Shown: piece by piece, positions 1 through 64,000 of the stretch
Layout of the letters: every line of letters starts with the position of its first letter
Position numbering within the stretch: position 1 is the first letter of the stretch
Notes under the pieces: model-generated
The model's input: the letters and a program-made list of their open reading frames with translations, nothing else
What the model was told of the DNA's origin: nothing
Database searches by the model: none
NCBI RefSeq assembly: GCF_000025325.1
Contig: NC_013743.1
Location: 1,302,001 to 1,366,000 of the forward strand
DNA: 64,000 nucleotides
Direction: 5' to 3'
DNA from: Haloterrigena turkmenica DSM 5511
GTDB lineage: Archaea > Halobacteriota > Halobacteria > Halobacteriales > Natrialbaceae
Program-made: the position numbers and the translations under genes

Positions 1-289
1 CCGTCCCCCGTCGGGCCGTTACACCAGTCGTGATCGCACGGTTCGTTCACGGAATGTCTTTTATCGGTCGAATTCGTAGTTCTCATTGCTTCTCACTCCC
101 GAGAAGCGCGGTTCGGTGTGCCAGCACCGAGCCACTGTCTTTCCGTGGCACTTCGCGCTTCTCTAAAAGGATCTTCACCAGCCAGCACTATATAGCTTTG
201 TAAAGCAAAGTAGAAAGCAAATTGCAGACGAAGGTGAATTACGAAGGATATTCTACTATGGGGGACGGACGTGAAGTATGGCCTAAGAT
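1..289. other. Window edge, no gene seen
   Basis: No convincing coding sequence was found in these 289 bases. The right half (about 185-255) is A+T-rich for this genome and contains spaced copies of a short aaagc motif around 197-222. It may be the promoter and operator region of the winged-helix gene that starts at 290. The left end may be the flank of a gene outside the window. Confidence 0.4.
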
Positions 290-526
290 ATGGTCAATGA
301 GCGATATGAACCAACTGAGAACGACGAGCGCGTTTTGAACGCGCTGAAACAAGGGCGTGACAACAACGATCCGTGGGGCCGGGCGAATCCACGATGGTTG
401 ATCGACGAAACCGGCCTTGAGAAAGGCAACATCGAGTTTTCCCTCCGGAGTCTTCGCGATGCCGGCTGGATCAAACGTGTCTCACGCGGACTCTACGAGT
501 TCGTCGAGGATCCCCGCGACGCCTAA
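290..526 (+). CDS. Small winged-helix protein
   Basis: A 78-residue acidic protein. Residues 12-70 read as a winged helix: an opening helix (ERVLNAL), a helix-turn-helix around WLIDETGL and the following LRSLRDAGWI segment, then a wing (VSRGLYEF). Proteins of this size and fold are common in haloarchaeal viruses and plasmids and usually act as local DNA-binding regulators. It lies on the opposite strand to the terminase genes, at the edge of the accessory island. The target is unknown. The ATG at 290 is the first in frame. Confidence 0.75.
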   Translation: MVNERYEPTENDERVLNALKQGRDNNDPWGRANPRWLIDETGLEKGNIEFSLRSLRDAGWIKRVSRGLYEFVEDPRDA

Positions 527-688
527 GACGGCGGTCGGGCAGGGGCCGCGGCCCTACGACCATGCGCTTGGCGGGCCCGGCACCCAGCCCTCACAGGCGC
601 CGAGGTGGGACCGGGGTCGCCGCCAGCCGACGTGGCTCAGACTGTGTGCAATCGACAGCACCGCAGTCGCGCCCAGGCAACGACGTGC

Positions 689-2233
689 CTACCGCCCGGC
701 GACACCCATACAGGCGTAGCGCAGCGCGTCGAGGCAGTGATCCTCGGCGACCGCCTTACCGACGTGGGCTTCCTTGTAGCCGAGGAACTCCCGGATCAGG
801 TGCTGGCAGCGATCAGACACGAGGAGGCCGACTGCGGGCTGCTCGGTAGTCGAGGACTCGGAATTGCCTGTCTCACCCGCACGCCGGGTTTCCCCGTTTG
901 ACGACGACACATACGTCGAGTTCGGCATCCCGCCGATGGTCATGATCACCTTCTCTGTGGTGCCCACGTCTAAATTCCCGTCGGCCTCGAGGCGTTTCCG
1001 GACTTCGGCGATCCCCTCGTCGATGTCCTTCGTCGCAGCCTCGGCGCGGTAGCCGGCGCGGCGGAATTTGTCGATATGCCCGGGTTCATGATCGCAGTAA
1101 ACCGACCCGGAGGGCTTGCCGGTCGCCTCGAGCCAGGCGATCGCGTCCTCGACGTGCGATTCGGATTCGTAAAACTCGTCGAGGACGACCAGCTGATCGC
1201 GCGGCGTTTTCCCGACTTCCAACAGGATCCGCGGATCGTTCCAGCCGTGGTCGTAGCCGTAGACTCGCCAGTCGGCGATGACGCGGTCGGTGGCCGCAGC
1301 GTGGGGGATGACGTGGGTGTCACGGCTGAACTTCGTATAGACCAGCCCCTGGGCAGCCGCAAACCCACCCCGCAGCGCTTGAGCCTCGCGGTCGGTGTCG
1401 CCGAACTGGCGCTCGTAGCGCTCGCGCGTGCCGGCGTCGAGATAGGGGTTGTCGAGCGTCGACGCCCGCACGAGCTCGATCGCGAGCCCGATCGGGTCGC
1501 CGGTCGAATCCTGGCGCTGTTCGAGGATTTCCCAGGCGTCGTTGTAGCCGTTCCCGGTGAGCGTCCAGCATTGGACCTTCGGCCCGGCGACCCCGCGCAA
1601 CCGCCCGCCCAGCATCTCCAACAGATCGTGGAGGTCGGTCTCGTAATGGCTGGGCTCGTCGAGCCAGATGGCGCCGAACTCATCGCCGGCGTACCGGTTC
1701 CAGCTGTCGGCCGCCCCGAGGACGATCACGGAGCCGTTGGTCAGCGTCAGCCGATGGGCGCCGCGATTGAAGTCGGCGACGATCGGCGAACTCTCGGGGC
1801 CGTTGATCGTCCCGGTCCGGAGCGCGGTCCGGGCGCCGGGCAGTTGTTCACAGAGGATACGGAACGTGCTGTCGCGGGCCTTGGTGAAGTCGACGCCCAT
1901 CGCCAGAAACCGGCTGTCGGGATGGGCCAGCGCCTGGGCGAGCAGCCAGCGGGCGCCGAGGATGGACTTCCCGCTGCCATACCCCGCGAGGAAGGCGACG
2001 AGATCGGCGTCGTCACCCTCGAGCGCGTCCAGACATGCGCGCTGGGCGGCCCAGACGTCGTAGGTGAGCGTGGCCGTCTCGGGGTCGTAGGCGATCCCCG
2101 TCGGCCGCGCGTCGGGCGCGGCGTCGCGCCAGGCGACCGTCACGTCGGTCGGGGCGTCGTCGTCGGCCCGTCCCAACTGGTGTTTGAGGGCGTCGAGCTC
2201 CCGTTCGAGCCCGCGTTTGGTCGGGTCGCGCAT
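689..2233 (-). CDS. Terminase large subunit (viral DNA packaging ATPase-nuclease)
   Basis: A 514-residue protein with the layout of a tailed-virus large terminase. The Walker A loop AGYGSGKS is at about residues 83-90 and the Walker B IWLDEP at about 189-194. A C-terminal RNase H-like nuclease follows, with acidic residues near D328 (YGYDHGW), D381 (YCDHEP) and a late DHCLDALRYA motif near 500. In this family the ATPase pumps viral DNA into the capsid and the nuclease cuts concatemers. The start codon overlaps the stop of the upstream 86-residue gene (TGATG), so the two are probably translated together. No portal or capsid gene lies downstream: the minus strand runs off the window after a plus-strand regulator. 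The gene looks intact, but its virus does not. Confidence 0.9.
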   Translation of the reverse strand: MRDPTKRGLERELDALKHQLGRADDDAPTDVTVAWRDAAPDARPTGIAYDPETATLTYDVWAAQRACLDALEGDDADLVAFLAGYGSGKSILGARWLLAQALAHPDSRFLAMGVDFTKARDSTFRILCEQLPGARTALRTGTINGPESSPIVADFNRGAHRLTLTNGSVIVLGAADSWNRYAGDEFGAIWLDEPSHYETDLHDLLEMLGGRLRGVAGPKVQCWTLTGNGYNDAWEILEQRQDSTGDPIGLAIELVRASTLDNPYLDAGTRERYERQFGDTDREAQALRGGFAAAQGLVYTKFSRDTHVIPHAAATDRVIADWRVYGYDHGWNDPRILLEVGKTPRDQLVVLDEFYESESHVEDAIAWLEATGKPSGSVYCDHEPGHIDKFRRAGYRAEAATKDIDEGIAEVRKRLEADGNLDVGTTEKVIMTIGGMPNSTYVSSSNGETRRAGETGNSESSTTEQPAVGLLVSDRCQHLIREFLGYKEAHVGKAVAEDHCLDALRYACMGVAGR

Positions 2234-2493
2234 CAGGGGTCACCCCCGTCAGCGGCCTTCAGCAGGTCGAGCTCGGCGGCCATCTCGTCGAGATCCTCGT
2301 CGTTGAGCAGTTTGCGGTACTGGCCTGCCAGGTACCCCAGCGCGCGAATCCACTTGATCTGGAGTTCCTGTTCGTCGCGCGACGCGGCGTCGTCAAGCTC
2401 GATTCGCGCGTGGGTTGTTTCGATCGTCTCGGCGAGGAGGTCGAGGACGTCCTCGCGATCAGTCTTCTCGGTGGAGGGCTGTGTTTGTGTCAT
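2233..2493 (-). CDS. Small protein coupled to terminase, possible small subunit
   Basis: An 86-residue acidic, mostly helical protein with no recognisable motif. It ends by overlapping the terminase large subunit start (TGATG). In many viruses this position is held by the small terminase subunit or an accessory packaging factor, so that role is inferred from position only. It shares no clear similarity with the second terminase-small-subunit-like gene at 8984-9385. Confidence 0.6.
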   Translation of the reverse strand: MTQTQPSTEKTDREDVLDLLAETIETTHARIELDDAASRDEQELQIKWIRALGYLAGQYRKLLNDEDLDEMAAELDLLKAADGGDP

Positions 2494-2729
2494 CTGCTAC
2501 GGAGAGTCATCGCCTCTGGCCACCGCGACAGGGGTGGATCGCGTCGGCGGCTGTGATCGGTAGTGGCCGGGGCGAATGACTCATGTGAACACGTTTGTTA
2601 CCGATCGTGATAAGTGGTAGCAAAGCGGGGTGAAAGTGATCAGTCGATGCCGTCGAAGCAGCAAAATCACGGCGATTATAGCCCAGAACCCAGCAATCGT
2701 GCGGGTTTCGTTGCCTGATGAATCGAGTG

Positions 2730-3113
2730 CGGGGCCGAACGCAGCCGATTCAGCGACGTACGGCTCGATCGCGTCGCGGACCTACTGGGGGCCGAATGCC
2801 GGTTCGATCTGTGTGACCGGCCGTCGCAGCCGCGGGCGTCGAGCCAGGTGTCGACGAGCCCCATCGTCTCGAGATCGGTGACGACATCGCGGATGGCGCG
2901 CTCGCCGAGTTGCAGTGCGGCGGGATAGTCGTCCCGCTGTAAGTGCTGATGGACGTCGGCCGTCGTCACGGGCTGTTTGATCTCTCCGCCCCGCATCCAG
3001 CCCGTGATGCCGGCGAGGATGAGGTAGTGGTTTTCCGGCAGATCGAGCAGCTTGTCGATGGTCGCTTCGCGCTCGGTCGCCTCGAGATTGGCGTCGAGAC
3101 ACGCCTCAGTGGA
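2730..3113 (-). pseudogene. Remnant of an Orc1/Cdc6 gene (C-terminal wing domain)
   Basis: Translated on the minus strand, this stretch matches the last part of the intact Cdc6 encoded at 9468-10688. Shared segments include EIKQPVTTA, LGERAIRDV and TDLETMGLV, and the DNA is also clearly related (for example the gtcgatggtcgc and gcgctcggtcg blocks near 3060). Close to 2825 the remnant is one base shorter than the intact copy, which breaks the frame, and similarity ends abruptly near 3113. The ATPase domain is missing. It is therefore a truncated, frameshifted duplicate and not a working initiator. Confidence 0.8.
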
Positions 3114-3304
3114 CTACGGAGGATAAGTTTAGCACGACGACAGCGGTTATTTCGCGCTGACACTGGTGGACCAGCCGCTCACTACAGATGCGAACTAAAT
3201 ACGCAAACCGGATCGTTGATTGTCAGAGATACTCATTTTACACCGAACCAATCGTTATCTAGCCACGGACTGTAAGCCTCTTACTTCCCCTTCGTGGGAG
3301 CCCC

Positions 3305-3913
3305 ATGAACATTCATACCAACGAACTGACCGTAGAGGTGTACGTCCGTCCGGACGGACTGGTTGAGCCAATCGACACCAAAATCGACGCGCTACACCGG
3401 CTCGACGCTGCGGACCAGATCGACAACCTGGTGATACACGCGTGGCCAGCGGCAATCTCGCTCACAGACCACCCCCCCTACAGCGACGCGATCGCTGCGT
3501 TTGCACAGATGGAAATGTGGGCCAGTGAACACGGGGGCAGCATCCAACCGCCGTTCAGCGTTCGGACTACCACGTCCGCCTTTACGAACGAAACACAGAC
3601 CACGCTCCGGACTCCGATGATGGGTCTTGCTGTATACGTTGGAGAGCGATTGGCGAACGTCTTCCCACACTCCCGGGGTGACGATCACCACGGAGTAATG
3701 GACGCGATTGCAGCCCTCAGAACGGACGACCTTGAGCTGTTCCCGTACGCCCCTGATTCGGCTGCACCACCCCCGAGCCACTGCCCAGAATGCAATACCC
3801 AACTGACGAACGTACAGGGAATCGGTGTATGTCAGTGTTGTGACCAAGTCGAAGTCGGCACCAGACCTCATCACGAGCGAAGTCAGCGGTCGCAGTTTAT
3901 GCTCCGACCGTGA
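3305..3913 (+). CDS. Haloarchaeal HTH-associated protein with C-terminal zinc finger
   Basis: A 202-residue protein whose first 140 residues belong to the same family as the protein encoded at 31696-32262. Both have a VEVYVR or VDCYVR opening, an aromatic xxWPxxx segment, an Axx[FE]xxWAxxxGxSIxPxF block, and then a strand-rich half. Residues 158-180 add a small zinc-binding knuckle (CPEC and CQCC pairs) that the paralogue lacks. Haloarchaea carry many such proteins, usually beside regulators, and the function is not known. The ATG at 3305 follows a TATA-poor region. The codon and base composition is somewhat less GC-rich than the core genes, in keeping with the accessory setting. Confidence 0.75.
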   Translation: MNIHTNELTVEVYVRPDGLVEPIDTKIDALHRLDAADQIDNLVIHAWPAAISLTDHPPYSDAIAAFAQMEMWASEHGGSIQPPFSVRTTTSAFTNETQTTLRTPMMGLAVYVGERLANVFPHSRGDDHHGVMDAIAALRTDDLELFPYAPDSAAPPPSHCPECNTQLTNVQGIGVCQCCDQVEVGTRPHHERSQRSQFMLRP

Positions 3914-4331
3914 GCGAAGAACACCCCTTCTCCGGTGACAGTCTCCTAATTGGGGGCTCAATAGCTGCCCTGACTGAACGCTCACCACCTTCGCAAATCG
4001 AGCGGAATCGCGTGCTCCAGCCCCGCTGTGTATTCAGCACGGCTCTACCAACACTACCGATAGCTGATAGAAGGACCAGCGTTAGGTTCGCGGACGGCGG
4101 TGCTGATCAGCGGCGTTCTCGGCTGGTCCCGTGTTAGTGCAGCAGCTCGAATTTAAACTAATATCCAATCCCCGATAGAACCGGAGAGAGACCGAGAGAG
4201 TGGCGTCCTAGTCAGTCGTCATAGCCGGAAATCTGCAATTCGGACTGCGCGACGTAGCCGCTCACAGCAGCAGGATGGGAGACCTCAGCCACTGTCCCTT
4301 CCATGATGAGCCAGGCGATCACTCGGGCTGA
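3914..4331. other. Intergenic region, no confident gene
   Basis: About 420 bases between the zinc-finger protein and the response regulator. A 75-codon open frame from 3910 to 4137 exists but has no recognisable composition or motif. It may be read-through of the decaying end of the upstream gene. The segment 4137-4200 is A+T-rich. Nothing else is supported. Confidence 0.4.
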
Positions 4332-4754
4332 TCAGACGAGTTCCTGCCCGAGAGAGAATTCGTCCACAATCCGGCGGAGGTCGGCTGGCTCGATCGGTTT
4401 CAGGACGTACGCATCGGCCCCCGGCTGTTCCGATTGCAGGTCATGGAACTCTGACAGGACCCCTGTGAGCACAACGACGGGAATGTGTTGCAGAGACGCG
4501 TCACGCTTGATCGCTTGCAGCACCGTTCTCCCGCTCGTGTTCGGGAAGTACCAATCAAGTAAGATCAGGTTCGGTCGAGGTGCATCGCCATAGTCGCCCC
4601 GTCGATGGAGGAAATCTACGGCGTCGTCACCGTCGTTCGCAACGTAGTGCGTCCCATACATGCCGGCTTCCGTAAACATCTCGTGTGTGAGTCGAACGTC
4701 CCCTGGATTATCCTCGATTAAAAGAATGTCACCCACATACGTTGGGTCGCTCAC
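4332..4754 (-). CDS. CheY-like single-domain response regulator
   Basis: A 140-residue stand-alone receiver domain. It has the acidic pair in LLIEDN (residues 11-16), the phospho-acceptor Asp67 in LLDWYFP, Thr97 in VVLTG and Lys119 in YVLKP. The length and the DWYFP context resemble the Rcp1-type receivers that haloarchaea pair with phytochrome-like or PAS histidine kinases. No output domain is present, so it probably relays phosphate or acts through protein contact. No kinase lies next to it. A TATA-like element sits 22-31 bases upstream of the ATG, which suggests a leaderless transcript. Confidence 0.9.
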   Translation of the reverse strand: MSDPTYVGDILLIEDNPGDVRLTHEMFTEAGMYGTHYVANDGDDAVDFLHRRGDYGDAPRPNLILLDWYFPNTSGRTVLQAIKRDASLQHIPVVVLTGVLSEFHDLQSEQPGADAYVLKPIEPADLRRIVDEFSLGQELV

Positions 4755-4775
4755 ACCAGAGCCTTGTGTTGGCTA

Positions 4776-4785
4776 ATTATAAATT
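4776..4785 (-). promoter_or_regulatory. TATA-like box of the receiver gene
   Basis: On the minus strand this reads atttataatt, centred about 26 bases before the ATG at 4754. That is the usual distance for a leaderless haloarchaeal transcript. Confidence 0.5.
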
Positions 4786-4844
4786 TTTGTTTCGCGGCTT
4801 CTCGGATTTCAGATTGTTTGTTATATAGGAATGTATGAGGGAAT

Positions 4845-5125
4845 CAGATCAGTATCACACCGATATGTTCGGAGCCGTAGTCGCTGCTCAGTACAGCGGT
4901 CGCTATCATGTCTCCGCTTTCCAAGAGTACTCAGAAATCCTGATGAAAATCACCCGAAGGTCTTTAGTTGCTCGCCAAATCGGAACTAATGCGGTGGGAG
5001 GTGCCTCTTACACCCATTTCCGACGTACCTTTCCGTCGACGCTTGGATAGAGCGGTGGGATTGCTCTGTACACACGCGAGCGGATCGACCCCTTCGAGCG
5101 GAAGACGACGAGCCGTCTCGACGGC
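4845..5125. repeat. Diverged repeat element, copy 1
   Basis: This stretch aligns with 11690-11955 over most of its length. The best block (about 4987-5025) shares gcggtgggaggtgcctct and a following catttcc. Flanking blocks (tcgctatcatgtc against cgatatcacgtc; cccttcgagcggaag in both) keep the same order and spacing. Reading frames are not conserved across the two copies, because stops and indels differ, so this looks like a non-coding element or a mobile-element remnant rather than a shared gene. Copy 1 lies upstream of the receiver gene. Confidence 0.6.
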
Positions 5126-5644
5126 GTTCCCCGTGGGGTGGCGGCCGTGACGAGCGTGGTGTTGGTTCGGTCCTGACTCCGCGAGCTGCTTCGTCGCGCT
5201 TGCTGACCGCAAAGTCCGTCCACCCGCAGGAGGGGCCGTCGTCCCTCCCGATCGGAACCGGCGCTCGCGCTTCGAATGCTGGGATACCGGGGCCGCACGC
5301 TGAACACTGAACGTCCGTGCTCATCGTTCTCACGGGGGCTTTGACCGTCTCTCGTCATAGGGTGGCTCCGAATGCAGAGGGCAGGACAGTAGCACTGCAA
5401 CCCAGTGGGCGCCCGCCCCTGTCCGTGGCGGGCACCGGGCCGGCGTGACGCGCTCTAGGCCAGAGCGCGGCTCTCGCGGGCGGGCCAGAACTGGCGACCG
5501 CCACCACCACGTCTCCGTGACTGGCGCCTGTGACACCGTGTCCCGCCGCCACCAGGGGGGAGCTTACCCCCGGACGGTCGCCCGCGACGCCTGGCACGAG
5601 ACACCAGCAGCCACCAATATTTATGATCATCGCCAGCGAATACC
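5126..5644. other. Intergenic region, no confident gene
   Basis: About 520 GC-rich bases with several long open frames but none with convincing protein composition. The end near 5614-5625 is A+T-rich (atatttatgatc) and probably holds the promoter of the 66-residue gene. Confidence 0.4.
5614..5624 (+). promoter_or_regulatory. TATA-like box
   Basis: The sequence aatatttatga lies about 25-30 bases before the GTG starts at 5645 and 5651. This spacing supports a leaderless transcript for the small gene. Confidence 0.4.
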
Positions 5645-5845
5645 GTGGTAGTGGCTGACGAACACCGCGCGACCGAGATCACCGCTGCGCAACTGCGGGA
5701 GCTCCTCGCGACGATTCAGGAAGTAGACGAGCAACTCCCCGACCCCCTCAGCCTGAACGACGCGATCGCCGAACTCGAGCAGACCCACGAGCTGTATACG
5801 CGGCTCGCGCCCCCGAACGGGGAAGGACCCGGCCGCGGGGACTGA
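5645..5845 (+). CDS. Small acidic hypothetical protein
   Basis: A 66-residue protein, or 64 residues if the second GTG at 5651 is used. It is helical and acidic, with an amphipathic core (LRELLATIQEVDEQL and LNDAIAELEQ). The composition is typical of real haloarchaeal proteins, and a TATA-like box sits at the correct distance. No family was recognised. It stands alone between two gene-free stretches of the accessory island. Confidence 0.55.
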   Translation: MVVADEHRATEITAAQLRELLATIQEVDEQLPDPLSLNDAIAELEQTHELYTRLAPPNGEGPGRGD

Positions 5846-6254
5846 GCGCCCGTCCCTGTGAGCCATCCCCCAGCCTGGCCGCCGTTGCTCGACGACAGCT
5901 CGTGTGCGTCTGGGGTCGCCGATCACGACCCGCCGGGGCGAAGCCAGCGGTCGCGCCCCGCCCGATTGAGCAGTGGGGAACCGGGCGGGGCAGCGATCGA
6001 AGCGGTGGCGGCTGGCGAGGACGCCGGGAGACCGATCCGCGCCGGTGGCGGGCGGGTCCGACCGTCGCAGGGTGACCGGTCCACCGACGACGCGGGGCTG
6101 GTCGCCCGCCACGTAGTGCGGGCGACTCGTGTACGGGGGGCTCGCTGCGACCAGCGCCAGCCACCGCGGGAGCGGACCCAACGGACGCCACTCGAGCGGC
6201 CAGGCGACCGAGACGGCTGTGGGTACCAGCGATCGGTCGCCGCAAAAGAGGCGC
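5846..6254. other. Intergenic region, no confident gene
   Basis: About 410 bases. Open frames on both strands have low-complexity Arg/Pro-rich translations typical of GC-rich shadows. Apart from the repeated block at 5901-5972, nothing is supported. Confidence 0.4.
5901..5972. repeat. Short repeated block, copy A
   Basis: This block resembles 28331-28401: 20 bases are identical (5911-5930 and 28341-28360) and related sequence lies on both sides. On the minus strand both read VVIGDP in the same frame, so it may be a shared remnant of one gene family. No intact gene is present here. Confidence 0.45.
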
Positions 6255-6923
6255 CTACTCGCTCGGTTTTGTCCCAGTGAAGTCGCATCGTGCATCGAAC
6301 TCGAGCGACGAGGCGACAAGGGTCCGATAGGCGCGACGAAACCGTTCGGAGAGTGCTTGATGTGAGATGTCCAGTTTCGCTGCGAGTTCTTCTAACGAGA
6401 TCTCCCGCGGGATCTCGAAGTAGCCATAGGTGAGCGCAGCAGTGAGCGCTTCATACTGCGCAGGTGACAGCCCGAGGTCATCGGCAGTGGTCGTTGTGAG
6501 TGATCGGATTTGCGTAATCTCAATCTGAATATCACGCGCTGCCAGTCGCTCATAGACACGACTGGCGTTCTCACGGGCCGGAAACCGCAGTCGGATCGTC
6601 CACATGCCAGCTCGCGCTGACGCCGCGAGCATCGTACCGCCTTCTTCAGCAACCAGAGAAAAGTTCTCTGCGATTTCGTTTGAAAAGTGGATGGTGTACA
6701 ACCTCCGCGCTTCGTCACTCGTAATGAGCGAATGGTCTCTGACGGTCCTGTCCTCTCTCAGGGCGGCGTTCAGTGCTGCGCGGTCCGCACCGCTCATCCA
6801 CATCCCAAACTCATCGGCGGCAATCACTGGCTCGATCTCACAGACGAGTGAGGGAACTGCGTGAAAGGTAGCGCCGAGTGCGGTATCACTGGCTGGAATG
6901 CGGAACTCAGCGATCGTTGCCAT
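6255..6923 (-). CDS. Bat-like transcription regulator (HTH_10)
   Basis: A 222-residue protein of the haloarchaeal bacterioopsin-activator type. Residues 1-150 form the strand-rich sensory half seen in this family (starting ATIAEFRIP). Residues 165-215 form the helix-turn-helix, recognisable from LSPAQYEAL, the GYFEIPRE segment and DISHQALSERFRRA. Such proteins are DNA-binding regulators and often respond to redox, light or metabolite signals. No PAS or GAF domain is attached. A TATA-like ttatta lies about 27 bases upstream of the ATG. Its targets cannot be read from the window. Confidence 0.88.
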   Translation of the reverse strand: MATIAEFRIPASDTALGATFHAVPSLVCEIEPVIAADEFGMWMSGADRAALNAALREDRTVRDHSLITSDEARRLYTIHFSNEIAENFSLVAEEGGTMLAASARAGMWTIRLRFPARENASRVYERLAARDIQIEITQIRSLTTTTADDLGLSPAQYEALTAALTYGYFEIPREISLEELAAKLDISHQALSERFRRAYRTLVASSLEFDARCDFTGTKPSE

Positions 6924-6945
6924 AGTTCCTCTCCTGATATACTAC

Positions 6946-6957
6946 CACTACTAATAA
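6946..6957 (-). promoter_or_regulatory. TATA-like box of the Bat-like gene
   Basis: An A+T-rich stretch reading about agaattattagt on the minus strand, 23-34 bases before the ATG at 6923. Confidence 0.4.
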
Positions 6958-7098
6958 TTCTCAGTGACCGCTCTGAATACTTTATCTATCCTTGTACTGT
7001 ATAATAGAAAATAAAAGACGTGAGTAGAGACCGAGAGAAGGTACGAGTCGTGCCTATCAAGCCGGCTTCGAGTACCCCCTCTCGGGGACCCGGAGGCT

Positions 7099-7431
7099 TC
7101 AGAGGAACTCCTGCAGTCGTAAGTCCGAGAGGTCATAGGTGAGCGACACGGTGTCGTCGTCGTGAGAATACACGAGGAGGTTCGCGTCTTCCATCCGCGG
7201 GAGATGAGAATGATAGAGATCGAGATAGACCTCGTGTTCCTCGTTCCGTGGCAGGTGGTGACGGGACTCGGTATCGTGTTCCAATCGTGCGACTTCGGCA
7301 GCTAGATCGGCCAGTGCCATCGGCGTTTGATACCGTTCGAGACAGTACAACGCGAATCGCCGCCGTTCGTGCGAGAGAATCGTCTTCGAAACCGGATGTT
7401 CTTCACTGACTTGTGTGGGAGTCTCTATCAT
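7099..7431 (-). CDS. DUF7344-like winged-helix protein
   Basis: A 110-residue protein with the pattern of the haloarchaeal DUF7344 winged helices: ILSHERRRFALYCL, then ALADLAAEVARLE, then the LYHSHLPRMEDANLL motif and a short wing (DDDTVSLTYD). Two more members lie in this window (13141-13533 and 45615-45974). The family is presumed to bind DNA, with no known ligand. The ATG at 7431 was chosen because the upstream in-frame extension is low-complexity and a TATA-like box sits 26-36 bases before this ATG. Confidence 0.85.
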   Translation of the reverse strand: MIETPTQVSEEHPVSKTILSHERRRFALYCLERYQTPMALADLAAEVARLEHDTESRHHLPRNEEHEVYLDLYHSHLPRMEDANLLVYSHDDDTVSLTYDLSDLRLQEFL

Positions 7432-7786
7432 ATACTGTCTTCTCAGGGGATGCCCTATTATAATATTACTGGACCATACCACCCGATGGAGAGCGACGGA
7501 TGGAGACTGGGTCTTCCCGGAGTTGCACCAGTGATCACGCGGTGGCTTACACATCCACACTGCCGTCAGGTCGGGTTTGAGCCGCGAGGTCGTCCCCTCT
7601 CTCACTCCGTGTGCGACGCCACGAACGCGTCCGCCGTAGGCCTGCTCCGAGGTGGGCCGGCGGTGATGCGTCGGGGCGCGTCTCGATCGAGCGCCACTGG
7701 ATTGCCTGGCAGCGAATCGGCGCACCGTGGTGAGGCCGTGGCAGCCGGACTGGTGGGCCGGCGCTAAGGCGTCGGTTGCGCCCGAG
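7432..7786. other. Intergenic region, no gene
   Basis: About 355 bases between the winged-helix protein and the VOC gene. It contains the promoter at its left end. The open frames on both strands look like shadows. Confidence 0.45.
7457..7467 (-). promoter_or_regulatory. TATA-like box
   Basis: On the minus strand this reads about tattataatag, 26-36 bases upstream of the start at 7431. It supports that start and a leaderless transcript. Confidence 0.5.
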
Positions 7787-8221
7787 TCATCCCTCGGTTT
7801 CGACGACTTCGATGACGTTCCCGTCGGGATCGCGGAAGAACAGGATCTCGGGACCGAGCTCGATCCGTTGGGGCTGGCTGATGGGGTCGGCGTCTGCGGG
7901 CAGCGCCTCGCAGAAGGCCTGGAGATCTGCCACTGCGAACCCGATGTGGACGGCCCCGTGCTGGTTGATCGCCGTCGGGTGGATGTCGTCACCGGCCGGC
8001 TCGTATTCGATGAGTTCGATGCGCGTCCCGTCGGTCCCGGCCGTCAGGTGGGCGAAGTGGCCGGTCGCGTCGTCGACATCGATCGCCGTCGCGATCCCCT
8101 CGCCGGCGAGCGTGAACTCGTCCACAACCTCGAGACCGAGCGTCTCGCAATAGAACTCGAGGGCCTCGTCCAGGTCCGTGACAACGACGCCAACATGATG
8201 TGTGTCACTGATACTCATCAC
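7787..8221 (-). CDS. VOC-fold metalloenzyme (glyoxalase/bleomycin resistance family)
   Basis: A 144-residue protein with two paired beta-alpha-beta-beta-beta modules. The metal ligands expected in the family can be placed at His in DTHHVGVVV (module 1 start), Glu in RIELIEY (module 1 end), His in AVHIGFAV (module 2 start) and Glu in VIEVVE (module 2 end). The substrate is unknown; members range from lactoylglutathione lyase to dioxygenases. ATGs at 8221 and 8218 are both possible. It sits as an isolated metabolic gene in the accessory island. Confidence 0.88.
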   Translation of the reverse strand: MMSISDTHHVGVVVTDLDEALEFYCETLGLEVVDEFTLAGEGIATAIDVDDATGHFAHLTAGTDGTRIELIEYEPAGDDIHPTAINQHGAVHIGFAVADLQAFCEALPADADPISQPQRIELGPEILFFRDPDGNVIEVVETEG

Positions 8222-8418
8222 CTGGAGCTACAGTCTCCTCGCATAAAATAGGCAGTTACGGAGAGGCAGGAGAGCTGTCGGATGTGACGTCCCCCAGCTA
8301 CGACCGCGACGTCGGGCATCTCATCTGCGTCGAAGCGGTCTCTGTCTCCGACGGGCAGGTTGAGCAGTTCGTGATAGAAGTGGCTACCGGTCTCCTCAAC
8401 GAGGCTCTCGGCGGGCAT
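8218..8418 (-). pseudogene. Possible gene fragment upstream of the VOC gene
   Basis: A 66-codon frame whose first 45 residues have haloarchaeal composition (for example FYHELLNLPVGDRD and DADEMPDVAVV), but whose end runs into the VOC gene promoter. No family was recognised. It could be the broken end of a former gene or a chance frame. Confidence 0.3.
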
Positions 8419-8983
8419 AGTTGTATTGACGTGGTAATTCTTGCTCGGCCGGTCCCGAGTCCCAGAGCATGTAGAAGGCCAGCACTGCCTGTTGCCACCG
8501 TTGATGGGCGGACGCGGCCAGCCAGTGTGCAGCGTCTCGAACCGGTCCCTACTGGGACCGAGTGGAGCTCCTCCCGGTGGTCAGTGCCACGGCGGACAGC
8601 ACAGCAATGGTGTCGAACCCGAGACGGTATTGGTGGCGGTCGCTGACGCGGTGCTCGTCTCAGCGCGGTCGGCAGTGCTGTTACGGCGGGCTCCTATAGC
8701 AGCCGGGGGCACGGTGACTGTGGGCCGATCCGCGTCGTCCTCGCTCCGCACGGTTGCCGTCTCGTCAGCAGTGTCACCGCCTGTCGTAGCCTGCACGAGT
8801 GGGTAGCGTGTCCTGTCACTGCCGTCCAGCGTCACGGCTGGGCTGGTTCACTGGTGGTACCCCCTCACTTCTGCTGTCTGGGTGTTCAACGGCGGTGTCA
8901 CGGATGGAGACCCTTGGGGACGTGCTCCTGAGCGGCCACTACAGGGGTGGTATCAATTTGTTCCGACGCCCCGATTCGACCAC
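8419..8983. other. Intergenic region, no confident gene
   Basis: About 565 bases. The best frame (8581-8835, minus) is Thr/Ala/Asp-rich without recognisable structure, and the plus-strand frames are shadows. This is probably decayed sequence. Confidence 0.35.
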
Positions 8984-9385
8984 TCACCGGTCGTCCATCA
9001 TTTCACCGACAGTTTTCCCACCAGTGGTGAGCCCCGTTTTGAGATCTGAATCGAGCAGTTGTCGCTCGAAGTTGACCGCCCGGTTGATCTCCTCGCGAAT
9101 CTTCCGTTCTTGGGTGATATCTTCGGCATCACGCGCCTGGTCCGCGAGTTGGTGGAGTTGTTGGCGGTTTGCTCGCAGTTCCATGAGTAAAGCAACACCG
9201 CTCATATCCCGAAACTCGTCCAGCCGTGGCAGCCAGTGGGAAATCGACGTCAGATCCTCGCGAATCGTCTTTTCGTCGACATCGAATTCGGCTGCGACCT
9301 CCGAAACAACCTCCTCGTGGGGCTCCCCCCGGAGCACGTAGCGTTCCCAAAGCCGTGTCCGCCGCGCGCGTTCTGATGGCGTCAT
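8984..9385 (-). CDS. Terminase-small-subunit-like HTH protein
   Basis: A 133-residue protein. Residues 5-60 look like a sigma-like or terminase-small-subunit helix-turn-helix (EVAAEFDVDEKTIREDLTSI). A long helical part follows that could mediate oligomerisation (LRANRQQLHQLADQ and EERKI-like heptads). Viral small terminase subunits have this arrangement. It starts 82 bases after the end of the orc1/cdc6 gene on the same strand, so the two may be co-transcribed. The large terminase is 7 kb away, which is unusual. Confidence 0.6.
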   Translation of the reverse strand: MTPSERARRTRLWERYVLRGEPHEEVVSEVAAEFDVDEKTIREDLTSISHWLPRLDEFRDMSGVALLMELRANRQQLHQLADQARDAEDITQERKIREEINRAVNFERQLLDSDLKTGLTTGGKTVGEMMDDR

Positions 9386-9467
9386 GATCGTATGCGACCG
9401 GTTGCGTGTCGCATTGCGGTATGGGTCGCAGCAAAATAGGTGTTACACAGGGGCTGATCACCGTCGG

Positions 9468-10688
9468 TCAGTCTGTCTCCAATGTAGCCAAGTATGTCGA
9501 CTCCGTGACGTATGGCTCGATCACGTCGCGGACCCATCGCGGATCGAACGTCGTCTCGATCTGCTTGACACGGCCCTCAGCCCCGCGGGCGTCGATCCAG
9601 GTCTCGACGAGACCCATCGTCTCAAGATCGGTGATGACGTCGCGGATTGCCCGCTCCCCGAGGCGCAGGTCGGCGGGCAGCGCGTCGTCCTGGACGACCT
9701 CGTGGATCTCGGCCGTCGTCACGGGTTGTTTGATCTCGGTGCCGCGGGACCAACCCGTCACGCCCGTCAACACCAGAAAGTGGTTTTCCGGCAGGTCGAG
9801 CAGCTTGTCGATGGTCGCCTCGCGCTCGGTCGTCTCAAGGTTGGCGTCGATGCAGGCGTCGGTCACGGTCTCGAGGCCCCGGTCGGTCGCCGTCTCACCG
9901 GCCTGGCGGAACAGTGTCAGTGCCTTCCGGGCGTCACCCCACCGCCGGGCGGCCTCTCGCACGCCGTAGTCGCGTACGTCTGCCGGGAGCACGCCGTCGC
10001 GGAACGCGCGCTCGAGGCGGGGGGCGAGGACTGCCGCCAACGCATCGCTGTCATAGGGCGGGAAGAAGACCTGTTCGTCGCTCATCGCGCTCTCGACGCG
10101 GCTATCCAACCGCAGATCGACCTCGAGGAGCTCGTTGCTGATGAGCCAGACCGAGAGCTCGATCCCGCGGGACAGCCGGCCCTCACCCCGAAGCAGCCGG
10201 TAGAAAAAGTCGCTGGGATCGTAGTTCGTGTCGTGCTGGACGTGGTCGATCTCGTCGAGCACCAGCACGGTCCACTCGGGGTAGGCCTCAAGGGCCGTCC
10301 AAATGCCCGTAAAGACCCCATCCAACCCCTCGTAGGCGCCCTTCTTGGCGCCGGTCAGCGCGAACAGGATTTCGTTAGCCGCGCTGAACAGCGTCCGACA
10401 CTCCTTGAGGTTGACGTACTCCACTGCAACGTCGTCATGGCGGGCGGCGAACTCCCGGCAGATCCGCCGCGTCGTCAGGGTCTTCCCCGTGCCGGGCGGC
10501 CCGTAGATCGAGACCGTCGGCGGCAGATAGCCGTCATGGACGCCGTTGATGAGCGTGGCGAGGGCGCGTTCTTGGCTGTCGCGGGCGGCGATCTCGGCGG
10601 GGTCGGCGAGTGGGTCCAGCGCGCGTTTGTTGGCGAAGACGCTGTTGGCGGGCGCCGTCTCGGCGAAGAGGTCGTCGTACTTACTCAT
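9468..10688 (-). CDS. Orc1/Cdc6 replication initiator
   Basis: A 406-residue AAA+ ATPase. Walker A IYGPPGTGKT is at 61-70, Walker B VLVLDEID at 141-148 and sensor 1 WLISNE at 181-186. A C-terminal winged helix covers about 320-400. Archaeal Orc1/Cdc6 proteins recognise ORB elements at origins and load the MCM helicase. Plasmids and proviruses often carry their own copy, which fits this island. I found no convincing ORB repeats in the 1.3 kb upstream. A truncated duplicate of its C-terminus lies at 2730-3113. The length is normal for the family and the frame is intact. Confidence 0.93.
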   Translation of the reverse strand: MSKYDDLFAETAPANSVFANKRALDPLADPAEIAARDSQERALATLINGVHDGYLPPTVSIYGPPGTGKTLTTRRICREFAARHDDVAVEYVNLKECRTLFSAANEILFALTGAKKGAYEGLDGVFTGIWTALEAYPEWTVLVLDEIDHVQHDTNYDPSDFFYRLLRGEGRLSRGIELSVWLISNELLEVDLRLDSRVESAMSDEQVFFPPYDSDALAAVLAPRLERAFRDGVLPADVRDYGVREAARRWGDARKALTLFRQAGETATDRGLETVTDACIDANLETTEREATIDKLLDLPENHFLVLTGVTGWSRGTEIKQPVTTAEIHEVVQDDALPADLRLGERAIRDVITDLETMGLVETWIDARGAEGRVKQIETTFDPRWVRDVIEPYVTESTYLATLETD

Positions 10689-11689
10689 ACGCTCGCGATT
10701 GTCCCTGATAGTGGCGTGCCAGCAAAGAACGTATCGCCCTGGTCTGTACTGGGCATGCGTGGCGCTCGCTGCGCTCCGTACTCGGCAGAGACGTATTGTG
10801 AGAAAACCCCTTCGCGATCACCCACTGGGAGCAAGCGGTTCCAGCGGAACTACGAGTGTGTATGTACCACTCTCCCCTGAGGAGCACGACTGGCGGCCGA
10901 CCATACCCGCCCCGACGGTCTGTCGGACAAATACCAAAGAGGTCCGCACAGACCAGAGTGCCCCCACCGTGGGGAAAGTTGCCGCCGTGGACGCAGACTC
11001 GGCCTGACTCCCACCGGTGGAATTCCGCGGCTTCGGTCGCGGGAGGACGCCAAGTCCGCGGACGACCGTGGACGATTGCTATCGAGTTTCTTCGCGAGAG
11101 AGAGCCCGCAGCTCGCACGAACGACGCTGATCCACCCGCCGCGAGCGGTTGTTCGTTGGGTTCGGTAGTCGCGGGTCCACCGCCTCGAGCAGTCCTCGGC
11201 AGTACCGCGAGCGACGGTCGCGCGTCGTCGACCGTGGACGACGGCTGTCCACGGACGACCGCCGCCGAACCCCGTCCGGGTCCGGGCTCGAGTGGCGCGT
11301 CCGATCGCCCCGCGTTCGGAGTCAGTCGCGGGCGAGCGGCGCTGCCGAGTGCGGTCCGCTATCGCCGGTGAGTCCGCGGCCGTCGCCCTCCTACTCGAGC
11401 GTGGTGCCGAACCGATCGAATGCCGCCGCTCGAGAGCGGGAGTGCACGCTGTACGGCGCGGGCCGAACGCGCGAAACTCGCGGTGAATACGAAGAGACGG
11501 AACGCGAAACCGGGCGTTCTCTTCCTCGCGAAGTGGCTATCGCCAATAGATATATCGCCACTGACGGCCAACCGATCTACGCGTGTCTATCACGCCGCGG
11601 GAGAACGGTGCGTCCGGCAGCCGCTCCCGCGCCTCACGCCGCGCTCGCTGAGAGCGGGAGTCACCTTGGGGGGTGACTCTTGGATACCC
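10689..11689. other. Gene-free region upstream of orc1/cdc6
   Basis: About 1 kb without a convincing gene. It contains an 8-bp inverted repeat (ccgtggac and gtccacgg, 11232-11254) with related half-sites near 11064-11075. It also has a hairpin at 11662-11684 (gagtcacc and ggtgactc). Origins often lie beside orc1/cdc6, but there is no A+T-rich unwinding region and no clear ORB consensus here, so origin function is only possible. Confidence 0.4.
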
Positions 11690-11955
11690 GACGCGCTCGG
11701 TTCACAGACGCTGATCGGTACCGGCGGCCGATATCACGTCGCTTCCTTCCGAGAGTAAGTAGAAACCCTTCTGAAATCCACCCAAAGTACTTTATTCGCC
11801 CGCAAAATCGGAGACGATGCGGTGGGAGGTGCCTCTGACAGCCATTTCCTGGCCGTACTTTACTTCCACTCCTGGAACTGGAGAGCCGGGATCGCGATAT
11901 CCGCACGTGGAGTAGCGGATCGCCCCCTTCGAGCGGAAGCGGACGATACGTAGAA
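11690..11955. repeat. Diverged repeat element, copy 2
   Basis: This is the partner of 4845-5125. The conserved core gcggtgggaggtgcctct lies around 11820-11837, and the cccttcgagcggaag block around 11926-11940. The order of blocks is the same in both copies, while indels shift all frames. This copy sits immediately before a segment with transposon-end-like hairpins (12000-12275). Confidence 0.6.
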
Positions 11956-11999
11956 GCGGCGGCAGTATGCGAAACTCTTATGTCACACGGTAACGTATG

Positions 12000-12275
12000 A
12001 CACACTGTGGGCGGAGCCACGAGGATTCACCGGACGACTCGATTCGACCGTCCGTACGGGACGGGGGGAATCGAGTGAGGGGTATAACCGAAGATCCCGT
12101 AACAGGGAAACGAGGTCGACACCCCCGAGGAGACCAACGCGGCCCGCAACTCGGCCACTACGGTGGTCGAGTGAGAAGGCTCAGTACCGGACCTCGCGTA
12201 AGCGAGGTTCGTGAACTGCGAATACCCAGGCCGAAGGGCCGTAGAAACGCGCTCCCGTCCGGATTCAAATCGTGG
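12000..12275 (+). mobile_element. Possible right end of an IS200/IS605-type element
   Basis: A short open stretch ends in NAARNSATTVVE followed by a stop at about 12172. After it come two tight hairpins: acctcgc-gtaa-gcgaggt at 12191-12208 and ggcc-gaag-ggcc at 12229-12240. TnpB-type transposons end this way, with the coding region running into subterminal hairpins that also form the guide RNA. No TnpB domain is intact and no target site is visible, so this is a tentative remnant call. Confidence 0.3.
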
Positions 12276-12792
12276 TCCTCGCCCGTGTGTTATTTTATAG
12301 TATTCCATCCCGCTGAGGGAGGCGAGCGAAGAAATCGGTGCAGAGCAGCTCTCACTCGCGTCGTCCAGTGAGTGGTTCCGCTCCGATCGCCCGGTAGCGA
12401 GCTGCGTCTCTCCCAGGGTCGCGAACGGACTCGCAGTTGACCAGGCGCCAGTGACACCGCGAAAGGCGAGGGTCCGTTCGTCCGCGACCGATCCACCGGC
12501 CACAATGCGACTAGCTGACAGGCAGCGGATCCCGTATCAGCCCCTCGAGCAACCGATATGACTACTACCGAGACCGCGTTCACGGCGGAGCGAACCGGAC
12601 GGGTACTGGACGTGACCGGGAGAGGCCGGCCGGATACTCCAGCCAATTGTCCCGTGGCCTTCACGGTTCCCGCGGTGTCTCCGTCGGCACGCACCGCTAG
12701 TATGACCTAATACAACTATATCCAGATAAAGGGAAGACTTAATACCACATGGTAGTCAGTGACATGCACGGTAGAACACACCGCAAAGACAG
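12276..12792. other. Intergenic region, no gene
   Basis: About 515 bases. The segment near 12700-12760 is A+T-rich (taatacaactatatcc, then cttaatacc) and probably carries promoter signals. Open frames on the minus strand are shadows with poor composition. Confidence 0.4.
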
Positions 12793-13023
12793 ATGGGATC
12801 GGATGAGACGCCTTCGAAGCAGACGGAAACGGAACAGGCTACTGACGAGCGATCGAGAACGCAGCGGGCACGGAAGCAGCCACAACGCGAACCGTTACCC
12901 GCAGTCCCCGACCGGTATGCGACGCTCAGTCTCGCCGAGGACGAGACGTTCGTCTACGACCAGCGAAATCCGGATGCGTGGATTCAATCGGACACGGCCC
13001 GCTCGCTCGAGCGAGCGGCGTAA
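12793..13023 (+). CDS. DUF7331-like small protein
   Basis: A 76-residue protein with a charged, Gln/Thr/Arg-rich first half and a conserved tail of the form VYDxxNPDAWIQSD. The same tail pattern (VYDRKDPDRWVQS; IQDRENDRAWIQS) occurs in the proteins encoded at 16679-16855 and 17118-17282. I believe this is the haloarchaeal family listed as DUF7331, named from memory. The function is unknown. The conserved Trp-x-Gln-Ser ending suggests a strand that binds a common partner. Confidence 0.7.
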   Translation: MGSDETPSKQTETEQATDERSRTQRARKQPQREPLPAVPDRYATLSLAEDETFVYDQRNPDAWIQSDTARSLERAA

Positions 13024-13140
13024 CGAACGTCGACCACCCGAACGTGGACCACCGCCTCTAGGGATGGGCAGCGAGCGTGTAGCGAAGTAGCGGGATTCGA
13101 ATTCTATGAATGCGACCGGTCCGTCGGCGCCGCGAGCCAC

Positions 13141-13533
13141 CTACCGCTCGGCCCGGTTCGGGACCGCGGCGATCGCGGGATCGTCCATCTCCCTGACGAG
13201 CTCGAGGACCGGGCGGAGGTCGTCACCGATCGGCGTGAGGGTGATCGCCCCCGCCTCGCGATCGTAGTCGATGATGTGGAAATCGATCAGCCGTGGGAAC
13301 TGGACGTGGTGGAACCCGATCATGGCCTCGTCGTCGAAAGCGGCCTCGAGCTCTTCGACGAACACCGTGCCCCCGCGAGCGGTCAGGAAATACAACAGCT
13401 GCCGCGTCCGGTCAGTCGCGAGGAGCTGGAACAGATCGCCGAGTGCGATCGGGAGATCGGTCGGCACCTCGTCCGCGGGCGGCGCTGCCGGGACTGCGTC
13501 GGTGGAATCAGGCCGTGGGTCATCACGTTCCAT
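13141..13533 (-). CDS. DUF7344-like winged-helix protein
   Basis: A 130-residue protein. After an acidic, disordered first 30 residues comes a winged helix: LGDLFQLLATDRTRQLLYFL, the VEELEAAF helix, the FHHVQFPRLIDFHIIDYD motif and a wing. The FHHVxxPRL motif is typical of the haloarchaeal DUF7344 group. It is probably a DNA-binding regulator. The ATG at 13533 was preferred over one further upstream because the extension does not look like protein. Confidence 0.82.
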   Translation of the reverse strand: MERDDPRPDSTDAVPAAPPADEVPTDLPIALGDLFQLLATDRTRQLLYFLTARGGTVFVEELEAAFDDEAMIGFHHVQFPRLIDFHIIDYDREAGAITLTPIGDDLRPVLELVREMDDPAIAAVPNRAER

Positions 13534-14042
13534 AGGAGCACTCAGTCGTCGGGCACAGGTAAATGTTGCCTCGATCATGGCCGGTCGTCACCCAGCACGT
13601 CTCGTGCGTGGCCAGACCGGAGCGCCTCGAGACGCCCCCATCGGGGCGCGGTTCGTCTGTAGCCACGCGACCGGCGCCCGCGCTCGCAGAGCCGCCTCGA
13701 GAGCGCGGGCGCGCACACCGGACGACACAGGCGGCATCCAACCGACCGCACGACCCACGCGAGCGGCGACGGCGGTCCCGCTGCCGGCGGCCGGGACGCA
13801 GGCGTCGCGCGGTGGTGACCACGCGGCCACGGCGCTCACTCGTCGGAGCCAGCGCTGAGAGGGGGACTCACTGCCGGCGACCGAAACCGGTGCAGCCGCC
13901 GCCTGCGTGCCCTGGCACTGTTGCTCGCGCGTCGCCCACCGCGGTGAAACGAGCGCTGCACAGTCGGGCCGGTCAGCAGTGTCGGGCGACCGCGATCCAG
14001 CGTGCTGGGCGTGGTCTGCGGCCGGTCACGGCCCGGCAGTAG
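13534..14042. other. Intergenic region, no gene
   Basis: About 510 bases, very GC-rich. All long frames translate to Arg/Ala/Pro-rich sequence typical of shadows. No repeats or promoter elements stand out. Confidence 0.4.
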
Positions 14043-14354
14043 TCAGCGGTCGCGCTCCGGTTCACGGCCGAGCACGCTCGCGACGGACTCGACGCGATCC
14101 GCGGCGTCCTGCTCGCGGCTCTGGTAGTCGTCGATCTCGAGCGAGGTGATGATGCGGTCGCTTTCGACGGCGTTGTGAGCCGCGTGGACGGCCTCGAATA
14201 CCTCGTCGGCCGACTCGGCCTCGATCACCGTATCGGTCGCGGTCAGTTCGTACGCGATATCGAACTCGTCGAGCGCGTCGATGGCTTGTGCGATCTCGTC
14301 GGAGAGACTCCCGTCGCGGACGGGAATGACTTCGAATCTGGCGATGACTGTCAT
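14043..14354 (-). CDS. MTH1187-family thiamine-binding-type protein
   Basis: A 103-residue protein matching the MTH1187/YkoF-like fold: a first strand ARFEVIPV, then helix LSDEIAQAIDAL, strand IAYELTATDTVIEA, helix ADEVFEAVHAAHNAV and strand RIITSLEIDDY. Members bind thiamine or related pyrimidines and are thought to help in thiamine salvage or transport. No thiamine gene is adjacent. Its ATG overlaps the end of an older broken frame (ATGA) described in the next entry. Confidence 0.85.
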   Translation of the reverse strand: MTVIARFEVIPVRDGSLSDEIAQAIDALDEFDIAYELTATDTVIEAESADEVFEAVHAAHNAVESDRIITSLEIDDYQSREQDAADRVESVASVLGREPERDR

Positions 14355-14640
14355 GGTGAACACCTCGAATGCCGGCCACGGGGTGGGGCCCCGCTGGCAC
14401 CGAGAGAGTACGCGCACGATCCGCATAGTTCTTCGCGCACTGGTGGTTCCGCCGCAGACGGCCGCACTGCACTGACCCAGCGGACCCCGAGGCCCTCCTC
14501 GACGGCACCTTCGTAGGCCTCGTCGTCCTCGTTCGCGAGGATTCCGTGTCGCTCCTCGAGGACGCCGAGGGACTCGCTCGGCCCGCCGAGATGGAACGCC
14601 TCGATGAACAGACCTACAGAATGTACTTCCGCACACGAGA
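14352..14640 (-). pseudogene. Gene remnant before the thiamine-binding-type gene
   Basis: A minus-strand frame open from a TGA near 14653 to 14352. Its first half has clear protein character (VGLFIEAFHLGG, SLGVLEERHGILA, DDEAYEGAVEEGLG), but no ATG or GTG precedes it. The last 35 residues lose that character. It looks like the tail of a gene that lost its start. No family was recognised. Confidence 0.35.
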
Positions 14641-14676
14641 TATCCGCTGGCCGTCAAGGGAATCTCGGGGCGTAAC

Positions 14677-16362
14677 TCAGGGCTGATTCACGTGGGGTGA
14701 GCGCGCCGTGAACGTTAGATCGGTCAGCGAATCCACGGATCCGTGGACCGTGATAGTTCCGACTAAGTGGTCGTTAACGTACAACTCGTAGGTTCCGGGG
14801 TTGTCGAACGACTCCGTGAGGATCGTCTGGCGGCTGCCGGTCGCCGCAATCGACAGTTCCCGCTGGTCGACGACGGTATCGTCACGGATGAGCCGTACGG
14901 TGTACGTGCCGTCAGCGCCGCCGACGTTGGTGACGCGTACCACGACGTCGACGCTTTCGCCGGCGCTGATCTCCGTGACGCTCACGGCCGCGTCGTCGAT
15001 GCGGAAGGTCGCCTGTTTGATTCCGGTCGCGAAGTCCAACAGTCCCGGCGACTCCGTTTCGAAGAAGTAGTGCGTCTGACTCTCGTCCACGAGCGTCGTC
15101 GGAAGCTCGATCCACTGGCCGTTTTGATGCGTGTACAGGGCTACATCGTCCGGAGCCTCGTCTCCGGCCAGTTGATCCTGCCTCACGCGGAAGGTGATGG
15201 TGACGTCCCGAAGGTCCTCGTTCGCGATAGTGCTGTCCATCGAGACGAACGCCACCTCCTCGGTTCCGTCGGCGGGCTCGAACGCGGGAGACCCTTCGAA
15301 CTGCTCGTCCCGTTTCGTGACGTTGATCGAGAACTCCCCGCCTCGCTCGGGGGTGTACGAGAGTGCGTCGATCGCGACGGTATCGTCTCGAGTGGCCGGC
15401 CACGAGATGTTGAGCGACTGCGTCGTGTTCGGCGCCGCGTCGATGACGGATGCGTTCACGTGCGTCCGGTCCGTTTTGATGTGCGACGGCGAGACGCGGG
15501 CCACCGTCGGCGTGTTGGTGAGCCACAGGTTCCGCTGTGGCTGCTCGGGGTCGTCGCTCAGGATATGCATCGTCGCGAACCGCGCCGCCGGTTCCGACTG
15601 CGTAAATCGCACGATGACCTCCCGACTCTGTCCCGGTTCGATCACGAACGGACCGCTATCCGCCGGTTCGAAGGCGGCTCGATCGGGACCGACGATTCGT
15701 AACGCTTCGATCGTCAGCGGTGTGGTCCCGTTGTTCGTGAGGGTGAACGTCTCCGCAACCGTTTGGTCCGTCACGTTCGCGAACCGGAGCTGCTCCCGGT
15801 CGACTTCGATGTCCGATGTGACGCCAGTCCCGGTTAGATCGGCGGTCGCGAGCGGTCCGGTAGCTCGCTCGAGCCGAAGCGTCGCGCGATGAGTGCCGTC
15901 GCGGTCGGGACTGAAGACGACCGTTACGTACTCCGTTTCGCCGGGCTCGATCGACGAGACGGAGTCGTCGGTAACGGTGAAGGCGCCGGCGTCGTCCCCC
16001 TCGATTGTCGCGTCGGTCACCGTCACGGGATCCGGCCCGATATTGATGATAGGTACTTCGCGAGTCGCGTTCGATCCGACTGCGGTCCGGCCGAAATCCT
16101 CCGTCTGGGCGGTACCGAACGCGACGCGTACAGCGTTCGAACCCGGTTCGAGTGCGTTCGCTTCGCCGGCGCCGGCGAGGCGAGCGTCGCCGGCATCGCA
16201 CGCACACTGCTTCTGTGCGCTCTCGATTGACGGTTCGCTCGGCGCGACACCGGCTGCATCGTCAGCCGCCCAGACGACGCCGCCAGTCAACGCACCCGTC
16301 ACCGACAGGACGGTGAGACACACCAACAGCCTCCTCGAACGGTTCCCGATGGCCGTGTTCAT
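14677..16362 (-). CDS. Secreted multidomain protein (choice-of-anchor D repeats, PGF-pre-PGF, CARDB)
   Basis: A 561-residue exported protein. A signal peptide covers residues 1-33 (RRLLVCLTVLSV core, cut near VWA-AD). Two immunoglobulin-like choice-of-anchor-D modules follow at about 75-190 and 195-300 (for example SIEPGETEYVTVVFSP, and VIEPGQSREVIVRF). A domain of the type often placed before PGF-CTERM anchors covers about 330-445 (ITFRVRQDQL, ALYTHQNGQWIEL). A CARDB-like module covers 455-545. It lacks a C-terminal PGF motif or final membrane helix, so it may be released or held by other means. A CAC motif near residue 53 could form a disulfide. An adhesin or surface scaffold role is inferred. 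Confidence 0.82.
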   Translation of the reverse strand: MNTAIGNRSRRLLVCLTVLSVTGALTGGVVWAADDAAGVAPSEPSIESAQKQCACDAGDARLAGAGEANALEPGSNAVRVAFGTAQTEDFGRTAVGSNATREVPIINIGPDPVTVTDATIEGDDAGAFTVTDDSVSSIEPGETEYVTVVFSPDRDGTHRATLRLERATGPLATADLTGTGVTSDIEVDREQLRFANVTDQTVAETFTLTNNGTTPLTIEALRIVGPDRAAFEPADSGPFVIEPGQSREVIVRFTQSEPAARFATMHILSDDPEQPQRNLWLTNTPTVARVSPSHIKTDRTHVNASVIDAAPNTTQSLNISWPATRDDTVAIDALSYTPERGGEFSINVTKRDEQFEGSPAFEPADGTEEVAFVSMDSTIANEDLRDVTITFRVRQDQLAGDEAPDDVALYTHQNGQWIELPTTLVDESQTHYFFETESPGLLDFATGIKQATFRIDDAAVSVTEISAGESVDVVVRVTNVGGADGTYTVRLIRDDTVVDQRELSIAATGSRQTILTESFDNPGTYELYVNDHLVGTITVHGSVDSLTDLTFTARSPHVNQP

Positions 16363-16678
16363 TGTTAACTTACCTCTCGATCGGGGCTACGGTCAGCCGG
16401 TTATTAGATGGATGGGTGTGCTCGAGCGATTACAATTCAGTATCGCGGTGACAGTAGCCACGAAAGACGGAATCGGTTGTGGACGCTGTCGGATTGGTGT
16501 CGGCTCTCGAGGCGTGCACCGAGGCCAGAGACGGCTCCGCGCAGCAATTTCTCCGGCGGAAACGCGCGGCCGGACCGGCAGTGCTAGCTGTCTAGAGCGG
16601 GTCGCGAGATCCCACACTCGGCTATTTAGCTAGGCACGCTTCGGTAACGGAGGGCCAGTATCCGAGTGGAGAGCGACA
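16363..16678. other. Divergent promoter region, no gene
   Basis: About 315 bases between the secreted protein (minus) and a small plus-strand gene. It is A+T-richer near 16405-16445 (ttattagatgg, attacaattcag) and must carry both promoters. No coding sequence is supported. Confidence 0.45.
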
Positions 16679-16855
16679 ATGACCGACACCACCGACACCC
16701 GCGACCCCGACGAATTCGTGAGCGAGCCGGTATCGTCGATCCCGACGACGCACGATGCGATCGAGTTTCGCGACGAGATGCTCGTCTACGATCGCAAAGA
16801 CCCCGACCGGTGGGTGCAGTCGACGGCGAGCATCTCCCTGGAGGAGTTCCGGTGA
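16679..16855 (+). CDS. DUF7331-like small protein
   Basis: A 58-residue protein ending VYDRKDPDRWVQSTASISLEEF, related in its last 25 residues to the proteins at 12793-13023 and 17118-17282. The N-terminal half is Thr/Asp-rich and probably flexible. The function is unknown. It has its own ATG at 16679. Confidence 0.72.
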   Translation: MTDTTDTRDPDEFVSEPVSSIPTTHDAIEFRDEMLVYDRKDPDRWVQSTASISLEEFR

Positions 16856-17117
16856 GAACCGACGCCGGCGAACGACATCGACGTCCTCCCACCTGAGCGG
16901 CGCCTTCTCGGCACCGATCGGCACGGAGATGGTCGGAGAAACCGACGTCCTCAGCAGTTCTATACCCCGTACGCAGCACGTGACTGTTCTCGAGGGCCAG
17001 CGAGACGGATCGTGAGCACCATCGGCGTTCGCCAGGCTCTCCGTGGAGACATACGACCGGAGTACCAGCGGTTTCGAACTTTACAGTCGATCGCCGATTC
17101 GCTGCGAAAGCTGCCGA
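16856..17117. other. Intergenic region, no gene
   Basis: About 260 bases between two convergent small DUF7331-like genes. No coding signal or strong hairpin was noticed. Confidence 0.4.
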
Positions 17118-17282
17118 TCACCGCTCGACGGTGACGGCGTGCGTCGACTGGATCCACGCCCGGTCGTTCTCCCTGTCTTGAATGACGGCCACTGGTTCGT
17201 CGTCCGTCGTGTACTCGATGTAGTGGTACTGTTCGAAGGGGTCGTGCTCCGTGACTGAAGCGTTCGTATCGTATTCGGTCAT
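17118..17282 (-). CDS. DUF7331-like small protein
   Basis: A 54-residue protein starting at the ATG at 17282 and ending with a TGA at 17118. The segment VAVIQDRENDRAWIQS matches the signature of the other two members in this window. Codon use is ordinary for this genome. The function is unknown; the pairing with 16679-16855 in convergent orientation suggests a local duplication. Confidence 0.72.
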   Translation of the reverse strand: MTEYDTNASVTEHDPFEQYHYIEYTTDDEPVAVIQDRENDRAWIQSTHAVTVER

Positions 17283-17596
17283 CGGTGGTTCCTCGTAACT
17301 ACACGTAGTGCTACGGAGTGGCGTCTCGAGGAACCCGTCTCTTAGTATCTAAACCGGCGACCACACTCGAACCCCTAGCTATTGAGCGTGGAGCGGCGAG
17401 CGGCGTTTCGACTCGTGTGCCACCGTCCGCGGCGTCCGTTCACCCGTCAACCCGCGGTTCGGGTCCCGGTCGGACGGTCGGCGGTCCCCCTCTAGATAGC
17501 GAGACCGCCTGTTCCCAGCGGCGATTGGAATACTAAGGAGGGGCTCCTTCGGAGATGCCGGCCGTCCGATCGGACGCAAACGGGTGAACCGAGATC
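17283..17596. other. Divergent intergenic region, no gene
   Basis: About 310 bases between a minus-strand small gene and the DUF7123-like gene. No coding sequence is supported. Confidence 0.4.
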
Positions 17597-17857
17597 ATGA
17601 GCGAATCCGACACGTCCGATTCGACCGCGACCCGGACCGCGGCCGCGCTGAGCGACAAGCAGCGTCGCATCCTTCGATACCTCCGCGAGCAGAGCCAGAC
17701 GAACACCTACTTCAAGTCCCGTCTCATCGGCGACGACCTGGGTATGAGCGCCAAGGAAGTCGGCGTGAACATGCCGGCGCTCGTCGACGGCGAGTTCGAC
17801 GTAACCGTCGAGAAGTGGGGGTACTCCAGTTCGACGACGTGGAAGGTAACGACCTGA
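17597..17857 (+). CDS. DUF7123-like winged-helix protein
   Basis: An 86-residue protein. After a Ser/Thr-rich start, residues 18-84 give the haloarchaeal DUF7123 pattern: KQRRILRYLREQ, then TYFKSRLIGDDLGMSAKEVG, then VEKWGYSSSTTWKV. It is a compact HTH protein, presumed to be a transcription factor. It opens the signalling cluster that runs to 25209, though co-transcription with the next gene (210 bases on) is uncertain. Confidence 0.87.
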   Translation: MSESDTSDSTATRTAAALSDKQRRILRYLREQSQTNTYFKSRLIGDDLGMSAKEVGVNMPALVDGEFDVTVEKWGYSSSTTWKVTT

Positions 17858-18066
17858 CCGCATCGCACGACGTTCCGGCTCCGATCGGTCGCGTTTCTCT
17901 CGACGATCGATCCGTTGCGGTCGCGCACAGCGGACAGCGGCGACGAGCCGTTCCGTTCGACGACCGACTCCCGGCGAACGTCCCCGTCGACTCGAACCGT
18001 CCGTTCGCCCCGTCTCCCACCGCCAGCGTGGAAAGATTCACGTACAACAGTGTGCTATCGACTAGC

Positions 18067-19665
18067 ATGGATGGGGTCCTCGACGGGGTCACCGACGGCG
18101 TGCTCGTCGTCGACACCGACTGGCGGATTACGACGGCCAACGCCGTCGCGGCGGACCTGCTCGAGCGAGAGCGCGACACCCTCGTCGGGACCGATATCAG
18201 GGACGTGTTCCCGCGATCGTTCGCGGCGACGTTTCACGAGCACTTCGGCGGCGACGATCCGGAGCCAGCCGAGATCACCTTCGAGGAGTACTTCCCGGAG
18301 CTAGACGTCTGGCTGCGCGTTCGGACGACGACGATCGGGGAGCGACTCGCGGTCTACTATCGAGACGTCACCGACCGGAAAGCCCTCGAGAGCGACCTCG
18401 GGGATCGGGAGGCGGAACTGGCCCGCCTCGAGCGGATTAACAACATCGTCCAGAAGATCATTCGGGACCTCGTCGGGGCCACGACCCGGGAGGAAGTCGA
18501 GGAACTCGTCTGTAAGCGGCTCGCGGAGACCGACCTGTACGAATTCACGGTGATCGGCGAGCGGGAGATGACGGGCGATCGGATCGTCTGTCGAACCGCG
18601 GCCGGCGAGCACGACGGGATTCTCGATCTCATCGTCGAGAGCGGTGCCGACGCCGACGGCTCGAGGGGGCCGGAGTACGCGACGCTGGAGACGGGGGAAA
18701 CGCGAGTCGTCCGCCATCTCGTGGACGACGAGTCGGTTCCGGAGTCGGTCCGCCGAGAAGCGTTCGCTCGTGGATTGCAGTCGAGCATCGTCGTTCCGCT
18801 TCGGTACGGGGACACCACCTACGGGGTGTTGAGCGTCTACGCACTCGATCCGGACGCCTTCAGCGAGCGCGAACGGGAGAGCCTGGAAACGCTCGGCGTA
18901 ACCACTGGGTTCGTCATCAACGCGACTCGCCAGCGCAATCTGTTGCTCTCGGATACGGTCATCGAACTCACGTTCCGTATCACCGACGCCTTCTTCGCGA
19001 CGGCGTCCGCGCAACTCGATTGCGAACTCGCGGTCGAAGGCATCGTCCCGTTAGACGCTGCATCGTTACTCTGTTACGTTCGCGTCGACGGTGCCGAACC
19101 CGATGTGCTCCTCGAACTGGCCGACGATCGATCCGACGTCGACGCCGGTCGCGTGATCCACGAGTCCGCGACCGAGACCGGCGGATTCACCGAGGTTACG
19201 GTGTCCGGACGGTCGCCGATCCTCACGTTAGCCACGTACGGCGCGACCGTCAGAACGGCAGAGTTCGATCGCGGAACCGGCCTGATCGTCGCGGAAGTAG
19301 CGCCCAGCAGCGACATCCGAGAAGTCGTCGAGGCCGTCGGCGAGCGGTTTCCCAGATCGGAACTACTGTCGAAACTCGACCGCGAACGACCGATCGAAAC
19401 GGTACAGGAGTTCCGGAGCGGGCTCCACGACCGTCTGACCGACCGCCAGCGAAACGCCCTCCAGATGGCGTACTACGGCGGGTACTTCGAATCGCCGCGA
19501 GACAGCACCGCCGAGGAACTCGCCGAGACGATCGGAATCAGTTCGCCGACGCTCCACCATCATCTCCGGGCGGGGCAGCGGAAACTCCTCGACGCCTTCT
19601 TCGACGACGCGGAGTGCGAACGGCCGGTTGCGGTCGACGACCACCAACCGAGGCGAAACGAATGA
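18067..19665 (+). CDS. PAS-GAF bacterioopsin-activator-type regulator
   Basis: A 532-residue sensor-regulator. Residues 1-110 are a PAS domain (VLDGVTDGVLVVDTDW start, VYYRDVTDRK end). A coiled linker follows. Residues about 130-285 are a GAF domain, about 290-440 the middle Bat domain, and 460-515 the HTH_10 (LTDRQRNALQMAYYGGYF, ISSPTLHHHLRAGQ). This family senses a small molecule or redox state and binds DNA directly without phosphorelay. The stop overlaps the ATG of the next gene (ATGA), so the regulator and kinase are translationally coupled. The ATG at 18067 was chosen because the upstream frame is not protein-like. Confidence 0.9.
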   Translation: MDGVLDGVTDGVLVVDTDWRITTANAVAADLLERERDTLVGTDIRDVFPRSFAATFHEHFGGDDPEPAEITFEEYFPELDVWLRVRTTTIGERLAVYYRDVTDRKALESDLGDREAELARLERINNIVQKIIRDLVGATTREEVEELVCKRLAETDLYEFTVIGEREMTGDRIVCRTAAGEHDGILDLIVESGADADGSRGPEYATLETGETRVVRHLVDDESVPESVRREAFARGLQSSIVVPLRYGDTTYGVLSVYALDPDAFSERERESLETLGVTTGFVINATRQRNLLLSDTVIELTFRITDAFFATASAQLDCELAVEGIVPLDAASLLCYVRVDGAEPDVLLELADDRSDVDAGRVIHESATETGGFTEVTVSGRSPILTLATYGATVRTAEFDRGTGLIVAEVAPSSDIREVVEAVGERFPRSELLSKLDRERPIETVQEFRSGLHDRLTDRQRNALQMAYYGGYFESPRDSTAEELAETIGISSPTLHHHLRAGQRKLLDAFFDDAECERPVAVDDHQPRRNE

Positions 19666-20840
19666 CCGGTCGCAGCGACCGGCGGAACGAGGTCCCCTTC
19701 GAACGGCGACGCGACGACCTGTTCTCCCCGCTCGTCGCCGACGGTGGACCGACGCGACGCCTCTTTCGGCGCTTTCCCGACCCCCTCCTCTACTACGAGG
19801 TGGAGGGAGGGACCGCCGTAGTGCGCGCGGTCAATCCCGCGTTCGAGACGGCCTTCGAGGTTGACGAAGCGGCGATCAGGGACGCTCCCCTCCGTGAACG
19901 CCTGCTTCCCGGGCCGATCGACTGCGATTTCGGTCCGCACTGGGAACTGGCGACCGCCGCGGGGAACGCGACGCGACCGTCCGAGGGAGACGATCCGGAC
20001 GCAGACGCGACCGGAGCGGCGATCCTCGAACAACTCGATGCGGGCGAACGCGTCACCGTCGGGATTCGTCGCGGAGCCGACGACGAGCGGCGGTACTTCC
20101 GTCTCGAGGCCATCCCGTCTCCGGACGCGGACGGAGACGGGGGTGGGGTCGCCGGCGGCTACGTCGTCTACACGACCGTGACGGAGTTACGCCGGCGCGT
20201 CGACCGCGTGACGACGCGCGCCGACCGGCTCGAGCGAGTCGTCACCGTCGCGGCGCACGATCTCAGAAACCCGCTGGAGGTTGCGAAGATCCGCCTCGAG
20301 GCGGCTCGCGATACGGGCGAGGAAGTTCACTTCGAGAAAGTCGAGGGAGCGCTCGATCGGATCGAGCGGCTGATTCAGGACGCGCTCTCGGTCGGCGGGA
20401 CGGAGGTCGAACCGAGCGGTAGCGTGGCCGTCGGCGATATCGCCGAAACGGCGTGGGAGACCGTCGAAACGGCCGATGCCGCGCTCGTTCTCGAGGACGA
20501 CCTCCCGACGCTCGAAGCCGATGCTGACAGGCTCCAGCAGGTCTTCGAGAACGTGTTCCGAAACGCGGTCGAACACGGCGGTCGGGAGGCGACCGTGACG
20601 GTCGGCGGCCTGGACGGCGGGTTCTACGTCGCCGACGACGGGCCGGGCGTTCCCCCAGCGGAGCGCGAGCGAGTGTTCGAACCCGGTTACTCGAGCGAAG
20701 ACGGTACCACCGGATTGGGACTGGCTATCGTCCGCCAACTCGTCGAAGACCACGGCTGGAACGTGACGCTCACGGCCAGCGACGCCGGGGGCGCGCGCTT
20801 CGAATTCCGCGGGGCCGAGACCGACGAGAGAGCGCCGTAG
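19662..20840 (+). CDS. Soluble PAS histidine kinase
   Basis: A 392-residue kinase without membrane segments. A PAS-like sensor covers residues 25-175. The HisKA helix holds His199 in AAHDLRNPLE. The ATPase domain has the N box FENVFRNAVEH, G1 DDGPGVP and G2 GLGLAIV. Its start overlaps the stop of the PAS-GAF regulator. The HalX response regulator lies immediately downstream on the opposite strand (16 bases between stops) and is a possible partner. Confidence 0.9.
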   Translation: MTGRSDRRNEVPFERRRDDLFSPLVADGGPTRRLFRRFPDPLLYYEVEGGTAVVRAVNPAFETAFEVDEAAIRDAPLRERLLPGPIDCDFGPHWELATAAGNATRPSEGDDPDADATGAAILEQLDAGERVTVGIRRGADDERRYFRLEAIPSPDADGDGGGVAGGYVVYTTVTELRRRVDRVTTRADRLERVVTVAAHDLRNPLEVAKIRLEAARDTGEEVHFEKVEGALDRIERLIQDALSVGGTEVEPSGSVAVGDIAETAWETVETADAALVLEDDLPTLEADADRLQQVFENVFRNAVEHGGREATVTVGGLDGGFYVADDGPGVPPAERERVFEPGYSSEDGTTGLGLAIVRQLVEDHGWNVTLTASDAGGARFEFRGAETDERAP

Positions 20841-20856
20841 ACGGCTGCCGTGACGG

Positions 20857-21429
20857 CTACCCTTCACCCCGATTGATCGCGGTGAACGTCTCGACCATTC
20901 GCTCGAAATCCTCCCGCGGCACCTCCAGCCCCTCGCGAAGTTTCGCGACCCGACGTTGCATGCGGACGTACTCGCTCGACTCCTCGAGCTGTTCGGGCGT
21001 GTGTTCGGCCTCGAGCACCGAGAGTTTCGCCGTGAGGCTGAAGAACTCCGAGAGCGGATCGTCGTAAGACGCGGCGGTCACCTGTTGTTCGATTGCCGCG
21101 AAGAGATCGTCCTTCTCGATCGGCTTACACAGGTAGTCGTCGAACGGCATATCGACGATATCGAACCCGGGATTCACGGCCGTTACCATGATGACCTGGC
21201 AGTCGTGTCCCCGATCGCGGATCTCCGTTAACACCTTGTCGCCGGAGAACGGCATCCGTCGATCCAGCAGTACCACGTCGACGGTGTCGTCCATCTCGTG
21301 GAGGCACTCCTCGCCCCCGTACGCCGTCCGGACGTCGTCGTACCGCTGCCGAAGACGGAGCGCGTACGCGTCCGCCACCTCGCGCTCGTCGTCGACGACG
21401 AGCAGTGTCGGGTTCTGGTCGTGGCCCAT
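20857..21429 (-). CDS. HalX-type response regulator
   Basis: A 190-residue protein. The receiver domain covers residues 8-118, with the acidic VVDDE cluster, phospho-acceptor Asp56 in LLDRRMP and Lys102 in YLCKP. The HalX helical output domain, a haloarchaeal coiled-coil module, covers 120-188. HalX proteins have no DNA-binding motif and probably act by dimer contacts. The gene converges on one kinase and diverges from another (142 bases apart), so either could phosphorylate it. Confidence 0.92.
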   Translation of the reverse strand: MGHDQNPTLLVVDDEREVADAYALRLRQRYDDVRTAYGGEECLHEMDDTVDVVLLDRRMPFSGDKVLTEIRDRGHDCQVIMVTAVNPGFDIVDMPFDDYLCKPIEKDDLFAAIEQQVTAASYDDPLSEFFSLTAKLSVLEAEHTPEQLEESSEYVRMQRRVAKLREGLEVPREDFERMVETFTAINRGEG

Positions 21430-21571
21430 GTTAACGAATGCCCTAGAGAGGTTCGCCTGTGACCGAGTTATAGCTTTCGTGCGCGGCCGGTCGCGGGTGT
21501 CCGACGACGTTCGTTGCGTGCGCTTAAGTGCGCGTACCGAGTACTCTGTTAATTGTTACCACGAGTCAGTG

Positions 21572-23296
21572 ATGAGAGTCCGATTACGAACGAAATTCGT
21601 CGTCATCCTCGTCGTGATCACGCTCGTACTGAGCGGGACGGTTCACTGGACGCTCGAGTCGTACAAACGCGACGTCGTCGACGACGAACAACAGCGAACC
21701 GACGAGACGGCCTCGTTGGTCGCCGAGCAGATCGACGCGACGATCTGGGAACACCGCGATCGGATCGGGTTGGTCGCGTCGCGGCCCGAGGCTCGGCAGT
21801 TCGATCGGAGCGGTCCGTTCCTCGACGCGTTTCTCGACAACTCTCGATTCTACTCGGCGCAACTCGTCGACGCCAACGGAACGGTCGTCGATTTCCGCGG
21901 CTCCGTTACGGCAGGGACGAGACGATCAGTGATCGGATCCGACCGAAGCGGAACGCCGTACGTGGAGCGTGCGCTTCGGGGCGAAACGTACGTGAGCGAC
22001 GTCGAATACGCCGAGCGAGCCGACAGGCCCGTTCTCGTATTCAGCGCGCCCATACTGGACGGCTCGGGGGTTCGGGGCGTCCTCGTGGGTGCCATGTACC
22101 TCGATCGGCAGACGATCTTCGACGCGATCCCGCCGCTCGAGACGAGTTCGCAGACGGTCACTATCGTCGGAGACGGGGTGGTTCTCAACGAGAACGAGCG
22201 GACGTTCGACGAGGGGATCGAAAGCTCCTCGACCGTCGAGTCGACCGGGTGGGAGGTCACGGTCACTCGAGATCGGACGCTGCTAGAGGATCGATTGGAT
22301 CGGTTAGCCGCGCTCCAGACGCTGGTGCTGGTCATCGTGGTGCTCGTCATGGTCGGGTTCGGGTACTGGCAGTACGCCGTGAGCCTCCGCCAAACCGAGC
22401 GGTTACTCGACGGATTCGACCGACTCGGCGAGGGCGACTACGACAGTACGGTGTCGCTGCGCGGCGGCGCCGAGTGGGAACGGATGAGCGACGGCTTCAA
22501 CGAATTGGTGGCGACGCTGCGAGCGCGCGAGTCGGAACTCCGAGAGCGGCGGCAGCGCCTCGACGTCCTCTATCGCGTGTTGCAGCACAATATCCGCAAC
22601 CGAATGAGCATCGTTCTGAATTACGCGGATCTCATCACCGACGAGGCCGCGGACGAAACGGTCGTCGGCGCGGCGGAGACGATCCACCGGACCGGGCGCG
22701 ACATCACGGGCTTGAGTCGGAAGGCGCGACAGATGAAAAACGCGCTCGAGGCCGATCCCGATCGGAGGCCCGTCGACGTGGCCTCGCTCGCGGCCGACGC
22801 GGTCGCGGAGCTTCGCGAGGAATACCCCGACGTTACCGTGACCGCGTCGCTGCCGGACGAGGCGTGGGCGATGGCGCTTCCCTCAGTGCGGCTGGCAGTC
22901 GAGAACGTCTGCGAGAACGCCTGCGAACACAACGACAGCGCCGATCCGCGCGTCGAAATAGCGGTGACCGCGACGGGCCCCGAACCGGACGTCGACCGCG
23001 ATCCGGCCGACGAGAACGGCGGGCGAGTTCGCATCGAGGTGGCGGACAACGGCCCCGGAATTCCGGAACAGGATCGCGCCGCGATCGATGAGGGGCGCGA
23101 GACGGCGCTCGAGCACGGGAGCGGGCTCGGCCTCTGGCTGACCTACTGGGTGGTCGATAACTCCGGCGGAACGCTCCGGTTCGACGACAACGACCCGCGC
23201 GGGTCGATCGTGATCATCGACCTCCCGCGAGCGGCGCCCCGACGCGGCGACGCAAACGCCCCGGAACCGTCGAGCCACGTCGATGACCGACCCTGA
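21572..23296 (+). CDS. Membrane histidine kinase with extracellular Cache-like sensor
   Basis: A 574-residue sensor kinase. Transmembrane helix 1 is at 8-27. An extracellular Cache/CHASE-like domain covers about 30-245, with the typical VDANGTVV and PVLVFSAPI strands. Transmembrane helix 2 is at 249-270. A HAMP region follows at 272-325. The phospho-acceptor is His339 in LQHNIRNRM, the N box is VENVCENACEHN, G1 is DNGPGIP and G2 is SGLGLWL. Extracellular Cache domains usually bind small molecules directly or through a binding protein. The next gene, 35 bases on, encodes an exported solute-binding protein, which may deliver the ligand. The ATG at 21572 was chosen since it opens directly into helix 1. 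Confidence 0.92.
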   Translation: MRVRLRTKFVVILVVITLVLSGTVHWTLESYKRDVVDDEQQRTDETASLVAEQIDATIWEHRDRIGLVASRPEARQFDRSGPFLDAFLDNSRFYSAQLVDANGTVVDFRGSVTAGTRRSVIGSDRSGTPYVERALRGETYVSDVEYAERADRPVLVFSAPILDGSGVRGVLVGAMYLDRQTIFDAIPPLETSSQTVTIVGDGVVLNENERTFDEGIESSSTVESTGWEVTVTRDRTLLEDRLDRLAALQTLVLVIVVLVMVGFGYWQYAVSLRQTERLLDGFDRLGEGDYDSTVSLRGGAEWERMSDGFNELVATLRARESELRERRQRLDVLYRVLQHNIRNRMSIVLNYADLITDEAADETVVGAAETIHRTGRDITGLSRKARQMKNALEADPDRRPVDVASLAADAVAELREEYPDVTVTASLPDEAWAMALPSVRLAVENVCENACEHNDSADPRVEIAVTATGPEPDVDRDPADENGGRVRIEVADNGPGIPEQDRAAIDEGRETALEHGSGLGLWLTYWVVDNSGGTLRFDDNDPRGSIVIIDLPRAAPRRGDANAPEPSSHVDDRP

Positions 23297-23331
23297 CAAC
23301 GACTTTCACATCCCGTTCCGTACTCCTAACT

Positions 23332-25209
23332 ATGCCACTGGACACCACAGTCGGCGGGGACGGGATCGATCCCGGCGGCGACGCAGTGGCCAGACGACGG
23401 CTTCTGAAGGCGGTCGGGGTCGGAACGACGGTCGGCATCGCCGGCTGCGCGCGCGACGGCGATGACGAGGATGAAGACGACGACAGCGTCGACGCGGAGT
23501 TGATCGGTCCCGACGGAGCACGAGTGGAACTGATACTCGCGTGTATCGAGGGGAACGACGCGGTGGAGACGGCCGCCGACATCATCGCGGCGGAGATCGC
23601 GGATCTCGGCGTCGCAGTTACCCTCGAGCGCGTCAGCTACGATCGGCTCCTCCGGCAATACGTGCGAAACCGGTACCTCGGAGACGGCGACCCCGAGTGG
23701 ACTGCGGGACCGAACAACGCCGGACCGCGCGAGGAAACCGCGAGCGAATCGGCCTGGGACCTCATGTTCGGGGTCGCGTTCAACACGTATCCTCGAACGC
23801 CCGCTGCGATCGACGCATTCTGGCTCGAGCGAGCGCCGACTAACTACTACGGGTACGTTCCCGAGGCCGACATCGAGTCGCGGCTCGAAGCGTTCCGCAC
23901 GACGACCGATCCGGACGAGCGGCGAGAGCCGATCGCCGAGGTCCTCGGCGCGTTGAGCGAAGAGCAGCCGGTGAATTTCCTCGCGATGTCGGACGACGTT
24001 ATCGGTTACCGACGCTCGGTTCGCGGTCCGGTCGAAGCCTTCGGGGGAAACTGGGACAGCGCGACCTGGTACGTGGACGAGGACGGGAACGAAGGTGGCC
24101 CCACCGCCTCCGACGAGTGGGTCTGGGGCGTGGAAAGCGAGGCCGAAGGGTTGTACTTTCCCGAGCACACCGACAGCAGGGCCACCGCGCGGATCGGCCT
24201 GACCTTGGACGGGGCCTACGACGTCGACGAAAACGACACCGTCCGACCGCTGTGGATGGACATCACCGACACCGGCAGCGGACAGGTATACGTCTGCGAA
24301 CTCCGGGACACCCTCCGATGGGGCGACGACTACGGCCGGATGACCGCCGAGGACTGGGTGTACCAGATCGAGAATGTCCACACCATCGACGGCGGACGTG
24401 ACCACCCCTGGAACGAGGACGCCCCGCCCTCGAACCGGGTCGACGATTGGGCGACGGTCGAAAACGTCGAGCAAACGAGCGAGTCCGAGTTCCAGCTCGA
24501 ACTCGAGTCGGTCAACCCCGACTTTCCGCTGGAACCGGTTCTCTGGGGATCGTACTGCGCGCCGAAGGAACTCTACGAGGCGCACGTTCCCGACGCCGAC
24601 GCGCTCCGCGCGAGCGACGCGTTCGCCGAGCTCAGCTTTACGGGGAACCTCGGCCCGTACACGCTCGAGCGATGGGATCGCACGCGGGAGTTCGTCGCCG
24701 CGCGCAACGAGGAGTACTACATGCGCGAACACGTCGACGACGTGGGCGACGCGTGGCGCGACGCGCCGTATTTCGAACGCTACAGCTACCGAGTGGTCGG
24801 GGACCGAGCGGACCGCCTCGAGGCGCTCGCGGACGGGGAGCTCACGGCGACGTCGGTCCCGCCGGAGCGCTACGCGGATATTCGAGGGACCGAGGCCGTC
24901 GAAATCTACGAGATTCCGCAGCCGTTCCTGACGATCGTCGCGTACAATCAACGCGCAAACGGGTGGGCGGAACTGCGGACCCGCGAGGTCCGACAGGCCC
25001 TCTCCATGGCCGTCGAGAAACCGGCGATCACCGAGGACGCGTTCCGCGGACTCGCCGAGTGGACCCACACGTTCCAACCGCGGTGGTCGAGTTGGTACGA
25101 CGACTCGCGGATCACGCCGTTCGGGGTCGACGAGTCGTACGACAAGGACCGAGCCCGCGAGTTGCTCGCGGAACACACGACCTCCGGGTACGAGTACGAG
25201 CCCGCGTAG
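23332..25209 (+). CDS. Exported solute-binding protein, family 5, with permuted domain order
   Basis: A 625-residue lipoprotein-like protein. The N-terminus has a twin-arginine-type signal (ARRRLLKAVG) with a GCA site at about residues 38-40, then an acidic linker. The body belongs to the peptide/nickel (SBP_bac_5) binding proteins, but the usual C-terminal lobe (EIADLGVAVTLE, WDLMFGVAFNTYPR, EEQPVNFLAMSDD) comes first, at about 60-245. The usual N-terminal lobe (MTAEDWVYQIENV, GPYTLERWDR, VRQALSMAVEK) follows at 275-600. The protein ends at the RARELLAEH motif, which normally sits mid-protein. No permease or ATPase gene is nearby; the partner is the membrane kinase just upstream. The substrate is probably a peptide or another small solute. 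Confidence 0.88.
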   Translation: MPLDTTVGGDGIDPGGDAVARRRLLKAVGVGTTVGIAGCARDGDDEDEDDDSVDAELIGPDGARVELILACIEGNDAVETAADIIAAEIADLGVAVTLERVSYDRLLRQYVRNRYLGDGDPEWTAGPNNAGPREETASESAWDLMFGVAFNTYPRTPAAIDAFWLERAPTNYYGYVPEADIESRLEAFRTTTDPDERREPIAEVLGALSEEQPVNFLAMSDDVIGYRRSVRGPVEAFGGNWDSATWYVDEDGNEGGPTASDEWVWGVESEAEGLYFPEHTDSRATARIGLTLDGAYDVDENDTVRPLWMDITDTGSGQVYVCELRDTLRWGDDYGRMTAEDWVYQIENVHTIDGGRDHPWNEDAPPSNRVDDWATVENVEQTSESEFQLELESVNPDFPLEPVLWGSYCAPKELYEAHVPDADALRASDAFAELSFTGNLGPYTLERWDRTREFVAARNEEYYMREHVDDVGDAWRDAPYFERYSYRVVGDRADRLEALADGELTATSVPPERYADIRGTEAVEIYEIPQPFLTIVAYNQRANGWAELRTREVRQALSMAVEKPAITEDAFRGLAEWTHTFQPRWSSWYDDSRITPFGVDESYDKDRARELLAEHTTSGYEYEPA

Positions 25210-25457
25210 GGATCGCGATCGAAAGCGACGCCGTCGGAATCGCGGCCTCGAGTACGTGACGTCGGCCGTACCCGGCGACCGACATCGATACGTGGCAAAA
25301 GCCGTCGATCGGTTCGTCGGCGAGTCGAACGCTAAGGGCTCGTGCGCGAAGCCCGTCGTTGTGGCTCACGATCTCGAGTCCGGCGACGCGAGGGACGGAA
25401 CCGCAGCACTCGAGTCCGCGTCGAGACCGCGGCGGAAGTCGTCGCGGAGACGGAGGC

Positions 25458-25985
25458 CTACTCGAGGTCGACCGAACTGCTCTCGATCTCGTCTGTGACC
25501 ACGACCGGCTCCGTTTCCGGTCCGGGTCGGGGAACGAACAGCCCCATCGTCAGCATCTCGTCCTCGATCTCGGCCTCGGAGAAATCGATCTCTCGAGTGC
25601 GAAACTGCATCGTAACGACGTACCGATTCACGTCCGCGCGTTCGAAGCTGGCCATTACGTCGGGCGTGGCGACGCCGCCCTCGGACGTTCGTTCGACGGC
25701 CGCGTCGTCGATAGCGGCCGAGTCCGTTTCCGAAAGACCGAACTGGTCGCGGTGTCCGAGAACGATCTGACTCGGCACCTCCCGGAGGTGCGTCGCGAGC
25801 GCCGCCGAGACGCGCACGCGAGCGGTGACGGTCTCCGCGGTCGTCTCCGTGATCTCGAAGTCGAATCGCTCCCCGGTCCGGGCGCTGGTTCGTACGGTGA
25901 GCAGCGTCGTCCCGCTGAGGAGCGTCCCGACCGCTTTGAGGACGCTGCGTTTCGAAACTGAATCGGATGCGTCGTATTCGAACAT
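25458..25985 (-). CDS. Exported hypothetical protein
   Basis: A 175-residue protein with a signal-like start (SKRSVLKAVGTLLSGTTLL; only a Lys-Arg pair, so Tat export is uncertain). A strand-rich, acidic domain follows (FDFEITETTAETVTARVRV, YVVTMQFRTREIDF, LTMGLFVPRP). No family was recognised. It is the last of three same-strand genes for exported proteins that begin with the curlin-like gene, with 191 bases before it. A chaperone or assembly role beside the amyloid candidate is possible but unproven. The ATG at 25985 was chosen because the upstream frame is low-complexity. Confidence 0.65.
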   Translation of the reverse strand: MFEYDASDSVSKRSVLKAVGTLLSGTTLLTVRTSARTGERFDFEITETTAETVTARVRVSAALATHLREVPSQIVLGHRDQFGLSETDSAAIDDAAVERTSEGGVATPDVMASFERADVNRYVVTMQFRTREIDFSEAEIEDEMLTMGLFVPRPGPETEPVVVTDEIESSSVDLE

Positions 25986-26176
25986 TGGTCGTCGGTCGTC
26001 GGTCGTTAGTCGCCGGTCGTCGGCGGGCGACTGTTGCGCTTTCAGCGAGGAGCGATAGCGGGCGCCTCGGGAATGATCATCCTGAAAAATGCGAATTTTC
26101 GGGGCCGAAGCGCTACCCGGGGAGAGAGCGCCGTCGGGATCGCACCGCGTGCACGGCGGGAAGCCGGACCGGTCGC

Positions 26177-26953
26177 TCACGAGTTCGACGAGTCGCTCGA
26201 GCACGGCTCCGCTGTCGGCGAGCGCTCGTCGCCTGCGGTCCGACCGCAGTCTCGGATCGCCGCGATCGAGTCGTCGGCGTCGTCGGTCGACGCGGACGCG
26301 ACGATCAGGTCGTCTCTGATCGGTACCGTCGCGTTCCCTGTCACGGTTCCGCTCACGGTGCTGGTCGACGCACCCGTCGGCGAGACGTCGACGGACGACA
26401 CCCGAGCCGTGTATGCGACGGCGTCAGGTGCCGTAAACCGGACGGCGCTCTCGTTGCAGTCGACGGCTATCGACGGCTCGTCGGTCGTCTCCGTTCGCGG
26501 TTCTTCGCCGCACTGTTCTACGGCCGACGTGATCGGCTCCTCGGTCGACGCGTCGGTGACGAACGCGTATACGATGTCGGCGTCGCCTACCGTAACCGTC
26601 GCGTTCCCCGCGAGCGGGGTCCGTCTCGAGGTGCTCGTGCTGGTCCCCGACGGACCCACGTTCACGACGCTGAGTCCGTACTCGTCGTCGTCGGGTGCGG
26701 TAACCAGCACGTCGCTCTCGTCACAGTCGATCTCGACGGTCACGTTCACGTCGTCAGCGGACTCCGCGTCCGTCGCGCCGACCGTCGCGTCGTCCGCGGG
26801 ATCGGTACCCGCTGCCGGCAACCCCAGCACGGCTCCTCCTGCGACGGTGAGTAGCAGCAGGACGGCTGCGGCTCCGGGCGTCAGACGACGAATCGAATCG
26901 CCGATATGAGTCGGCTCGTCTTCAGTCGCTGTAGCTCTCGTCTTCTTCGTCAT
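26177..26953 (-). CDS. Exported protein with two internal repeats
   Basis: A 258-residue protein. A membrane/signal segment lies at about 28-50 (GAAAVLLLLTVAGGAVLGL). Two related modules of about 75 residues follow. Each starts with a strand and a Cys (VTVEIDCDES; SIAVDCNESA), continues with VLVTAPDDDEY or VRFTAPDAVAY, and has a Thr/Ser stretch ending with GNATV. A second Cys (VEQCG; RDCG) closes each module, so each probably holds one disulfide. It lies 97 bases after the curlin-like gene on the same strand. The fold looks like a small beta-sandwich. The function is unknown; anchoring or nucleation of the repeat protein is a guess from position. Confidence 0.7.
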   Translation of the reverse strand: MTKKTRATATEDEPTHIGDSIRRLTPGAAAVLLLLTVAGGAVLGLPAAGTDPADDATVGATDAESADDVNVTVEIDCDESDVLVTAPDDDEYGLSVVNVGPSGTSTSTSRRTPLAGNATVTVGDADIVYAFVTDASTEEPITSAVEQCGEEPRTETTDEPSIAVDCNESAVRFTAPDAVAYTARVSSVDVSPTGASTSTVSGTVTGNATVPIRDDLIVASASTDDADDSIAAIRDCGRTAGDERSPTAEPCSSDSSNS

Positions 26954-27050
26954 CGGGGTTCTCTCGGTCGATAGTCCGGACGCTCCCCTCGAGACGGGCT
27001 ATCGGCCGCGGCGCTTCGCGAGTTCGCTGCGGGGAGAGTCGGATATCGGA

Positions 27051-27788
27051 TTAGCTCTGATCGATGACGGCGGTGTTCTCCTGATCGACGTCGGCGCTGT
27101 TGTTCTTGCCGTCCTGATCGACGTCGGCGGTGTTGCGCTGGTCGACGCTGGCGTCGTTATTCTTGCCGTCCTGATCGACGAACGCCTTGTTGCGCTGGTC
27201 GACGTCGGCGTCGTTGTTCTTGCCGTCCTGATCGACGAACGCCTTGTTGCGCTGCTTCACGTCAGCGTCGTTATTCTTGCCGTCCTGATCGACGAACGCC
27301 CTGTTACGCTGGTCGACGTCGGCGTCGTTGTTCTTGCCGTCCTGGCCGACGAGCGCCCTGTTACGCTGGTCGACGTCGGCGTCGTTGTTCTTGCCGTCCT
27401 GGAAGACGCTTGCATCGTTTCGCTGGTCGACGTCGGCGTCGTTGCAGTGACCCTTCTGGAAGACACCGGCGTCGTTGGACTGGTCGACGTCGGCATCGTT
27501 ATTCTTGCCGTCCTGGAAGACGCCCGCATCGTTTCGCTGGTCGACGTCGGCGTCGTTACAGTAGCCCTTCTGGAAGACGTCGGCTCGATTCCGCTGCTCG
27601 AGATCGGCGTCGTTCCCGAAACCGTTCTGGAAGACGTCGGCGGCGTTGGACTGATCGACGTCGGCCTCGTTGCAGTAGTCGGTGTACTTACAATCGCCCG
27701 GGGACGCGAGCGCACTGCCGCTCGCCAGGGCACCGATGAGTGCCACGGCGAACACCAGTGAAACCGTAGTGCGTAGGGTTCGTTTCAT
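27051..27788 (-). CDS. Curlin-like repeat protein, candidate functional amyloid
   Basis: A 245-residue secreted protein. The signal peptide covers residues 1-28 (VFAVALIGALASGSALA), followed by a 10-residue linker. Residues 39-245 are 11 tandem units of 19 residues, the last one short. The unit is NNDADVDQRNxAxVxQxGK, and across the unit junction it fits the bacterial curlin pattern Q-x-G-x-x-N-x-A-x-x-x-Q exactly (for example QDGKNNDADVDQ). In the first five units the junction residues include Cys or Gly and Phe-Gln; later units are almost pure QDGKNND. Each unit can form a strand-turn-strand rung, as in CsgA. In bacteria such proteins build curli fibres in biofilms. Asp content is much higher than in CsgA, as expected in high salt. 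No CsgG-type exporter is needed without an outer membrane, and none is present. Confidence 0.82.
   Translation of the reverse strand: MKRTLRTTVSLVFAVALIGALASGSALASPGDCKYTDYCNEADVDQSNAADVFQNGFGNDADLEQRNRADVFQKGYCNDADVDQRNDAGVFQDGKNNDADVDQSNDAGVFQKGHCNDADVDQRNDASVFQDGKNNDADVDQRNRALVGQDGKNNDADVDQRNRAFVDQDGKNNDADVKQRNKAFVDQDGKNNDADVDQRNKAFVDQDGKNNDASVDQRNTADVDQDGKNNSADVDQENTAVIDQS
27054..27674 (-). repeat. 11 tandem 57-bp coding repeats
   Basis: The curlin-like gene contains in-frame 57-bp repeats, most alike in the gtcgtt-ttcttgccgtcctg segment on the plus strand. They are direct tandem copies without spacers, so this is not a CRISPR array. Copies in the middle are nearly identical at the DNA level, which points to recent expansion or conversion. 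Confidence 0.9.
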
Positions 27789-27800
27789 GGTCGTATCTTC

Positions 27801-27818
27801 GGAGTTCCTTCGAACTCC
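27801..27818 (-). promoter_or_regulatory. Hairpin just before the curlin-like start
   Basis: The 7-bp inverted repeat ggagttc-cttc-gaactcc lies 13 bases upstream of the ATG at 27788. It would fold in the leader RNA near the ribosome entry region, or could be an operator. Its function is untested. Confidence 0.4.
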
Positions 27819-27898
27819 ACGTGGATCCAGTCCCGCATCGTTCGAAGAACCGGGCTCTCAATAGTCGAAGCGACGGTCTCGCGGGCACCCCTAGATAT

Positions 27899-28303
27899 CT
27901 AGTCCCGCCCGATGCGACTCGAGCGACGCGTAGAATCGGCGGCGTCGAGCGTTCCACCCCGCGGAATCGCGCCCGATTCGGACGAGTCGCGCTCCCCTAG
28001 ATACTGAGCATCGTCACCTCGATCGCCGGTTGTGGTATTGAGAGCCGCGTTCCTCGAACGGAAGGGTCCTTGGTCACGGTGGAGGTAGCGCGCTGCTCCC
28101 GGGGCGCGCGGCGGCGAACCACACTCCACTGTCGACGCCGACTCGAAAGTGCCAGCCGGCTCCCCTTCGTTGGTCCAATCGTGGTTCTTCCGGATATCCG
28201 TGAGCGCATAGTAGGGCTTCCATCCATTCCGAACGAGATGGAAGTGACCGTCGAACTCGTGGTACTGGAACCGCAGGAACTTCCGCGCGCTCACTGAACT
28301 CAC
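27899..28303 (-). pseudogene. Possible remnant gene upstream of the curlin-like gene
   Basis: A GTG-started frame whose first 45 residues look like true protein (RKFLRFQYHEFDGHFHLV, GWKPYYALTDIR), but whose remainder does not. A preceding short frame (28314-28400) ends MGCYRRLLPGEVVIGDP-like and a stop that overlaps this GTG. No family was recognised. It may be a truncated gene or a short real protein with a degenerate tail. Confidence 0.35.
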
Positions 28304-28330
28304 AGCATCCTCCGTCTCTCGACTACGGCG

Positions 28331-28401
28331 AGTGTGAGGGTGGGGTCGCCGATCACGACCTCACCGGGGAGCAGCCGGCGGTAGCACCCCATCCGACTGG
28401 G
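28331..28401. repeat. Short repeated block, copy B
   Basis: This is the partner of 5901-5972. The 20 bases at 28341-28360 are identical to 5911-5930, and related sequence extends on both sides. The minus-strand translation shares VVIGDP and a following AVVE. Confidence 0.45.
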
Positions 28402-28492
28402 CGCGCTCCGCACCGGTCCCGTCTGTTCACTCGAGTGGCCGACGGGAACGGAAGACATTTGCCGCCGCTAGCGCTTCTATGCGAGCAGTACC

Positions 28493-29173
28493 ATGTCGGA
28501 GCCGTACGGACAGCGCGGTCGCATACTCGCCGGCGTCGTGCTCGTTGGCCTCTTGGCCGCATGTTCGGTCTGGGCGGGAGCGACGACCGGCGACCTGACG
28601 GAGAGCCGGTATCCGGACGAAACCGACGTCACGTCGGAACCGGCTGCATACGTTGGCGACCGAGTCGCTCTCGGTGGCTACGTTGTCGACACCGACCCCG
28701 TCGTGATCGCGACGCGTGCCAGCGGCTACGGACGGTTCACGCTCGTGGACGCCAACGCTCGGCTCAGAACCGATGACGCGCCGCTCGAGCGGGGCGACCG
28801 GGTAACCGCATTCGGCACCCTCGAGGACGACTCGACGCTCGCCGTCGAACGGGCGCTGACTCGGGATCCGTCCGAGACGCGGTACATGTTCGTCGCATCG
28901 GCGCTGGGCGGACTCTGGGTCGTCGGTCGGTTCGTCCGCCACTGGCGCGTCGATCGGACCGGGCTCGCGATCGTGCCTCGAGAGCGATCGCCCGGCAGTC
29001 GATCCGATCACGGAAACGGCCGGAACGGGACCCGGAAAGCGACTCGAGCGAGCGAGCGCCGGACGACTCAGTCGCGGGACAACCGGCCGTCTGCGGCCGA
29101 CGGTCGACGAACCGATACCCACGCCGAACGGGGCGAACGAGACGCTTCGGCCGGAGGTGACTCTCGTGCCTGA
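28493..29173 (+). CDS. Membrane-anchored small-module protein paired with a YdjM-like protein
   Basis: A 226-residue protein. A membrane segment lies at 10-32 (LAGVVLVGLLAACSVWAG). A small strand-rich domain covers about 45-125 (VGDRVALGGYVVDTDPVV, RFTLVDANARL, VTAFGTL) and looks like an OB-type barrel. A second hydrophobic segment (YMFVASALGGLWVVGRFV) lies at 128-146, followed by a long Arg/Ser-rich tail. Its end overlaps the start of a YdjM-like membrane protein. The same two-gene order occurs at 36216-37252, so the pair is a conserved module. The function is unknown. Confidence 0.72.
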   Translation: MSEPYGQRGRILAGVVLVGLLAACSVWAGATTGDLTESRYPDETDVTSEPAAYVGDRVALGGYVVDTDPVVIATRASGYGRFTLVDANARLRTDDAPLERGDRVTAFGTLEDDSTLAVERALTRDPSETRYMFVASALGGLWVVGRFVRHWRVDRTGLAIVPRERSPGSRSDHGNGRNGTRKATRASERRTTQSRDNRPSAADGRRTDTHAERGERDASAGGDSRA

Positions 29174-29681
29174 CGTCTTCACGCACGTTCTCGTCGGCTA
29201 CAGTCTCGGCACACTGCTCTCATTTAGATACGAGTGGTTGCGACCGGCACACGTCACGCTCGTCATGGGTGGTGCGCTCTCGCCGGATCTCATGAAAATT
29301 CGGATCGTGGCTCCGGACGGGTTCGTCGCCTGGGTGCTCGGCGTTCCGTTCTCCTGGAGTCCGTTGCACACCCTCGTCGGCTCCGCGCTCGTAATTTGGC
29401 TCGGCAGTCTCTTCGTGGCACCAGACCAACGTAACCGCGCGCTCGTGTTACTCGCGGTCGGCGCCCTCTCACATCACGCTCTCGACGTTCTGCTGTTGAC
29501 ACCAACGGGAGACGCCTATGCTGTCTTCTGGCCGCTCCTCGACTATCGGCCGCCTTCGGGTGATCTCTACCTGAGCAGCGACCGCTGGCCTGCGGTCCTC
29601 GCCGGGTTGTGTGCGCTTTGCGTCTGGCTCGTCGACCGCCGGCGCGACGCGGACTCGACAACGCTCGAGTGCGCACGGTAG
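29157..29681 (+). CDS. YdjM-like membrane metal-dependent hydrolase family protein
   Basis: A 174-residue polytopic membrane protein. Features of the YdjM family are FTHVLVGYSLGTLL at the start, ALSPDL after helix 2, the PLHTLVGSALV segment and ALSHHALDVLL. The His and Asp residues in these four positions are thought to bind metal in the membrane. The GTG at 29157 overlaps the upstream gene by 17 bases; a GTG at 29166 would give a start closer to that of the paralogue at 36216-36761. The family is induced by DNA damage in bacteria, but its reaction is not established. Confidence 0.8.
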   Translation: MTLVPDVFTHVLVGYSLGTLLSFRYEWLRPAHVTLVMGGALSPDLMKIRIVAPDGFVAWVLGVPFSWSPLHTLVGSALVIWLGSLFVAPDQRNRALVLLAVGALSHHALDVLLLTPTGDAYAVFWPLLDYRPPSGDLYLSSDRWPAVLAGLCALCVWLVDRRRDADSTTLECAR

Positions 29682-29831
29682 TACGCTGGACCGTGTAACT
29701 GGGAAACGAGAACGGATGGCTGAGTCGCGCTCGGACACAGCACGTTAGTCATCGGAACCCGTGCGAGTGGGAGAACGAACTTTGCCGCCGACGCTCTGGT
29801 GGTGCAACGCTTCGAATCCACGCGGTACGCG

Positions 29832-29966
29832 TCACCAGTCGGCCGCGAGGTACACCATGCGCAGGCGATGGCGCGGCGCCGGATGTGACTGACACCAGGC
29901 GGTGGCATCGTCGTACGTTTCGAACGAGGCCACCTCGTGACAGGACTGACAGGTTACTGTAAACAT
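29832..29966 (-). CDS. Small Cys/His protein
   Basis: A 44-residue protein with CQSCH at residues 6-10 and a second site WCQSHPAPRHR at 24-34. This could bind one zinc ion. The start ATG is at 29966 and the stop at 29832. Composition and codon third positions look real. Haloarchaea encode many such zinc microproteins. No function is known. Confidence 0.6.
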   Translation of the reverse strand: MFTVTCQSCHEVASFETYDDATAWCQSHPAPRHRLRMVYLAADW

Positions 29967-30161
29967 CGGCACCAATCTGTAGTGTCTCCCACTCACACGC
30001 GACACTGGGAGAGACCGGTTTCCCTTGCAAGGGCAGGGGTAGCACTCCTGTCCGGACTTCCGAAATCACCAGCAGGGACTCTCCTCTGCTGAGGCCCCTG
30101 CACGCACGGACGCCTGTCCGGACCCTCGGCTCCTGTGTTGATTGATACCGTCTGACAAACT

Positions 30162-30170
30162 CTTTTATAT
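30162..30170 (+). promoter_or_regulatory. TATA-like box of the Cys-rich small-protein run
   Basis: The sequence cttttatat lies 29-37 bases before the ATG at 30199. It is well placed to drive the following three small genes as one transcript. Confidence 0.5.
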
Positions 30171-30198
30171 GTTGGTATGAAAGCACACGCTTGCACTC

Positions 30199-30348
30199 AT
30201 GCGCTCCTGCAAGTATTGCGGCGAGTCCGTCTCGATCGTTCGATCGCCTACCGCACATCCCGGTATCGACTCGGAGGAACTCCCCGAACTCATCTACGAG
30301 TGTCGAGTCGGGCATTTGTGGACGCCGTCTCGTCAGAAGGGAGGCTGA
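30199..30348 (+). CDS. Small zinc-ribbon-like protein
   Basis: A 49-residue protein. CKYCGE at 4-9 and the later CRVGHLW segment (35-41) give Cys, Cys, Cys and His ligands for one zinc site. The stop is at 30348, 33 bases before the next start. No named family was recognised. Confidence 0.65.
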   Translation: MRSCKYCGESVSIVRSPTAHPGIDSEELPELIYECRVGHLWTPSRQKGG

Positions 30349-30381
30349 TGCGCTCGCGACCGTAGATGGATCGCCGCTTGG

Positions 30382-30573
30382 ATGAGCTCGCCGACCAGCG
30401 TCCCACTCCGGATCCACCCGATTAGTAGTCATTCGTACATCTCTCCGACCTTCGCGTGCGAGTGCTGCGCGACACGCGGTTCCATCGTCATCGACTTCGG
30501 CTCTCGAGGCTGGCACTACTCGGAGACTCTGGGAAAGAGTCAATGGAGAAACTACTATGAGGATAGAATATGA
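30382..30573 (+). CDS. Small Cys-containing protein, coupled to the next gene
   Basis: A 63-residue protein with CECC at about 26-29 and an aromatic-rich end (GWHYSETLGKSQWRNYY). The stop overlaps the start of the ribbon-helix-helix gene (ATGA), which supports it as a translated frame. No family was recognised; it could bind zinc together with a neighbour. Confidence 0.45.
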   Translation: MSSPTSVPLRIHPISSHSYISPTFACECCATRGSIVIDFGSRGWHYSETLGKSQWRNYYEDRI

Positions 30574-31133
30574 TGGGTGGAGTAACGAGGACTGGACGAC
30601 ACCGTATGCCACCAGACCGACCGGCTGCCACGACGCACGACGAGCACGAGGCCGTACCGAACGGGGACCCGAGCTGTGAAATTTGCGGCTCGACCGACTC
30701 GCTCACGTCCTATTCGATCGGATCCCCATCGGGACCTGAGTCATCGGTTTTCCTCTGTCGGCGGCATTATCGAGTCGCGATGTTCTTGGATGGCGATCAG
30801 ATGCGCGAGACGAACCGGGAAACCGATTCTGATCTCCAAGAGACGCGAAAAATCACGGTTCGCGTTCCTCGCGCACTTATCGAGAGTGCTGACGCTGCCG
30901 CCGAACAGCAGGGGCAGACCCGAAGCGAGTTCGTCCGCGAGGGCATCCAACTGGCCATCGAACTGGAAACGATGGATGACGCGTTTGCTGAAATTCTCTC
31001 TCGAGCAGTGCACTCGTCGAGCGAGACGACACAGCCGGACACGGATTCGACAGCGGACACTGACGTTGAATTTCTCAAAGAGCGCATTCGGACACTCGAA
31101 TCATTGCTCGAGGATAGCATCGAGAAACTCTGA
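30570..31133 (+). CDS. Ribbon-helix-helix regulator with N-terminal zinc knuckle
   Basis: A 187-residue protein. Residues 36-62 hold a possible zinc site (CEICGS and LCRRHY). Residues 92-130 are a ribbon-helix-helix domain: strand RKITVRVPRALI, then helix SADAAAEQQG, then SEFVREGIQLAIEL. A coiled C-terminus follows (FLKERIRTLESLLED). RHH proteins bind DNA as dimers and often repress their own operon, so this may regulate the small Cys-rich genes before it. An internal ATG at 30606 is an alternative start but would keep the zinc site. Confidence 0.85.
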   Translation: MMGGVTRTGRHRMPPDRPAATTHDEHEAVPNGDPSCEICGSTDSLTSYSIGSPSGPESSVFLCRRHYRVAMFLDGDQMRETNRETDSDLQETRKITVRVPRALIESADAAAEQQGQTRSEFVREGIQLAIELETMDDAFAEILSRAVHSSSETTQPDTDSTADTDVEFLKERIRTLESLLEDSIEKL

Positions 31134-31493
31134 TCGGCGGCGACCGTGAGCGCGGTGGGCCCGTTGGGCCGATGGCGCGGCCCGTGTCCTCAGAAACCGA
31201 CAGTTTCCGGGATGCTGAAAACGTGAAGCGTTTTCAAGCACGCCTCGAGTAGGACGATCGCGACTGGCGGCCGACCGCAATCGTCCCGACGTCGGGAAAC
31301 CGAGACGGACGCGCCGAGTGGCGGTCGGAACGTCGCAGCGGTCGCTCCGAGACGGCACGCGGTTGGGATTCGGCCGCGGGCTATTCTCCGGTAATACCAC
31401 TTTCTTATCGGCCATTCAGTTGTTGATTTTCACGAATCCGTGTGTGTCTGTCTCAGTCTACGCTTATAGCCCCCCTCGTGGCATGTGGCTGTG
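31134..31493. other. Intergenic region with one hairpin
   Basis: About 360 bases, no gene. A perfect 8-bp hairpin (tgaaaacg-tgaag-cgttttca, 31216-31236) could be a terminator or a processing site. A TATA-like ttatag at 31464-31469 lies 25-30 bases before the next ATG. Confidence 0.5.
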
Positions 31494-31709
31494 ATGTCCA
31501 CGAGTGAACGCCGACTAACAGTTCCGAACGAGATCGCATCGCCACAGGCAAAACTCGTCTACCTGGCCGTCCACGTGACGGACGAGCCGACGGTCACCCG
31601 ACTGCAGCAGCTGTTGGGGCTATCTAAACTCACGCTCTTGCCGCTTCTCGCATCGCTCGACGATCGGGATCTCGTTCGGCGGACGGAGGACGGTTATGTC
31701 GGCCGGTGA
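31494..31709 (+). CDS. Small winged-helix protein
   Basis: A 71-residue protein. Residues 15-68 form a winged helix (AKLVYLAVHV, TRLQQLLGLSKLTLLPLLASLDDRDLV). The ATG at 31494 has a TATA-like box at the correct distance; upstream GTGs at 31485 and 31491 would add two or three residues. Its end overlaps the next gene by 14 bases. It is probably a DNA-binding protein that acts with the next gene product. Confidence 0.8.
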   Translation: MSTSERRLTVPNEIASPQAKLVYLAVHVTDEPTVTRLQQLLGLSKLTLLPLLASLDDRDLVRRTEDGYVGR

Positions 31710-32262
31710 GTCCGCTTCATCGCCGGCCGTCGCGCTCGATGCGGCGGATCTCCGGGTCGATTGCTACGTTCGATCCGACGTCCCCGCCCCGATCGCCGAG
31801 ATCGTCGACGGCGTCGTCGGGCGACTGGAGTCCCTCTGCGAGGCCGGGCGAATCGACGAGTACCGGGTCGCTAGCTGGCCGCCGGAAACGGGCGCCGCGA
31901 GCGCGCCGTCGCGGGGCGAACTCGTGACCGCGTTCGAGCGCTGGGCCGACCGGAACGGGCATTCGATCGAGCCGGGATTTCGCCGACGCGAACGTCCGAC
32001 GTCACCGCTCGGAGCGGAGTCGGACGCCCCGGACGAGCGCGTTCGAGTGCCGATCGTGGCGCTCGCGCTCTCCACGGACGGCGACGTGACGGATCCGACG
32101 GCCCTCCGCGGAGTCGTCCCGTATACGGAACGCCCGAACGCCGTCGACGAGCGGACGTACACCGTCGACGAGTGGCTGTCCGCGGTCGAATCCGACGCGG
32201 TGGACCGCGACGCGCCCGCCGCGGGACGGGACCCGTCGCCGGTACTGGGGGGACAGCGATGA
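31696..32262 (+). CDS. Haloarchaeal HTH-associated family protein
   Basis: A 188-residue protein related to the first part of the protein at 3305-3913 (shared VDCYVRSD, ASWPPE, FERWADRNGHSIEPGF). It lacks the zinc finger. The start lies inside the upstream winged-helix gene and the stop overlaps the next ATG, so it is the second link in a coupled chain. The function is unknown; in this family a separate or fused HTH usually precedes the domain, as here. Confidence 0.78.
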   Translation: MSAGESASSPAVALDAADLRVDCYVRSDVPAPIAEIVDGVVGRLESLCEAGRIDEYRVASWPPETGAASAPSRGELVTAFERWADRNGHSIEPGFRRRERPTSPLGAESDAPDERVRVPIVALALSTDGDVTDPTALRGVVPYTERPNAVDERTYTVDEWLSAVESDAVDRDAPAAGRDPSPVLGGQR

Positions 32263-32387
32263 CCGTCTCCTTGGCCGCGCAACCGGTGACGTCCTCGCGA
32301 GGCCGCGCGGCGAGCGACCCCCGATCCGCCGCTCGAACACCGCGACGCCGAACCCGCCGGCCGTCGACGCCGGGAGGTGACCGCTGA
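32259..32387 (+). CDS. 42-residue ORF linking regulator and thiolase
   Basis: A short frame encoding an Arg/Ser/Pro-rich peptide. Its ATG overlaps the stop of the gene before (ATGA), and its stop overlaps the ATG of the thiolase (TGATG). The amino-acid composition alone would not support it, but the double overlap suggests that ribosomes pass through it and couple the two flanking genes. Confidence 0.35.
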   Translation: MTVSLAAQPVTSSRGRAASDPRSAARTPRRRTRRPSTPGGDR

Positions 32388-33580
32388 TGTCGTCCCGACG
32401 GCAGTCCGCCGACGGAGCGGCGGATCGCGTGGCGGTGATCGGCGCATCGATGACGGAGTTCGGACAACGCGAAGGGGAGTGGATCCTCGACCTCCTCGCG
32501 GAAGCCGGACTGGAGTGTCTCGCGGACGCGGGTGCCGACGCCGGCGACGTCGACCACCTGTACGTCTCGAACATGGCCAGCGGCGAATTCGAGGGGATGA
32601 CGGGCGTGATGAACGCCCTCGCTCACGACCTCGGTGCGATGCCGGCGTACACGCAACGAATCGATCAGACGAGTTCCAGCGGCGGCGCGGGCATCTACGC
32701 CGCCTGGCAGTCGATCGCCAGCGGCGCCAGCGACGTGACCCTGCTCGTCGGCGGGGAGAAGATGACCCATCGGACGACCGGCGAGTCGACCGACATCATC
32801 GCCTCGGTCACTCACCCCGCCGAGTACAAACACGGCGTCACGCTGCCCTCCTTCGCCGGGCTAACGGCACGCAACTACCTCGAGCGGTTCGACGCGCCCC
32901 GAGAGAGCCTCGCGTGGGTCGCCGCCAAAAACCACAAGAACGGCGTCGATAACCCTCACGCGCAGTTCCAAAAAGAAGTCGACGTCGAGACGATCCTCGA
33001 GTCGCCGATCATCGCGGATCCGCTGCGGCTGTACGACTTCTGTCCGGTCACCGACGGCTCGGCGGCCCTCCTGCTCTGTTCCGAGGAGACCGCCCGGGAG
33101 TACACCGACGACTACGTCGTCATTGCGGGCGTCGACGGCGCGACGGACACCCACGTCGTCCACGAGCGGGAGGATCCAACCGTGATGGGCGGCGTCGTCG
33201 AGAGCGGCAAGGGCGCCTACGAGATGAGCGGCTACGGTCCCGACGACATCGACGTCGCCGAACTCCACGACATGTTCACTATCCTCGAGTTCCTCCAGAT
33301 GGAGGGACTGGGCTTCGCCGAACAGGGCGAGGCCTGGAAACTCATCGAGGACGGCTACACCGAGCGCGACACGGGCGAACTGCCGATTAACACCTCGGGC
33401 GGACTCAAGTCGAAGGGCCACCCGCTGGGTGCCAGCGGGATCGCACAGGGCGTCGAGATCTACGAACAGCTCGTCGGCGAGGCCGGCCCGCGGCAGGTCG
33501 ACGCCGACGTCGGGCTCTGCTGTAACGTCGGCGGCTTCGGCAACTGCGTTATCACCACCATCATGGAGGCAACACGATGA
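32387..33580 (+). CDS. Thiolase-family protein with Ser in the nucleophile position
   Basis: A 397-residue member of the SCP-x/archaeal acetyl-CoA acetyltransferase group. It has the opening VAVIGASMTEFGQR, the GHPLGASG histidine motif and the late CCNVGGFGNC motif. The loop that normally reads CASG, with the acyl-accepting Cys, reads SSSGG here (about residues 102-106), so the first catalytic Cys is replaced by Ser. In archaea such thiolases form a complex with an OB-fold DUF35 protein and HMG-CoA synthase. The DUF35-like gene follows with an ATGA overlap, but no synthase is next to them. The reaction may differ from classical thiolysis. Confidence 0.87.
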   Translation: MSSRRQSADGAADRVAVIGASMTEFGQREGEWILDLLAEAGLECLADAGADAGDVDHLYVSNMASGEFEGMTGVMNALAHDLGAMPAYTQRIDQTSSSGGAGIYAAWQSIASGASDVTLLVGGEKMTHRTTGESTDIIASVTHPAEYKHGVTLPSFAGLTARNYLERFDAPRESLAWVAAKNHKNGVDNPHAQFQKEVDVETILESPIIADPLRLYDFCPVTDGSAALLLCSEETAREYTDDYVVIAGVDGATDTHVVHEREDPTVMGGVVESGKGAYEMSGYGPDDIDVAELHDMFTILEFLQMEGLGFAEQGEAWKLIEDGYTERDTGELPINTSGGLKSKGHPLGASGIAQGVEIYEQLVGEAGPRQVDADVGLCCNVGGFGNCVITTIMEATR

Positions 33581-33936
33581 CCATGGAAGCGACCCGCTAC
33601 GACGACGGCTCGATCAGTTATCCCGGCCATCCGCGCGGTCCAGGCGGCGCGGAACCTGTCGAGACGATCGATCTCAGCGAGTACACCGGCGAAGTCGTCA
33701 CGTGGACGACGAGCACAGCGACGCCACCGGGCGTCCGCGAACCGAACACGCTCGCTATCGTCGAGTTCGATATCGAGGGCGAGACGGTCCGCGCGCTCGG
33801 CCAGGTGACCACCGACGACGTCGAGACCGGCGACGAAGTCGAACCCGTCTACGTCGAGGAACTCCGCGAACCCGGCGCCGGCATCCGCGAACCCGAGAGC
33901 CAGGACTGGGACGGCTACCGGTTCGAGCCCGTCTGA
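33577..33936 (+). CDS. DUF35-like OB-fold partner of the thiolase
   Basis: A 119-residue protein with the OB-fold core of DUF35 proteins (GEVVTWTTS, TLAIVEFDIEG, VRALGQV, GDEVEPVYVEE). The N-terminal zinc ribbon usual in the family is absent: there is no Cys pair. The family bridges thiolase and HMG-CoA synthase and passes the pantetheine arm between them. Overlap with the thiolase stop (ATGA) indicates a 1:1 complex. The ATG at 33583 is an alternative start two residues later. Confidence 0.82.
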   Translation: MTMEATRYDDGSISYPGHPRGPGGAEPVETIDLSEYTGEVVTWTTSTATPPGVREPNTLAIVEFDIEGETVRALGQVTTDDVETGDEVEPVYVEELREPGAGIREPESQDWDGYRFEPV

Positions 33937-34153
33937 GAGCTACCGATCATGCAGTAGCCGGCGGTCGTCCGTCGTCTCGCACGTGATCGGGACGCGGCAC
34001 CGTTCGCGGGCGCCGGAAACCGGTCTGCGGAGGCGACCGCGGCGGTAGTCCCCGACGAAACGCGGACAGACGGGGTCGTGACGGACCCGTGCGAGTTATC
34101 CAGAGGAAGCGAGTAGACGAACCGTTCGCGTGCGCTTATCCGAGGCGCGATCT

Positions 34154-34489
34154 CTACACCTCGTCGAGCACCGCGAGCGAGTAGAGATCGATCGCGCTGA
34201 GGACGAGGACGGCGAGCGGGAAGGCCACGTCCGCGAAGGAGGCGGTCTCGAGGCGGAGGACTGAGAGCACGAGTGGCTCGACGAGCGGGCCGGTGGCGAG
34301 GAGCGATCCGGGACTCAGAAACACGAGCGCGGCCCCGCACAGTGCGGCCCAACAGCAGCCGCGGCGCCACTGTCGGGCATAGAGGTGTCCGGCGCCCGGC
34401 CAGCAGACGGTCAGCAGATACGCCGGCCACGTCGTCACGCGCGCGTCTAGCGGGAGTAGCGGCGTGAACTGTGCTGACGATGACGACAC
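34154..34489 (-). CDS. Small membrane protein
   Basis: A 111-residue protein with three to four hydrophobic segments (WPAYLLTVCWPGAGHLYA; CCWAALCGAALVFL; a last LAVLVLSAIDLYSLAVL). The GAGHLYARQW motif resembles TM2-type and related small membrane proteins. The start is a GTG at 34489. The function is unknown. Confidence 0.65.
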   Translation of the reverse strand: MSSSSAQFTPLLPLDARVTTWPAYLLTVCWPGAGHLYARQWRRGCCWAALCGAALVFLSPGSLLATGPLVEPLVLSVLRLETASFADVAFPLAVLVLSAIDLYSLAVLDEV

Positions 34490-34791
34490 GGATTATCGCC
34501 TCCGATACGTCGGCGGTCGCTGCTCGATACGGGACGTTTCGACGGGGAGTCGAGTTACCATACCGGTCGGATCAACGGTCGGGGTCAAAAACGTCAGTCA
34601 GACGGCTGTACGACGCGCGCGGCGGAACTGTCGAGCGATCGGACGCCCCGGACGATCACGAGCGGCACGCGGCCGCCGCTGCGGGTGAACGAGCCGTCGT
34701 GCGTCGACGGGACGGTCACCGCTCGTATCGCCGCTCGAGAGCTCGACTGGTCGGTACTCGAGGCGGAGATCGAGAATAGCGTCGTCCCGTC
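34490..34791. other. Intergenic region with no confident gene
   Basis: About 300 bases. Open plus-strand frames exist (34464-34688 and 34471-34779) but neither is convincing. A third frame that runs to 34822 ends in a plausible VTARIAARELDW segment, so a decayed gene is possible. Confidence 0.35.
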
Positions 34792-34917
34792 CTACGTCGC
34801 CTTCTCCCGTTTCCACGTGTGATCGCACAGGTTGCAGCCGTACTGGATGTGTCGCGCTCGCTCCTCGAGCCAGACGTCCGTTTCGCCGCAGTTCGGGCAT
34901 GGCTCTGTAGCGGCCAT
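34792..34917 (-). CDS. Zinc-ribbon microprotein
   Basis: A 41-residue protein. CPNCGE (7-12) and CNLCDHTW (28-35) form a complete four-Cys zinc ribbon, as in many haloarchaeal small proteins. The ATG is at 34917. The role is unknown; similar microproteins affect biofilm and stress phenotypes in Haloferax. Confidence 0.75.
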   Translation of the reverse strand: MAATEPCPNCGETDVWLEERARHIQYGCNLCDHTWKREKAT

Positions 34918-35079
34918 ATCCCGAGTACGACCGCGACCCGCTTCACGGTCACGCTGCCCATGCATGCCGGACACTGGTGCGGACCGCTGCCGAGACGGAC
35001 CGACAACACCGAGAACGGACGCTCGAAAACGCCATCCGCTTCCAGCGCCGAGCCGCAAAGCGACGCGACTCGTCCTGAC

Positions 35080-35295
35080 CTACTCGTCCCGCGACTCCGC
35101 AGAGAAATCACCGATGGAAGGTGTGGCGCTCTCGTTGGCATGGGCCGCGAACCGCGCGATGAGGTCGTCGACCGCGGGCGAGCCGCTCATCTGCGGGCTG
35201 TTCCGAGCCAGCGAGAGGCACATCAGTATCAGCTCGATTTCCTCGTCCGTGAACGCCAGTGATACGGTAGACTCCGTCTCCGTTTCCTCCTCCAT
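35080..35295 (-). CDS. Small acidic hypothetical protein
   Basis: A 71-residue protein starting MEEETETES, with a helix-strand core (VSLAFTDEEIELILMCLSLA and VDDLIARFAAH). It belongs to a widespread but unnamed haloarchaeal type. The ATG at 35295 was preferred over an upstream start because a TATA-poor but A+T-rich stretch (atatagcg) directly precedes it. Confidence 0.6.
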   Translation of the reverse strand: MEEETETESTVSLAFTDEEIELILMCLSLARNSPQMSGSPAVDDLIARFAAHANESATPSIGDFSAESRDE

Positions 35296-35526
35296 ATAGC
35301 GAACAGCTATAAGCAACACTCCCACTTAGCTTCCCGTAATCAGGTTTTTCTCACCACGAAGTGATCGAATCTGCAGGTCCGCGTCCGTTCGTTGATCCGC
35401 TGTCGTCGATGTCCTCAAGGCCCAGCGGTTCCAACGACGTCCTCGAGTCCTGTTCTCGAGCACCAATCCGCCCACTCGAGTCGCGGAGCGAAGTACCTTT
35501 ACGCAGTTCGACGCAACCTCGAGACA

Positions 35527-36084
35527 ATGTGGCCCTGGGGACACCTCGCCATCGCGTACCTGTGCTACTCGATCGCCCGATATCGACTCCGCGACCGCCC
35601 GCCGCGCGCGCTGCCGGTGATCGCGCTGGCGATCGGGTCGCAGTTCCCCGATCTGATCGATAAGCCGTTCGCGTGGTCGTTCGAGATCCTCCCCGGCGGA
35701 CGGACGCTCACCCATTCCGTGTTCGTCGCCGCGTTGTTGCTCCCGTCCGTCTACCTCCTCGCGCGCCGATTCGACCGACCCGACGCCGGCGTCGCGTTCG
35801 TCGTCGGCCACGTCTCGCATCTGCTCGCGGACATCCCGCCGAACGCGATCCTCACGGCCGACGCGTCCCAGTTGACGTTCCTCGTCTGGCCGCTGCTCCC
35901 ACCGCCGCCCTACGAGGAGGTCGACGGGATCCTCGCGGGCTTCCTGCGCTACTCGATGGGGTGGTACGAGTGGGCGCAACTCGGCCTCGCGCTCGTCGCT
36001 CTCCTCGTCTGGTATCGCGACGGACGGCCCGGGCTCGGCTACGTTCGCCGAAGCGTTACGATAATCACGCGAAAAACGGCGTAA
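35527..36084 (+). CDS. YdjM-like membrane protein
   Basis: A 185-residue polytopic protein opening MWPWGHLAIAYLCYS. Family landmarks are AIGSQFPDLIDKP, the RTLTHSVFVAALLL segment and VVGHVSHLLADIP, which supply the His/Asp residues. It is of the same broad family as 29157-29681 and 36216-36761 but more distant, and it has no partner gene. The reaction is not established. The long open frame on the other strand is a shadow. Confidence 0.82.
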   Translation: MWPWGHLAIAYLCYSIARYRLRDRPPRALPVIALAIGSQFPDLIDKPFAWSFEILPGGRTLTHSVFVAALLLPSVYLLARRFDRPDAGVAFVVGHVSHLLADIPPNAILTADASQLTFLVWPLLPPPPYEEVDGILAGFLRYSMGWYEWAQLGLALVALLVWYRDGRPGLGYVRRSVTIITRKTA

Positions 36085-36215
36085 CGGACGCCCCACCGGA
36101 ATCGAACCACCCGTCTACTAAATCGAACCGCTCTTCTACTCGACGTTCCACCGACCGCCGGCCCACGACCGACCACGAACCGAACCGTCTCCTCGAGTTC
36201 ACTGCGCGAATCGAA

Positions 36216-36761
36216 TCACCCGTCCGCCGGCATCGGCGACTCGCGTGACTCGCGCTCGAGCGACCGAGAGCGAGAGTGACGACGGACGACCGATCGAGCC
36301 GCGAGGGCCAGCAGGATCGCGACGGGGGCAACCCACCGATCCCGGCTGCTGTAGAACCCCGGGAAGACGACCTCGGCACTCGTGAGCGGCCAGAGGTACT
36401 GGTAGGTGCCCGCCGGCGGCACCAACAGGAGATCGAGAACCAAGTGCGACAGCGCCCCGAGCGCGAGCAGGAGCGCGACCGCCCGCCGGTACTCCGCGCG
36501 GACGGTCAGCGAGGCGATACAGATCACGACCGCCACGCCGCCGACCGAGTGCATCGGCCGCCAGGAGAACGACGCGCCGATCGCCGCTTCGACCGTCTCC
36601 GGCGGGACGACCCACTTCAGCCGATTCAGGTCGGGGAGCATCCCGCCGACCATCGCGACGGTCGCCAGCCGCGCCGTGATCCACGGGTACCGCACCGAGA
36701 GCAGCGTCGCGAGCGCGTAGGCGATCAGCACGTGTGTCAGACCGTCGGCCACGTCGATCAC
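36216..36761 (-). CDS. YdjM-like membrane protein, second module copy
   Basis: A 181-residue membrane protein close to that at 29157-29681: GLTHVLIAYALATLLSVRYPW, GGMLPDL, PMHSVGGVAVV, ALSHLVLDLLLVPP. Its ATG overlaps the stop of the upstream partner gene (ATGA). An Arg/Ser-rich cytoplasmic tail follows the last helix. Confidence 0.8.
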   Translation of the reverse strand: MIDVADGLTHVLIAYALATLLSVRYPWITARLATVAMVGGMLPDLNRLKWVVPPETVEAAIGASFSWRPMHSVGGVAVVICIASLTVRAEYRRAVALLLALGALSHLVLDLLLVPPAGTYQYLWPLTSAEVVFPGFYSSRDRWVAPVAILLALAARSVVRRHSRSRSLERESRESPMPADG

Positions 36762-37252
36762 TCCCCGCTTCGCGCGACTCGAGTCGTCCCTGACGTCCCT
36801 CGATCGACCGGCTCCGCGGCGTCGCCGCCGAACGGCAGCCGACCGGTCGGCTCGAGCGAGAGCCGGCGGAGATCGACGCGCCAGCCGGCGAGCGCGCGGC
36901 CCGCGACTAGCGCGGCGCCGACGGCCGAGACCGCGTGGGCGTACGGGAGCCCCCCGATGCGGCGCTCCTCGCTTCGGTCGGCCGGCGCAATGAGGGCGTT
37001 CCCGAACTCGGACCCGACGGCGGACAGATCGGCGGTCGCCGCTCGATCGGCCGCCGACGGCCCGGCGTCGCGGTACGCCGCCCCGAGGTCGTAGTCGCCG
37101 CCGCCGAGGACGACGAGTTCGTTCGCGTCGCTCGAGTCGGCCGTCGGGACCGCTTCGAGGGACCAGCCGGCGCCACCCAGAACGAGCAATCCGAGGAGCC
37201 CGGTGGCCAGCGCCGCGATTCCGAGACCTCGAACGAGCGGACCGGTGTGCAT
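36758..37252 (-). CDS. Membrane-anchored partner of the YdjM-like protein
   Basis: A 164-residue protein. A membrane segment lies at 8-30 (GLGIAALATGLLGLLVLGGAG). A strand-rich outer region covers about 40-110, a second hydrophobic segment (YAHAVSAVGAALVAGRALAGW) about 104-126, and a polar tail follows. The layout equals that of the protein at 28493-29173, although sequence identity is low. The ATG at 37252 was chosen over a TTG two codons upstream. Confidence 0.68.
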   Translation of the reverse strand: MHTGPLVRGLGIAALATGLLGLLVLGGAGWSLEAVPTADSSDANELVVLGGGDYDLGAAYRDAGPSAADRAATADLSAVGSEFGNALIAPADRSEERRIGGLPYAHAVSAVGAALVAGRALAGWRVDLRRLSLEPTGRLPFGGDAAEPVDRGTSGTTRVARSGE

Positions 37253-37524
37253 ACCCAACGGTTGGAACGACGCGGAGATAATGGTCAGCAGAATATTATG
37301 TCCTGAGTCGAACCGCGACTCGAGTCCCGTTTCGGCCCGCGACTCGAATCGTGAGGAGCGGGACAGTCAGGCCGTCCGTCGCCGACGAATTCGACTCCCC
37401 GTGTGCGGTCCGAACACGTCCGAACGCGATCGCTTCGGCCGCGTCCGGCCGCTTCGGAGACGAGACGAACGCGAAAATCACAAACAGATAAGTATCAACC
37501 GTCGAAAATAACTCGAGAGAGCGT

Positions 37525-37992
37525 ATGAGTGGGGAACACGTTCAGGGAGGGGTCGTCGATCGGGGAATCGAAGACCTAGCCGCGACCGCGCTCGCCGGGC
37601 TCGCGGGCGGGGCGGGGTTCGGGGTCGCGCTGTACGCGTTCGGTCTGCTCGAGTCGGTCGGCATCCTCGTCGGACGGCCCGGACTGCTGTCGGGCCTCTC
37701 CGTCCTGCTGGTCGCCAGCGTCATCGGGGCGTTCGCGTATCGGCTGCTCGGTACGGTGAGCCACCTCGAGGAGGACGTGGCCGATCCGATCACGGGACTC
37801 ACGCTCGGCGCGTGTTTCGGCCTCGCGGTCTGGGGTCTCGGCGTCGCGCTCGCGTTGCCGCTGTGGCTCAGACTGCTCGGCTGGACGCCGCCCGTCCCCT
37901 ACCTCCACTGGCAGAGTCTCGTCGCGCTGCTGGTCTACGGCGTGCTGGTCGGACCGGCGTCTCCGCTCGCCGAACGGTACGTTCGGTTCTGA
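37525..37992 (+). CDS. Four-helix membrane protein
   Basis: A 155-residue protein with four hydrophobic segments (ALAGLAGGAGFGVALYAF; LSGLSVLLVASVIGAFAY; LGACFGLAVWGLGVALAL; SLVALLVYGVLVG). Gly-rich helices and a conserved W-x-P loop are visible. It is of a common haloarchaeal type without known function. An A+T-rich stretch (aaaatcacaaacagataagtatcaac) precedes the gene. Confidence 0.75.
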   Translation: MSGEHVQGGVVDRGIEDLAATALAGLAGGAGFGVALYAFGLLESVGILVGRPGLLSGLSVLLVASVIGAFAYRLLGTVSHLEEDVADPITGLTLGACFGLAVWGLGVALALPLWLRLLGWTPPVPYLHWQSLVALLVYGVLVGPASPLAERYVRF

Positions 37993-38147
37993 CGACTCGC
38001 GAACTGACGCGACTCATCGCCGTCGTCACGTAGATCCGAAGCGACGCGGCGCGTCGCCGTTGTCGACGCGACCCAACGCGAGCGTCGCCACTCCTGACCA
38101 GCGGCCGAAGAAGGGACTCCGATTCGAGAGCGAGCGAGTCGGACCGT

Positions 38148-38318
38148 TCAGCGGATTTCCTTCCACTCGGCGTCGCACTCCGGACAGATGCGGATCGTCT
38201 TGATCTGGTCCGGGTCGTTTTCGGTCTTCAGGGCCTTCTCGCAGTCGCCACAGACGAGCCGGTCGTAGGTGTCCTTCTCGAGTTCGCCGTCGCGGAGTGC
38301 CTTCCGGACTGATTTCAT
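38148..38318 (-). CDS. HVO_0758-type zinc-finger microprotein
   Basis: A 56-residue protein starting MKSVRKALRDGELEKDTYDR. CGDC (23-26) and CPEC (45-48) form a zinc ribbon. The opening and spacing match, from memory, the HVO_0758 family of haloarchaeal zinc-finger proteins. Such proteins are thought to bind nucleic acid or partner proteins. It is transcribed alone, with a strong A+T-rich element upstream (gtagaaaaaga on the plus strand). Confidence 0.82.
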   Translation of the reverse strand: MKSVRKALRDGELEKDTYDRLVCGDCEKALKTENDPDQIKTIRICPECDAEWKEIR

Positions 38319-38476
38319 GTTCCGCCCCTACGAACGTAGGGTAGAAAAAGACCGGTGCTTTATCGAGATCTGTGCCGTGACGTCCTGAGGGGGGCGATAC
38401 TGTAATCTAGTGATCATGACCGGACGGTCTGGCCGGAGTCGTGGCCGTTTTACCGGTTCGCTCGAACACTCCACCG

Positions 38477-39598
38477 ATGGAGTACGTTCAGGAGCGGATC
38501 GCGACGCTCCACGAGTTCGGCGGGACCGCCGGCCGCGACGGCGACCTCGCCCGCGCGGCCGCCGACGCCGTCGCAGAGACGGCCGTCGTCGTTCCGATGA
38601 CCGCCCGCGAACACGAGAACCCCGCCGCCGAACGCGTTCTCTCGGAACTCGAGTCCCTCGACCCCTCCCCGGCCGCCGTCTTCGTTCCCGTCCGCGCCGA
38701 CGCCAACGAGATCGACTCCTTTCGCGGCTGGCTCGAGTCGTTCGCGCTGCCGATCCGCGTCCTGTGGTGTAACTCGCCCCGAGTCGACGCCCTGCTGGCC
38801 GACGCGGGGCTGGACGGCGAGTTCGGCAAGGGCCGGGACGTCTGGCTCGCGCTCGGGCCCGCCGCCGACGCCGGCGAGTACGTCGTCGTCCACGACGCCG
38901 ACGCCAGGAGCTACGAGGCCGGCCACGTCCCGCGCCTGCTCGCCCCGCTGACGATGGACTACGCCTTCTCGAAGGGGTACTACGCCCGCGTCGAGGACGG
39001 CCGACTCTACGGGCGGCTCTTCCGGCTGTTCTACGCGCCGCTCGTTCGCGCGCTCGCTGACCGCCACGACGCGCCAATCCTCGACTACCTCCGGGCCTTC
39101 CGGTACCCGCTGGCCGGCGAGTTCGCCGCCACGGCCGCCCTCGCCCGTCGGCTCCGCGCGCCGCGGGCCTGGGGCCTCGAGGTCGGAACCCTCGGCGACG
39201 CCTTCGACGCGGCCGGCTTCGACGGCGCCGCGCAGGTCGACCTCGGGCGCCACGAACACGACCACCGCGCGGTCGCCGGCGAGACCGGCCTCGAGGGAAT
39301 GAGCCGCGAGGTGGCCGGAGAGCTGCTGCGCGTCGTCGAGGAGCGCGGCGTCGACCCCGACTACGAGACCCTCCAGGAGCGGTACCTCGCGGCCGGCGAG
39401 CGGCTGATCGAGCAGTACCGCGCCGACGCGGCGTTCAACGGGCTCACCTACGATTCCGCGGCCGAACGGGACCAGCTCGCCCGCTACGCCGGCTCGATCG
39501 CGCCGCCCGACCCCGACCGCCGGCTGCCGCCGTGGACGGACGCGCCGGTGACGCCCGAGGCGATCGTCTCGGCCACGCTGGCGATCCGCAACGCCTAA
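38477..39598 (+). CDS. GpgS-like glycosyltransferase (GT81/GT2 type)
   Basis: A 373-residue protein in the glucosyl-3-phosphoglycerate synthase group. A GT-A fold is indicated by FGKGRDVWLAL and the metal-binding VVVHDADARSYE. The acceptor side has FSKGYYARVEDGRLYGR and YPLAGEFA, as in GpgS/MpgS. The family makes glucosyl- or mannosyl-phosphoglycerate, a compatible-solute or polysaccharide precursor. No phosphatase partner lies nearby. The exact sugar donor is unknown. Confidence 0.8.
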   Translation: MEYVQERIATLHEFGGTAGRDGDLARAAADAVAETAVVVPMTAREHENPAAERVLSELESLDPSPAAVFVPVRADANEIDSFRGWLESFALPIRVLWCNSPRVDALLADAGLDGEFGKGRDVWLALGPAADAGEYVVVHDADARSYEAGHVPRLLAPLTMDYAFSKGYYARVEDGRLYGRLFRLFYAPLVRALADRHDAPILDYLRAFRYPLAGEFAATAALARRLRAPRAWGLEVGTLGDAFDAAGFDGAAQVDLGRHEHDHRAVAGETGLEGMSREVAGELLRVVEERGVDPDYETLQERYLAAGERLIEQYRADAAFNGLTYDSAAERDQLARYAGSIAPPDPDRRLPPWTDAPVTPEAIVSATLAIRNA

Positions 39599-39716
39599 CG
39601 CATCGACGGATCCACGACGCGCCCCCAGCGCTCGAGTCCGACGCCGCCGTCGGCGACCGCGGGCGACGATGCCGGTGACCGCAACGCTAATCCGACCTTC
39701 GTCCGTCGTGGCGTGT

Positions 39717-40196
39717 ATGGACGCGACTGCGGACGAACTGGCGGGCGTCGTCGACCTCTTCGGCGGGCTGACCCGCGCGGAACTCGAGCGGGCGCTCTCC
39801 GAGGCGGCGTTCCGGGCGGACGGCCAGTCCGTCGACGAGGCGGCCCTCGAGACGGCGATCGAGGACGCCCTCGAGTCGTTCGCGCTCATTCGTCACGAGC
39901 AGACCGTCGACGGCGAGCGCCGGTCGCTGCTGGTCGCCGGGCCGACGGCGTTCCCGTCGGTGCCGGACCACGCCGAGGACGTCCCGCACATCCTCGACGT
40001 CGACCGGCGGCGGCTGGACCGTGAGGCACTCGGCGAGACGGCCCGCGAGCAGTTCACCGACGCCGTCGAGGCGGCCGAAGCGGCCGACGACGAGGACCGG
40101 ATCCGACACCTGATCGACGTCAGCTACGACGTCGAGGCCTGGTCCCCGGTCGAACTCGCGGCCGAACGGGAGCGACTGGAAGCCGCCCTCGAGTGA
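39717..40196 (+). CDS. DUF7109-like protein
   Basis: A 159-residue acidic helical protein. The opening DELAGVVDLFGGLTRAELERAL is typical of a haloarchaeal family I recall as DUF7109. It has no catalytic motif. A PTAFPSVPDHAEDVPHIL segment lies mid-protein. The ATG at 39717 fits the family start. The function is unknown, possibly a cytosolic adaptor. Confidence 0.8.
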   Translation: MDATADELAGVVDLFGGLTRAELERALSEAAFRADGQSVDEAALETAIEDALESFALIRHEQTVDGERRSLLVAGPTAFPSVPDHAEDVPHILDVDRRRLDREALGETAREQFTDAVEAAEAADDEDRIRHLIDVSYDVEAWSPVELAAERERLEAALE

Positions 40197-40350
40197 GTCC
40201 GTGCCGTCGACGGCACGCGACCGACGGACCGCGAACCGAAACGGAGATTCCGATCGGGACCGATGGTCCGACATCGACAGCGACCTCGCGGCTCCGTGTC
40301 CGATCGACCGCCGCCGCGGGGTCGCGGAACGAAGGTGAGCGTACCCCCGT

Positions 40351-40941
40351 ATGTCACAGCCGACGATGAACCTCGAGCCGGTCGCCGACCACGCGCCCCT
40401 CGAGATCGACGACCAGGAACGCGACGCGGCCGTCCTCGCGCCGATCATCGAGCGCGGCGGCGAGGACCACCTGCTCTTCACGCGGCGGGCCGACCACCTC
40501 GGCGAGCACCCCGGCCAGATGAGCTTTCCCGGCGGCGGCGCCGAACCGTTCGACGACTCCATTCTCGACACCGCGCTCCGCGAGGCCAACGAGGAGATCG
40601 GGCTCCGATCCGACGAGGTCGAGATCGTCGGCCGACTCGACGATATCCGAACGATTACGGAGTACGCCGTCACGCCGTTCGTCGGTCGCGTCCCCGACCG
40701 CGAGTACGTCGGCGACGGCCACGAGGTCGCCGAGATCGTCGTCCTCCCGCTGTCCGGCCTGCTCGATCCGGACAACTACGAGTACGAACGGCGCGACCAC
40801 CCCTACTACGGCGACATCGTCATCCACTACTTCCACGTCGACGGCTACACCGTCTGGGGGGCGACCGGGCGCATCCTCGTCCAGCTGCTCGAGTTGACGA
40901 CCGACTTCGAACCGCCCGAGCGGGTCGAACGCTCGCAGTGA
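40351..40941 (+). CDS. CoA-type Nudix hydrolase
   Basis: A 196-residue protein. The segment EHPGQMSFPGGG is the UPF0035 signature of CoA pyrophosphatases. It is followed by the Nudix box ending LREANEEIGL, with Asp in place of the first Glu as is common in this subgroup. The family cleaves CoA and its derivatives to phosphopantetheine and ADP. It is a single gene with its own upstream region. Confidence 0.88.
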   Translation: MSQPTMNLEPVADHAPLEIDDQERDAAVLAPIIERGGEDHLLFTRRADHLGEHPGQMSFPGGGAEPFDDSILDTALREANEEIGLRSDEVEIVGRLDDIRTITEYAVTPFVGRVPDREYVGDGHEVAEIVVLPLSGLLDPDNYEYERRDHPYYGDIVIHYFHVDGYTVWGATGRILVQLLELTTDFEPPERVERSQ

Positions 40942-40950
40942 GAGACGCTC

Positions 40951-41637
40951 TTACTGATCGCCCTCGCGCGTCCCGTCGGACTCGAGTTGCCCGACGACGG
41001 TCAGCGACGTGTCCTCGAGGTCCTCGGCGGTATCCGCGTCGCCGAAGCCGCCGCTGACCACCCGCGTGAGCGCTTCCTCGAGCGTCTCGTCGAGTTCAGT
41101 GAAATCGTCGGGCGAGACCTCGAGGACGTAGCCCGACGAGATGTTCGGCGACGTCGGGAGAAAGAGGGTCGCGCGGCCGTCGGGCGTCCGCTGGCCGGTC
41201 TTGAACGCGGTCATCCAGACGCCGTCCCAGGTCTCGACCCTGACCGGCGTCTGGAGGGTCTCGCCCGCGCCGAACGTCGTCTCGGTGGCGGTCTTCGAGG
41301 CGTTGTAGACGACGCGGATGACCGGCACCCGATTCGCGACGTAGTCGACGACCCCCTCCAAGATGCCGCCGGTCGTGGTGTCCGTCATCTGCCCGATGAC
41401 GTACATCGCGAGGGCGAGGAACCCGACGAACGTTGCGACCCGGAGGAAGCCGGCGAGCCGGGCGCGCGCGTACTCGCCGAGTCCGGGCACGATCGCCTCG
41501 AGGGTCTCCGCGTTGAGCAGGAGTCCCGGCGTCACGCCCGCGATGAACGAGTAGAGGTAGTAAGCGAGGTACAGCGTCACGAGGACGGGGCCGACGACGA
41601 TGAGGCCACGTCCGAAATCCCCCTTGACCGAACTCAT
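40951..41637 (-). CDS. DUF502-family membrane protein
   Basis: A 228-residue protein. Two membrane helices lie at about 10-35 (GLIVVGPVLVTLYLAYYLY) and 62-84 (LRVATFVGFLALAMYVIG). A soluble domain follows with the DUF502 landmarks RVPVIRVVYNASKTATE, FKTG and LFLPTSPNISSGYVLEV. The family is widespread, and its role is not established. It converges on the Nudix gene with 9 bases between stops. Confidence 0.87.
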   Translation of the reverse strand: MSSVKGDFGRGLIVVGPVLVTLYLAYYLYSFIAGVTPGLLLNAETLEAIVPGLGEYARARLAGFLRVATFVGFLALAMYVIGQMTDTTTGGILEGVVDYVANRVPVIRVVYNASKTATETTFGAGETLQTPVRVETWDGVWMTAFKTGQRTPDGRATLFLPTSPNISSGYVLEVSPDDFTELDETLEEALTRVVSGGFGDADTAEDLEDTSLTVVGQLESDGTREGDQ

Positions 41638-41880
41638 GTGGCCGCGATCACGGTCGATGGCAGGGCGCCCTCCTATGAGTAGATTGTGGACTCGAGATAG
41701 CGGAAACCGCGTCGTTCGGCGATCGAAGCCGGTCGCTGCCGGCGCCGGTCCGGAACGCCAGCTTTTTGCGCGCCGGCCGCACAGCACGTCTATATCCGCG
41801 TCGACAGTTCGACGTCCCGACCGTCGTTGCTCGAGGTTTCGGGCCCGTCGGGACCGCCGCGTCGCGCGAAGTGAGCACCT

Positions 41881-42660
41881 ATGTTGACCACGAGCACCGT
41901 CACCCGTGCCGGACTGGACGCGATCGCGCTGAAACCCGCGGAGTGTGACGTCTCGGACGGCGCGTCGCTCCCGGTCGAGACGATCGCGATCGACTACGAG
42001 GGCCGCGAGCACCTGCCCGCCCCAGAGACGCTCGCTTCCCTCTCGGAGGAGACCGACGTCCTGGTGACGACGCCCGTCCGCGCCGACGGCTTCGATCCGC
42101 TGGGCGACGACTCGCTGACCGCCGAACTCCCCGACGCCGTCGGGCGAGTCCTCGTCGCGGGCCACCCCGCCTACCTCACCGCCGAGGAACGCGAGCGGGC
42201 CGTCGCGCCGCGACTCGGCGCCGCCCTCGAGACCGATCCCGACGCCTGGGTCGGCACCGAGAGCGTCGAACGGATCGCGATGGCGACCGGCGCGACCCAG
42301 TACGAACTGCTCTCGCGGACGACCGAGCGCGACCTGCAGGCGTTACGGGCGGCCGGCTTCGACGGCGAGATCTCCGTCTACGCCCCGACGGTGCTCACCG
42401 AGGACGACGACGCCGTGCTCAACGCCGTCGGCGCCTACGTCGCCCGCCGCCGCCCGGTCACGCGAGCCCTCCCCGAGGACGCCCCGACCGACGCGACCGC
42501 GACCAGCCGCGCTCGAGACGTGTTGCTCGAGGCGGCCACCGACTACGCGCTCGTCGGCGCTCCCGACGAGGTGCGCGCCCGGATCGACGCCCTGCACGAG
42601 GCCGGCGCGACGACGATCGTCGGCTACCCCGCGCGGGGCCTCGAGCTATTCCTCGACTAA
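41881..42660 (+). CDS. DUF7388-like protein
   Basis: A 259-residue haloarchaeal protein. The C-terminal part (LVGAPDEVRARIDALHEAGATTIVGYP) resembles the end of luciferase-like F420-dependent enzymes. The first 100 residues (VLVTTPVRADGFDP, VLVAGHPAYL) do not show a cofactor motif. I recall the family as DUF7388, which is uncertain. No catalytic function is assigned. Confidence 0.75.
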   Translation: MLTTSTVTRAGLDAIALKPAECDVSDGASLPVETIAIDYEGREHLPAPETLASLSEETDVLVTTPVRADGFDPLGDDSLTAELPDAVGRVLVAGHPAYLTAEERERAVAPRLGAALETDPDAWVGTESVERIAMATGATQYELLSRTTERDLQALRAAGFDGEISVYAPTVLTEDDDAVLNAVGAYVARRRPVTRALPEDAPTDATATSRARDVLLEAATDYALVGAPDEVRARIDALHEAGATTIVGYPARGLELFLD

Positions 42661-42773
42661 CTGCCGGTCCTCGCGTACCCGATTCCGAAACGGCGTCCCG
42701 AGGGCCAGAAACCGACTTCCGTTGGCGACCGTCGATCACACAGGGTAAGTATCAGCCAGCCCCAGTGTCCGCC

Positions 42774-42851
42774 ATGACGAGTTTCGGTGACGCGATCGAC
42801 GCTCGAGGACAGCGCCGCGCCCGCGAGCTCCCGGCGCGTGATCGGCCATGA
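42774..42851 (+). CDS. Possible 25-residue leader ORF
   Basis: An ATG-started short frame (opening MTSFGDAIDARG) ends with a TGA that overlaps the ATG of the FAD oxidase (ATGA). Such overlaps couple translation. There is no other support, and it may be chance. Confidence 0.25.
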   Translation: MTSFGDAIDARGQRRARELPARDRP

Positions 42852-44035
42852 CCGACATCGACGACGATCCGGAGATCGCGGTCGGCGCCGACGCCTTCAC
42901 CCAACAGGGCGCCGGCCTCGAGGTCGCCGTCGTCGGCGGCGGCGCCGTCGGCGCGACGACGGCCTACGACCTCGCCCGCGAGGGCGCCGACGTGACCCTC
43001 TATGAGAAGGACCGAATCGCGAGCGGCTCGAGCGGCCGGGCGGCGGGAATCTGTTACGACGCCTTCGCGGACCCCCTCGACGCCGAGATCGCCAGCGACG
43101 CGATCGAACGCTTTCGGGCGCTCTCGGGCGACGAAACCTTCCCCTTTGCCGAGTGTCCCTACGTCTGGCTCGCCCGCGAGGGCGATACGGACCGCGCAGA
43201 CGCCATCCGCGACCAGGTCGAGCGGATGCAGGAAAACGGCGTCGTTGCCCTCGAGGCCGACGGCGACGCGCTCGCGGACCGCTTCGACGCGCTGCGAACC
43301 GACGACGTCGCCGTCGCGGGCATTGCCGGCGCGGCAGGCTATACCGACCCCGCGAAGTACACCGCCTGTCTGGCCGCCGCGGCCGACGGTGCGGGCGCGA
43401 CGCTCGCCCCCGGGACGCCGGTCGACGTCGAAATTGACCCCGCGCGAGTCGTCCTCGAGGACGGCACCGAACCCGAGGTCGACGCGGTGGTCGTGGCCGC
43501 CGGAGCCCACACGAAGTCCCTCCTCGCGGACGCCGGGCTCTCGATCGCGATGAAACCCTACCGCGTGCAGGCGCTGATCGCCGACGCCGACGTCGACGAA
43601 CCGATGTGTTACGACGCGAGCGAGTCGTTCTATCTGCGGCCCCATCCCGACGGCCTCCTCGCGGGCGACGGCACGGAGTACGTCGAGGGCGACCCCGACG
43701 ACTACGACCGCGACGCGGATCCCGACTTCGCCGACGACCTGCTCGAGCGCGTTCGCCACCGGCTTCCCGACGCCGACCTCGACCTCGAGCGGACCTGGGC
43801 CGGCCTCTGTACGGCGACGCCCGACCGCGACCCGCTGGTCGGCGAACTCGAGGACGGGATCTACGTCGCGACGGGGTTCCAGGGCCACGGCTTCATGCGC
43901 GCGCCGGCGATCGGACAGCGACTCGCAGAACAGGTGGTGGGCGGGGAAGGAATCGACGCGTTCGATCCGACCCGGTTCGACGGCGACGAGTCGTTCGAGA
44001 TCGTCGACGGAATGGCAGTCGAGTCAGAGACGTAA
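42848..44035 (+). CDS. FAD-dependent amine/D-amino-acid oxidase
   Basis: A 395-residue member of the DAO family. The dinucleotide-binding motif VVGGGAVGATTAYDLA is at about residues 27-42, with the following strand VTLYEK. The GSSGRAAG loop is typical for glycine or sarcosine oxidases. The C-terminal FAD motif is GIYVATGFQGHGFMRAPAIG. Substrates are secondary or primary amines of small amino acids. An N-terminal extension of about 25 acidic residues precedes the fold. Confidence 0.88.
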   Translation: MTDIDDDPEIAVGADAFTQQGAGLEVAVVGGGAVGATTAYDLAREGADVTLYEKDRIASGSSGRAAGICYDAFADPLDAEIASDAIERFRALSGDETFPFAECPYVWLAREGDTDRADAIRDQVERMQENGVVALEADGDALADRFDALRTDDVAVAGIAGAAGYTDPAKYTACLAAAADGAGATLAPGTPVDVEIDPARVVLEDGTEPEVDAVVVAAGAHTKSLLADAGLSIAMKPYRVQALIADADVDEPMCYDASESFYLRPHPDGLLAGDGTEYVEGDPDDYDRDADPDFADDLLERVRHRLPDADLDLERTWAGLCTATPDRDPLVGELEDGIYVATGFQGHGFMRAPAIGQRLAEQVVGGEGIDAFDPTRFDGDESFEIVDGMAVESET

Positions 44036-44036
44036 G

Positions 44037-44471
44037 TCAGTCGTCGGCGGTGAGTTCGCCCGGTTCGGTGGCGTCGGTCGCGTCGCCGTCGACGGCGACG
44101 TCTTTCGGGATATCGATCCGCAGCGTGCCGGCTTCGGTCAGCGTCGCCGTCCCCGAGTCGGCGTCGACGACCGCGTCGTCGGGTAGCTCCGCTTCGCCGT
44201 TGAGTTCCATTCCGCGACCAGGGAACCGCATCTCGTAGCCCTCGTGGTACTGGCGGAAGCGATCGATCTGGATCTTGACATTTCCGCCGAGATACCGAAC
44301 CTGGACGTCGTCGGGTTCGGCGCCCGGCGCGTCGAAGACGACCCGGTAGGCGGTCTCGGTTTCGAGCACGTCGACGGGGAGCGTGCGGTGATTCTGGACG
44401 TGTCCGTTCGCGCGACCGACCTGTCGGTAGAGGACGCTGCCGACTGATTTCCGGAGGTCACTCAGACCCAC
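44037..44471 (-). CDS. Hsp20/alpha-crystallin small heat-shock protein
   Basis: A 144-residue protein. The alpha-crystallin domain spans about residues 30-125: PVDVLETETAYRVVFDAPG, VQVRYLGGNVKIQIDRF, and the late ATLTEAGTLRIDIPK with the C-terminal I-x-I/V-type anchor. Small heat-shock proteins hold unfolded proteins for refolding. The A+T-rich upstream region (44560-44590, ttttgatggttcaaaataaac) may hold a heat-shock-responsive promoter. Confidence 0.88.
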   Translation of the reverse strand: MGLSDLRKSVGSVLYRQVGRANGHVQNHRTLPVDVLETETAYRVVFDAPGAEPDDVQVRYLGGNVKIQIDRFRQYHEGYEMRFPGRGMELNGEAELPDDAVVDADSGTATLTEAGTLRIDIPKDVAVDGDATDATEPGELTADD

Positions 44472-44637
44472 GGTGGTTCACCTCCGGGAGCGCTCGGCGC
44501 GGCGATGGGGACCTGGACGTACGTCAAAGACATGGCTCACCAACGGGTACACGATCGGCATTCATATCTCTTTTGATGGTTCAAAATAAACGTCAGACGG
44601 CGACGGGGTCGACCGTTGCTGGCGGGCACCCGTCACG

Positions 44638-44796
44638 CTACAGTTCGACCCGCTCGAGGCAGTCCGTCCCCCCGCAGGCCGGACAGGCGAGGTCGGTCAC
44701 CTCGAGGTCGTCGGGGACGTCGTACGTGTAGTGGTTCTCGAAAATGTCGAGAAAGCAATCCTCCGCGGTACAGACGATCTCCTCGGTCGGTGGCAT
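44638..44796 (-). CDS. Zinc-ribbon small protein (DUF7559-like)
   Basis: A 52-residue protein starting MPPTEEIVCTAEDC. CTAEDC and CPACGGTDC provide four or more Cys ligands. The middle contains ENHYTYDVPDD. It matches a conserved haloarchaeal family that I recall as DUF7559 (from memory). The function is unknown. Confidence 0.78.
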   Translation of the reverse strand: MPPTEEIVCTAEDCFLDIFENHYTYDVPDDLEVTDLACPACGGTDCLERVEL

Positions 44797-44881
44797 ACCC
44801 GATACTAGCGTTACGACGACCATCAACGTCGGGGTTGCGGCACTACGGCACGGACGCCGTCGGGTTCGCGACGAACGCCGA

Positions 44882-45610
44882 TTACGGGTCGCCCAACGAC
44901 CCGAGATACGCGACGATCTCGTCGATTCGCTCCGGGTCGTACGTCCAGAACCCGTAGTACTGACCGGGATCGCGCTCTTCGGCGAGCAGTCCGCACTTGT
45001 TCAGATCGCTTCCGCCGCCGTCGAAGATCACGAACCAGAACGCTCCGATCTCACCGCTGGCGGTCGATACGACGTCGATCCCGTCGGCGATCGGCTCCTC
45101 GTACTCGTCCTCGACGAAGATCGTGATATCGAGCGTCCGCTCCCGACCCAGTCGTTCGTAGATCGAGCGTTGGGAGGCGAGGGCCGATGCGTTCTGGAAG
45201 CCGACGAAGAGCGCGCCGGCGTCGGTTCGCCACGCGCGCTCTTCGATCTCGCGGCTCGCAGCCAGCATCTGACGTCGATTGTACGAGGTGAACAGCGTGT
45301 TGTCGAGGAACTCGAAGAGGTCGGCGTAGTCGACGTCGGCGTTCTCGAGCGCCCACGGCGGGTGGATCTCCGGGGAGAGCAGGGTTCGGAAGTGTTCGAT
45401 ACCGATGGCGCCGCGGAACTCGCGATCCCCGTCCCGGATGATCGCGAAGCCGCGATCGGCTACCGCCGGAGTCGACCGTCGGACCACGCGAACGTTTCGG
45501 CTCGAGAACTGCCGCTCGAACTCCGCCGCGACCCGGTCTACGTCCGTGTGCACTTCGAGGATCTGCTCCCGCGCTTCGATCTCGTCGAGTTGATCGCGAA
45601 GGCCGTTCAT
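44882..45610 (-). CDS. DICT-domain sensory protein
   Basis: A 242-residue protein. A coiled start (LRDQLDEIEAREQIL) is followed by the DICT sensory domain (DNTLFTSYNRRQMLAASREIEERAWR, TLDITIFVEDEYEEPI, GAFWFVIFDGGG, YYGFWTYDPERIDEI). DICT domains are linked to redox or light signalling. The gene directly follows a DUF7344-like winged-helix gene (4 bases apart), a pairing that suggests the DICT protein controls the DNA-binding partner. Confidence 0.87.
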   Translation of the reverse strand: MNGLRDQLDEIEAREQILEVHTDVDRVAAEFERQFSSRNVRVVRRSTPAVADRGFAIIRDGDREFRGAIGIEHFRTLLSPEIHPPWALENADVDYADLFEFLDNTLFTSYNRRQMLAASREIEERAWRTDAGALFVGFQNASALASQRSIYERLGRERTLDITIFVEDEYEEPIADGIDVVSTASGEIGAFWFVIFDGGGSDLNKCGLLAEERDPGQYYGFWTYDPERIDEIVAYLGSLGDP

Positions 45611-45614
45611 GGTA

Positions 45615-45974
45615 TCACGCGTTCCGCAGTAATTCGCGGATGACGGCGGGAATATCGCCTCGCTCGACGGTTCGCGTCTCGCTGTCGAACTCGAGGTAAC
45701 CGGCCGCGTCGAGTTTCGGAAGTACGAGGTGATACAGGCGAACGCGTATCTCTTCGCGGTCTCCGGGTGTCGCGATAGCGCCCGACTCGGTCGCCGCCAG
45801 TCCGGTCGCCGTATCCGCGAGCGCGTCGAGGGTCGCAGTCGATTCGTCCGAGAGGTGGTACAGTACGTACCGCGCGTACCGATCCGAGAGCACGTCCAGG
45901 AGAACGTCCGGAGAGGCGTCGCTCTCCATCGCTTCGACCGCCTCGAGGACGTCCCGCAGACGCTCTTCGTCCAT
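45615..45974 (-). CDS. DUF7344-like winged-helix regulator
   Basis: A 119-residue protein: LLDVLSDRYARYVLYHL, then an acidic loop, then VRLYHLVLPKLDAAGYLEFD and ERGDIPAVIREL. It is the third DUF7344-like member in the window and lies upstream of the DICT gene in the same operon. It probably regulates this operon and perhaps the divergent radical SAM gene. The ATG at 45974 was chosen over a TTG two codons earlier. Confidence 0.85.
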   Translation of the reverse strand: MDEERLRDVLEAVEAMESDASPDVLLDVLSDRYARYVLYHLSDESTATLDALADTATGLAATESGAIATPGDREEIRVRLYHLVLPKLDAAGYLEFDSETRTVERGDIPAVIRELLRNA

Positions 45975-46156
45975 TGACAATAACTACCACTTCGCGAAGT
46001 GAAATAGCTGATCCAACGTCGCTTCCCGGAGTTAAACGAAAGATAGTACGTTCCCTGCGCCGGTATTTCGCCGGTGGGAGGCGGGATCCGACGCCCGAAT
46101 CGATCCGTGACGACCGTGTAGTCACCGTTTTACCCATCGAGGCGCTACCGCTCGGT

Positions 46157-47884
46157 ATGATCGACCCCGAGACGCTGTCGGTGACGATCGTCGACGGCTA
46201 CGTCGACGAGCCCGCACACTTCGGGGTGCCGCCGTACATCTCGACGTACCCCCGCTACGCGGCGGGAGCGCTCGTCGACGCGGGGGTCCCCCGCGAACAG
46301 ATTACGTACCACACGATCGATCGGCTCCGCGACGAGCCCGACTACTGGCGGGACGTCGACGAGGCCGACCTCATGATCTACCTGGGCGGGATGACCGTCC
46401 CCGGGAAGTACGTCGGCGGCACGCCCGCCGAGCCCGACGAGGTCCGCAAACTCGCCTGGACCGCCGACGGAACGAGCCTGATGGGCGGCCCCGTCAAGTT
46501 CGGCGTCGGCGACGAGAACGCCGGCGCCACGGAGACCGAACGCCAGGACCTGGACTTCGATTTCGTCGCCAAGGGCGACGTCGAGGCCGCCGTCCACGAC
46601 CTCGTCGAGAGCGGCCTCGAGGGATTCAACAACCGGATGCGCGATATCGACGAGGTCTCGCGGTGGGCCCAAGAGGGCGCCTTTATCGTCGAGCAACACC
46701 CCAACCATCCGGATCACCTCATCGCGGAACTCGAGACCTCCCGCGGCTGTGCCTATCGCTGTTCGTTCTGTACGGAGCCGCTGTACGGCAACCCCTCTTT
46801 CCGGCCGCCGCCGACGGTCGTCGGCGAGGTCGACGCCCTCTCCGATTTCGGCGTCAAACACTTCCGAATCGGTCGCCAGGCCGACATCCTCGCCTACGGC
46901 GGCGACGGCGAGGCGCCGAATCCGGACGCCCTCAGACAGCTCTACAGCGGCATCCGCGAGGTCGCGCCCGACCTCGAGACGCTGCATCTGGACAACATGA
47001 ATCCGATCACGATCGTCAACTGGCCCGAACAGAGCCGGGAGGGGATCCGGATCATCGCCGAGCACAACACGCCCGGCGACACCGCTGCCTTCGGCCTCGA
47101 GTCGGCCGACCCCGTCGTTCAGGAGGAGAACAATTTGAACGTGAGTGCGGAGGAGTGCTTCGAGGCAGTGCGGATCGTCAACGAGGAAGCCGGCTGGCGT
47201 CCGGGCGAAGATCCCGCCGACGCTCCCACCTTCGGCGACGACGCCCCGCGTCGGCTGCCCAAGCTCCTGCCCGGGATCAACCTGCTGCACGGGCTCAAGG
47301 GCGAGCGCGAGGAGACCTACGAGCGCAACCGCGAGTTCCTCCAACGGGTCTACGACGAGGGCTACATGCTCCGGCGGATCAACATCCGGCAGGTGATGTC
47401 CTTCGCCGGCACCGACATGAGCGATACAGGCGCCGAGATCGCAAACGAGCACAAACAGCTGTTCAAGCGGTACAAGACGCAGGTTCGCGAGGAGATCGAC
47501 AATCCGATGCTCAAGCGGGTCGCTCCGCGGGGGACCGTCCTGCCCGACGTCCACCTCGAGTACCACCAGGACGGGAAGACCTTCGGCCGCCAACTGGGCA
47601 CCTACCCGCTGCTGGTCGGCATCCCCGGCGAGCGCGAACTCGGGCGAACCATCGACGTCGCGGTCGTCGACCACGGTTACCGCTCCGTCACCGGCGTTCC
47701 CCACCCGCTGGATATCAACGGCGCCTCGATGGACGAACTCACCGCGATCCCGGGTATCGGCGACAGTACCGCCGGCGACATCGTCGTCAACCGGCCCTAC
47801 GACTCCGTGACCGACGCCGATCTCGGAGGCGAGGTCGACCTCGAGGGGTTCGCGACGACCCGAGCGCTCGAGGGCGCGGACTGA
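46157..47884 (+). CDS. Radical SAM protein with C-terminal helix-hairpin-helix
   Basis: A 575-residue protein. A cobalamin-binding-like N-terminal domain covers residues 8-150 (DLMIYLGGMTVPGKY). The radical SAM core starts with C198-x3-C202-x2-C205 in RGCAYRCSFC. A C-terminal HhH motif (NGASMDELTAIPGIGDSTAGDI) lies at about 520-545. The group is widespread in archaea, and its substrate is not known. HhH suggests binding of nucleic acid, so an RNA modification role is possible. The start at the ATG at 46157 follows a short leader. Confidence 0.85.
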   Translation: MIDPETLSVTIVDGYVDEPAHFGVPPYISTYPRYAAGALVDAGVPREQITYHTIDRLRDEPDYWRDVDEADLMIYLGGMTVPGKYVGGTPAEPDEVRKLAWTADGTSLMGGPVKFGVGDENAGATETERQDLDFDFVAKGDVEAAVHDLVESGLEGFNNRMRDIDEVSRWAQEGAFIVEQHPNHPDHLIAELETSRGCAYRCSFCTEPLYGNPSFRPPPTVVGEVDALSDFGVKHFRIGRQADILAYGGDGEAPNPDALRQLYSGIREVAPDLETLHLDNMNPITIVNWPEQSREGIRIIAEHNTPGDTAAFGLESADPVVQEENNLNVSAEECFEAVRIVNEEAGWRPGEDPADAPTFGDDAPRRLPKLLPGINLLHGLKGEREETYERNREFLQRVYDEGYMLRRINIRQVMSFAGTDMSDTGAEIANEHKQLFKRYKTQVREEIDNPMLKRVAPRGTVLPDVHLEYHQDGKTFGRQLGTYPLLVGIPGERELGRTIDVAVVDHGYRSVTGVPHPLDINGASMDELTAIPGIGDSTAGDIVVNRPYDSVTDADLGGEVDLEGFATTRALEGAD

Positions 47885-48046
47885 CCGCGCTCCGAATCAC
47901 CCCGTTGTGACGGCTCGTCGACTGACGACTGCTCAAGAATCAAGGGTGTTCGACCACGTTTTTCCACCGCTGTCCCTGCAAATAACGGCCCGCGGTCGGT
48001 AGTTCTATTATGGAGGCGCTTCAGAGGTGAAATTGAGGGTCTACCT

Positions 48047-48448
48047 GTGGAAATATCTGAAAAACTCCTGTGTCTGTTCAGTGCGGACGTCTCGGCAGAG
48101 GAGGACCGATACGTAATCGAGGTACCGCGTCAAGAAGTCGAAACCGGCGACATCGACCCGGAGGAAGTCTACCGCGTCGCGCTCATTTCACGCGAGGAGG
48201 ACGACGCCGAGGAGACGACGGCACAGCCACAGACGGCGCCGTCGGAACCGCAGCCACCGGTCGACGTCGGCGAAACACGCTACGTCGAAATCGAGGACAT
48301 CGGCAAACAGGGCGACGGGATCGCTCGTGTCGAACGCGGCTACGTCATCATCGTCCCCGGTGCCGACGTCGGCGAACGCGTCAAGGTCGAAGTCTCGGAG
48401 GTCAAGTCCAACTTCGCCGTCGGCGAGATCATCGAAGAGACGTTCTAA
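48047..48448 (+). CDS. TRAM-domain RNA-binding protein
   Basis: A 133-residue protein starting at a GTG. The N-terminal half is an acidic extension with ISEKLLCLFSADV and ISREEDDAEE. The TRAM domain covers residues 75-131 (GETRYVEIEDIGKQGDGIA, GYVIIVPGADVGERVKVEV, FAVGEIIEE). Archaeal TRAM proteins are abundant RNA chaperones and are often cold- or stress-linked. The very strong hairpin starting 4 bases after the stop is its likely terminator. Confidence 0.9.
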   Translation: MEISEKLLCLFSADVSAEEDRYVIEVPRQEVETGDIDPEEVYRVALISREEDDAEETTAQPQTAPSEPQPPVDVGETRYVEIEDIGKQGDGIARVERGYVIIVPGADVGERVKVEVSEVKSNFAVGEIIEETF

Positions 48449-48451
48449 CAA

Positions 48452-48520
48452 CGAAGTTTTTTCGCGGGGACATCGGCTGGCGTCGAAGACGCCAGCCTCA
48501 ATCCCCGCGAAAAAACTTCG
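48452..48520. terminator. Perfect two-level hairpin after the TRAM gene
   Basis: Outer arms of 19 bp (cgaagttttttcgcgggga, 48452-48470, and its complement, 48502-48520) enclose an inner 10-bp stem (ggctggcgtc-gaa-gacgccagcc, 48475-48497). The T6 and A6 runs are part of the stem, so the same structure could stop transcription from either side. Confidence 0.7.
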
Positions 48521-48583
48521 ATGAAAAAATACCGAGCGCGCCGCATGCTGGCGCTCGCTCGCGATTGCAAGTAGTCCGTCTGC

Positions 48584-48960
48584 GGTGGCGCGTGCTGTCG
48601 GTCCGGCCGAGCGAAGCGAGGTGCAACCGGAGGGAGCACCTCGAATGCGAACGGGGAACGAAGTGACCCGTGACCGAAAGCGAGGACGGCCGATGACAGC
48701 GCGCGAGGCCGTCGCGAATAGTGCGAGACCGGGGTCTCGCATACCATGCAAACGGGCCGTAAGAGGCGGTTTCATCGCCTCGAATTCGCGGCGCTGCGCG
48801 CCGCACATGGCCCGTGAGCAGACGTAGCGAGTGACGGCTTGGAAGACGCTTTGCGTCTTCCTGTGGATGAGCGAGCGCTGCGAGCGTTAGCGCGGGACTT
48901 CTGGTCCCGCGAACCATCCGAACGGGTGCTTCGCACCCGTGAGGAGAAATCGGTTGGGGA
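48584..48960. repeat. Array of perfect hairpins and three-way junctions
   Basis: No gene, but dense inverted repeats. An outer stem (gctgtc 48594-48599 with gacagc 48695-48700, plus cggccg 48604-48609 with 48687-48692) encloses gaggtgc/gcacctc (48618-48642) and acggg/cccgt. A 9-bp hairpin follows at 48722-48741. A second outer stem, acgggcc/ggcccgt (48752-48758 with 48809-48815), encloses gaggcg/cgcctc and gcggcgc/gcgccgc. Single hairpins follow at 48841-48861 (9 bp), 48892-48910 (7 bp) and 48922-48940 (8 bp). Confidence 0.75.
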
Positions 48961-49263
48961 GGGTGCGGCAATTCCCTGCCGGCACGACAGCAGAATACTC
49001 GAGTTTGACCCTGTCGAAATCCTATTAGTTCAACGCTTTTGCAGCCGGAACAGCCGTTGGGTCGGTGTGCAAATTCGACGCTGCTACTTCCATCAGCTAT
49101 CAGTGATGTTGGTAAAGCGGTTCTGAATCTAAGGCGCATATTCTGCAGACAGTCGGGGGTGGCTCTCCTGAGAGCCACGACACCGAGTTACGGTGGCAGC
49201 GATCCTATCTGACCGTTGGAATCTCCCCGTAGAGTTAAATGTAGTGTGATTGAACAGTATCCT
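48961..49263. other. A+T-richer intergenic tail with one hairpin
   Basis: About 300 bases, no gene. The composition is clearly lower in GC than that of the hairpin array beside it, so it may be of different origin. An 8-bp hairpin (gtggctct-cctg-agagccac) lies at 49159-49178. The stretch 49080-49150 may be a remnant of an insertion sequence, but no transposase is present. The promoter of the lipoprotein gene probably lies near 49235-49245. Confidence 0.4.
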
Positions 49264-50082
49264 ATGCGTGCGTCTCCACTCTCAGTGATCGCCGTCGTCG
49301 CCCTGCTGGTCCTCTCGGGGTGTGTTGGACTTCCGAACGCGGGGGAGAACCAGCCGCCGCCAGACGTGTCCCCCGACGAGTTCCCGAACGCGTCGGAGAT
49401 CGATCAGTCGGTGTTCGACACCCACGCGACCGAGATGGGGAACACGAGTTTCACGCTCACGTTCGAGCAAAACCGGACGGACCGCAATCCTTCAGTCCTA
49501 GAGGATGATTTCAGTCACATGAACGACACGAGCCGGACTCTCGTCGAGCCTGACGCCTCACAGTACCTCGAACACACCACCGGCTACTTTTCGGGGAACG
49601 GTTCCACCTACTCAAACGGAAGTACGGAGTACGTGCTGTCGCGGGAGAACGACTGGACGGAGGTGAGAAAGCTCTCCCCCGTGTCAATGTTCAACGAGTC
49701 GGGCGAGTATTATCTCTGGCGCGGAGTATTCAACAACGACAGCGACCTCGGGTACGATTTCGCTGCGATTGACGCCACCTACGAGCGCGAGGGCGTCGAG
49801 TGGTTCCAGGGCGTTCCGGTGATGCGGTACGAGGCCACCGGCGTCGACGCACTGCCCGACCGGTGGGCGGGGGGCGAGAACGCGAGTTCGAACTTCGAGG
49901 AGTTCTCCGCGACGCTCCTGCTTGATGAAGACGGCGTCATCCGCCACTACGAGTACACGTTCGAGAAACCTCCCGAACACCGTTCTCGGCTGCGGTTTTC
50001 GCGGGCGTACACCCTGTCCGACGTGGGGAGCACTGACGTCGAGAAACCGGACTGGGTGGCGAACGCGACGGCGGGGTCGTAA
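49264..50082 (+). CDS. DUF7537-like lipoprotein
   Basis: A 272-residue exported lipoprotein. The signal (SPLSVIAVVALLVL) ends in a lipobox LSGC at about residues 16-19. Residues 40-272 form an elongated domain with many N-x-T/S sites (NTSFTLTF, NGSTYSNGSTEY), WRGVFNNDSDLGYDF and YEYTFEKPPEHRSRLRF. It belongs to the haloarchaeal lipoprotein type I recall as DUF7537. A substrate-binding or surface role is possible, with no evidence for either. The ATG at 49264 was chosen because it opens the signal sequence. Confidence 0.85.
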   Translation: MRASPLSVIAVVALLVLSGCVGLPNAGENQPPPDVSPDEFPNASEIDQSVFDTHATEMGNTSFTLTFEQNRTDRNPSVLEDDFSHMNDTSRTLVEPDASQYLEHTTGYFSGNGSTYSNGSTEYVLSRENDWTEVRKLSPVSMFNESGEYYLWRGVFNNDSDLGYDFAAIDATYEREGVEWFQGVPVMRYEATGVDALPDRWAGGENASSNFEEFSATLLLDEDGVIRHYEYTFEKPPEHRSRLRFSRAYTLSDVGSTDVEKPDWVANATAGS

Positions 50083-50251
50083 CGACTCGGCTCGATACCG
50101 ACCGGGTCGCCCGGTTGATCAATCCATCTTCTGGATCTAACAACCAGCTTCGCTAGTCCTGATGAGAGCTGAGGACTTCAACAGAACCTCCAGTTTCCGT
50201 TCAGTCTCGTTCGGTTTGCGTACGCAGCGGACGACTATTCTGCACCGACTG

Positions 50252-51016
50252 CTACTCCGGGATCGTCTCGAGGAACGTCTCCGGATCGTCGTGGAAACAG
50301 TCGCCGACGACGATGGCATCCGCGCCAGCCTCGAGGATCTCGGTCGCTTTCTCGCGGCTGTCGATCCCGCCGCCGTAGAACAGTGCCGTCTCCTCGAGGT
50401 AGCGCGCGGCGGCTTCGACGTCCGCGGGGCCGCCGTAGGTGCCCGAGTACTCGATGTAGAAGATCGGAAAGCCGTAGAAGGTCTCCGTCGCCAGCGCCGC
50501 GCCGGCGACCTGCTCGGGCGAGTACGTCGCCTCGACGCCGGAGGTCGCCGCCGCCGTGGACTCGAGGTGCTGGATCACGTACCCCTCCCCGATGACGTTC
50601 GTGGCGAGGTCCGCGACGGCGTCGGCCCCCTTCGAGGAAATGAGGTCACCGACGACCGGCAGGCTCGCGCCGAGGACGGCCTCGGGTTTGCGGCCGACCT
50701 CGGTGAAGAGGTCGACGTGTTTCCCCACGAAGTGCTCCCGATCGCCGTTGTAGACCGCCGGCACGGACAGGTAGTCCGCCGCCTCGATCGTCGATTTGGA
50801 GACGTGACTCGAACTGTACGGTTCCTGGAAGACGGGGAGCGACGGAACGGCGTCGTCGATCGCCGCGATCGCCTCGAGCGTGTTGGTCTCGGTGACGTCG
50901 TCGGAACCGCCGACGAGCACCAGGTCGGTCCCCTCGAGCGCGCCGAGATCCGACGGAAGCGGCTTCGCCGGATCGACTTTCGTCACGTGAGTGATCCCGT
51001 CCCAATCGATGTCCAT
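50252..51016 (-). CDS. Geranylgeranylglyceryl phosphate synthase-like (PcrB/GGGPS) prenyltransferase
   Basis: A 254-residue TIM-barrel prenyltransferase: WDGITHVTKVDPAKPLP at the start, LVLVGGSDDVTETNT, then YIEYSGTYGGPADV (phosphate and prenyl binding) and LFYGGGIDSREKATEIL. GGGPS joins geranylgeranyl diphosphate to sn-glycerol-1-phosphate, the first committed step of archaeal ether lipids. The ATG at 51016 was preferred over a TTG nine codons upstream, because the family start is short. Confidence 0.87.
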   Translation of the reverse strand: MDIDWDGITHVTKVDPAKPLPSDLGALEGTDLVLVGGSDDVTETNTLEAIAAIDDAVPSLPVFQEPYSSSHVSKSTIEAADYLSVPAVYNGDREHFVGKHVDLFTEVGRKPEAVLGASLPVVGDLISSKGADAVADLATNVIGEGYVIQHLESTAAATSGVEATYSPEQVAGAALATETFYGFPIFYIEYSGTYGGPADVEAAARYLEETALFYGGGIDSREKATEILEAGADAIVVGDCFHDDPETFLETIPE

Positions 51017-51094
51017 GCCGGTCCCTTCGAACAACCGGGTCAATTTCCTATCGGTTCGCGCCGGACGACGAGCGGGCGATCGCGGCGACCGCGC

Positions 51095-51769
51095 TCACTC
51101 CTCGAGGGGCGTCCCGTCGATCCGTTTGGCACCCTCCGAATCGTGGACGACCACTTCGCCGGGGTCGGGACCGGCGGGCGCGTACTCGTCCCGGACGGCG
51201 ATGGCCTCCTCGAGTTCCCGGACGGCGCGTTCCTTCAGCGCGCGGGCCAGCTCCTCGGCGTCCGCGCGGGAGATGTCCCGCCCCAGCCCCTCGCACTCGT
51301 GAGCGCGGACGACGCCCTCCTCGTCGACCGCTTCGCCCATCGGCTGACTGGTCCCCGCGAGCGCGACGCTGAAGGGGTAGGTCCGACAGATCAGCGGGCG
51401 GTCGTCGTGGGCGACACAGGCCCCGGTCCCCGACTCGTCCTCCTCGTAGAAGGTACAGTCGCCGCAGTCGTCGGTCTGGAGTGCCCACTCGAAGGTCTCG
51501 CCCTCGAGGTCGCCGGCCTCGGTCTCCGAGAGCCCGTACGGCATCGGCCGGGCGACGTCGCGCCAGTCGTAGTCTCCCTCGTATTCATCACTCTCCTCGA
51601 GTTCCCGTACCTCGTCGGGAAAGACGGTCGCCGTGTGGTCGTCCTCGTCTTCGCCCTTACAGCAGGCGCCACAGCGGGTACACTCGAAGCCGATCGATTC
51701 GATGGCGTCCGCGAGGTCGTCGATGTCCAGCGCGCGGGCCTCCTCGAGTTCGGCTTCGAGCGATTGCAC
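51095..51769 (-). CDS. YkgJ-type Cys-cluster protein
   Basis: A 224-residue protein. The cysteine cluster CTRCGACCKG (about 30-39), then CGDCTFYE, then the CRTYPFSV motif match the YkgJ/Fe-S cluster family (possible zinc or Fe-S binding). The start is a GTG at 51769. Acidic loops are haloarchaeal additions. The function is not established; neighbours give no clue. Confidence 0.84.
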   Translation of the reverse strand: MQSLEAELEEARALDIDDLADAIESIGFECTRCGACCKGEDEDDHTATVFPDEVRELEESDEYEGDYDWRDVARPMPYGLSETEAGDLEGETFEWALQTDDCGDCTFYEEDESGTGACVAHDDRPLICRTYPFSVALAGTSQPMGEAVDEEGVVRAHECEGLGRDISRADAEELARALKERAVRELEEAIAVRDEYAPAGPDPGEVVVHDSEGAKRIDGTPLEE

Positions 51770-51824
51770 ACCCGAGTGTCGTCGCCGGTGCGGAAAAGTC
51801 AGTCGCTCGGCGCCGACCGAGCGA

Positions 51825-52613
51825 TCACTCCCTCACGGGCGCCGCGCGCTCGCCGTCCCACTCGAGGCGCCTCTCCACGGCGAGTTTCTCGAGGTGGGCG
51901 CGGACCGTCGTCCGGGCCAGATCGCGCACCCCGGAGAGGTCCTTCTCGTAGGCCGCCTCGAGGATTTCCTCGAGCGTGTCGGCGCCGCCCTCGACCGCTG
52001 CGAGCACCGTCCGTTCCCGGCGCTGTCGGTGAGTCAGGAGTCGTTCCAGCGTCTCCCGTGGGGCGTCGATCGCGGGCCCGTGGCCGGGGTAGAGCGACGG
52101 CGGGTCCATCGCCCACAGTCGTCGCAGCGTCGTCACGTACGCGCGCATGTCGCCCTCGGGCGCGCCCACGACGACGCTGCCCTCGCGGACGGCGCAGTCG
52201 CCACAGCAGATCGGACCGCCGCGGCCGGCCTCGAGGGCGACGTGGTCGGGCGCGTGCCCGGGCGCGTCGAGAACCCGGACGCGGTCGTCGCCGAGTGGAA
52301 TCGTCGTTCCGGGTGCCAGCGTCCGATCCGGTTCGCAGCCGGTCGCGTCGCGAAAGCGGTCCGTACGTCCGTATCGCGCCCAGACGGTCGCGTCCGTCTC
52401 GTCGGCGTACGCGGCGACGGCGCCGACGTGGTCGGGATGCGTGTGCGTGACGAGAACGTGGTCGACGCCGCGGTCGGAAACGAGATCGTCGAGGTCGTCG
52501 CTCCGCGCCGCGGGATCGACGAGTACGGCCGGATCCTCTCCGAGAAGGTAGGCGTTGGTCTCCCCAGTCGGGGCGCGCGTCGCGACCGGAACGGCACAAC
52601 GAGTAACGTCCAT
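51825..52613 (-). CDS. MBL-fold metallo-hydrolase
   Basis: A 262-residue protein. The HTHPDH motif (residues 57-62), the following APGHAPDHV (third His site), GDCAV and LYPGHGP give the two-metal site of metallo-beta-lactamase-fold hydrolases. The C-terminal helical domain (LLTHRQRRERTVLAAV, TVRAHLEKLAVERRLEW) is the winged extension seen in LACTB2-like members, which act as ribonucleases or thioesterases. The substrate is unknown. Confidence 0.88.
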   Translation of the reverse strand: MDVTRCAVPVATRAPTGETNAYLLGEDPAVLVDPAARSDDLDDLVSDRGVDHVLVTHTHPDHVGAVAAYADETDATVWARYGRTDRFRDATGCEPDRTLAPGTTIPLGDDRVRVLDAPGHAPDHVALEAGRGGPICCGDCAVREGSVVVGAPEGDMRAYVTTLRRLWAMDPPSLYPGHGPAIDAPRETLERLLTHRQRRERTVLAAVEGGADTLEEILEAAYEKDLSGVRDLARTTVRAHLEKLAVERRLEWDGERAAPVRE

Positions 52614-52713
52614 ACCTCGAGCAACTCAGCGGTCGAAAAAGTGTGTATCGACGGATCGGACCGGACGGCCCACCCCACTCCCACCCCGGGAGCTGCGGAC
52701 CGGGTCGCCGCCG

Positions 52714-52995
52714 TCAGTGCTTGAGGAAGTAGACCTGCTTGCGGGCGTCGCGGAAGCTGTATCGGGAGCCGACGAGGTCGACGTCCTCGAGTCGGTTGAG
52801 CGCGTAGCGGACGGTGCGGTCGGGCAGCAACGATTCCTCGGCGAGTTGCCCCTGCGAGAGCGGCGAATCGGTTTCCAGCACTTTCGCGACGAGCTTCGCG
52901 CTCGGCGGCAGATCGCGGAGGCGATCGCGGTATTCGTCCTCCGACAGGGTCTCTTCGGCGGCGGCGCCTCGGTCCTCGGCTGTACTCGTGCTCAT
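52714..52995 (-). CDS. MarR/TrmB-like winged-helix protein
   Basis: A 93-residue protein. The winged helix covers residues 28-88: SAKLVAKVLETDSPLSQGQLA, DRTVRYALNRLEDVDLV, and a wing with RKQVYFLKH. The N-terminus is acidic. The same arrangement is found in small haloarchaeal regulators near many genes. It is divergent from the methyltransferase gene, which it may control. Confidence 0.85.
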   Translation of the reverse strand: MSTSTAEDRGAAAEETLSEDEYRDRLRDLPPSAKLVAKVLETDSPLSQGQLAEESLLPDRTVRYALNRLEDVDLVGSRYSFRDARKQVYFLKH

Positions 52996-53170
52996 ATCTA
53001 TGCCAGCGGAATCGGTGGTGGTAAAGCTTCCCTATATGTAGATACGAACAGTCCAGTTTGTATAAGGGGTATGAATGGTGTATTAACACAGCAAAGGGAT
53101 CGCGGAATCGTGGGATTCGGTTCGGCTCCGATCGGGACCGTTGTCCCGGTCATCGATAGACTCCAGTATC

Positions 53171-53178
53171 GTTTTATC
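53171..53178 (+). promoter_or_regulatory. TATA-like box of the methyltransferase gene
   Basis: The sequence gttttatc lies 27-34 bases before the GTG at 53205. It supports the GTG start and a leaderless transcript. Confidence 0.5.
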
Positions 53179-53204
53179 CTCCCGCTTCTGTAGTTCCGCC
53201 CAGT

Positions 53205-53912
53205 GTGAAAGGACAGGAGTGGTACCAAGCCGACGACGTCGCCGAGGAGTACGACGACAAGCGCTTCTCCCGGGGCGGTCAGCTGATCGACCGTCGGGAG
53301 AAGGAAGCAGTCCTCGAGGCGATCATGCCCGTCGAGGACCGGAATATCCTCGAAATCGCCTGTGGTACCGGGCGGTTTACCGTGATGCTCGCTCAGCAGG
53401 GCGCCGACGTCGTAGGACTCGATATCTCGGCGGCGATGTTACAGCAAGGACGGGAGAAAACGAAGGACGCGGCCCTCGAGGGAACCATAGAGTTCCTTCG
53501 CGGAGACGCGGGCCGACTCCCGTTTCCGGACGATCACTTCGATACCGTCATCGCGATGCGGTTTTTCCACCTCGCGGACGATCCGAAGGCCTTCTTAGAA
53601 GAGATGCGACGGGTCTCCCGAGATCAGATCGTCTTCGACACGTTCAACCGATTCAGTGCGCGCAGCATCTACAACTGGGCGCTGCCGATGGGGTCGCGGC
53701 TCTACTCGAAGAGCGAAGTGGCCGTCCTCCTGGCGAAGACGAACCTGACACTGGAGGACGTCGAGGACGACTTTATCGCCCCCTACGGACTCTACCGGTC
53801 GATTCCCAACGAGCTCGCGACGCCGATCCGGACGCTCGACGAACTGATCGGATCGCTGCCGGTGACCGACCACCTCGCGTCGGTCTCCTACTGGAACACC
53901 CGCGTCCGGTAA
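53205..53912 (+). CDS. Class I SAM-dependent methyltransferase
   Basis: A 235-residue protein. Motif I ILEIACGTGRFT (about 48-59), motif II VVGLDIS, and the late FPDDHFDTVIAMRFFHL are as in UbiE/biotin-synthesis-type methyltransferases. The acceptor is unknown. It starts with GTG behind a TATA-like box. The next gene, 81 bases on with its own TATA-like box, is a glycosyltransferase, so a role in glycan or lipid modification is conceivable. Confidence 0.88.
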   Translation: MKGQEWYQADDVAEEYDDKRFSRGGQLIDRREKEAVLEAIMPVEDRNILEIACGTGRFTVMLAQQGADVVGLDISAAMLQQGREKTKDAALEGTIEFLRGDAGRLPFPDDHFDTVIAMRFFHLADDPKAFLEEMRRVSRDQIVFDTFNRFSARSIYNWALPMGSRLYSKSEVAVLLAKTNLTLEDVEDDFIAPYGLYRSIPNELATPIRTLDELIGSLPVTDHLASVSYWNTRVR

Positions 53913-53960
53913 CCGAACGCCTGTCCGCTGGCCGCGAGCCGCTCACAGCGGCGAACCCCG

Positions 53961-53970
53961 TATTTTTACT
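53961..53970 (+). promoter_or_regulatory. TATA-like box of the glycosyltransferase gene
   Basis: The sequence tatttttact lies 24-33 bases before the ATG at 53994. Confidence 0.5.
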
Positions 53971-53993
53971 ATCGATGGTCGCTACTACCGCGT

Positions 53994-54893
53994 ATGGAGC
54001 TCTCGGTAGTGGTATCGACGCTCAACGACCGAGAGCGATTACTCTCGTGTCTCGACGCGCTCTCCGAGCGGACGCCGTCCGCGACGGAGATCATCGTCGT
54101 CAACGGTCCCTCTTCCGACGGAACGACCGGCGTCGTCCGCGACCGCTCGGACGTCGACGTCCTCGTCGAGATTTCCGAACGGAATCTGAACGTCTCGCGC
54201 AACGCCGGCCTCCGCGCCGCGACGGGCGACGTCATCGCCTTCCTCGACGGGGAGTACACGATCGAGTACAGCTGGTACGACGCCGTCGAGCGCGCGATCG
54301 CCGACGGGACCGACGTCGTCACTGGCCCCGTGACCGGCGGGGAGACCAAGTACGATCTCCAGAATCCGCGCACCGTCGCCGGGCGCAGCGTCACCCACTT
54401 CGACGGGAACAACGTCGCCTTCGATCGGACCGTCCTCGAGGCCTTAGACGGCTTCGACGAGTACCTCGAGGTCGGCGGCGAACGCGACTGCGCCCACCGC
54501 GTGGCCGGCCTCGGCTTCGAAACCGAGTGGGACGCGGGGATGGCCGCCAGATGCGAGGTCGGCACCGACGGCGGGCAAACCGACCGCGACTGGGGGGACA
54601 CCTACCGCTCCCGATCGTATCGACTCGCGAAGAACTACGGCGTGCGGCCGACGACGGTCGGCCGGATCGTCGGGAGCGCCCTCCGCGACGGGACCGCCGG
54701 CGTTCGGGACATCGTCACCGGGGACGCGACGCCGACCGACTGGGTCGGAAACGGGACCGACGTCGTCGCCAACGCCGCCGGCGGACTCCGCGACGGACTG
54801 CGAGCCCGCTGGGCTGATCGATCGTCTCAGCGGAACCCGAACGGGTTGTCCAAACGCCACGACAGAGCGGTGCGGGTCTACGACCGGCGGTAG
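53994..54893 (+). CDS. Family 2 glycosyltransferase
   Basis: A 299-residue GT-A enzyme: LSVVVSTLNDRERLLSCLDAL at the start, IIVVNGPSSDGT, NVSRNAGLRAATGDVIAFLDGEY (nucleotide and metal site, with DGE in place of the more common DDD), and GGERDCAHRVAGLGF (acceptor loop). It is probably a cytoplasmic glycan-building enzyme. The tail after residue 210 is helical and amphipathic, perhaps for membrane contact. AglE or AglG relations are possible, but there is no agl gene set here. Confidence 0.85.
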   Translation: MELSVVVSTLNDRERLLSCLDALSERTPSATEIIVVNGPSSDGTTGVVRDRSDVDVLVEISERNLNVSRNAGLRAATGDVIAFLDGEYTIEYSWYDAVERAIADGTDVVTGPVTGGETKYDLQNPRTVAGRSVTHFDGNNVAFDRTVLEALDGFDEYLEVGGERDCAHRVAGLGFETEWDAGMAARCEVGTDGGQTDRDWGDTYRSRSYRLAKNYGVRPTTVGRIVGSALRDGTAGVRDIVTGDATPTDWVGNGTDVVANAAGGLRDGLRARWADRSSQRNPNGLSKRHDRAVRVYDRR

Positions 54894-54938
54894 TTTTCGG
54901 CCCGTTCACGCCGGACGTCCCCGACCACCGGGTGTCGA

Positions 54939-55727
54939 TCATTCGCCGCGAAACTCCGGCTCGCGGTCCTCGAGACGAGCCTCGAACCCCTCTCGGTAGT
55001 CGCGGGTGTCGTCGAGTTCGTAGGCCAACTGGCGTTCGTACTCTAGTCCCCGCTCGAGTGGCATCTCGAGGGCGGCATTGAGTGCTTGCTTCGCCTGTCG
55101 CAGGCCCAGCGGGGCATTCTCGCAGAGATCGTCGGCGAACGCCTTCGCGCGCTCATCGACGGTCCCGGCGTCGACGACCTCGTGGACCAGCCCCATCTCG
55201 GCAGCGTCCTCCGGGTCGACGAACTCCCCGGTGAGGACGATCTCCTTGGCCTTCGAGAGCCCCACGAGACGCGGCAGACGTTGCGTACCGCCCGCGTGCG
55301 GGAACGTGCCGAGTTGCACCTCGAGCAGGCCGTACTTCGCCTCGCGGCCGATGACCCGGAAGTCACAGGGCAGCGTGAGTTCGAACGCCCCCGCGGGCGC
55401 GGCGCGTTTGATCCCGGCGACGACGGGCTGCCGAGTCGTCTCGATGGTCTCGAGGACCTCGGGGAAGACGTCCCGATCGATCTCGGCGTCGGGTTCGACT
55501 CGATCGCGCATCATCTCTAAGTCCATGCCGGCACAGAAGACGGGGCCCTCGCCGAGCAGCGTCACCGCGCGAACGTCGTCGTCGGCGTCGACCGTCTCGA
55601 AGGCCTCGATCAGGTCTCGCATGAGCGGGACGGTCATCGCGTTGCGCTTGTCCGGGCGGGAAAGGTAGACGTCCGCTCGAGTGCCGTTCCAGTCGATGGC
55701 CGCGAGTCCGCTGCCGACGGATTCCAT
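54939..55727 (-). CDS. Enoyl-CoA hydratase/isomerase family protein
   Basis: A 262-residue crotonase-fold protein. Typical marks are YLSRPDKRNAM, VFCAGMDLEMM (oxyanion hole), the PAGAFELTLPCDFRVI segment and EVQLGTFPHAGGTQRL (second oxyanion part with the catalytic region), ending LEDREPEFRG. It hydrates or isomerises enoyl-CoA esters in fatty-acid or amino-acid breakdown. An in-frame GTG start at 55748 would add seven residues; the ATG at 55727 fits the family better. Confidence 0.87.
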   Translation of the reverse strand: MESVGSGLAAIDWNGTRADVYLSRPDKRNAMTVPLMRDLIEAFETVDADDDVRAVTLLGEGPVFCAGMDLEMMRDRVEPDAEIDRDVFPEVLETIETTRQPVVAGIKRAAPAGAFELTLPCDFRVIGREAKYGLLEVQLGTFPHAGGTQRLPRLVGLSKAKEIVLTGEFVDPEDAAEMGLVHEVVDAGTVDERAKAFADDLCENAPLGLRQAKQALNAALEMPLERGLEYERQLAYELDDTRDYREGFEARLEDREPEFRGE

Positions 55728-55814
55728 GCTCGTGGTATCTAGTACCACGCTCTTAACGGTGGGGAATTCAGAGAAATCGCTCGCGATCGTCCGCTCTGCC
55801 GATCGCCGCCTGGC

Positions 55815-56594
55815 TCAGCCCTCGAGGACCTCGTAGGAGACGTCTGCGTCCCGGAGCGTGTCGGTGACGCGGCCGACCTCGTCGGTCGTGACGATCGCGG
55901 TCACCTCGAGGCCCCGTTCGGCTCCCTCGGCGGCGGTCTCGCCGGCCGCGAACGGCACCGCGGGATCCGCGCCGGCCTGCCGGCAGGCGACGACGGCCTC
56001 GACGCCGGCGGCCACGACCAGCTCGGCCGCCTCGCAGTGTTCGGCGACGAGGTCGGAGTCGACCGCCCGGCTCCCGCCGCTGCGGACCGCGGGCACCTGC
56101 AGGACGGTGACCGAGCCCGGCTCTAAGTCCATCACGCCCTCGAAGCTCGTGACGCCGACGTCGGTGCCCGCCTCGGCGTCGGTTGTCGCGACGCCGGTCG
56201 CCGGCCCCTCGTTGCCGGGTTTCGCGTGGAGCAGCCCGTCCTCGACGAACAGCGTGACGGTGTCGCCCTCCGCGATGTCGTCGGTCGCGAGGTACGCCGC
56301 CTCGCTCATTGCGTCCAGGACGTCGCCGGTCACGTGGTCGGCGAACCGACGGATGTCGTCGGCGGTCCGAAACAGCCAGTCGACGCCTTCCGGCGTGACG
56401 CGATAGCGCGACCGGCCTTCCTTCTCGACGAGGTCGTCGTCGACGAGTTCGCGGATGTACTCGCTGACGGCCTGACTCGTCACGCCGACTTCCTCGGCGA
56501 TCTCACCCTGGCTGACCGCGGGCTGGCGCTCGGCGATCTGGACGAGGATCCGAAACCGCGTCGCGGCCCGCTTGTTGTCGAGGACGTCGACCAT
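55815..56594 (-). CDS. Winged-helix regulator with C-terminal sensor domain
   Basis: A 259-residue protein. Residues 1-75 are a winged helix (TRFRILVQIAERQPAVSQGEIA, VTSQAVSEYIRELVDDDLV, SRYRVTPEGVDWLF). Residues 90-259 form a helical and strand-rich domain typical of haloarchaeal MTH1175/DUF7839-like proteins (the name is uncertain) with GDTVTLFVEDGLLHA and VVAAGVEAVVACRQAG. It possibly senses a metabolite. It is adjacent to, and divergent from, the archaeosortase gene (133 bases). Confidence 0.82.
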   Translation of the reverse strand: MVDVLDNKRAATRFRILVQIAERQPAVSQGEIAEEVGVTSQAVSEYIRELVDDDLVEKEGRSRYRVTPEGVDWLFRTADDIRRFADHVTGDVLDAMSEAAYLATDDIAEGDTVTLFVEDGLLHAKPGNEGPATGVATTDAEAGTDVGVTSFEGVMDLEPGSVTVLQVPAVRSGGSRAVDSDLVAEHCEAAELVVAAGVEAVVACRQAGADPAVPFAAGETAAEGAERGLEVTAIVTTDEVGRVTDTLRDADVSYEVLEG

Positions 56595-56727
56595 ACACCT
56601 CTACTTTCGCGAGGGAACCAAAAAGGGACGCGGTCGCCGACGATCAGCGACACGTGCTGAGGTAGCCGGCGACTCCCTCGAGAAACCGAGGCGTCAAGTT
56701 GATAGCGGGCGCGTCCTTCAGTCTGGC

Positions 56728-57810
56728 ATGACTATGCCGTCCGTAACCGCCGCGACCGAGGTAGCGTCGGTCGTCGGCTACGACCTCGTCGGTTCGGCGA
56801 CGCTCTCGCCCGTACTGGCCGCGGCCGAGGGAACCACCTCGTCCTCGTCGGGCCTGCTGGCGTGGGTCGCGATCGGCGCGTTCCTCGGGGCGTTACTCCT
56901 CGCCCACCAGGGGTACCGCGAACCGGCGCGCTATCTCGGCGCGGGGGCCTGGATCGCCTTCGGCGTCTTCTGGCTAACGATGGTGCCCTACTACTACGGC
57001 GAGGCCCAGAGCCCGCTCAAGACGATCCTCGGGCTGCTCGCCTTGCCGCTGTGTCTCTACACCGGCTACCTCCTCTGGGCGGGCCGGGACTCGCTGCTGA
57101 TCCTCACGAAGGCCGTCGCCTGCATGGGGCTGATCTACTTACCGGTCGAGACGATCCCGTTCGTCAAGACCTGGCTGATCGAGACGACCGCGGCCCAGAC
57201 CCACTTCGGGATGGAACTGCTCGGCCACAGCCCCGGCCTGATCGAGGGCAGCAACGGCTACGTGAGCAAGTTCGACTTTGATCCCGACGAGACGGTGACC
57301 GGCCGGACGACCTACATCGTCCTCGCCTGTACCGGCATCGGCAGCATGGCCATCTTCGGCGGGCTGATCGCCGCCGTCAGCGCGCCGTTGAAGCGCAAGG
57401 TCACCGCCTTCGCGCTGGCCGTCGGCGTGATCTGGTTCCTCAACCTCGTGCGCAACGTCTTCATCGGCCTCGCCTCGCCGTGGGGCTGGTTCCAGCAGGA
57501 CTGGCTCGTCTCGTTCATGACGACCTACATGGGCGCCGAGGCCAGCCGCGTCTCCTTCCTCGTCGCGCACAACTACATCGCCCAGTCGCTGTCGATCGTC
57601 GCCCTCGTCGGGATCACCTACCTCGTCGTCAAGATCCTCCCCGAGATCCTCAAACCGCTCGAGGAGGCCCTGTTCGTCCTCACGGGCACCGAGTACGACC
57701 TCTTCGAGGCGCTGGCGCCGACGGAGGCGCCCGCCCGAACGGACGGCGGGTCCGACGGAAACCCGGCTGATTCAGACCGGGAACAGACTGATCCCGGCCG
57801 AGAGCGATAA
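56728..57810 (+). CDS. artA: Archaeosortase A
   Basis: A 360-residue membrane enzyme with about eight helices. The catalytic Cys201 lies in ACTGIGSMAIF and the essential Arg242 in LVRNVFIG. A later conserved pair, Arg274 and His281, lies in SRVSFLVAHNY. Archaeosortase A cleaves the PGF-CTERM signal of surface proteins and joins them to archaetidic lipid; the S-layer glycoprotein is the main target in Haloferax. No PGF-CTERM protein lies in this window, so it must act on targets elsewhere. A second ATG at 56734 is also possible. Confidence 0.93.
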   Translation: MTMPSVTAATEVASVVGYDLVGSATLSPVLAAAEGTTSSSSGLLAWVAIGAFLGALLLAHQGYREPARYLGAGAWIAFGVFWLTMVPYYYGEAQSPLKTILGLLALPLCLYTGYLLWAGRDSLLILTKAVACMGLIYLPVETIPFVKTWLIETTAAQTHFGMELLGHSPGLIEGSNGYVSKFDFDPDETVTGRTTYIVLACTGIGSMAIFGGLIAAVSAPLKRKVTAFALAVGVIWFLNLVRNVFIGLASPWGWFQQDWLVSFMTTYMGAEASRVSFLVAHNYIAQSLSIVALVGITYLVVKILPEILKPLEEALFVLTGTEYDLFEALAPTEAPARTDGGSDGNPADSDREQTDPGRER

Positions 57811-57822
57811 CCACCTGCCCCA

Positions 57823-58530
57823 GTGCCCGACGTCGACCTCCCCGTTTCACCGATCGAACGCGCCCTCCACGTCCCTGCAGCCGACGCGCTCGTCGTCGCC
57901 GACGTCCACCTCGGGCGCGCCGCCGACTCGAGCGTCGACGCGCCGATCGACGACGGCGGCGACGTTCGCGGCCGCCTCGCGTCCCTCCTCGAGCGTACCG
58001 ATCCCGCGACGGTCGTCGTCGCGGGCGATTTACTCCACTCCTTCGGGCGGCTCCCTCGCGGCGTCGAGCGCGACCTCGAGGCCCTCGAGGACTGCGTCGC
58101 CGACGCCGGCGCCGACCTCGTCGTCACACCCGGCAACCACGACGCGATGCTTGAGTCGGCCTTCGACGGCGAGACGATTCCCGAGTACCGCCTCGCGGAC
58201 GGAGAGACGGTCGTCTGCCACGGCCACGAACGCCCCGAAACGGAGGCCTCGCGGTACGTCATCGGCCACGACCACCCCGCTCTCTCCGTCGACGGCCGAA
58301 AACTGCCCTGTTTCCTCTACGGACCCGGCGCCTACGAGGGCGCGGACGTCGTGATGGTGCCCGCGTTCACGACGCTGGCGGCTGGCGCGACCGTCAACGG
58401 GATGCGCGCCCGCGACTTCCAGTCGCCGCTGGTCGCCGACGCTGACCGGTTCCATCCCGCCGTCTGGGACGACTCGAGTGGCGAGACACTGTGGTTCCCA
58501 CCGCTGGGGGAGTGTCGCCGACTGCTGTAG
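57823..58530 (+). CDS. Metallophosphoesterase
   Basis: A 235-residue protein with the calcineurin-like motifs DVHLGR, GDLLHSFG, GNHDAM and GHDHPAL in order. The start is a GTG 12 bases after the archaeosortase stop, so the two are probably co-transcribed. I recall this order as common in haloarchaea, but the functional link is not known. The substrate is unknown (phosphodiester or nucleotide). Confidence 0.88.
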   Translation: MPDVDLPVSPIERALHVPAADALVVADVHLGRAADSSVDAPIDDGGDVRGRLASLLERTDPATVVVAGDLLHSFGRLPRGVERDLEALEDCVADAGADLVVTPGNHDAMLESAFDGETIPEYRLADGETVVCHGHERPETEASRYVIGHDHPALSVDGRKLPCFLYGPGAYEGADVVMVPAFTTLAAGATVNGMRARDFQSPLVADADRFHPAVWDDSSGETLWFPPLGECRRLL

Positions 58531-58587
58531 CTGGCGAGGGTGACCGGCGGAAGACGAGAGACGCGGCTCGCGCCCGTGACGGCCACG

Positions 58588-59001
58588 TCAGGCCGCAACG
58601 AGGACGACCGCGACGACCGCGAGTCCCAGCCCGACGACGTTCGTCGTCGCCAGTTGGGCGTCGAAGTAGAAGACGCCGACGATCGCCGGAATGACGAAGT
58701 AGAGCGCTGAGATCGCCGACACGATCGCCATGTTGCCGTGGGTGAGCGCGGCGTAGAAGCTGATCGTCGCGACGGCCAGCAGGACGCCGGACAGCAGCGC
58801 GAACCCGACGTCCGTTCGCGTCCCGACGACGGGACGACGGGTCGCGAGGACGTAGCCGCCGACGACGGCGAGACTCGCCACGTAGGACAGCAGTACCGCG
58901 TTGACGGGCGAGAGCGATCGGGTCGCGACGCCCGCCGATACCGCCCAGCCGCCGTACAGAAGCAACGCGCCGAGTGCGAGAACGATCGCTGCGTTGGCCA
59001 T
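58588..59001 (-). CDS. EamA-type half transporter
   Basis: A 137-residue protein with five hydrophobic segments (VLALGALLLYGGWAVSAGV; AVLLSYVASLAVVGGYVLA; VGFALLSGVLLAVATISFY; VSAISALYFVIPAIVGVFY; VGLGLAVVAVVLVAA). This is one EamA repeat; full transporters have two. It may act as a homodimer, as in small multidrug-type relatives. The substrate is unknown. Confidence 0.82.
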   Translation of the reverse strand: MANAAIVLALGALLLYGGWAVSAGVATRSLSPVNAVLLSYVASLAVVGGYVLATRRPVVGTRTDVGFALLSGVLLAVATISFYAALTHGNMAIVSAISALYFVIPAIVGVFYFDAQLATTNVVGLGLAVVAVVLVAA

Positions 59002-59086
59002 GGGGCAAGGCGCTCCCTCACCGACAAAAACGTCTCGCTCTTGAGACAGTGATGCAGCGGAGACTCATCCCTGAAGCGACCGGTCG

Positions 59087-60427
59087 CTACCGTGAGTGAT
59101 CCTCGAGCACCGCCTTCGCCGCCTCCCGTCCGCTTCGCATCGCGCCCTGGATCGACGACCAGCGGGTGTAGTCCCCGGCCAGATAGACCGACCCCGACGG
59201 ATCCCGCGTCTCGGGTAGTCGGTCGTGGATCCCCGGCGGCTGGTCGAACTGCGCGAACGGAACCCGTTCGGTGTACAGCGGCTCGAGACCGTCGAACTCC
59301 TGCTCGGGATACCACGACTCGAGCGCGTCCCGCGTCCGCTCGGCCAGCGGTTCGTCGCTCGCCTCGGGGTCGCGGCTATCGCCGCGTCCGCTCGAGGTCC
59401 GGGGGACCTCGCAGCCCAGATACGTCGCGCTGATCAGCGTCGATCCGTCGGGAGCGTGTTCCGGCGCGACCGCGCTGTGGGGGACGACGTGGTTCGGCCC
59501 GTCGCCGTCGACCGCGTTGAGCAGGAGTCGCTTGCCCGTCTCGAGGCTCGTTCCGTCCGGCAGCGCGTAGTACTGGGTGACACAGCCCCGCGCATCGGTC
59601 GGGATCGACTCGAGGCCGGTCAGGTCGCGGGCGGTCGGCGGATCGGTCGCGACGACGACGGCGTCGACCTCGCCGTTCATGCCGTCGGCCAACTGGACGG
59701 TCGCGGAGTCGCCCTCGCTCGAGACCGCCTCGACCTCGCGGCCGGTCTTGATTCCGCCACCGACTTCGCGCACGTGATCCGCGAGCTGCCTCGGGATCGC
59801 CTCCATCCCCGCCGCGGGGACCGCAGCGCCGCCGGCCGCCAGCGTCCGAAACGTGTACTCGAAGACGCGACGCGAGGTCGACAGCGAGCGGTCGAGGGTG
59901 ATCCCCCCGTAGAAGGGCGCGACGAAGGTCTCGATGAATCCGTCCGAGAAGCCGCGCTCGCGGAGGAAGGTCTCGATCGATTCGTCCGGTTCGTCGGTAC
60001 CGCCGCCGTCGAAGAGCGTCTCGAGGTCGGTTCGACGCAACTCCCACCAGAGTCGGGCGACGCGGAGGCGGTCGCCCAGCGTGATATCGGGATTACGCAG
60101 CGTCGCGGGGAGCGTCCCGGGTGCGCTGCGCGGATCTGCGAGCACCGACCGGCCGCCTGGATGAGCGATCGTCGCCCCCGACGTGAACCGGCGCAGCTCC
60201 AGCGCCTCGAGATCGAGTTCTCGTTGGACGGCGGGATAGGCCGGAAACAGCACCTGAAAGCCCCGATCGAACCGATACTCGTCGCGCTCGAGCGTTCGGA
60301 CGCGACCGCCGACGGTCTCGCGGCGCTCGAGCAGCGTCGCCTCGAGACCGCCGCCGGCGAGGTGCCTGGCGGCGACGAGGCCGGCGAGGCCGCCGCCGAC
60401 GACGAGGACGCGCGGTGTCGATGTCAT
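59087..60427 (-). CDS. FAD-dependent amine oxidase/phytoene-desaturase-like oxidoreductase
   Basis: A 446-residue flavoprotein. The N-terminal FAD motif VLVVGGGLAGLVAARHLA is followed by ETVGGRVRTLE and FDRGFQVLFPAY, as in carotenoid desaturases and related oxidases. The C-terminal FAD motif is VYLAGDYTRWSSIQGAMRSGREAA. Substrates in this haloarchaeal subgroup are not settled; a carotenoid or amine is possible. It has no other carotenoid gene beside it. Confidence 0.85.
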   Translation of the reverse strand: MTSTPRVLVVGGGLAGLVAARHLAGGGLEATLLERRETVGGRVRTLERDEYRFDRGFQVLFPAYPAVQRELDLEALELRRFTSGATIAHPGGRSVLADPRSAPGTLPATLRNPDITLGDRLRVARLWWELRRTDLETLFDGGGTDEPDESIETFLRERGFSDGFIETFVAPFYGGITLDRSLSTSRRVFEYTFRTLAAGGAAVPAAGMEAIPRQLADHVREVGGGIKTGREVEAVSSEGDSATVQLADGMNGEVDAVVVATDPPTARDLTGLESIPTDARGCVTQYYALPDGTSLETGKRLLLNAVDGDGPNHVVPHSAVAPEHAPDGSTLISATYLGCEVPRTSSGRGDSRDPEASDEPLAERTRDALESWYPEQEFDGLEPLYTERVPFAQFDQPPGIHDRLPETRDPSGSVYLAGDYTRWSSIQGAMRSGREAAKAVLEDHSR

Positions 60428-60599
60428 GGCCGGTGGTTCGGCGACCGGCTACTAAGCCGTGGGGCCAAACGACGACGATCGGCCGCCGTCGTCGCCGTCG
60501 AGTCCGCCCACCGGTCGAATAGTCCCGACGGTGTCGCCGACCGCGGCCATCACCTGCAGGGACACGCGTTAACTTTCATTTCGGAGTCCGTGCCTTCGC

Positions 60600-61685
60600 A
60601 TGGGAGACAATGACAATCAGCGGGCGGCGGGTGAGACTGACGCCCAGACGCGGGCGAAGCTAGACTTCACGCGGGACGTCTCGCGGCGGCGGGCGATGCA
60701 AATCGGCGGGTTAGCGGTCTTCGGCATGGCCGGGACGGCGGAGGCGTTCGACCCCGAGAAGTTCGACGTGGCGCCCCTCGAGAGCGTGCAGGAAGTCGAG
60801 GTCGAGGAACAGGGACTCGAGTACTTCACCATCCAGCAGGCGCGGGTCGTCCACGACCTGACGGCGCGGATCTATCCCTCCGACGAGAACGGTCCGGGCG
60901 CGCCGGAGGCCGGCGTCGTCTACTTCATCGATCGACAGATGAACTCGGCGTGGGGCCGCGGAGAGCGGTGGTACATGCAGGCGCCGTTCGCCGGCAAGGA
61001 CCCGACGCAACCGTTCGAGGACCAAGCGCAACGACCCGAGGACGTCGAGCCCGACGTCGAGGTCCCGTGGGCGGAGACGAACCCCTCGGAGACCCAGGGC
61101 TGGCAGTACGCGCTCACGCCCAACGAGGCCTACGATCAGGCCATCGCCGCCATCGAGGACTACGTGGCGGCGGAAGCCGACGACGCGGCGTCGTTTACGG
61201 AACTCGACGGGGATCAGCAGGACGCGGTGGTCGAGGCGCTCGAGGCGGGCGAGGTGCCGACGTTCGACGACACGGACATCGATCCGGACGGCTTCTTCCT
61301 GCTGGTTCGCCAGAACACGCTTGAGGGGATGTTCAGCGATCCGATGTACGGCGGCAATCGGGAGATGATCGGCTGGCGGCTGAAGGGGTTCCCGGGGACG
61401 CCAGGCGCGCTCGGTAGCTATCGAGGCCTGTTGCAGGAGGGCGAATACATCGAACTCGGGGAGGACGACTTCCGGAAACTGGCCGACGACGTCGAGTCGC
61501 TCGGGATCGGTGACGAGAATCAGGAGCCGGCGAACGACCAGAGCGAGGAGGGCCACGCCCACGTCCACGACGCCGCTGAGGCGGACTTCCCGAACGTCGT
61601 CGACGAGGCTGCCGCTCGCGGGGACGCCGACCGAGAGGTTACGCCGATGAGTCTCGACGACGCGGACGACGGAGGTGATCCGTGA
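60600..61685 (+). CDS. Gluconate 2-dehydrogenase subunit 3-like protein
   Basis: A 361-residue exported protein. A twin-arginine-type signal (SRRRAMQIGG) lies at about residues 29-50. The domain of the small gluconate dehydrogenase subunit follows: TIQQARVVHDLTARIYPSD and LEGMFSDPMYGGNREMIGW. Its stop overlaps the GMC oxidoreductase start (ATGA), so the two proteins form one complex. The small subunit carries the Tat signal for both. A His-rich acidic C-terminal tail (HAHVHD) is unusual and may bind metal. Confidence 0.88.
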   Translation: MGDNDNQRAAGETDAQTRAKLDFTRDVSRRRAMQIGGLAVFGMAGTAEAFDPEKFDVAPLESVQEVEVEEQGLEYFTIQQARVVHDLTARIYPSDENGPGAPEAGVVYFIDRQMNSAWGRGERWYMQAPFAGKDPTQPFEDQAQRPEDVEPDVEVPWAETNPSETQGWQYALTPNEAYDQAIAAIEDYVAAEADDAASFTELDGDQQDAVVEALEAGEVPTFDDTDIDPDGFFLLVRQNTLEGMFSDPMYGGNREMIGWRLKGFPGTPGALGSYRGLLQEGEYIELGEDDFRKLADDVESLGIGDENQEPANDQSEEGHAHVHDAAEADFPNVVDEAAARGDADREVTPMSLDDADDGGDP

Positions 61686-63454
61686 TGGTGCAAGAACTCG
61701 AGCCCGTCGACGTCGTGACTATCGGCGCGGGCTGGACCGGCGGCATCGTCGCCAAGCACCTCGCGCAGGAGGACTATCAGGTGGTCAGCTTGGAGCGCGG
61801 CGGCGAGCGCGAGACGGAGAACTTCTTCACGGTCCACGACGAGCTGGGGTACGCCCTGCGGTACAAGCTGATGCAGGACCTCTCGAAGGAGACGATCACG
61901 TTCAGGAACTCGGTCGACGAGCCCGCGCTGCCGATGCGCCGCTACGGCGCGTTCCTCCCCGGCTCGGGCGAGGGCGGCGCGGGGGTCCACTGGAACGGCC
62001 AGACCTGGCGCTTTCTCCCCTACGACTTCGAGATACGCTCGCGGACGATCGACGAGTACGGCGAGGAGAAGATCCCCGAGAACATGCAGCTCCAGGACTG
62101 GGGGATCAGCTACGACGAGCTCGAGCCCTACTACGACGCGTTCGAGTACACCGCCGGCATCGCGGGCCAAGCGGGGAACATCGAGGGCGAAATCCAGGAG
62201 TTGGGCAACCCGTACGAGGGGCCCCGCTCGCGGGAGTACCCGCTTCCGCCGATGATGGAGACCCCGGTCCTCGAGCGGTTCAAGGAGACGGCCGCCGAGA
62301 TGGGATACGAGCCGTTTCAGGCGCCCTCGGCCAACCTCACGGAGCAGTACACGAACCCGGACGGCGTCCAGCAGGGCCAGTGTCAGTACTGTGGCTACTG
62401 CGAGCGCTTCGGCTGCGAGTGGGGCGCGAAGGCCTCGCCGATCACGACCGTCCTGCCGGCCGCCCAGGAGACGGGGAACTTCGAACTGCGGACCCACTCC
62501 GACGTGGTGGAGCTCCTCTATAACGAGGAGGCCCAGCAGGTCGAGGGCGTCCGATACGTCGACCGGAAGACCGACCAGGTGTACGAACAGCCGGCGGACG
62601 TCGTCGCGCTGACCGCCTACGTGCTGAACAACGTCCGCCTCCTCCTGCTATCGGGGATCGGCGAACCGTACGATCCCGAGACCGGCGAGGGCACCGTCGG
62701 GAAGAACTACTGCTACCAGAACTTCGGCGCCAGCGCGCGGGGCTTCTTCGACGAGGAGCAGTGGAACCTCTACATGGGCGCCGGCGCGCTCGGCGCGTCG
62801 TTCGACGACCTGAACGGCGACAACTTCGACCACTCCGACCTGAACTTCCTCCACGGCGGCAACGTCGCGCTCAACCAGACCGGGGACCGACCGATCGCCA
62901 ACAACCCGGTTCCGCCGGAGACGTCGTCGTGGGGCTCGGAGTTCAAGCAACAGAGCCTCGAGTACTACCACAGTTCGGTCTCGGTCGCCGCGCAGGGCGC
63001 GGTGTTGCCCTTCCGGGAGAACTACCTCGATCTCGACCCCAACTACACCGATCAGTACGGCCGACCGCTGCTGCGGATGACCTTCGACTGGCGCGAGCAG
63101 GACCGGAACCTCGTCGAACACATCGGGCCGCAACTCGAGGCGCTCATGGAGGAGATGGGCGCCGACACGATCGACGCGACCACGACGCTCGAGGGCAGTT
63201 TCGACATCACGCCCTACCAGTCGACCCACAACACGGGCGGCGCGATCATGGGGTCCGACCCCGCGGAGTCGGTCGTGAACAACTACCTGCAGTGTTGGGA
63301 GGCGAGCAACCTCTTCGTCCCCGGCGCCTCGGCGTTCGCGCACAACAGCGGCTACAACCCGACCGGCACCGTCGGTGCGCTGGCGTTCCGCGCGGCGGAG
63401 GGGATCCAGCAGTATCTGAACGAACCGGAGCAGCTGGCGGCACCCGAATCGTAG
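61682..63454 (+). CDS. GMC-family oxidoreductase (large subunit)
   Basis: A 590-residue flavoprotein. The FAD motif VVTIGAGWTGGIVAKHLA is at the start. A Cys-rich insert (CQYCGYCERFGCEW, about residues 233-246) may hold an Fe-S cluster or disulfides. The C-terminal His/Asn pair lies in SAFAHNSGYNPTGTVGALAF. It has no signal of its own and overlaps the Tat-type small subunit. Together they resemble gluconate or sorbitol dehydrogenases. The usual cytochrome c subunit is missing, so electrons must leave by another carrier, perhaps halocyanin. Confidence 0.88.
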   Translation: MMVQELEPVDVVTIGAGWTGGIVAKHLAQEDYQVVSLERGGERETENFFTVHDELGYALRYKLMQDLSKETITFRNSVDEPALPMRRYGAFLPGSGEGGAGVHWNGQTWRFLPYDFEIRSRTIDEYGEEKIPENMQLQDWGISYDELEPYYDAFEYTAGIAGQAGNIEGEIQELGNPYEGPRSREYPLPPMMETPVLERFKETAAEMGYEPFQAPSANLTEQYTNPDGVQQGQCQYCGYCERFGCEWGAKASPITTVLPAAQETGNFELRTHSDVVELLYNEEAQQVEGVRYVDRKTDQVYEQPADVVALTAYVLNNVRLLLLSGIGEPYDPETGEGTVGKNYCYQNFGASARGFFDEEQWNLYMGAGALGASFDDLNGDNFDHSDLNFLHGGNVALNQTGDRPIANNPVPPETSSWGSEFKQQSLEYYHSSVSVAAQGAVLPFRENYLDLDPNYTDQYGRPLLRMTFDWREQDRNLVEHIGPQLEALMEEMGADTIDATTTLEGSFDITPYQSTHNTGGAIMGSDPAESVVNNYLQCWEASNLFVPGASAFAHNSGYNPTGTVGALAFRAAEGIQQYLNEPEQLAAPES

Positions 63455-63479
63455 TCGGGCGCTGCAGCAGTTGGTTCCG

Positions 63480-63485
63480 TTTTTT
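63480..63485 (+). terminator. T-run after the GMC gene
   Basis: A run of six T starts 26 bases after the stop. Archaeal transcription often ends in such runs without a hairpin. Confidence 0.45.
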
Positions 63486-63577
63486 CGTCGTGCGTGATCG
63501 CTCGAGACCGAGCGCCCGGGGGCTCGAGTCGCGACTGTTCACCGTCCCGCCTCGCCGACTCGCGCCCGCCGTCGGCC

Positions 63578-63712
63578 TCAGACGCCGAAGACGAACCGCA
63601 TCGCGAGGCCGATGAGGATCACGACGATTCCCGAAATCGTCGCGATGGGCGGAATGGGGATCAATAGGAGTACGATTCCGAGAAGGATGACGCCAGTCGA
63701 TAGTTTGACCAT
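63578..63712 (-). CDS. Small two-helix membrane protein
   Basis: A 44-residue protein that is almost all hydrophobic (VILLGIVLLLIPIPPIATI and IVVILIGLAMRFVFG). The two segments are separated by a PIPP turn. The ATG at 63712 and TGA at 63578 are clear. Similar short membrane proteins are common in haloarchaea, with no known function. Confidence 0.7.
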   Translation of the reverse strand: MVKLSTGVILLGIVLLLIPIPPIATISGIVVILIGLAMRFVFGV

Positions 63713-63847
63713 ACGAAAAGATGGATTCGGCGACAGGTATCGCTGCGGCCGGCATCCCCAGCGCCGTTAAAAGCGTCGCCGACCCGGCCGTCCGCTAACC
63801 GGTCAGCGAGCGGTCACGTATAACCGGCCGCGGCCCGTGGGTAGCGT

Positions 63848-64000
63848 ATGGTCGACGCATCCGTCACGCCGATCGATCGCGGGACGATCACCGCCGACGC
63901 CAACAACATCGTCGAGGGCTTTACCCTGGGTTCGGCCGCCGATCCGAACCCCGAGACGGTGATGGCCGACGGCCCCGTCTACAACGTCGTCATCGACCAC
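63848..64000 (+). CDS. MBL-fold lactonase-like protein, cut by the window end
   Basis: The first 51 residues of a longer gene, starting at the ATG at 63848: VTPIDRGTI, DANNIVEGFTLGS and a strand VYNVVIDH. This opening matches the N-acyl-homoserine-lactonase type of MBL-fold hydrolases as I know them in haloarchaea. The metal motif lies beyond the window, so the family call is tentative. Confidence 0.6.
   Translation, partial: MVDASVTPIDRGTITADANNIVEGFTLGSAADPNPETVMADGPVYNVVIDH

Follow-up and report, generated by a model that had tools for sequence, protein, structure and literature searches.

Described curli systems and the archaeal protein

Descriptions of curli assign the system to bacteria that possess an outer membrane. 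The published curlin unit consists of the sequence N-$-Psi-$-Psi-$-Q-X-G-X-X, present twice, and has a mean length of 23 ± 5 residues with variants (PMC10192328). The survey of Sleutel et al. (2023) was confined to bacterial RefSeq. For the Archaea, Dueholm et al. (2012; PMC3521004) mentioned “a single archaeal protein” in which curli-like repeats recur at regular spacing; it is unnamed in their text and was placed among the non-curli hits without analysis. This was very probably the curlin-repeat protein of Haloterrigena turkmenica described here or one of its orthologs. That one sentence is the prior record of an archaeal curlin-like protein, and our literature search found no paper naming curlin together with Haloterrigena. 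The Methanospirillum sheath protein, reported to be an amyloid protein of a new type (PMC6242892), is an archaeal extracellular amyloid-like assembly (PMC10593813). Biofilms of Haloferax stain with amyloid dyes, with no proven gene (PMC4180959).

The window analyzed here, a stretch of 64,000 nucleotides of the H. turkmenica DSM 5511 genome, contains a gene for a curlin-repeat protein of 245 amino acids (27051..27788, minus strand), which was identified by its open reading frame (ORF), the Pfam family PF07012, a phmmer match to the structure 8C50, and orthologs in three congeners. By inspection, residues 1–28 (27705..27788, minus strand) form a putative Sec-type signal peptide, MKRTLRTTVSLVFAVALIGALASGSALA, with an AxA-like site between SALA and SP; this segment is nearly identical in all four species, and its pLDDT in the predicted structure is below 50. 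An N-terminal linker, SPGDCKYTDYC (residues 29–39; 27672..27704, minus strand), contains a pair of Cys residues that is invariant in the four species. It is followed by 11 tandem 19-residue units of the form N$A$V$Q-R-N$A$V$Q-DGKN (27054..27671, minus strand), supported by TRF and a pattern search; unit 11 is partial with 16 residues, and TRF determined a period of 57 bp for the array on the DNA level. A signal followed by 11 units of 19 residues, as an earlier note on this DNA had described the protein, is thus what was found, save that the signal was recognized by inspection and the last unit is incomplete. The absence of further domains, also claimed there, agrees with the Pfam scan of the protein, which recognized no domain other than the curlin repeat.

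Pfam Curlin_rpt (PF07012) matched the protein in ten stretches with a score of 152.8 bits (cut-off 20.7, E 2.1e-45). As a control, the 19 unit columns were permuted nine times, keeping period and composition, and the resulting arrays were rescanned. None of the nine permuted arrays matched curlin, compared with 144.9 bits for the original array. A phmmer search of PDB sequences retrieved as best match 8C50 (E 2.1e-16, residues 38–237), which is subunit R15.5 of Pontibacter korlensis curli (PMC10192328), and the best tblastn match in a plasmid collection was a protein on a plasmid of Indioceanicola profundi (41% over 195 residues, E 1e-16). This plasmid carries three consecutive curlin-repeat ORFs at 4666–7207 in an almost unannotated record; their repeats are of the canonical two-arc type, unlike the 19-residue archaeal unit. 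The NCBIfam models of CsgB and CsgA gave 95.6 and 63 bits, respectively, both under their own family cut-offs, and the Pfam curlin repeat is common to the archaeal protein and E. coli CsgA/CsgB. The proposed relationship to the curlin family is supported by the PF07012 and 8C50 matches together with the blank permuted controls, and judged by its sequence the protein is a genuine curlin-repeat protein in an archaeon.

The composition of the mature protein is strongly acidic, with 48 Asp in 217 residues and a net charge of about −26. Together with the likeness of DQDGKNND to calcium loops and the match of 4fl4, a glycoside hydrolase family 9 chain with a dockerin-like aligned segment (E 0.31 in the PDB sequence search), this could be read as an Asp-rich calcium-binding repeat of the RTX, thrombospondin type 3, or dockerin-like kind that merely resembles curlin. 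However, no Pfam match to RTX, thrombospondin type 3, or dockerin was obtained at E values up to 1, as opposed to 2e-45 for curlin, and the conserved columns of the unit are the inward N, A, V, and Q rather than Asp, so that such a chance resemblance is highly improbable. The Asp-rich faces had also been interpreted as an adaptation to high salt. This interpretation is weakened, since the non-archaeal 8C50 carries the identical strings NDADVDQDG and NDADIDQDG and Asp-rich faces are therefore not special to halophiles.

The 19-residue unit and its predicted fold

Each unit reads N-D-A-D-V-D-Q, R, N-x-A-x-V-x-Q, D-G-K-N. The exact fit to Q-x-G-x-x-N-x-A-x-x-x-Q stated in the earlier note holds at all ten unit junctions, where this motif spans arc 2 and bridges adjacent units. 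At these junctions Q15, N1, A3, and Q7 never vary and G17 occurs in 10 of 10 cases; the second strand motif, N$A$V$Q following QR, is conserved equally well. Both strand motifs are intact and arc 2 (DGKN) is a canonical XGXX, and arc 1 has been cut from four residues (XGXX) to one between Q and N (about two if counted R/S-N), which is why the unit comprises 19 rather than 22 residues. Like the class-CS protein CsgA R15.5 (8C50), the archaeal protein has inward N-Psi-Psi-Q in both strands, an XGXX arc 2, and NDADVDQDG strings. It differs by its 19-residue unit, one-residue arc 1, and archaeal host from 8C50, which has a two-arc kernel with XGXX in both arcs and 15.5 repeats. The unit thus departs from the typical, non-obligatory form of 22–23 residues in which each motif is followed by an XGXX-type arc; given the published spread of lengths with variants, the 19-residue unit marks a variant and the homology stands. 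The assignment as a curlin repeat was accordingly retained and refined, in that the unit is shorter than the bacterial one of ~22–23 residues and the second motif is conserved as well. The short arc 1 had been overlooked before, as had two partner genes that invariably accompany the curlin gene, the fact that only some species of one genus carry it, and the archaeal remark of 2012.

Orthologs in the three congeners have 9, 9, and 10 units, and the unit number of the four species (9, 9, 10, 11) differs by whole units. In the combined 39 units of the four species, no substitution occurs in the inward N, A, and Q columns, and the V column contains only V, I, or L; the Ala columns employ two or three synonymous codons, and outward positions vary freely. 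This combination of invariant inward columns, synonymous Ala codons, and variable outward columns points to core columns that are held by purifying selection and are not merely young. Searching the window with a strict DNA pattern of the double motif gave nine matches versus zero expected, all of them inside the curlin gene. A two-unit periodicity of the outward residues was considered and rejected, as identity drops steadily with lag and has no peak at lag 2.

The structure was predicted with AlphaFold2 (AF2) from a four-sequence alignment. The best model is all-beta (pLDDT 70, pTM 0.68), and the remaining four models reached a pLDDT of 26–41. Foldseek returned nothing significant for the best model (best E 0.24), and 8C50 was absent from its matches. 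Re-alignment of the Foldseek list by VIA gave Z scores of 13–16 to parallel beta-helices, with about one residue per residue in the alignments to left-handed helices with 18-residue rungs such as GlmU. As Foldseek did not list 8C50, the assignment as a solenoid rests on VIA and the sequence. With one usable model of five, the all-beta prediction and the VIA alignments favor a beta fold over a helical or disordered protein, as had been anticipated.

Most units in the best model consist of strands of 7–8 residues that are interrupted at DGKN and between R and N. These strand breaks, together with the residue-for-residue alignment to GlmU-type helices, are the reason why a beta-solenoid with 19-residue rungs is predicted here, with modest confidence. 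Two units, by contrast, form unbroken 17-residue strands (96–112 and 115–131), and since a canonical arc cannot be accommodated within QRN, the two motifs of a unit (a and b) might fuse into one 15-residue alternating strand. Two units would then make up one 38-residue rung of a double-width solenoid with XGXX arcs at both ends, and the fibre would have roughly twice the width of curli. The alternation of inward and outward residues is indeed strict and unbroken from N1 to Q15, and the exact spacing of 38 between Cys39, Cys77, and Cys115 also fits, but the additional Cys pair beyond the linker is confined to one species. Moreover, the R-N breaks in most units of the model, the VIA alignments that keep pace with 18-residue rungs, the change of unit number in single steps (9, 9, 10, 11), and the suitability of Asn for a tight two-residue arc all argue against the double width, which we consider quite improbable.

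Partner genes, conserved block, and distribution

Downstream of the curlin gene and on the same strand follow two genes, P2 and P3, at intervals of 97 and 191 bases. Of the 61 genomes searched, each of the two genes is present in the four that bear curlin and in no other. P2 (26177..26953, minus strand) encodes 258 amino acids with a single hydrophobic N-terminal segment, a likely signal anchor, and is a putative membrane-anchored protein. Its structural model contains two predicted 7-stranded Ig/FN3-like domains with one Cys pair each (mean pLDDT 57); Foldseek matched them to tandem FN3 domains with a probability of 0.99, and VIA gave a Z score of about 9 to single Ig-like domains. P2 is our best candidate for an anchor, nucleator, or chaperone of a fibre. 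P3 (25458..25985, minus strand) encodes 175 amino acids and had no Pfam match. Its N-terminus, SKRSVLKAVGTLLSG, resembles an export signal, possibly Tat-like, and P3 is thus a putative small exported protein.

P2 was also considered as a CsgH homolog, because NCBIfam listed CsgH and csgH follows the curlin gene in bacteria, as seen in Rhizobium, Aeromonas, and Bosea. This assignment was rejected: P2 scored 10.8 bits where the CsgH cut-off is 35 (E 0.4; best ortholog E 0.046), the signal vanished when the P2 domains were scanned apart, the profile–profile probability was 0.1, and a five-sequence profile placed P2 within decoy noise. Both P2 domains align to the five-sequence CsgH profile at the same GxSxS loop. 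The CsgC/CsgH chaperones have one seven-stranded Ig-like domain, and two are predicted for P2. The resemblance is weak and serves as a lead only.

The region directly upstream of the curlin gene (27789..27897, minus strand) is conserved in the alignment of the four upstream regions and contains the palindrome CTAGATATCTAG plus TATTGAGAGCCCGGTTCTTCGAACG. Two near-duplicate elements, each composed of TATTGAGAGCC...GTTC.TCGAACG and a CTAGATATCTAG or similar box, are located at 27822–27901 and 27994–28095, and the outer type lies directly before the curlin gene in two congeners. The duplicated elements are possibly the site of a regulator. At the right boundary of the conserved block (27897–28100) the far side differs between H. 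turkmenica and the three congeners, which indicates a rearrangement end just upstream of the curlin gene. A 134-amino-acid ORF at 27899–28303 weakly matches the beginning of DUF7845 (E 5.5e-05, under the cut-off) and is possibly a gene remnant.

The same block, with a nucleotide synteny of ~95–96%, includes three further genes. A response regulator (20857..21429, minus strand) combines Response_reg and HalX domains and has orthologs at 96–98% only in curlin-bearing species; a dCache histidine kinase (21188..23296, plus strand) was assigned by domain match and nucleotide synteny, its start not being fixed; and a family 5 solute-binding protein (SBP_bac_5; 23332..25209, plus strand), convergent with P3, has close orthologs restricted to curlin-bearing species. 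The link of these three genes to curlin is positional only, and from its position the HalX protein is a possible regulator of the curlin gene.

Of the 391 genomes sampled from 86 genera of the class, four carry the repeat. All four belong to one genus, in which four of six sampled species carry the repeat and two do not, and the 325 sampled genomes of the phylum yielded no further carriers. The restriction to part of one genus suggests an acquisition from bacteria, with arc 1 being shortened afterwards. A search of 569 sampled bacterial genomes from two classes did not reveal a donor with a 19-residue unit; only isolated single matches occurred, in three of these genomes. The strict bacterial pattern for a one-residue arc 1 admitted only Ala and Val in the core, and bacterial units with other cores would therefore be missed. 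A viral or plasmid origin was rejected, as no relative was detected in IMG/VR contigs or phage records and the plasmid matches were to bacterial curlins only.

A candidate fibre without a CsgG pore

The genome searched, of which the window is a part, has 5,440,782 bases on seven contigs. No match to CsgG (PF03783) was obtained in it, and positive controls were found in four named genomes, in line with the earlier expectation that an archaeon would not need this pore. A second, CsgB-like curlin subunit was not detected either, since all five genome matches to PF07012 lie inside one gene. Whereas the csg system of E. coli has five repeats of about 23 residues, CsgG, CsgE, CsgF, and CsgC, and two subunits, neither CsgG nor a second curlin was found in the archaeal genome. 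Because no CsgG was found, this is not a standard curli system.

The explanation that we favor, and regard as somewhat probable, is an extracellular curlin-repeat protein that forms a thin parallel beta-solenoid and polymerizes into curli-like fibres or a surface coat. One 19-residue unit would form each rung, whose eight inward residues (N-A-V-Q, N-A-V-Q) would build the same steric zipper and ladders of Asn and Gln that bacterial curlins of class CS have, and solenoids would join end to end. The protein would presumably be exported by the general Sec route straight across the single membrane, so that no CsgG-type pore would be needed. P2, tethered by its hydrophobic segment and with the two Ig-like domains facing outward, may anchor, nucleate, or chaperone the fibre, and P3 may be an exported accessory protein. 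The acidity could oppose lateral packing of fibres, and salt would screen the charge. Fibre formation is considered likely; the four weak AF2 models, the blank Foldseek search, the missing second subunit, and the failure of P2 as CsgH were counted against the favored explanation.

A curlin-type solenoid might also exist without polymerizing, as a monomeric rod or spacer, an adhesin, or an ion-binding layer protein on the cell surface. The ends could then be capped by the C-terminal unit, which differs outwardly (QENTAVIDQ), and by the N-terminus with its two conserved Cys, and the net charge of about −26 as well as the lack of a detected nucleator or Csg machinery would agree with a monomer. 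Yet the terminal units retain the full inward motif, polymerizing CsgA proteins likewise end in full or half repeats (PMC10192328), and arrays with different numbers of units are tolerated, as they also are in curlins. A monomer appears unlikely to us. Within the polymerizing alternative, a more specific scheme can be put forward tentatively, as a possibility below even chance: a pore-free three-gene archaeal curli system, in which a salt-tolerant fibre with a re-engineered rung (short arc 1 or 38-residue double width) would be held and chaperoned at the single membrane by the tethered tandem Ig-like protein in the role of CsgB/CsgC/CsgG.

The archaeal protein is a shortened curlin variant, encoded in a small gene block that is specific to its lineage; the bacterial export pore was not found. 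If the fibre reading is true, curli-like fibres would exist in a different domain of life, and a genuine archaeal curlin would reveal which parts of the curli pathway exist only owing to the outer membrane. A natural curlin with a minimal arc would be a means of testing what the fold needs. It would also provide a specific kind of gene to seek behind the amyloid-like staining of haloarchaeal biofilms, although the carriers of the repeat in the sampled genomes all belong to one genus other than Haloferax.
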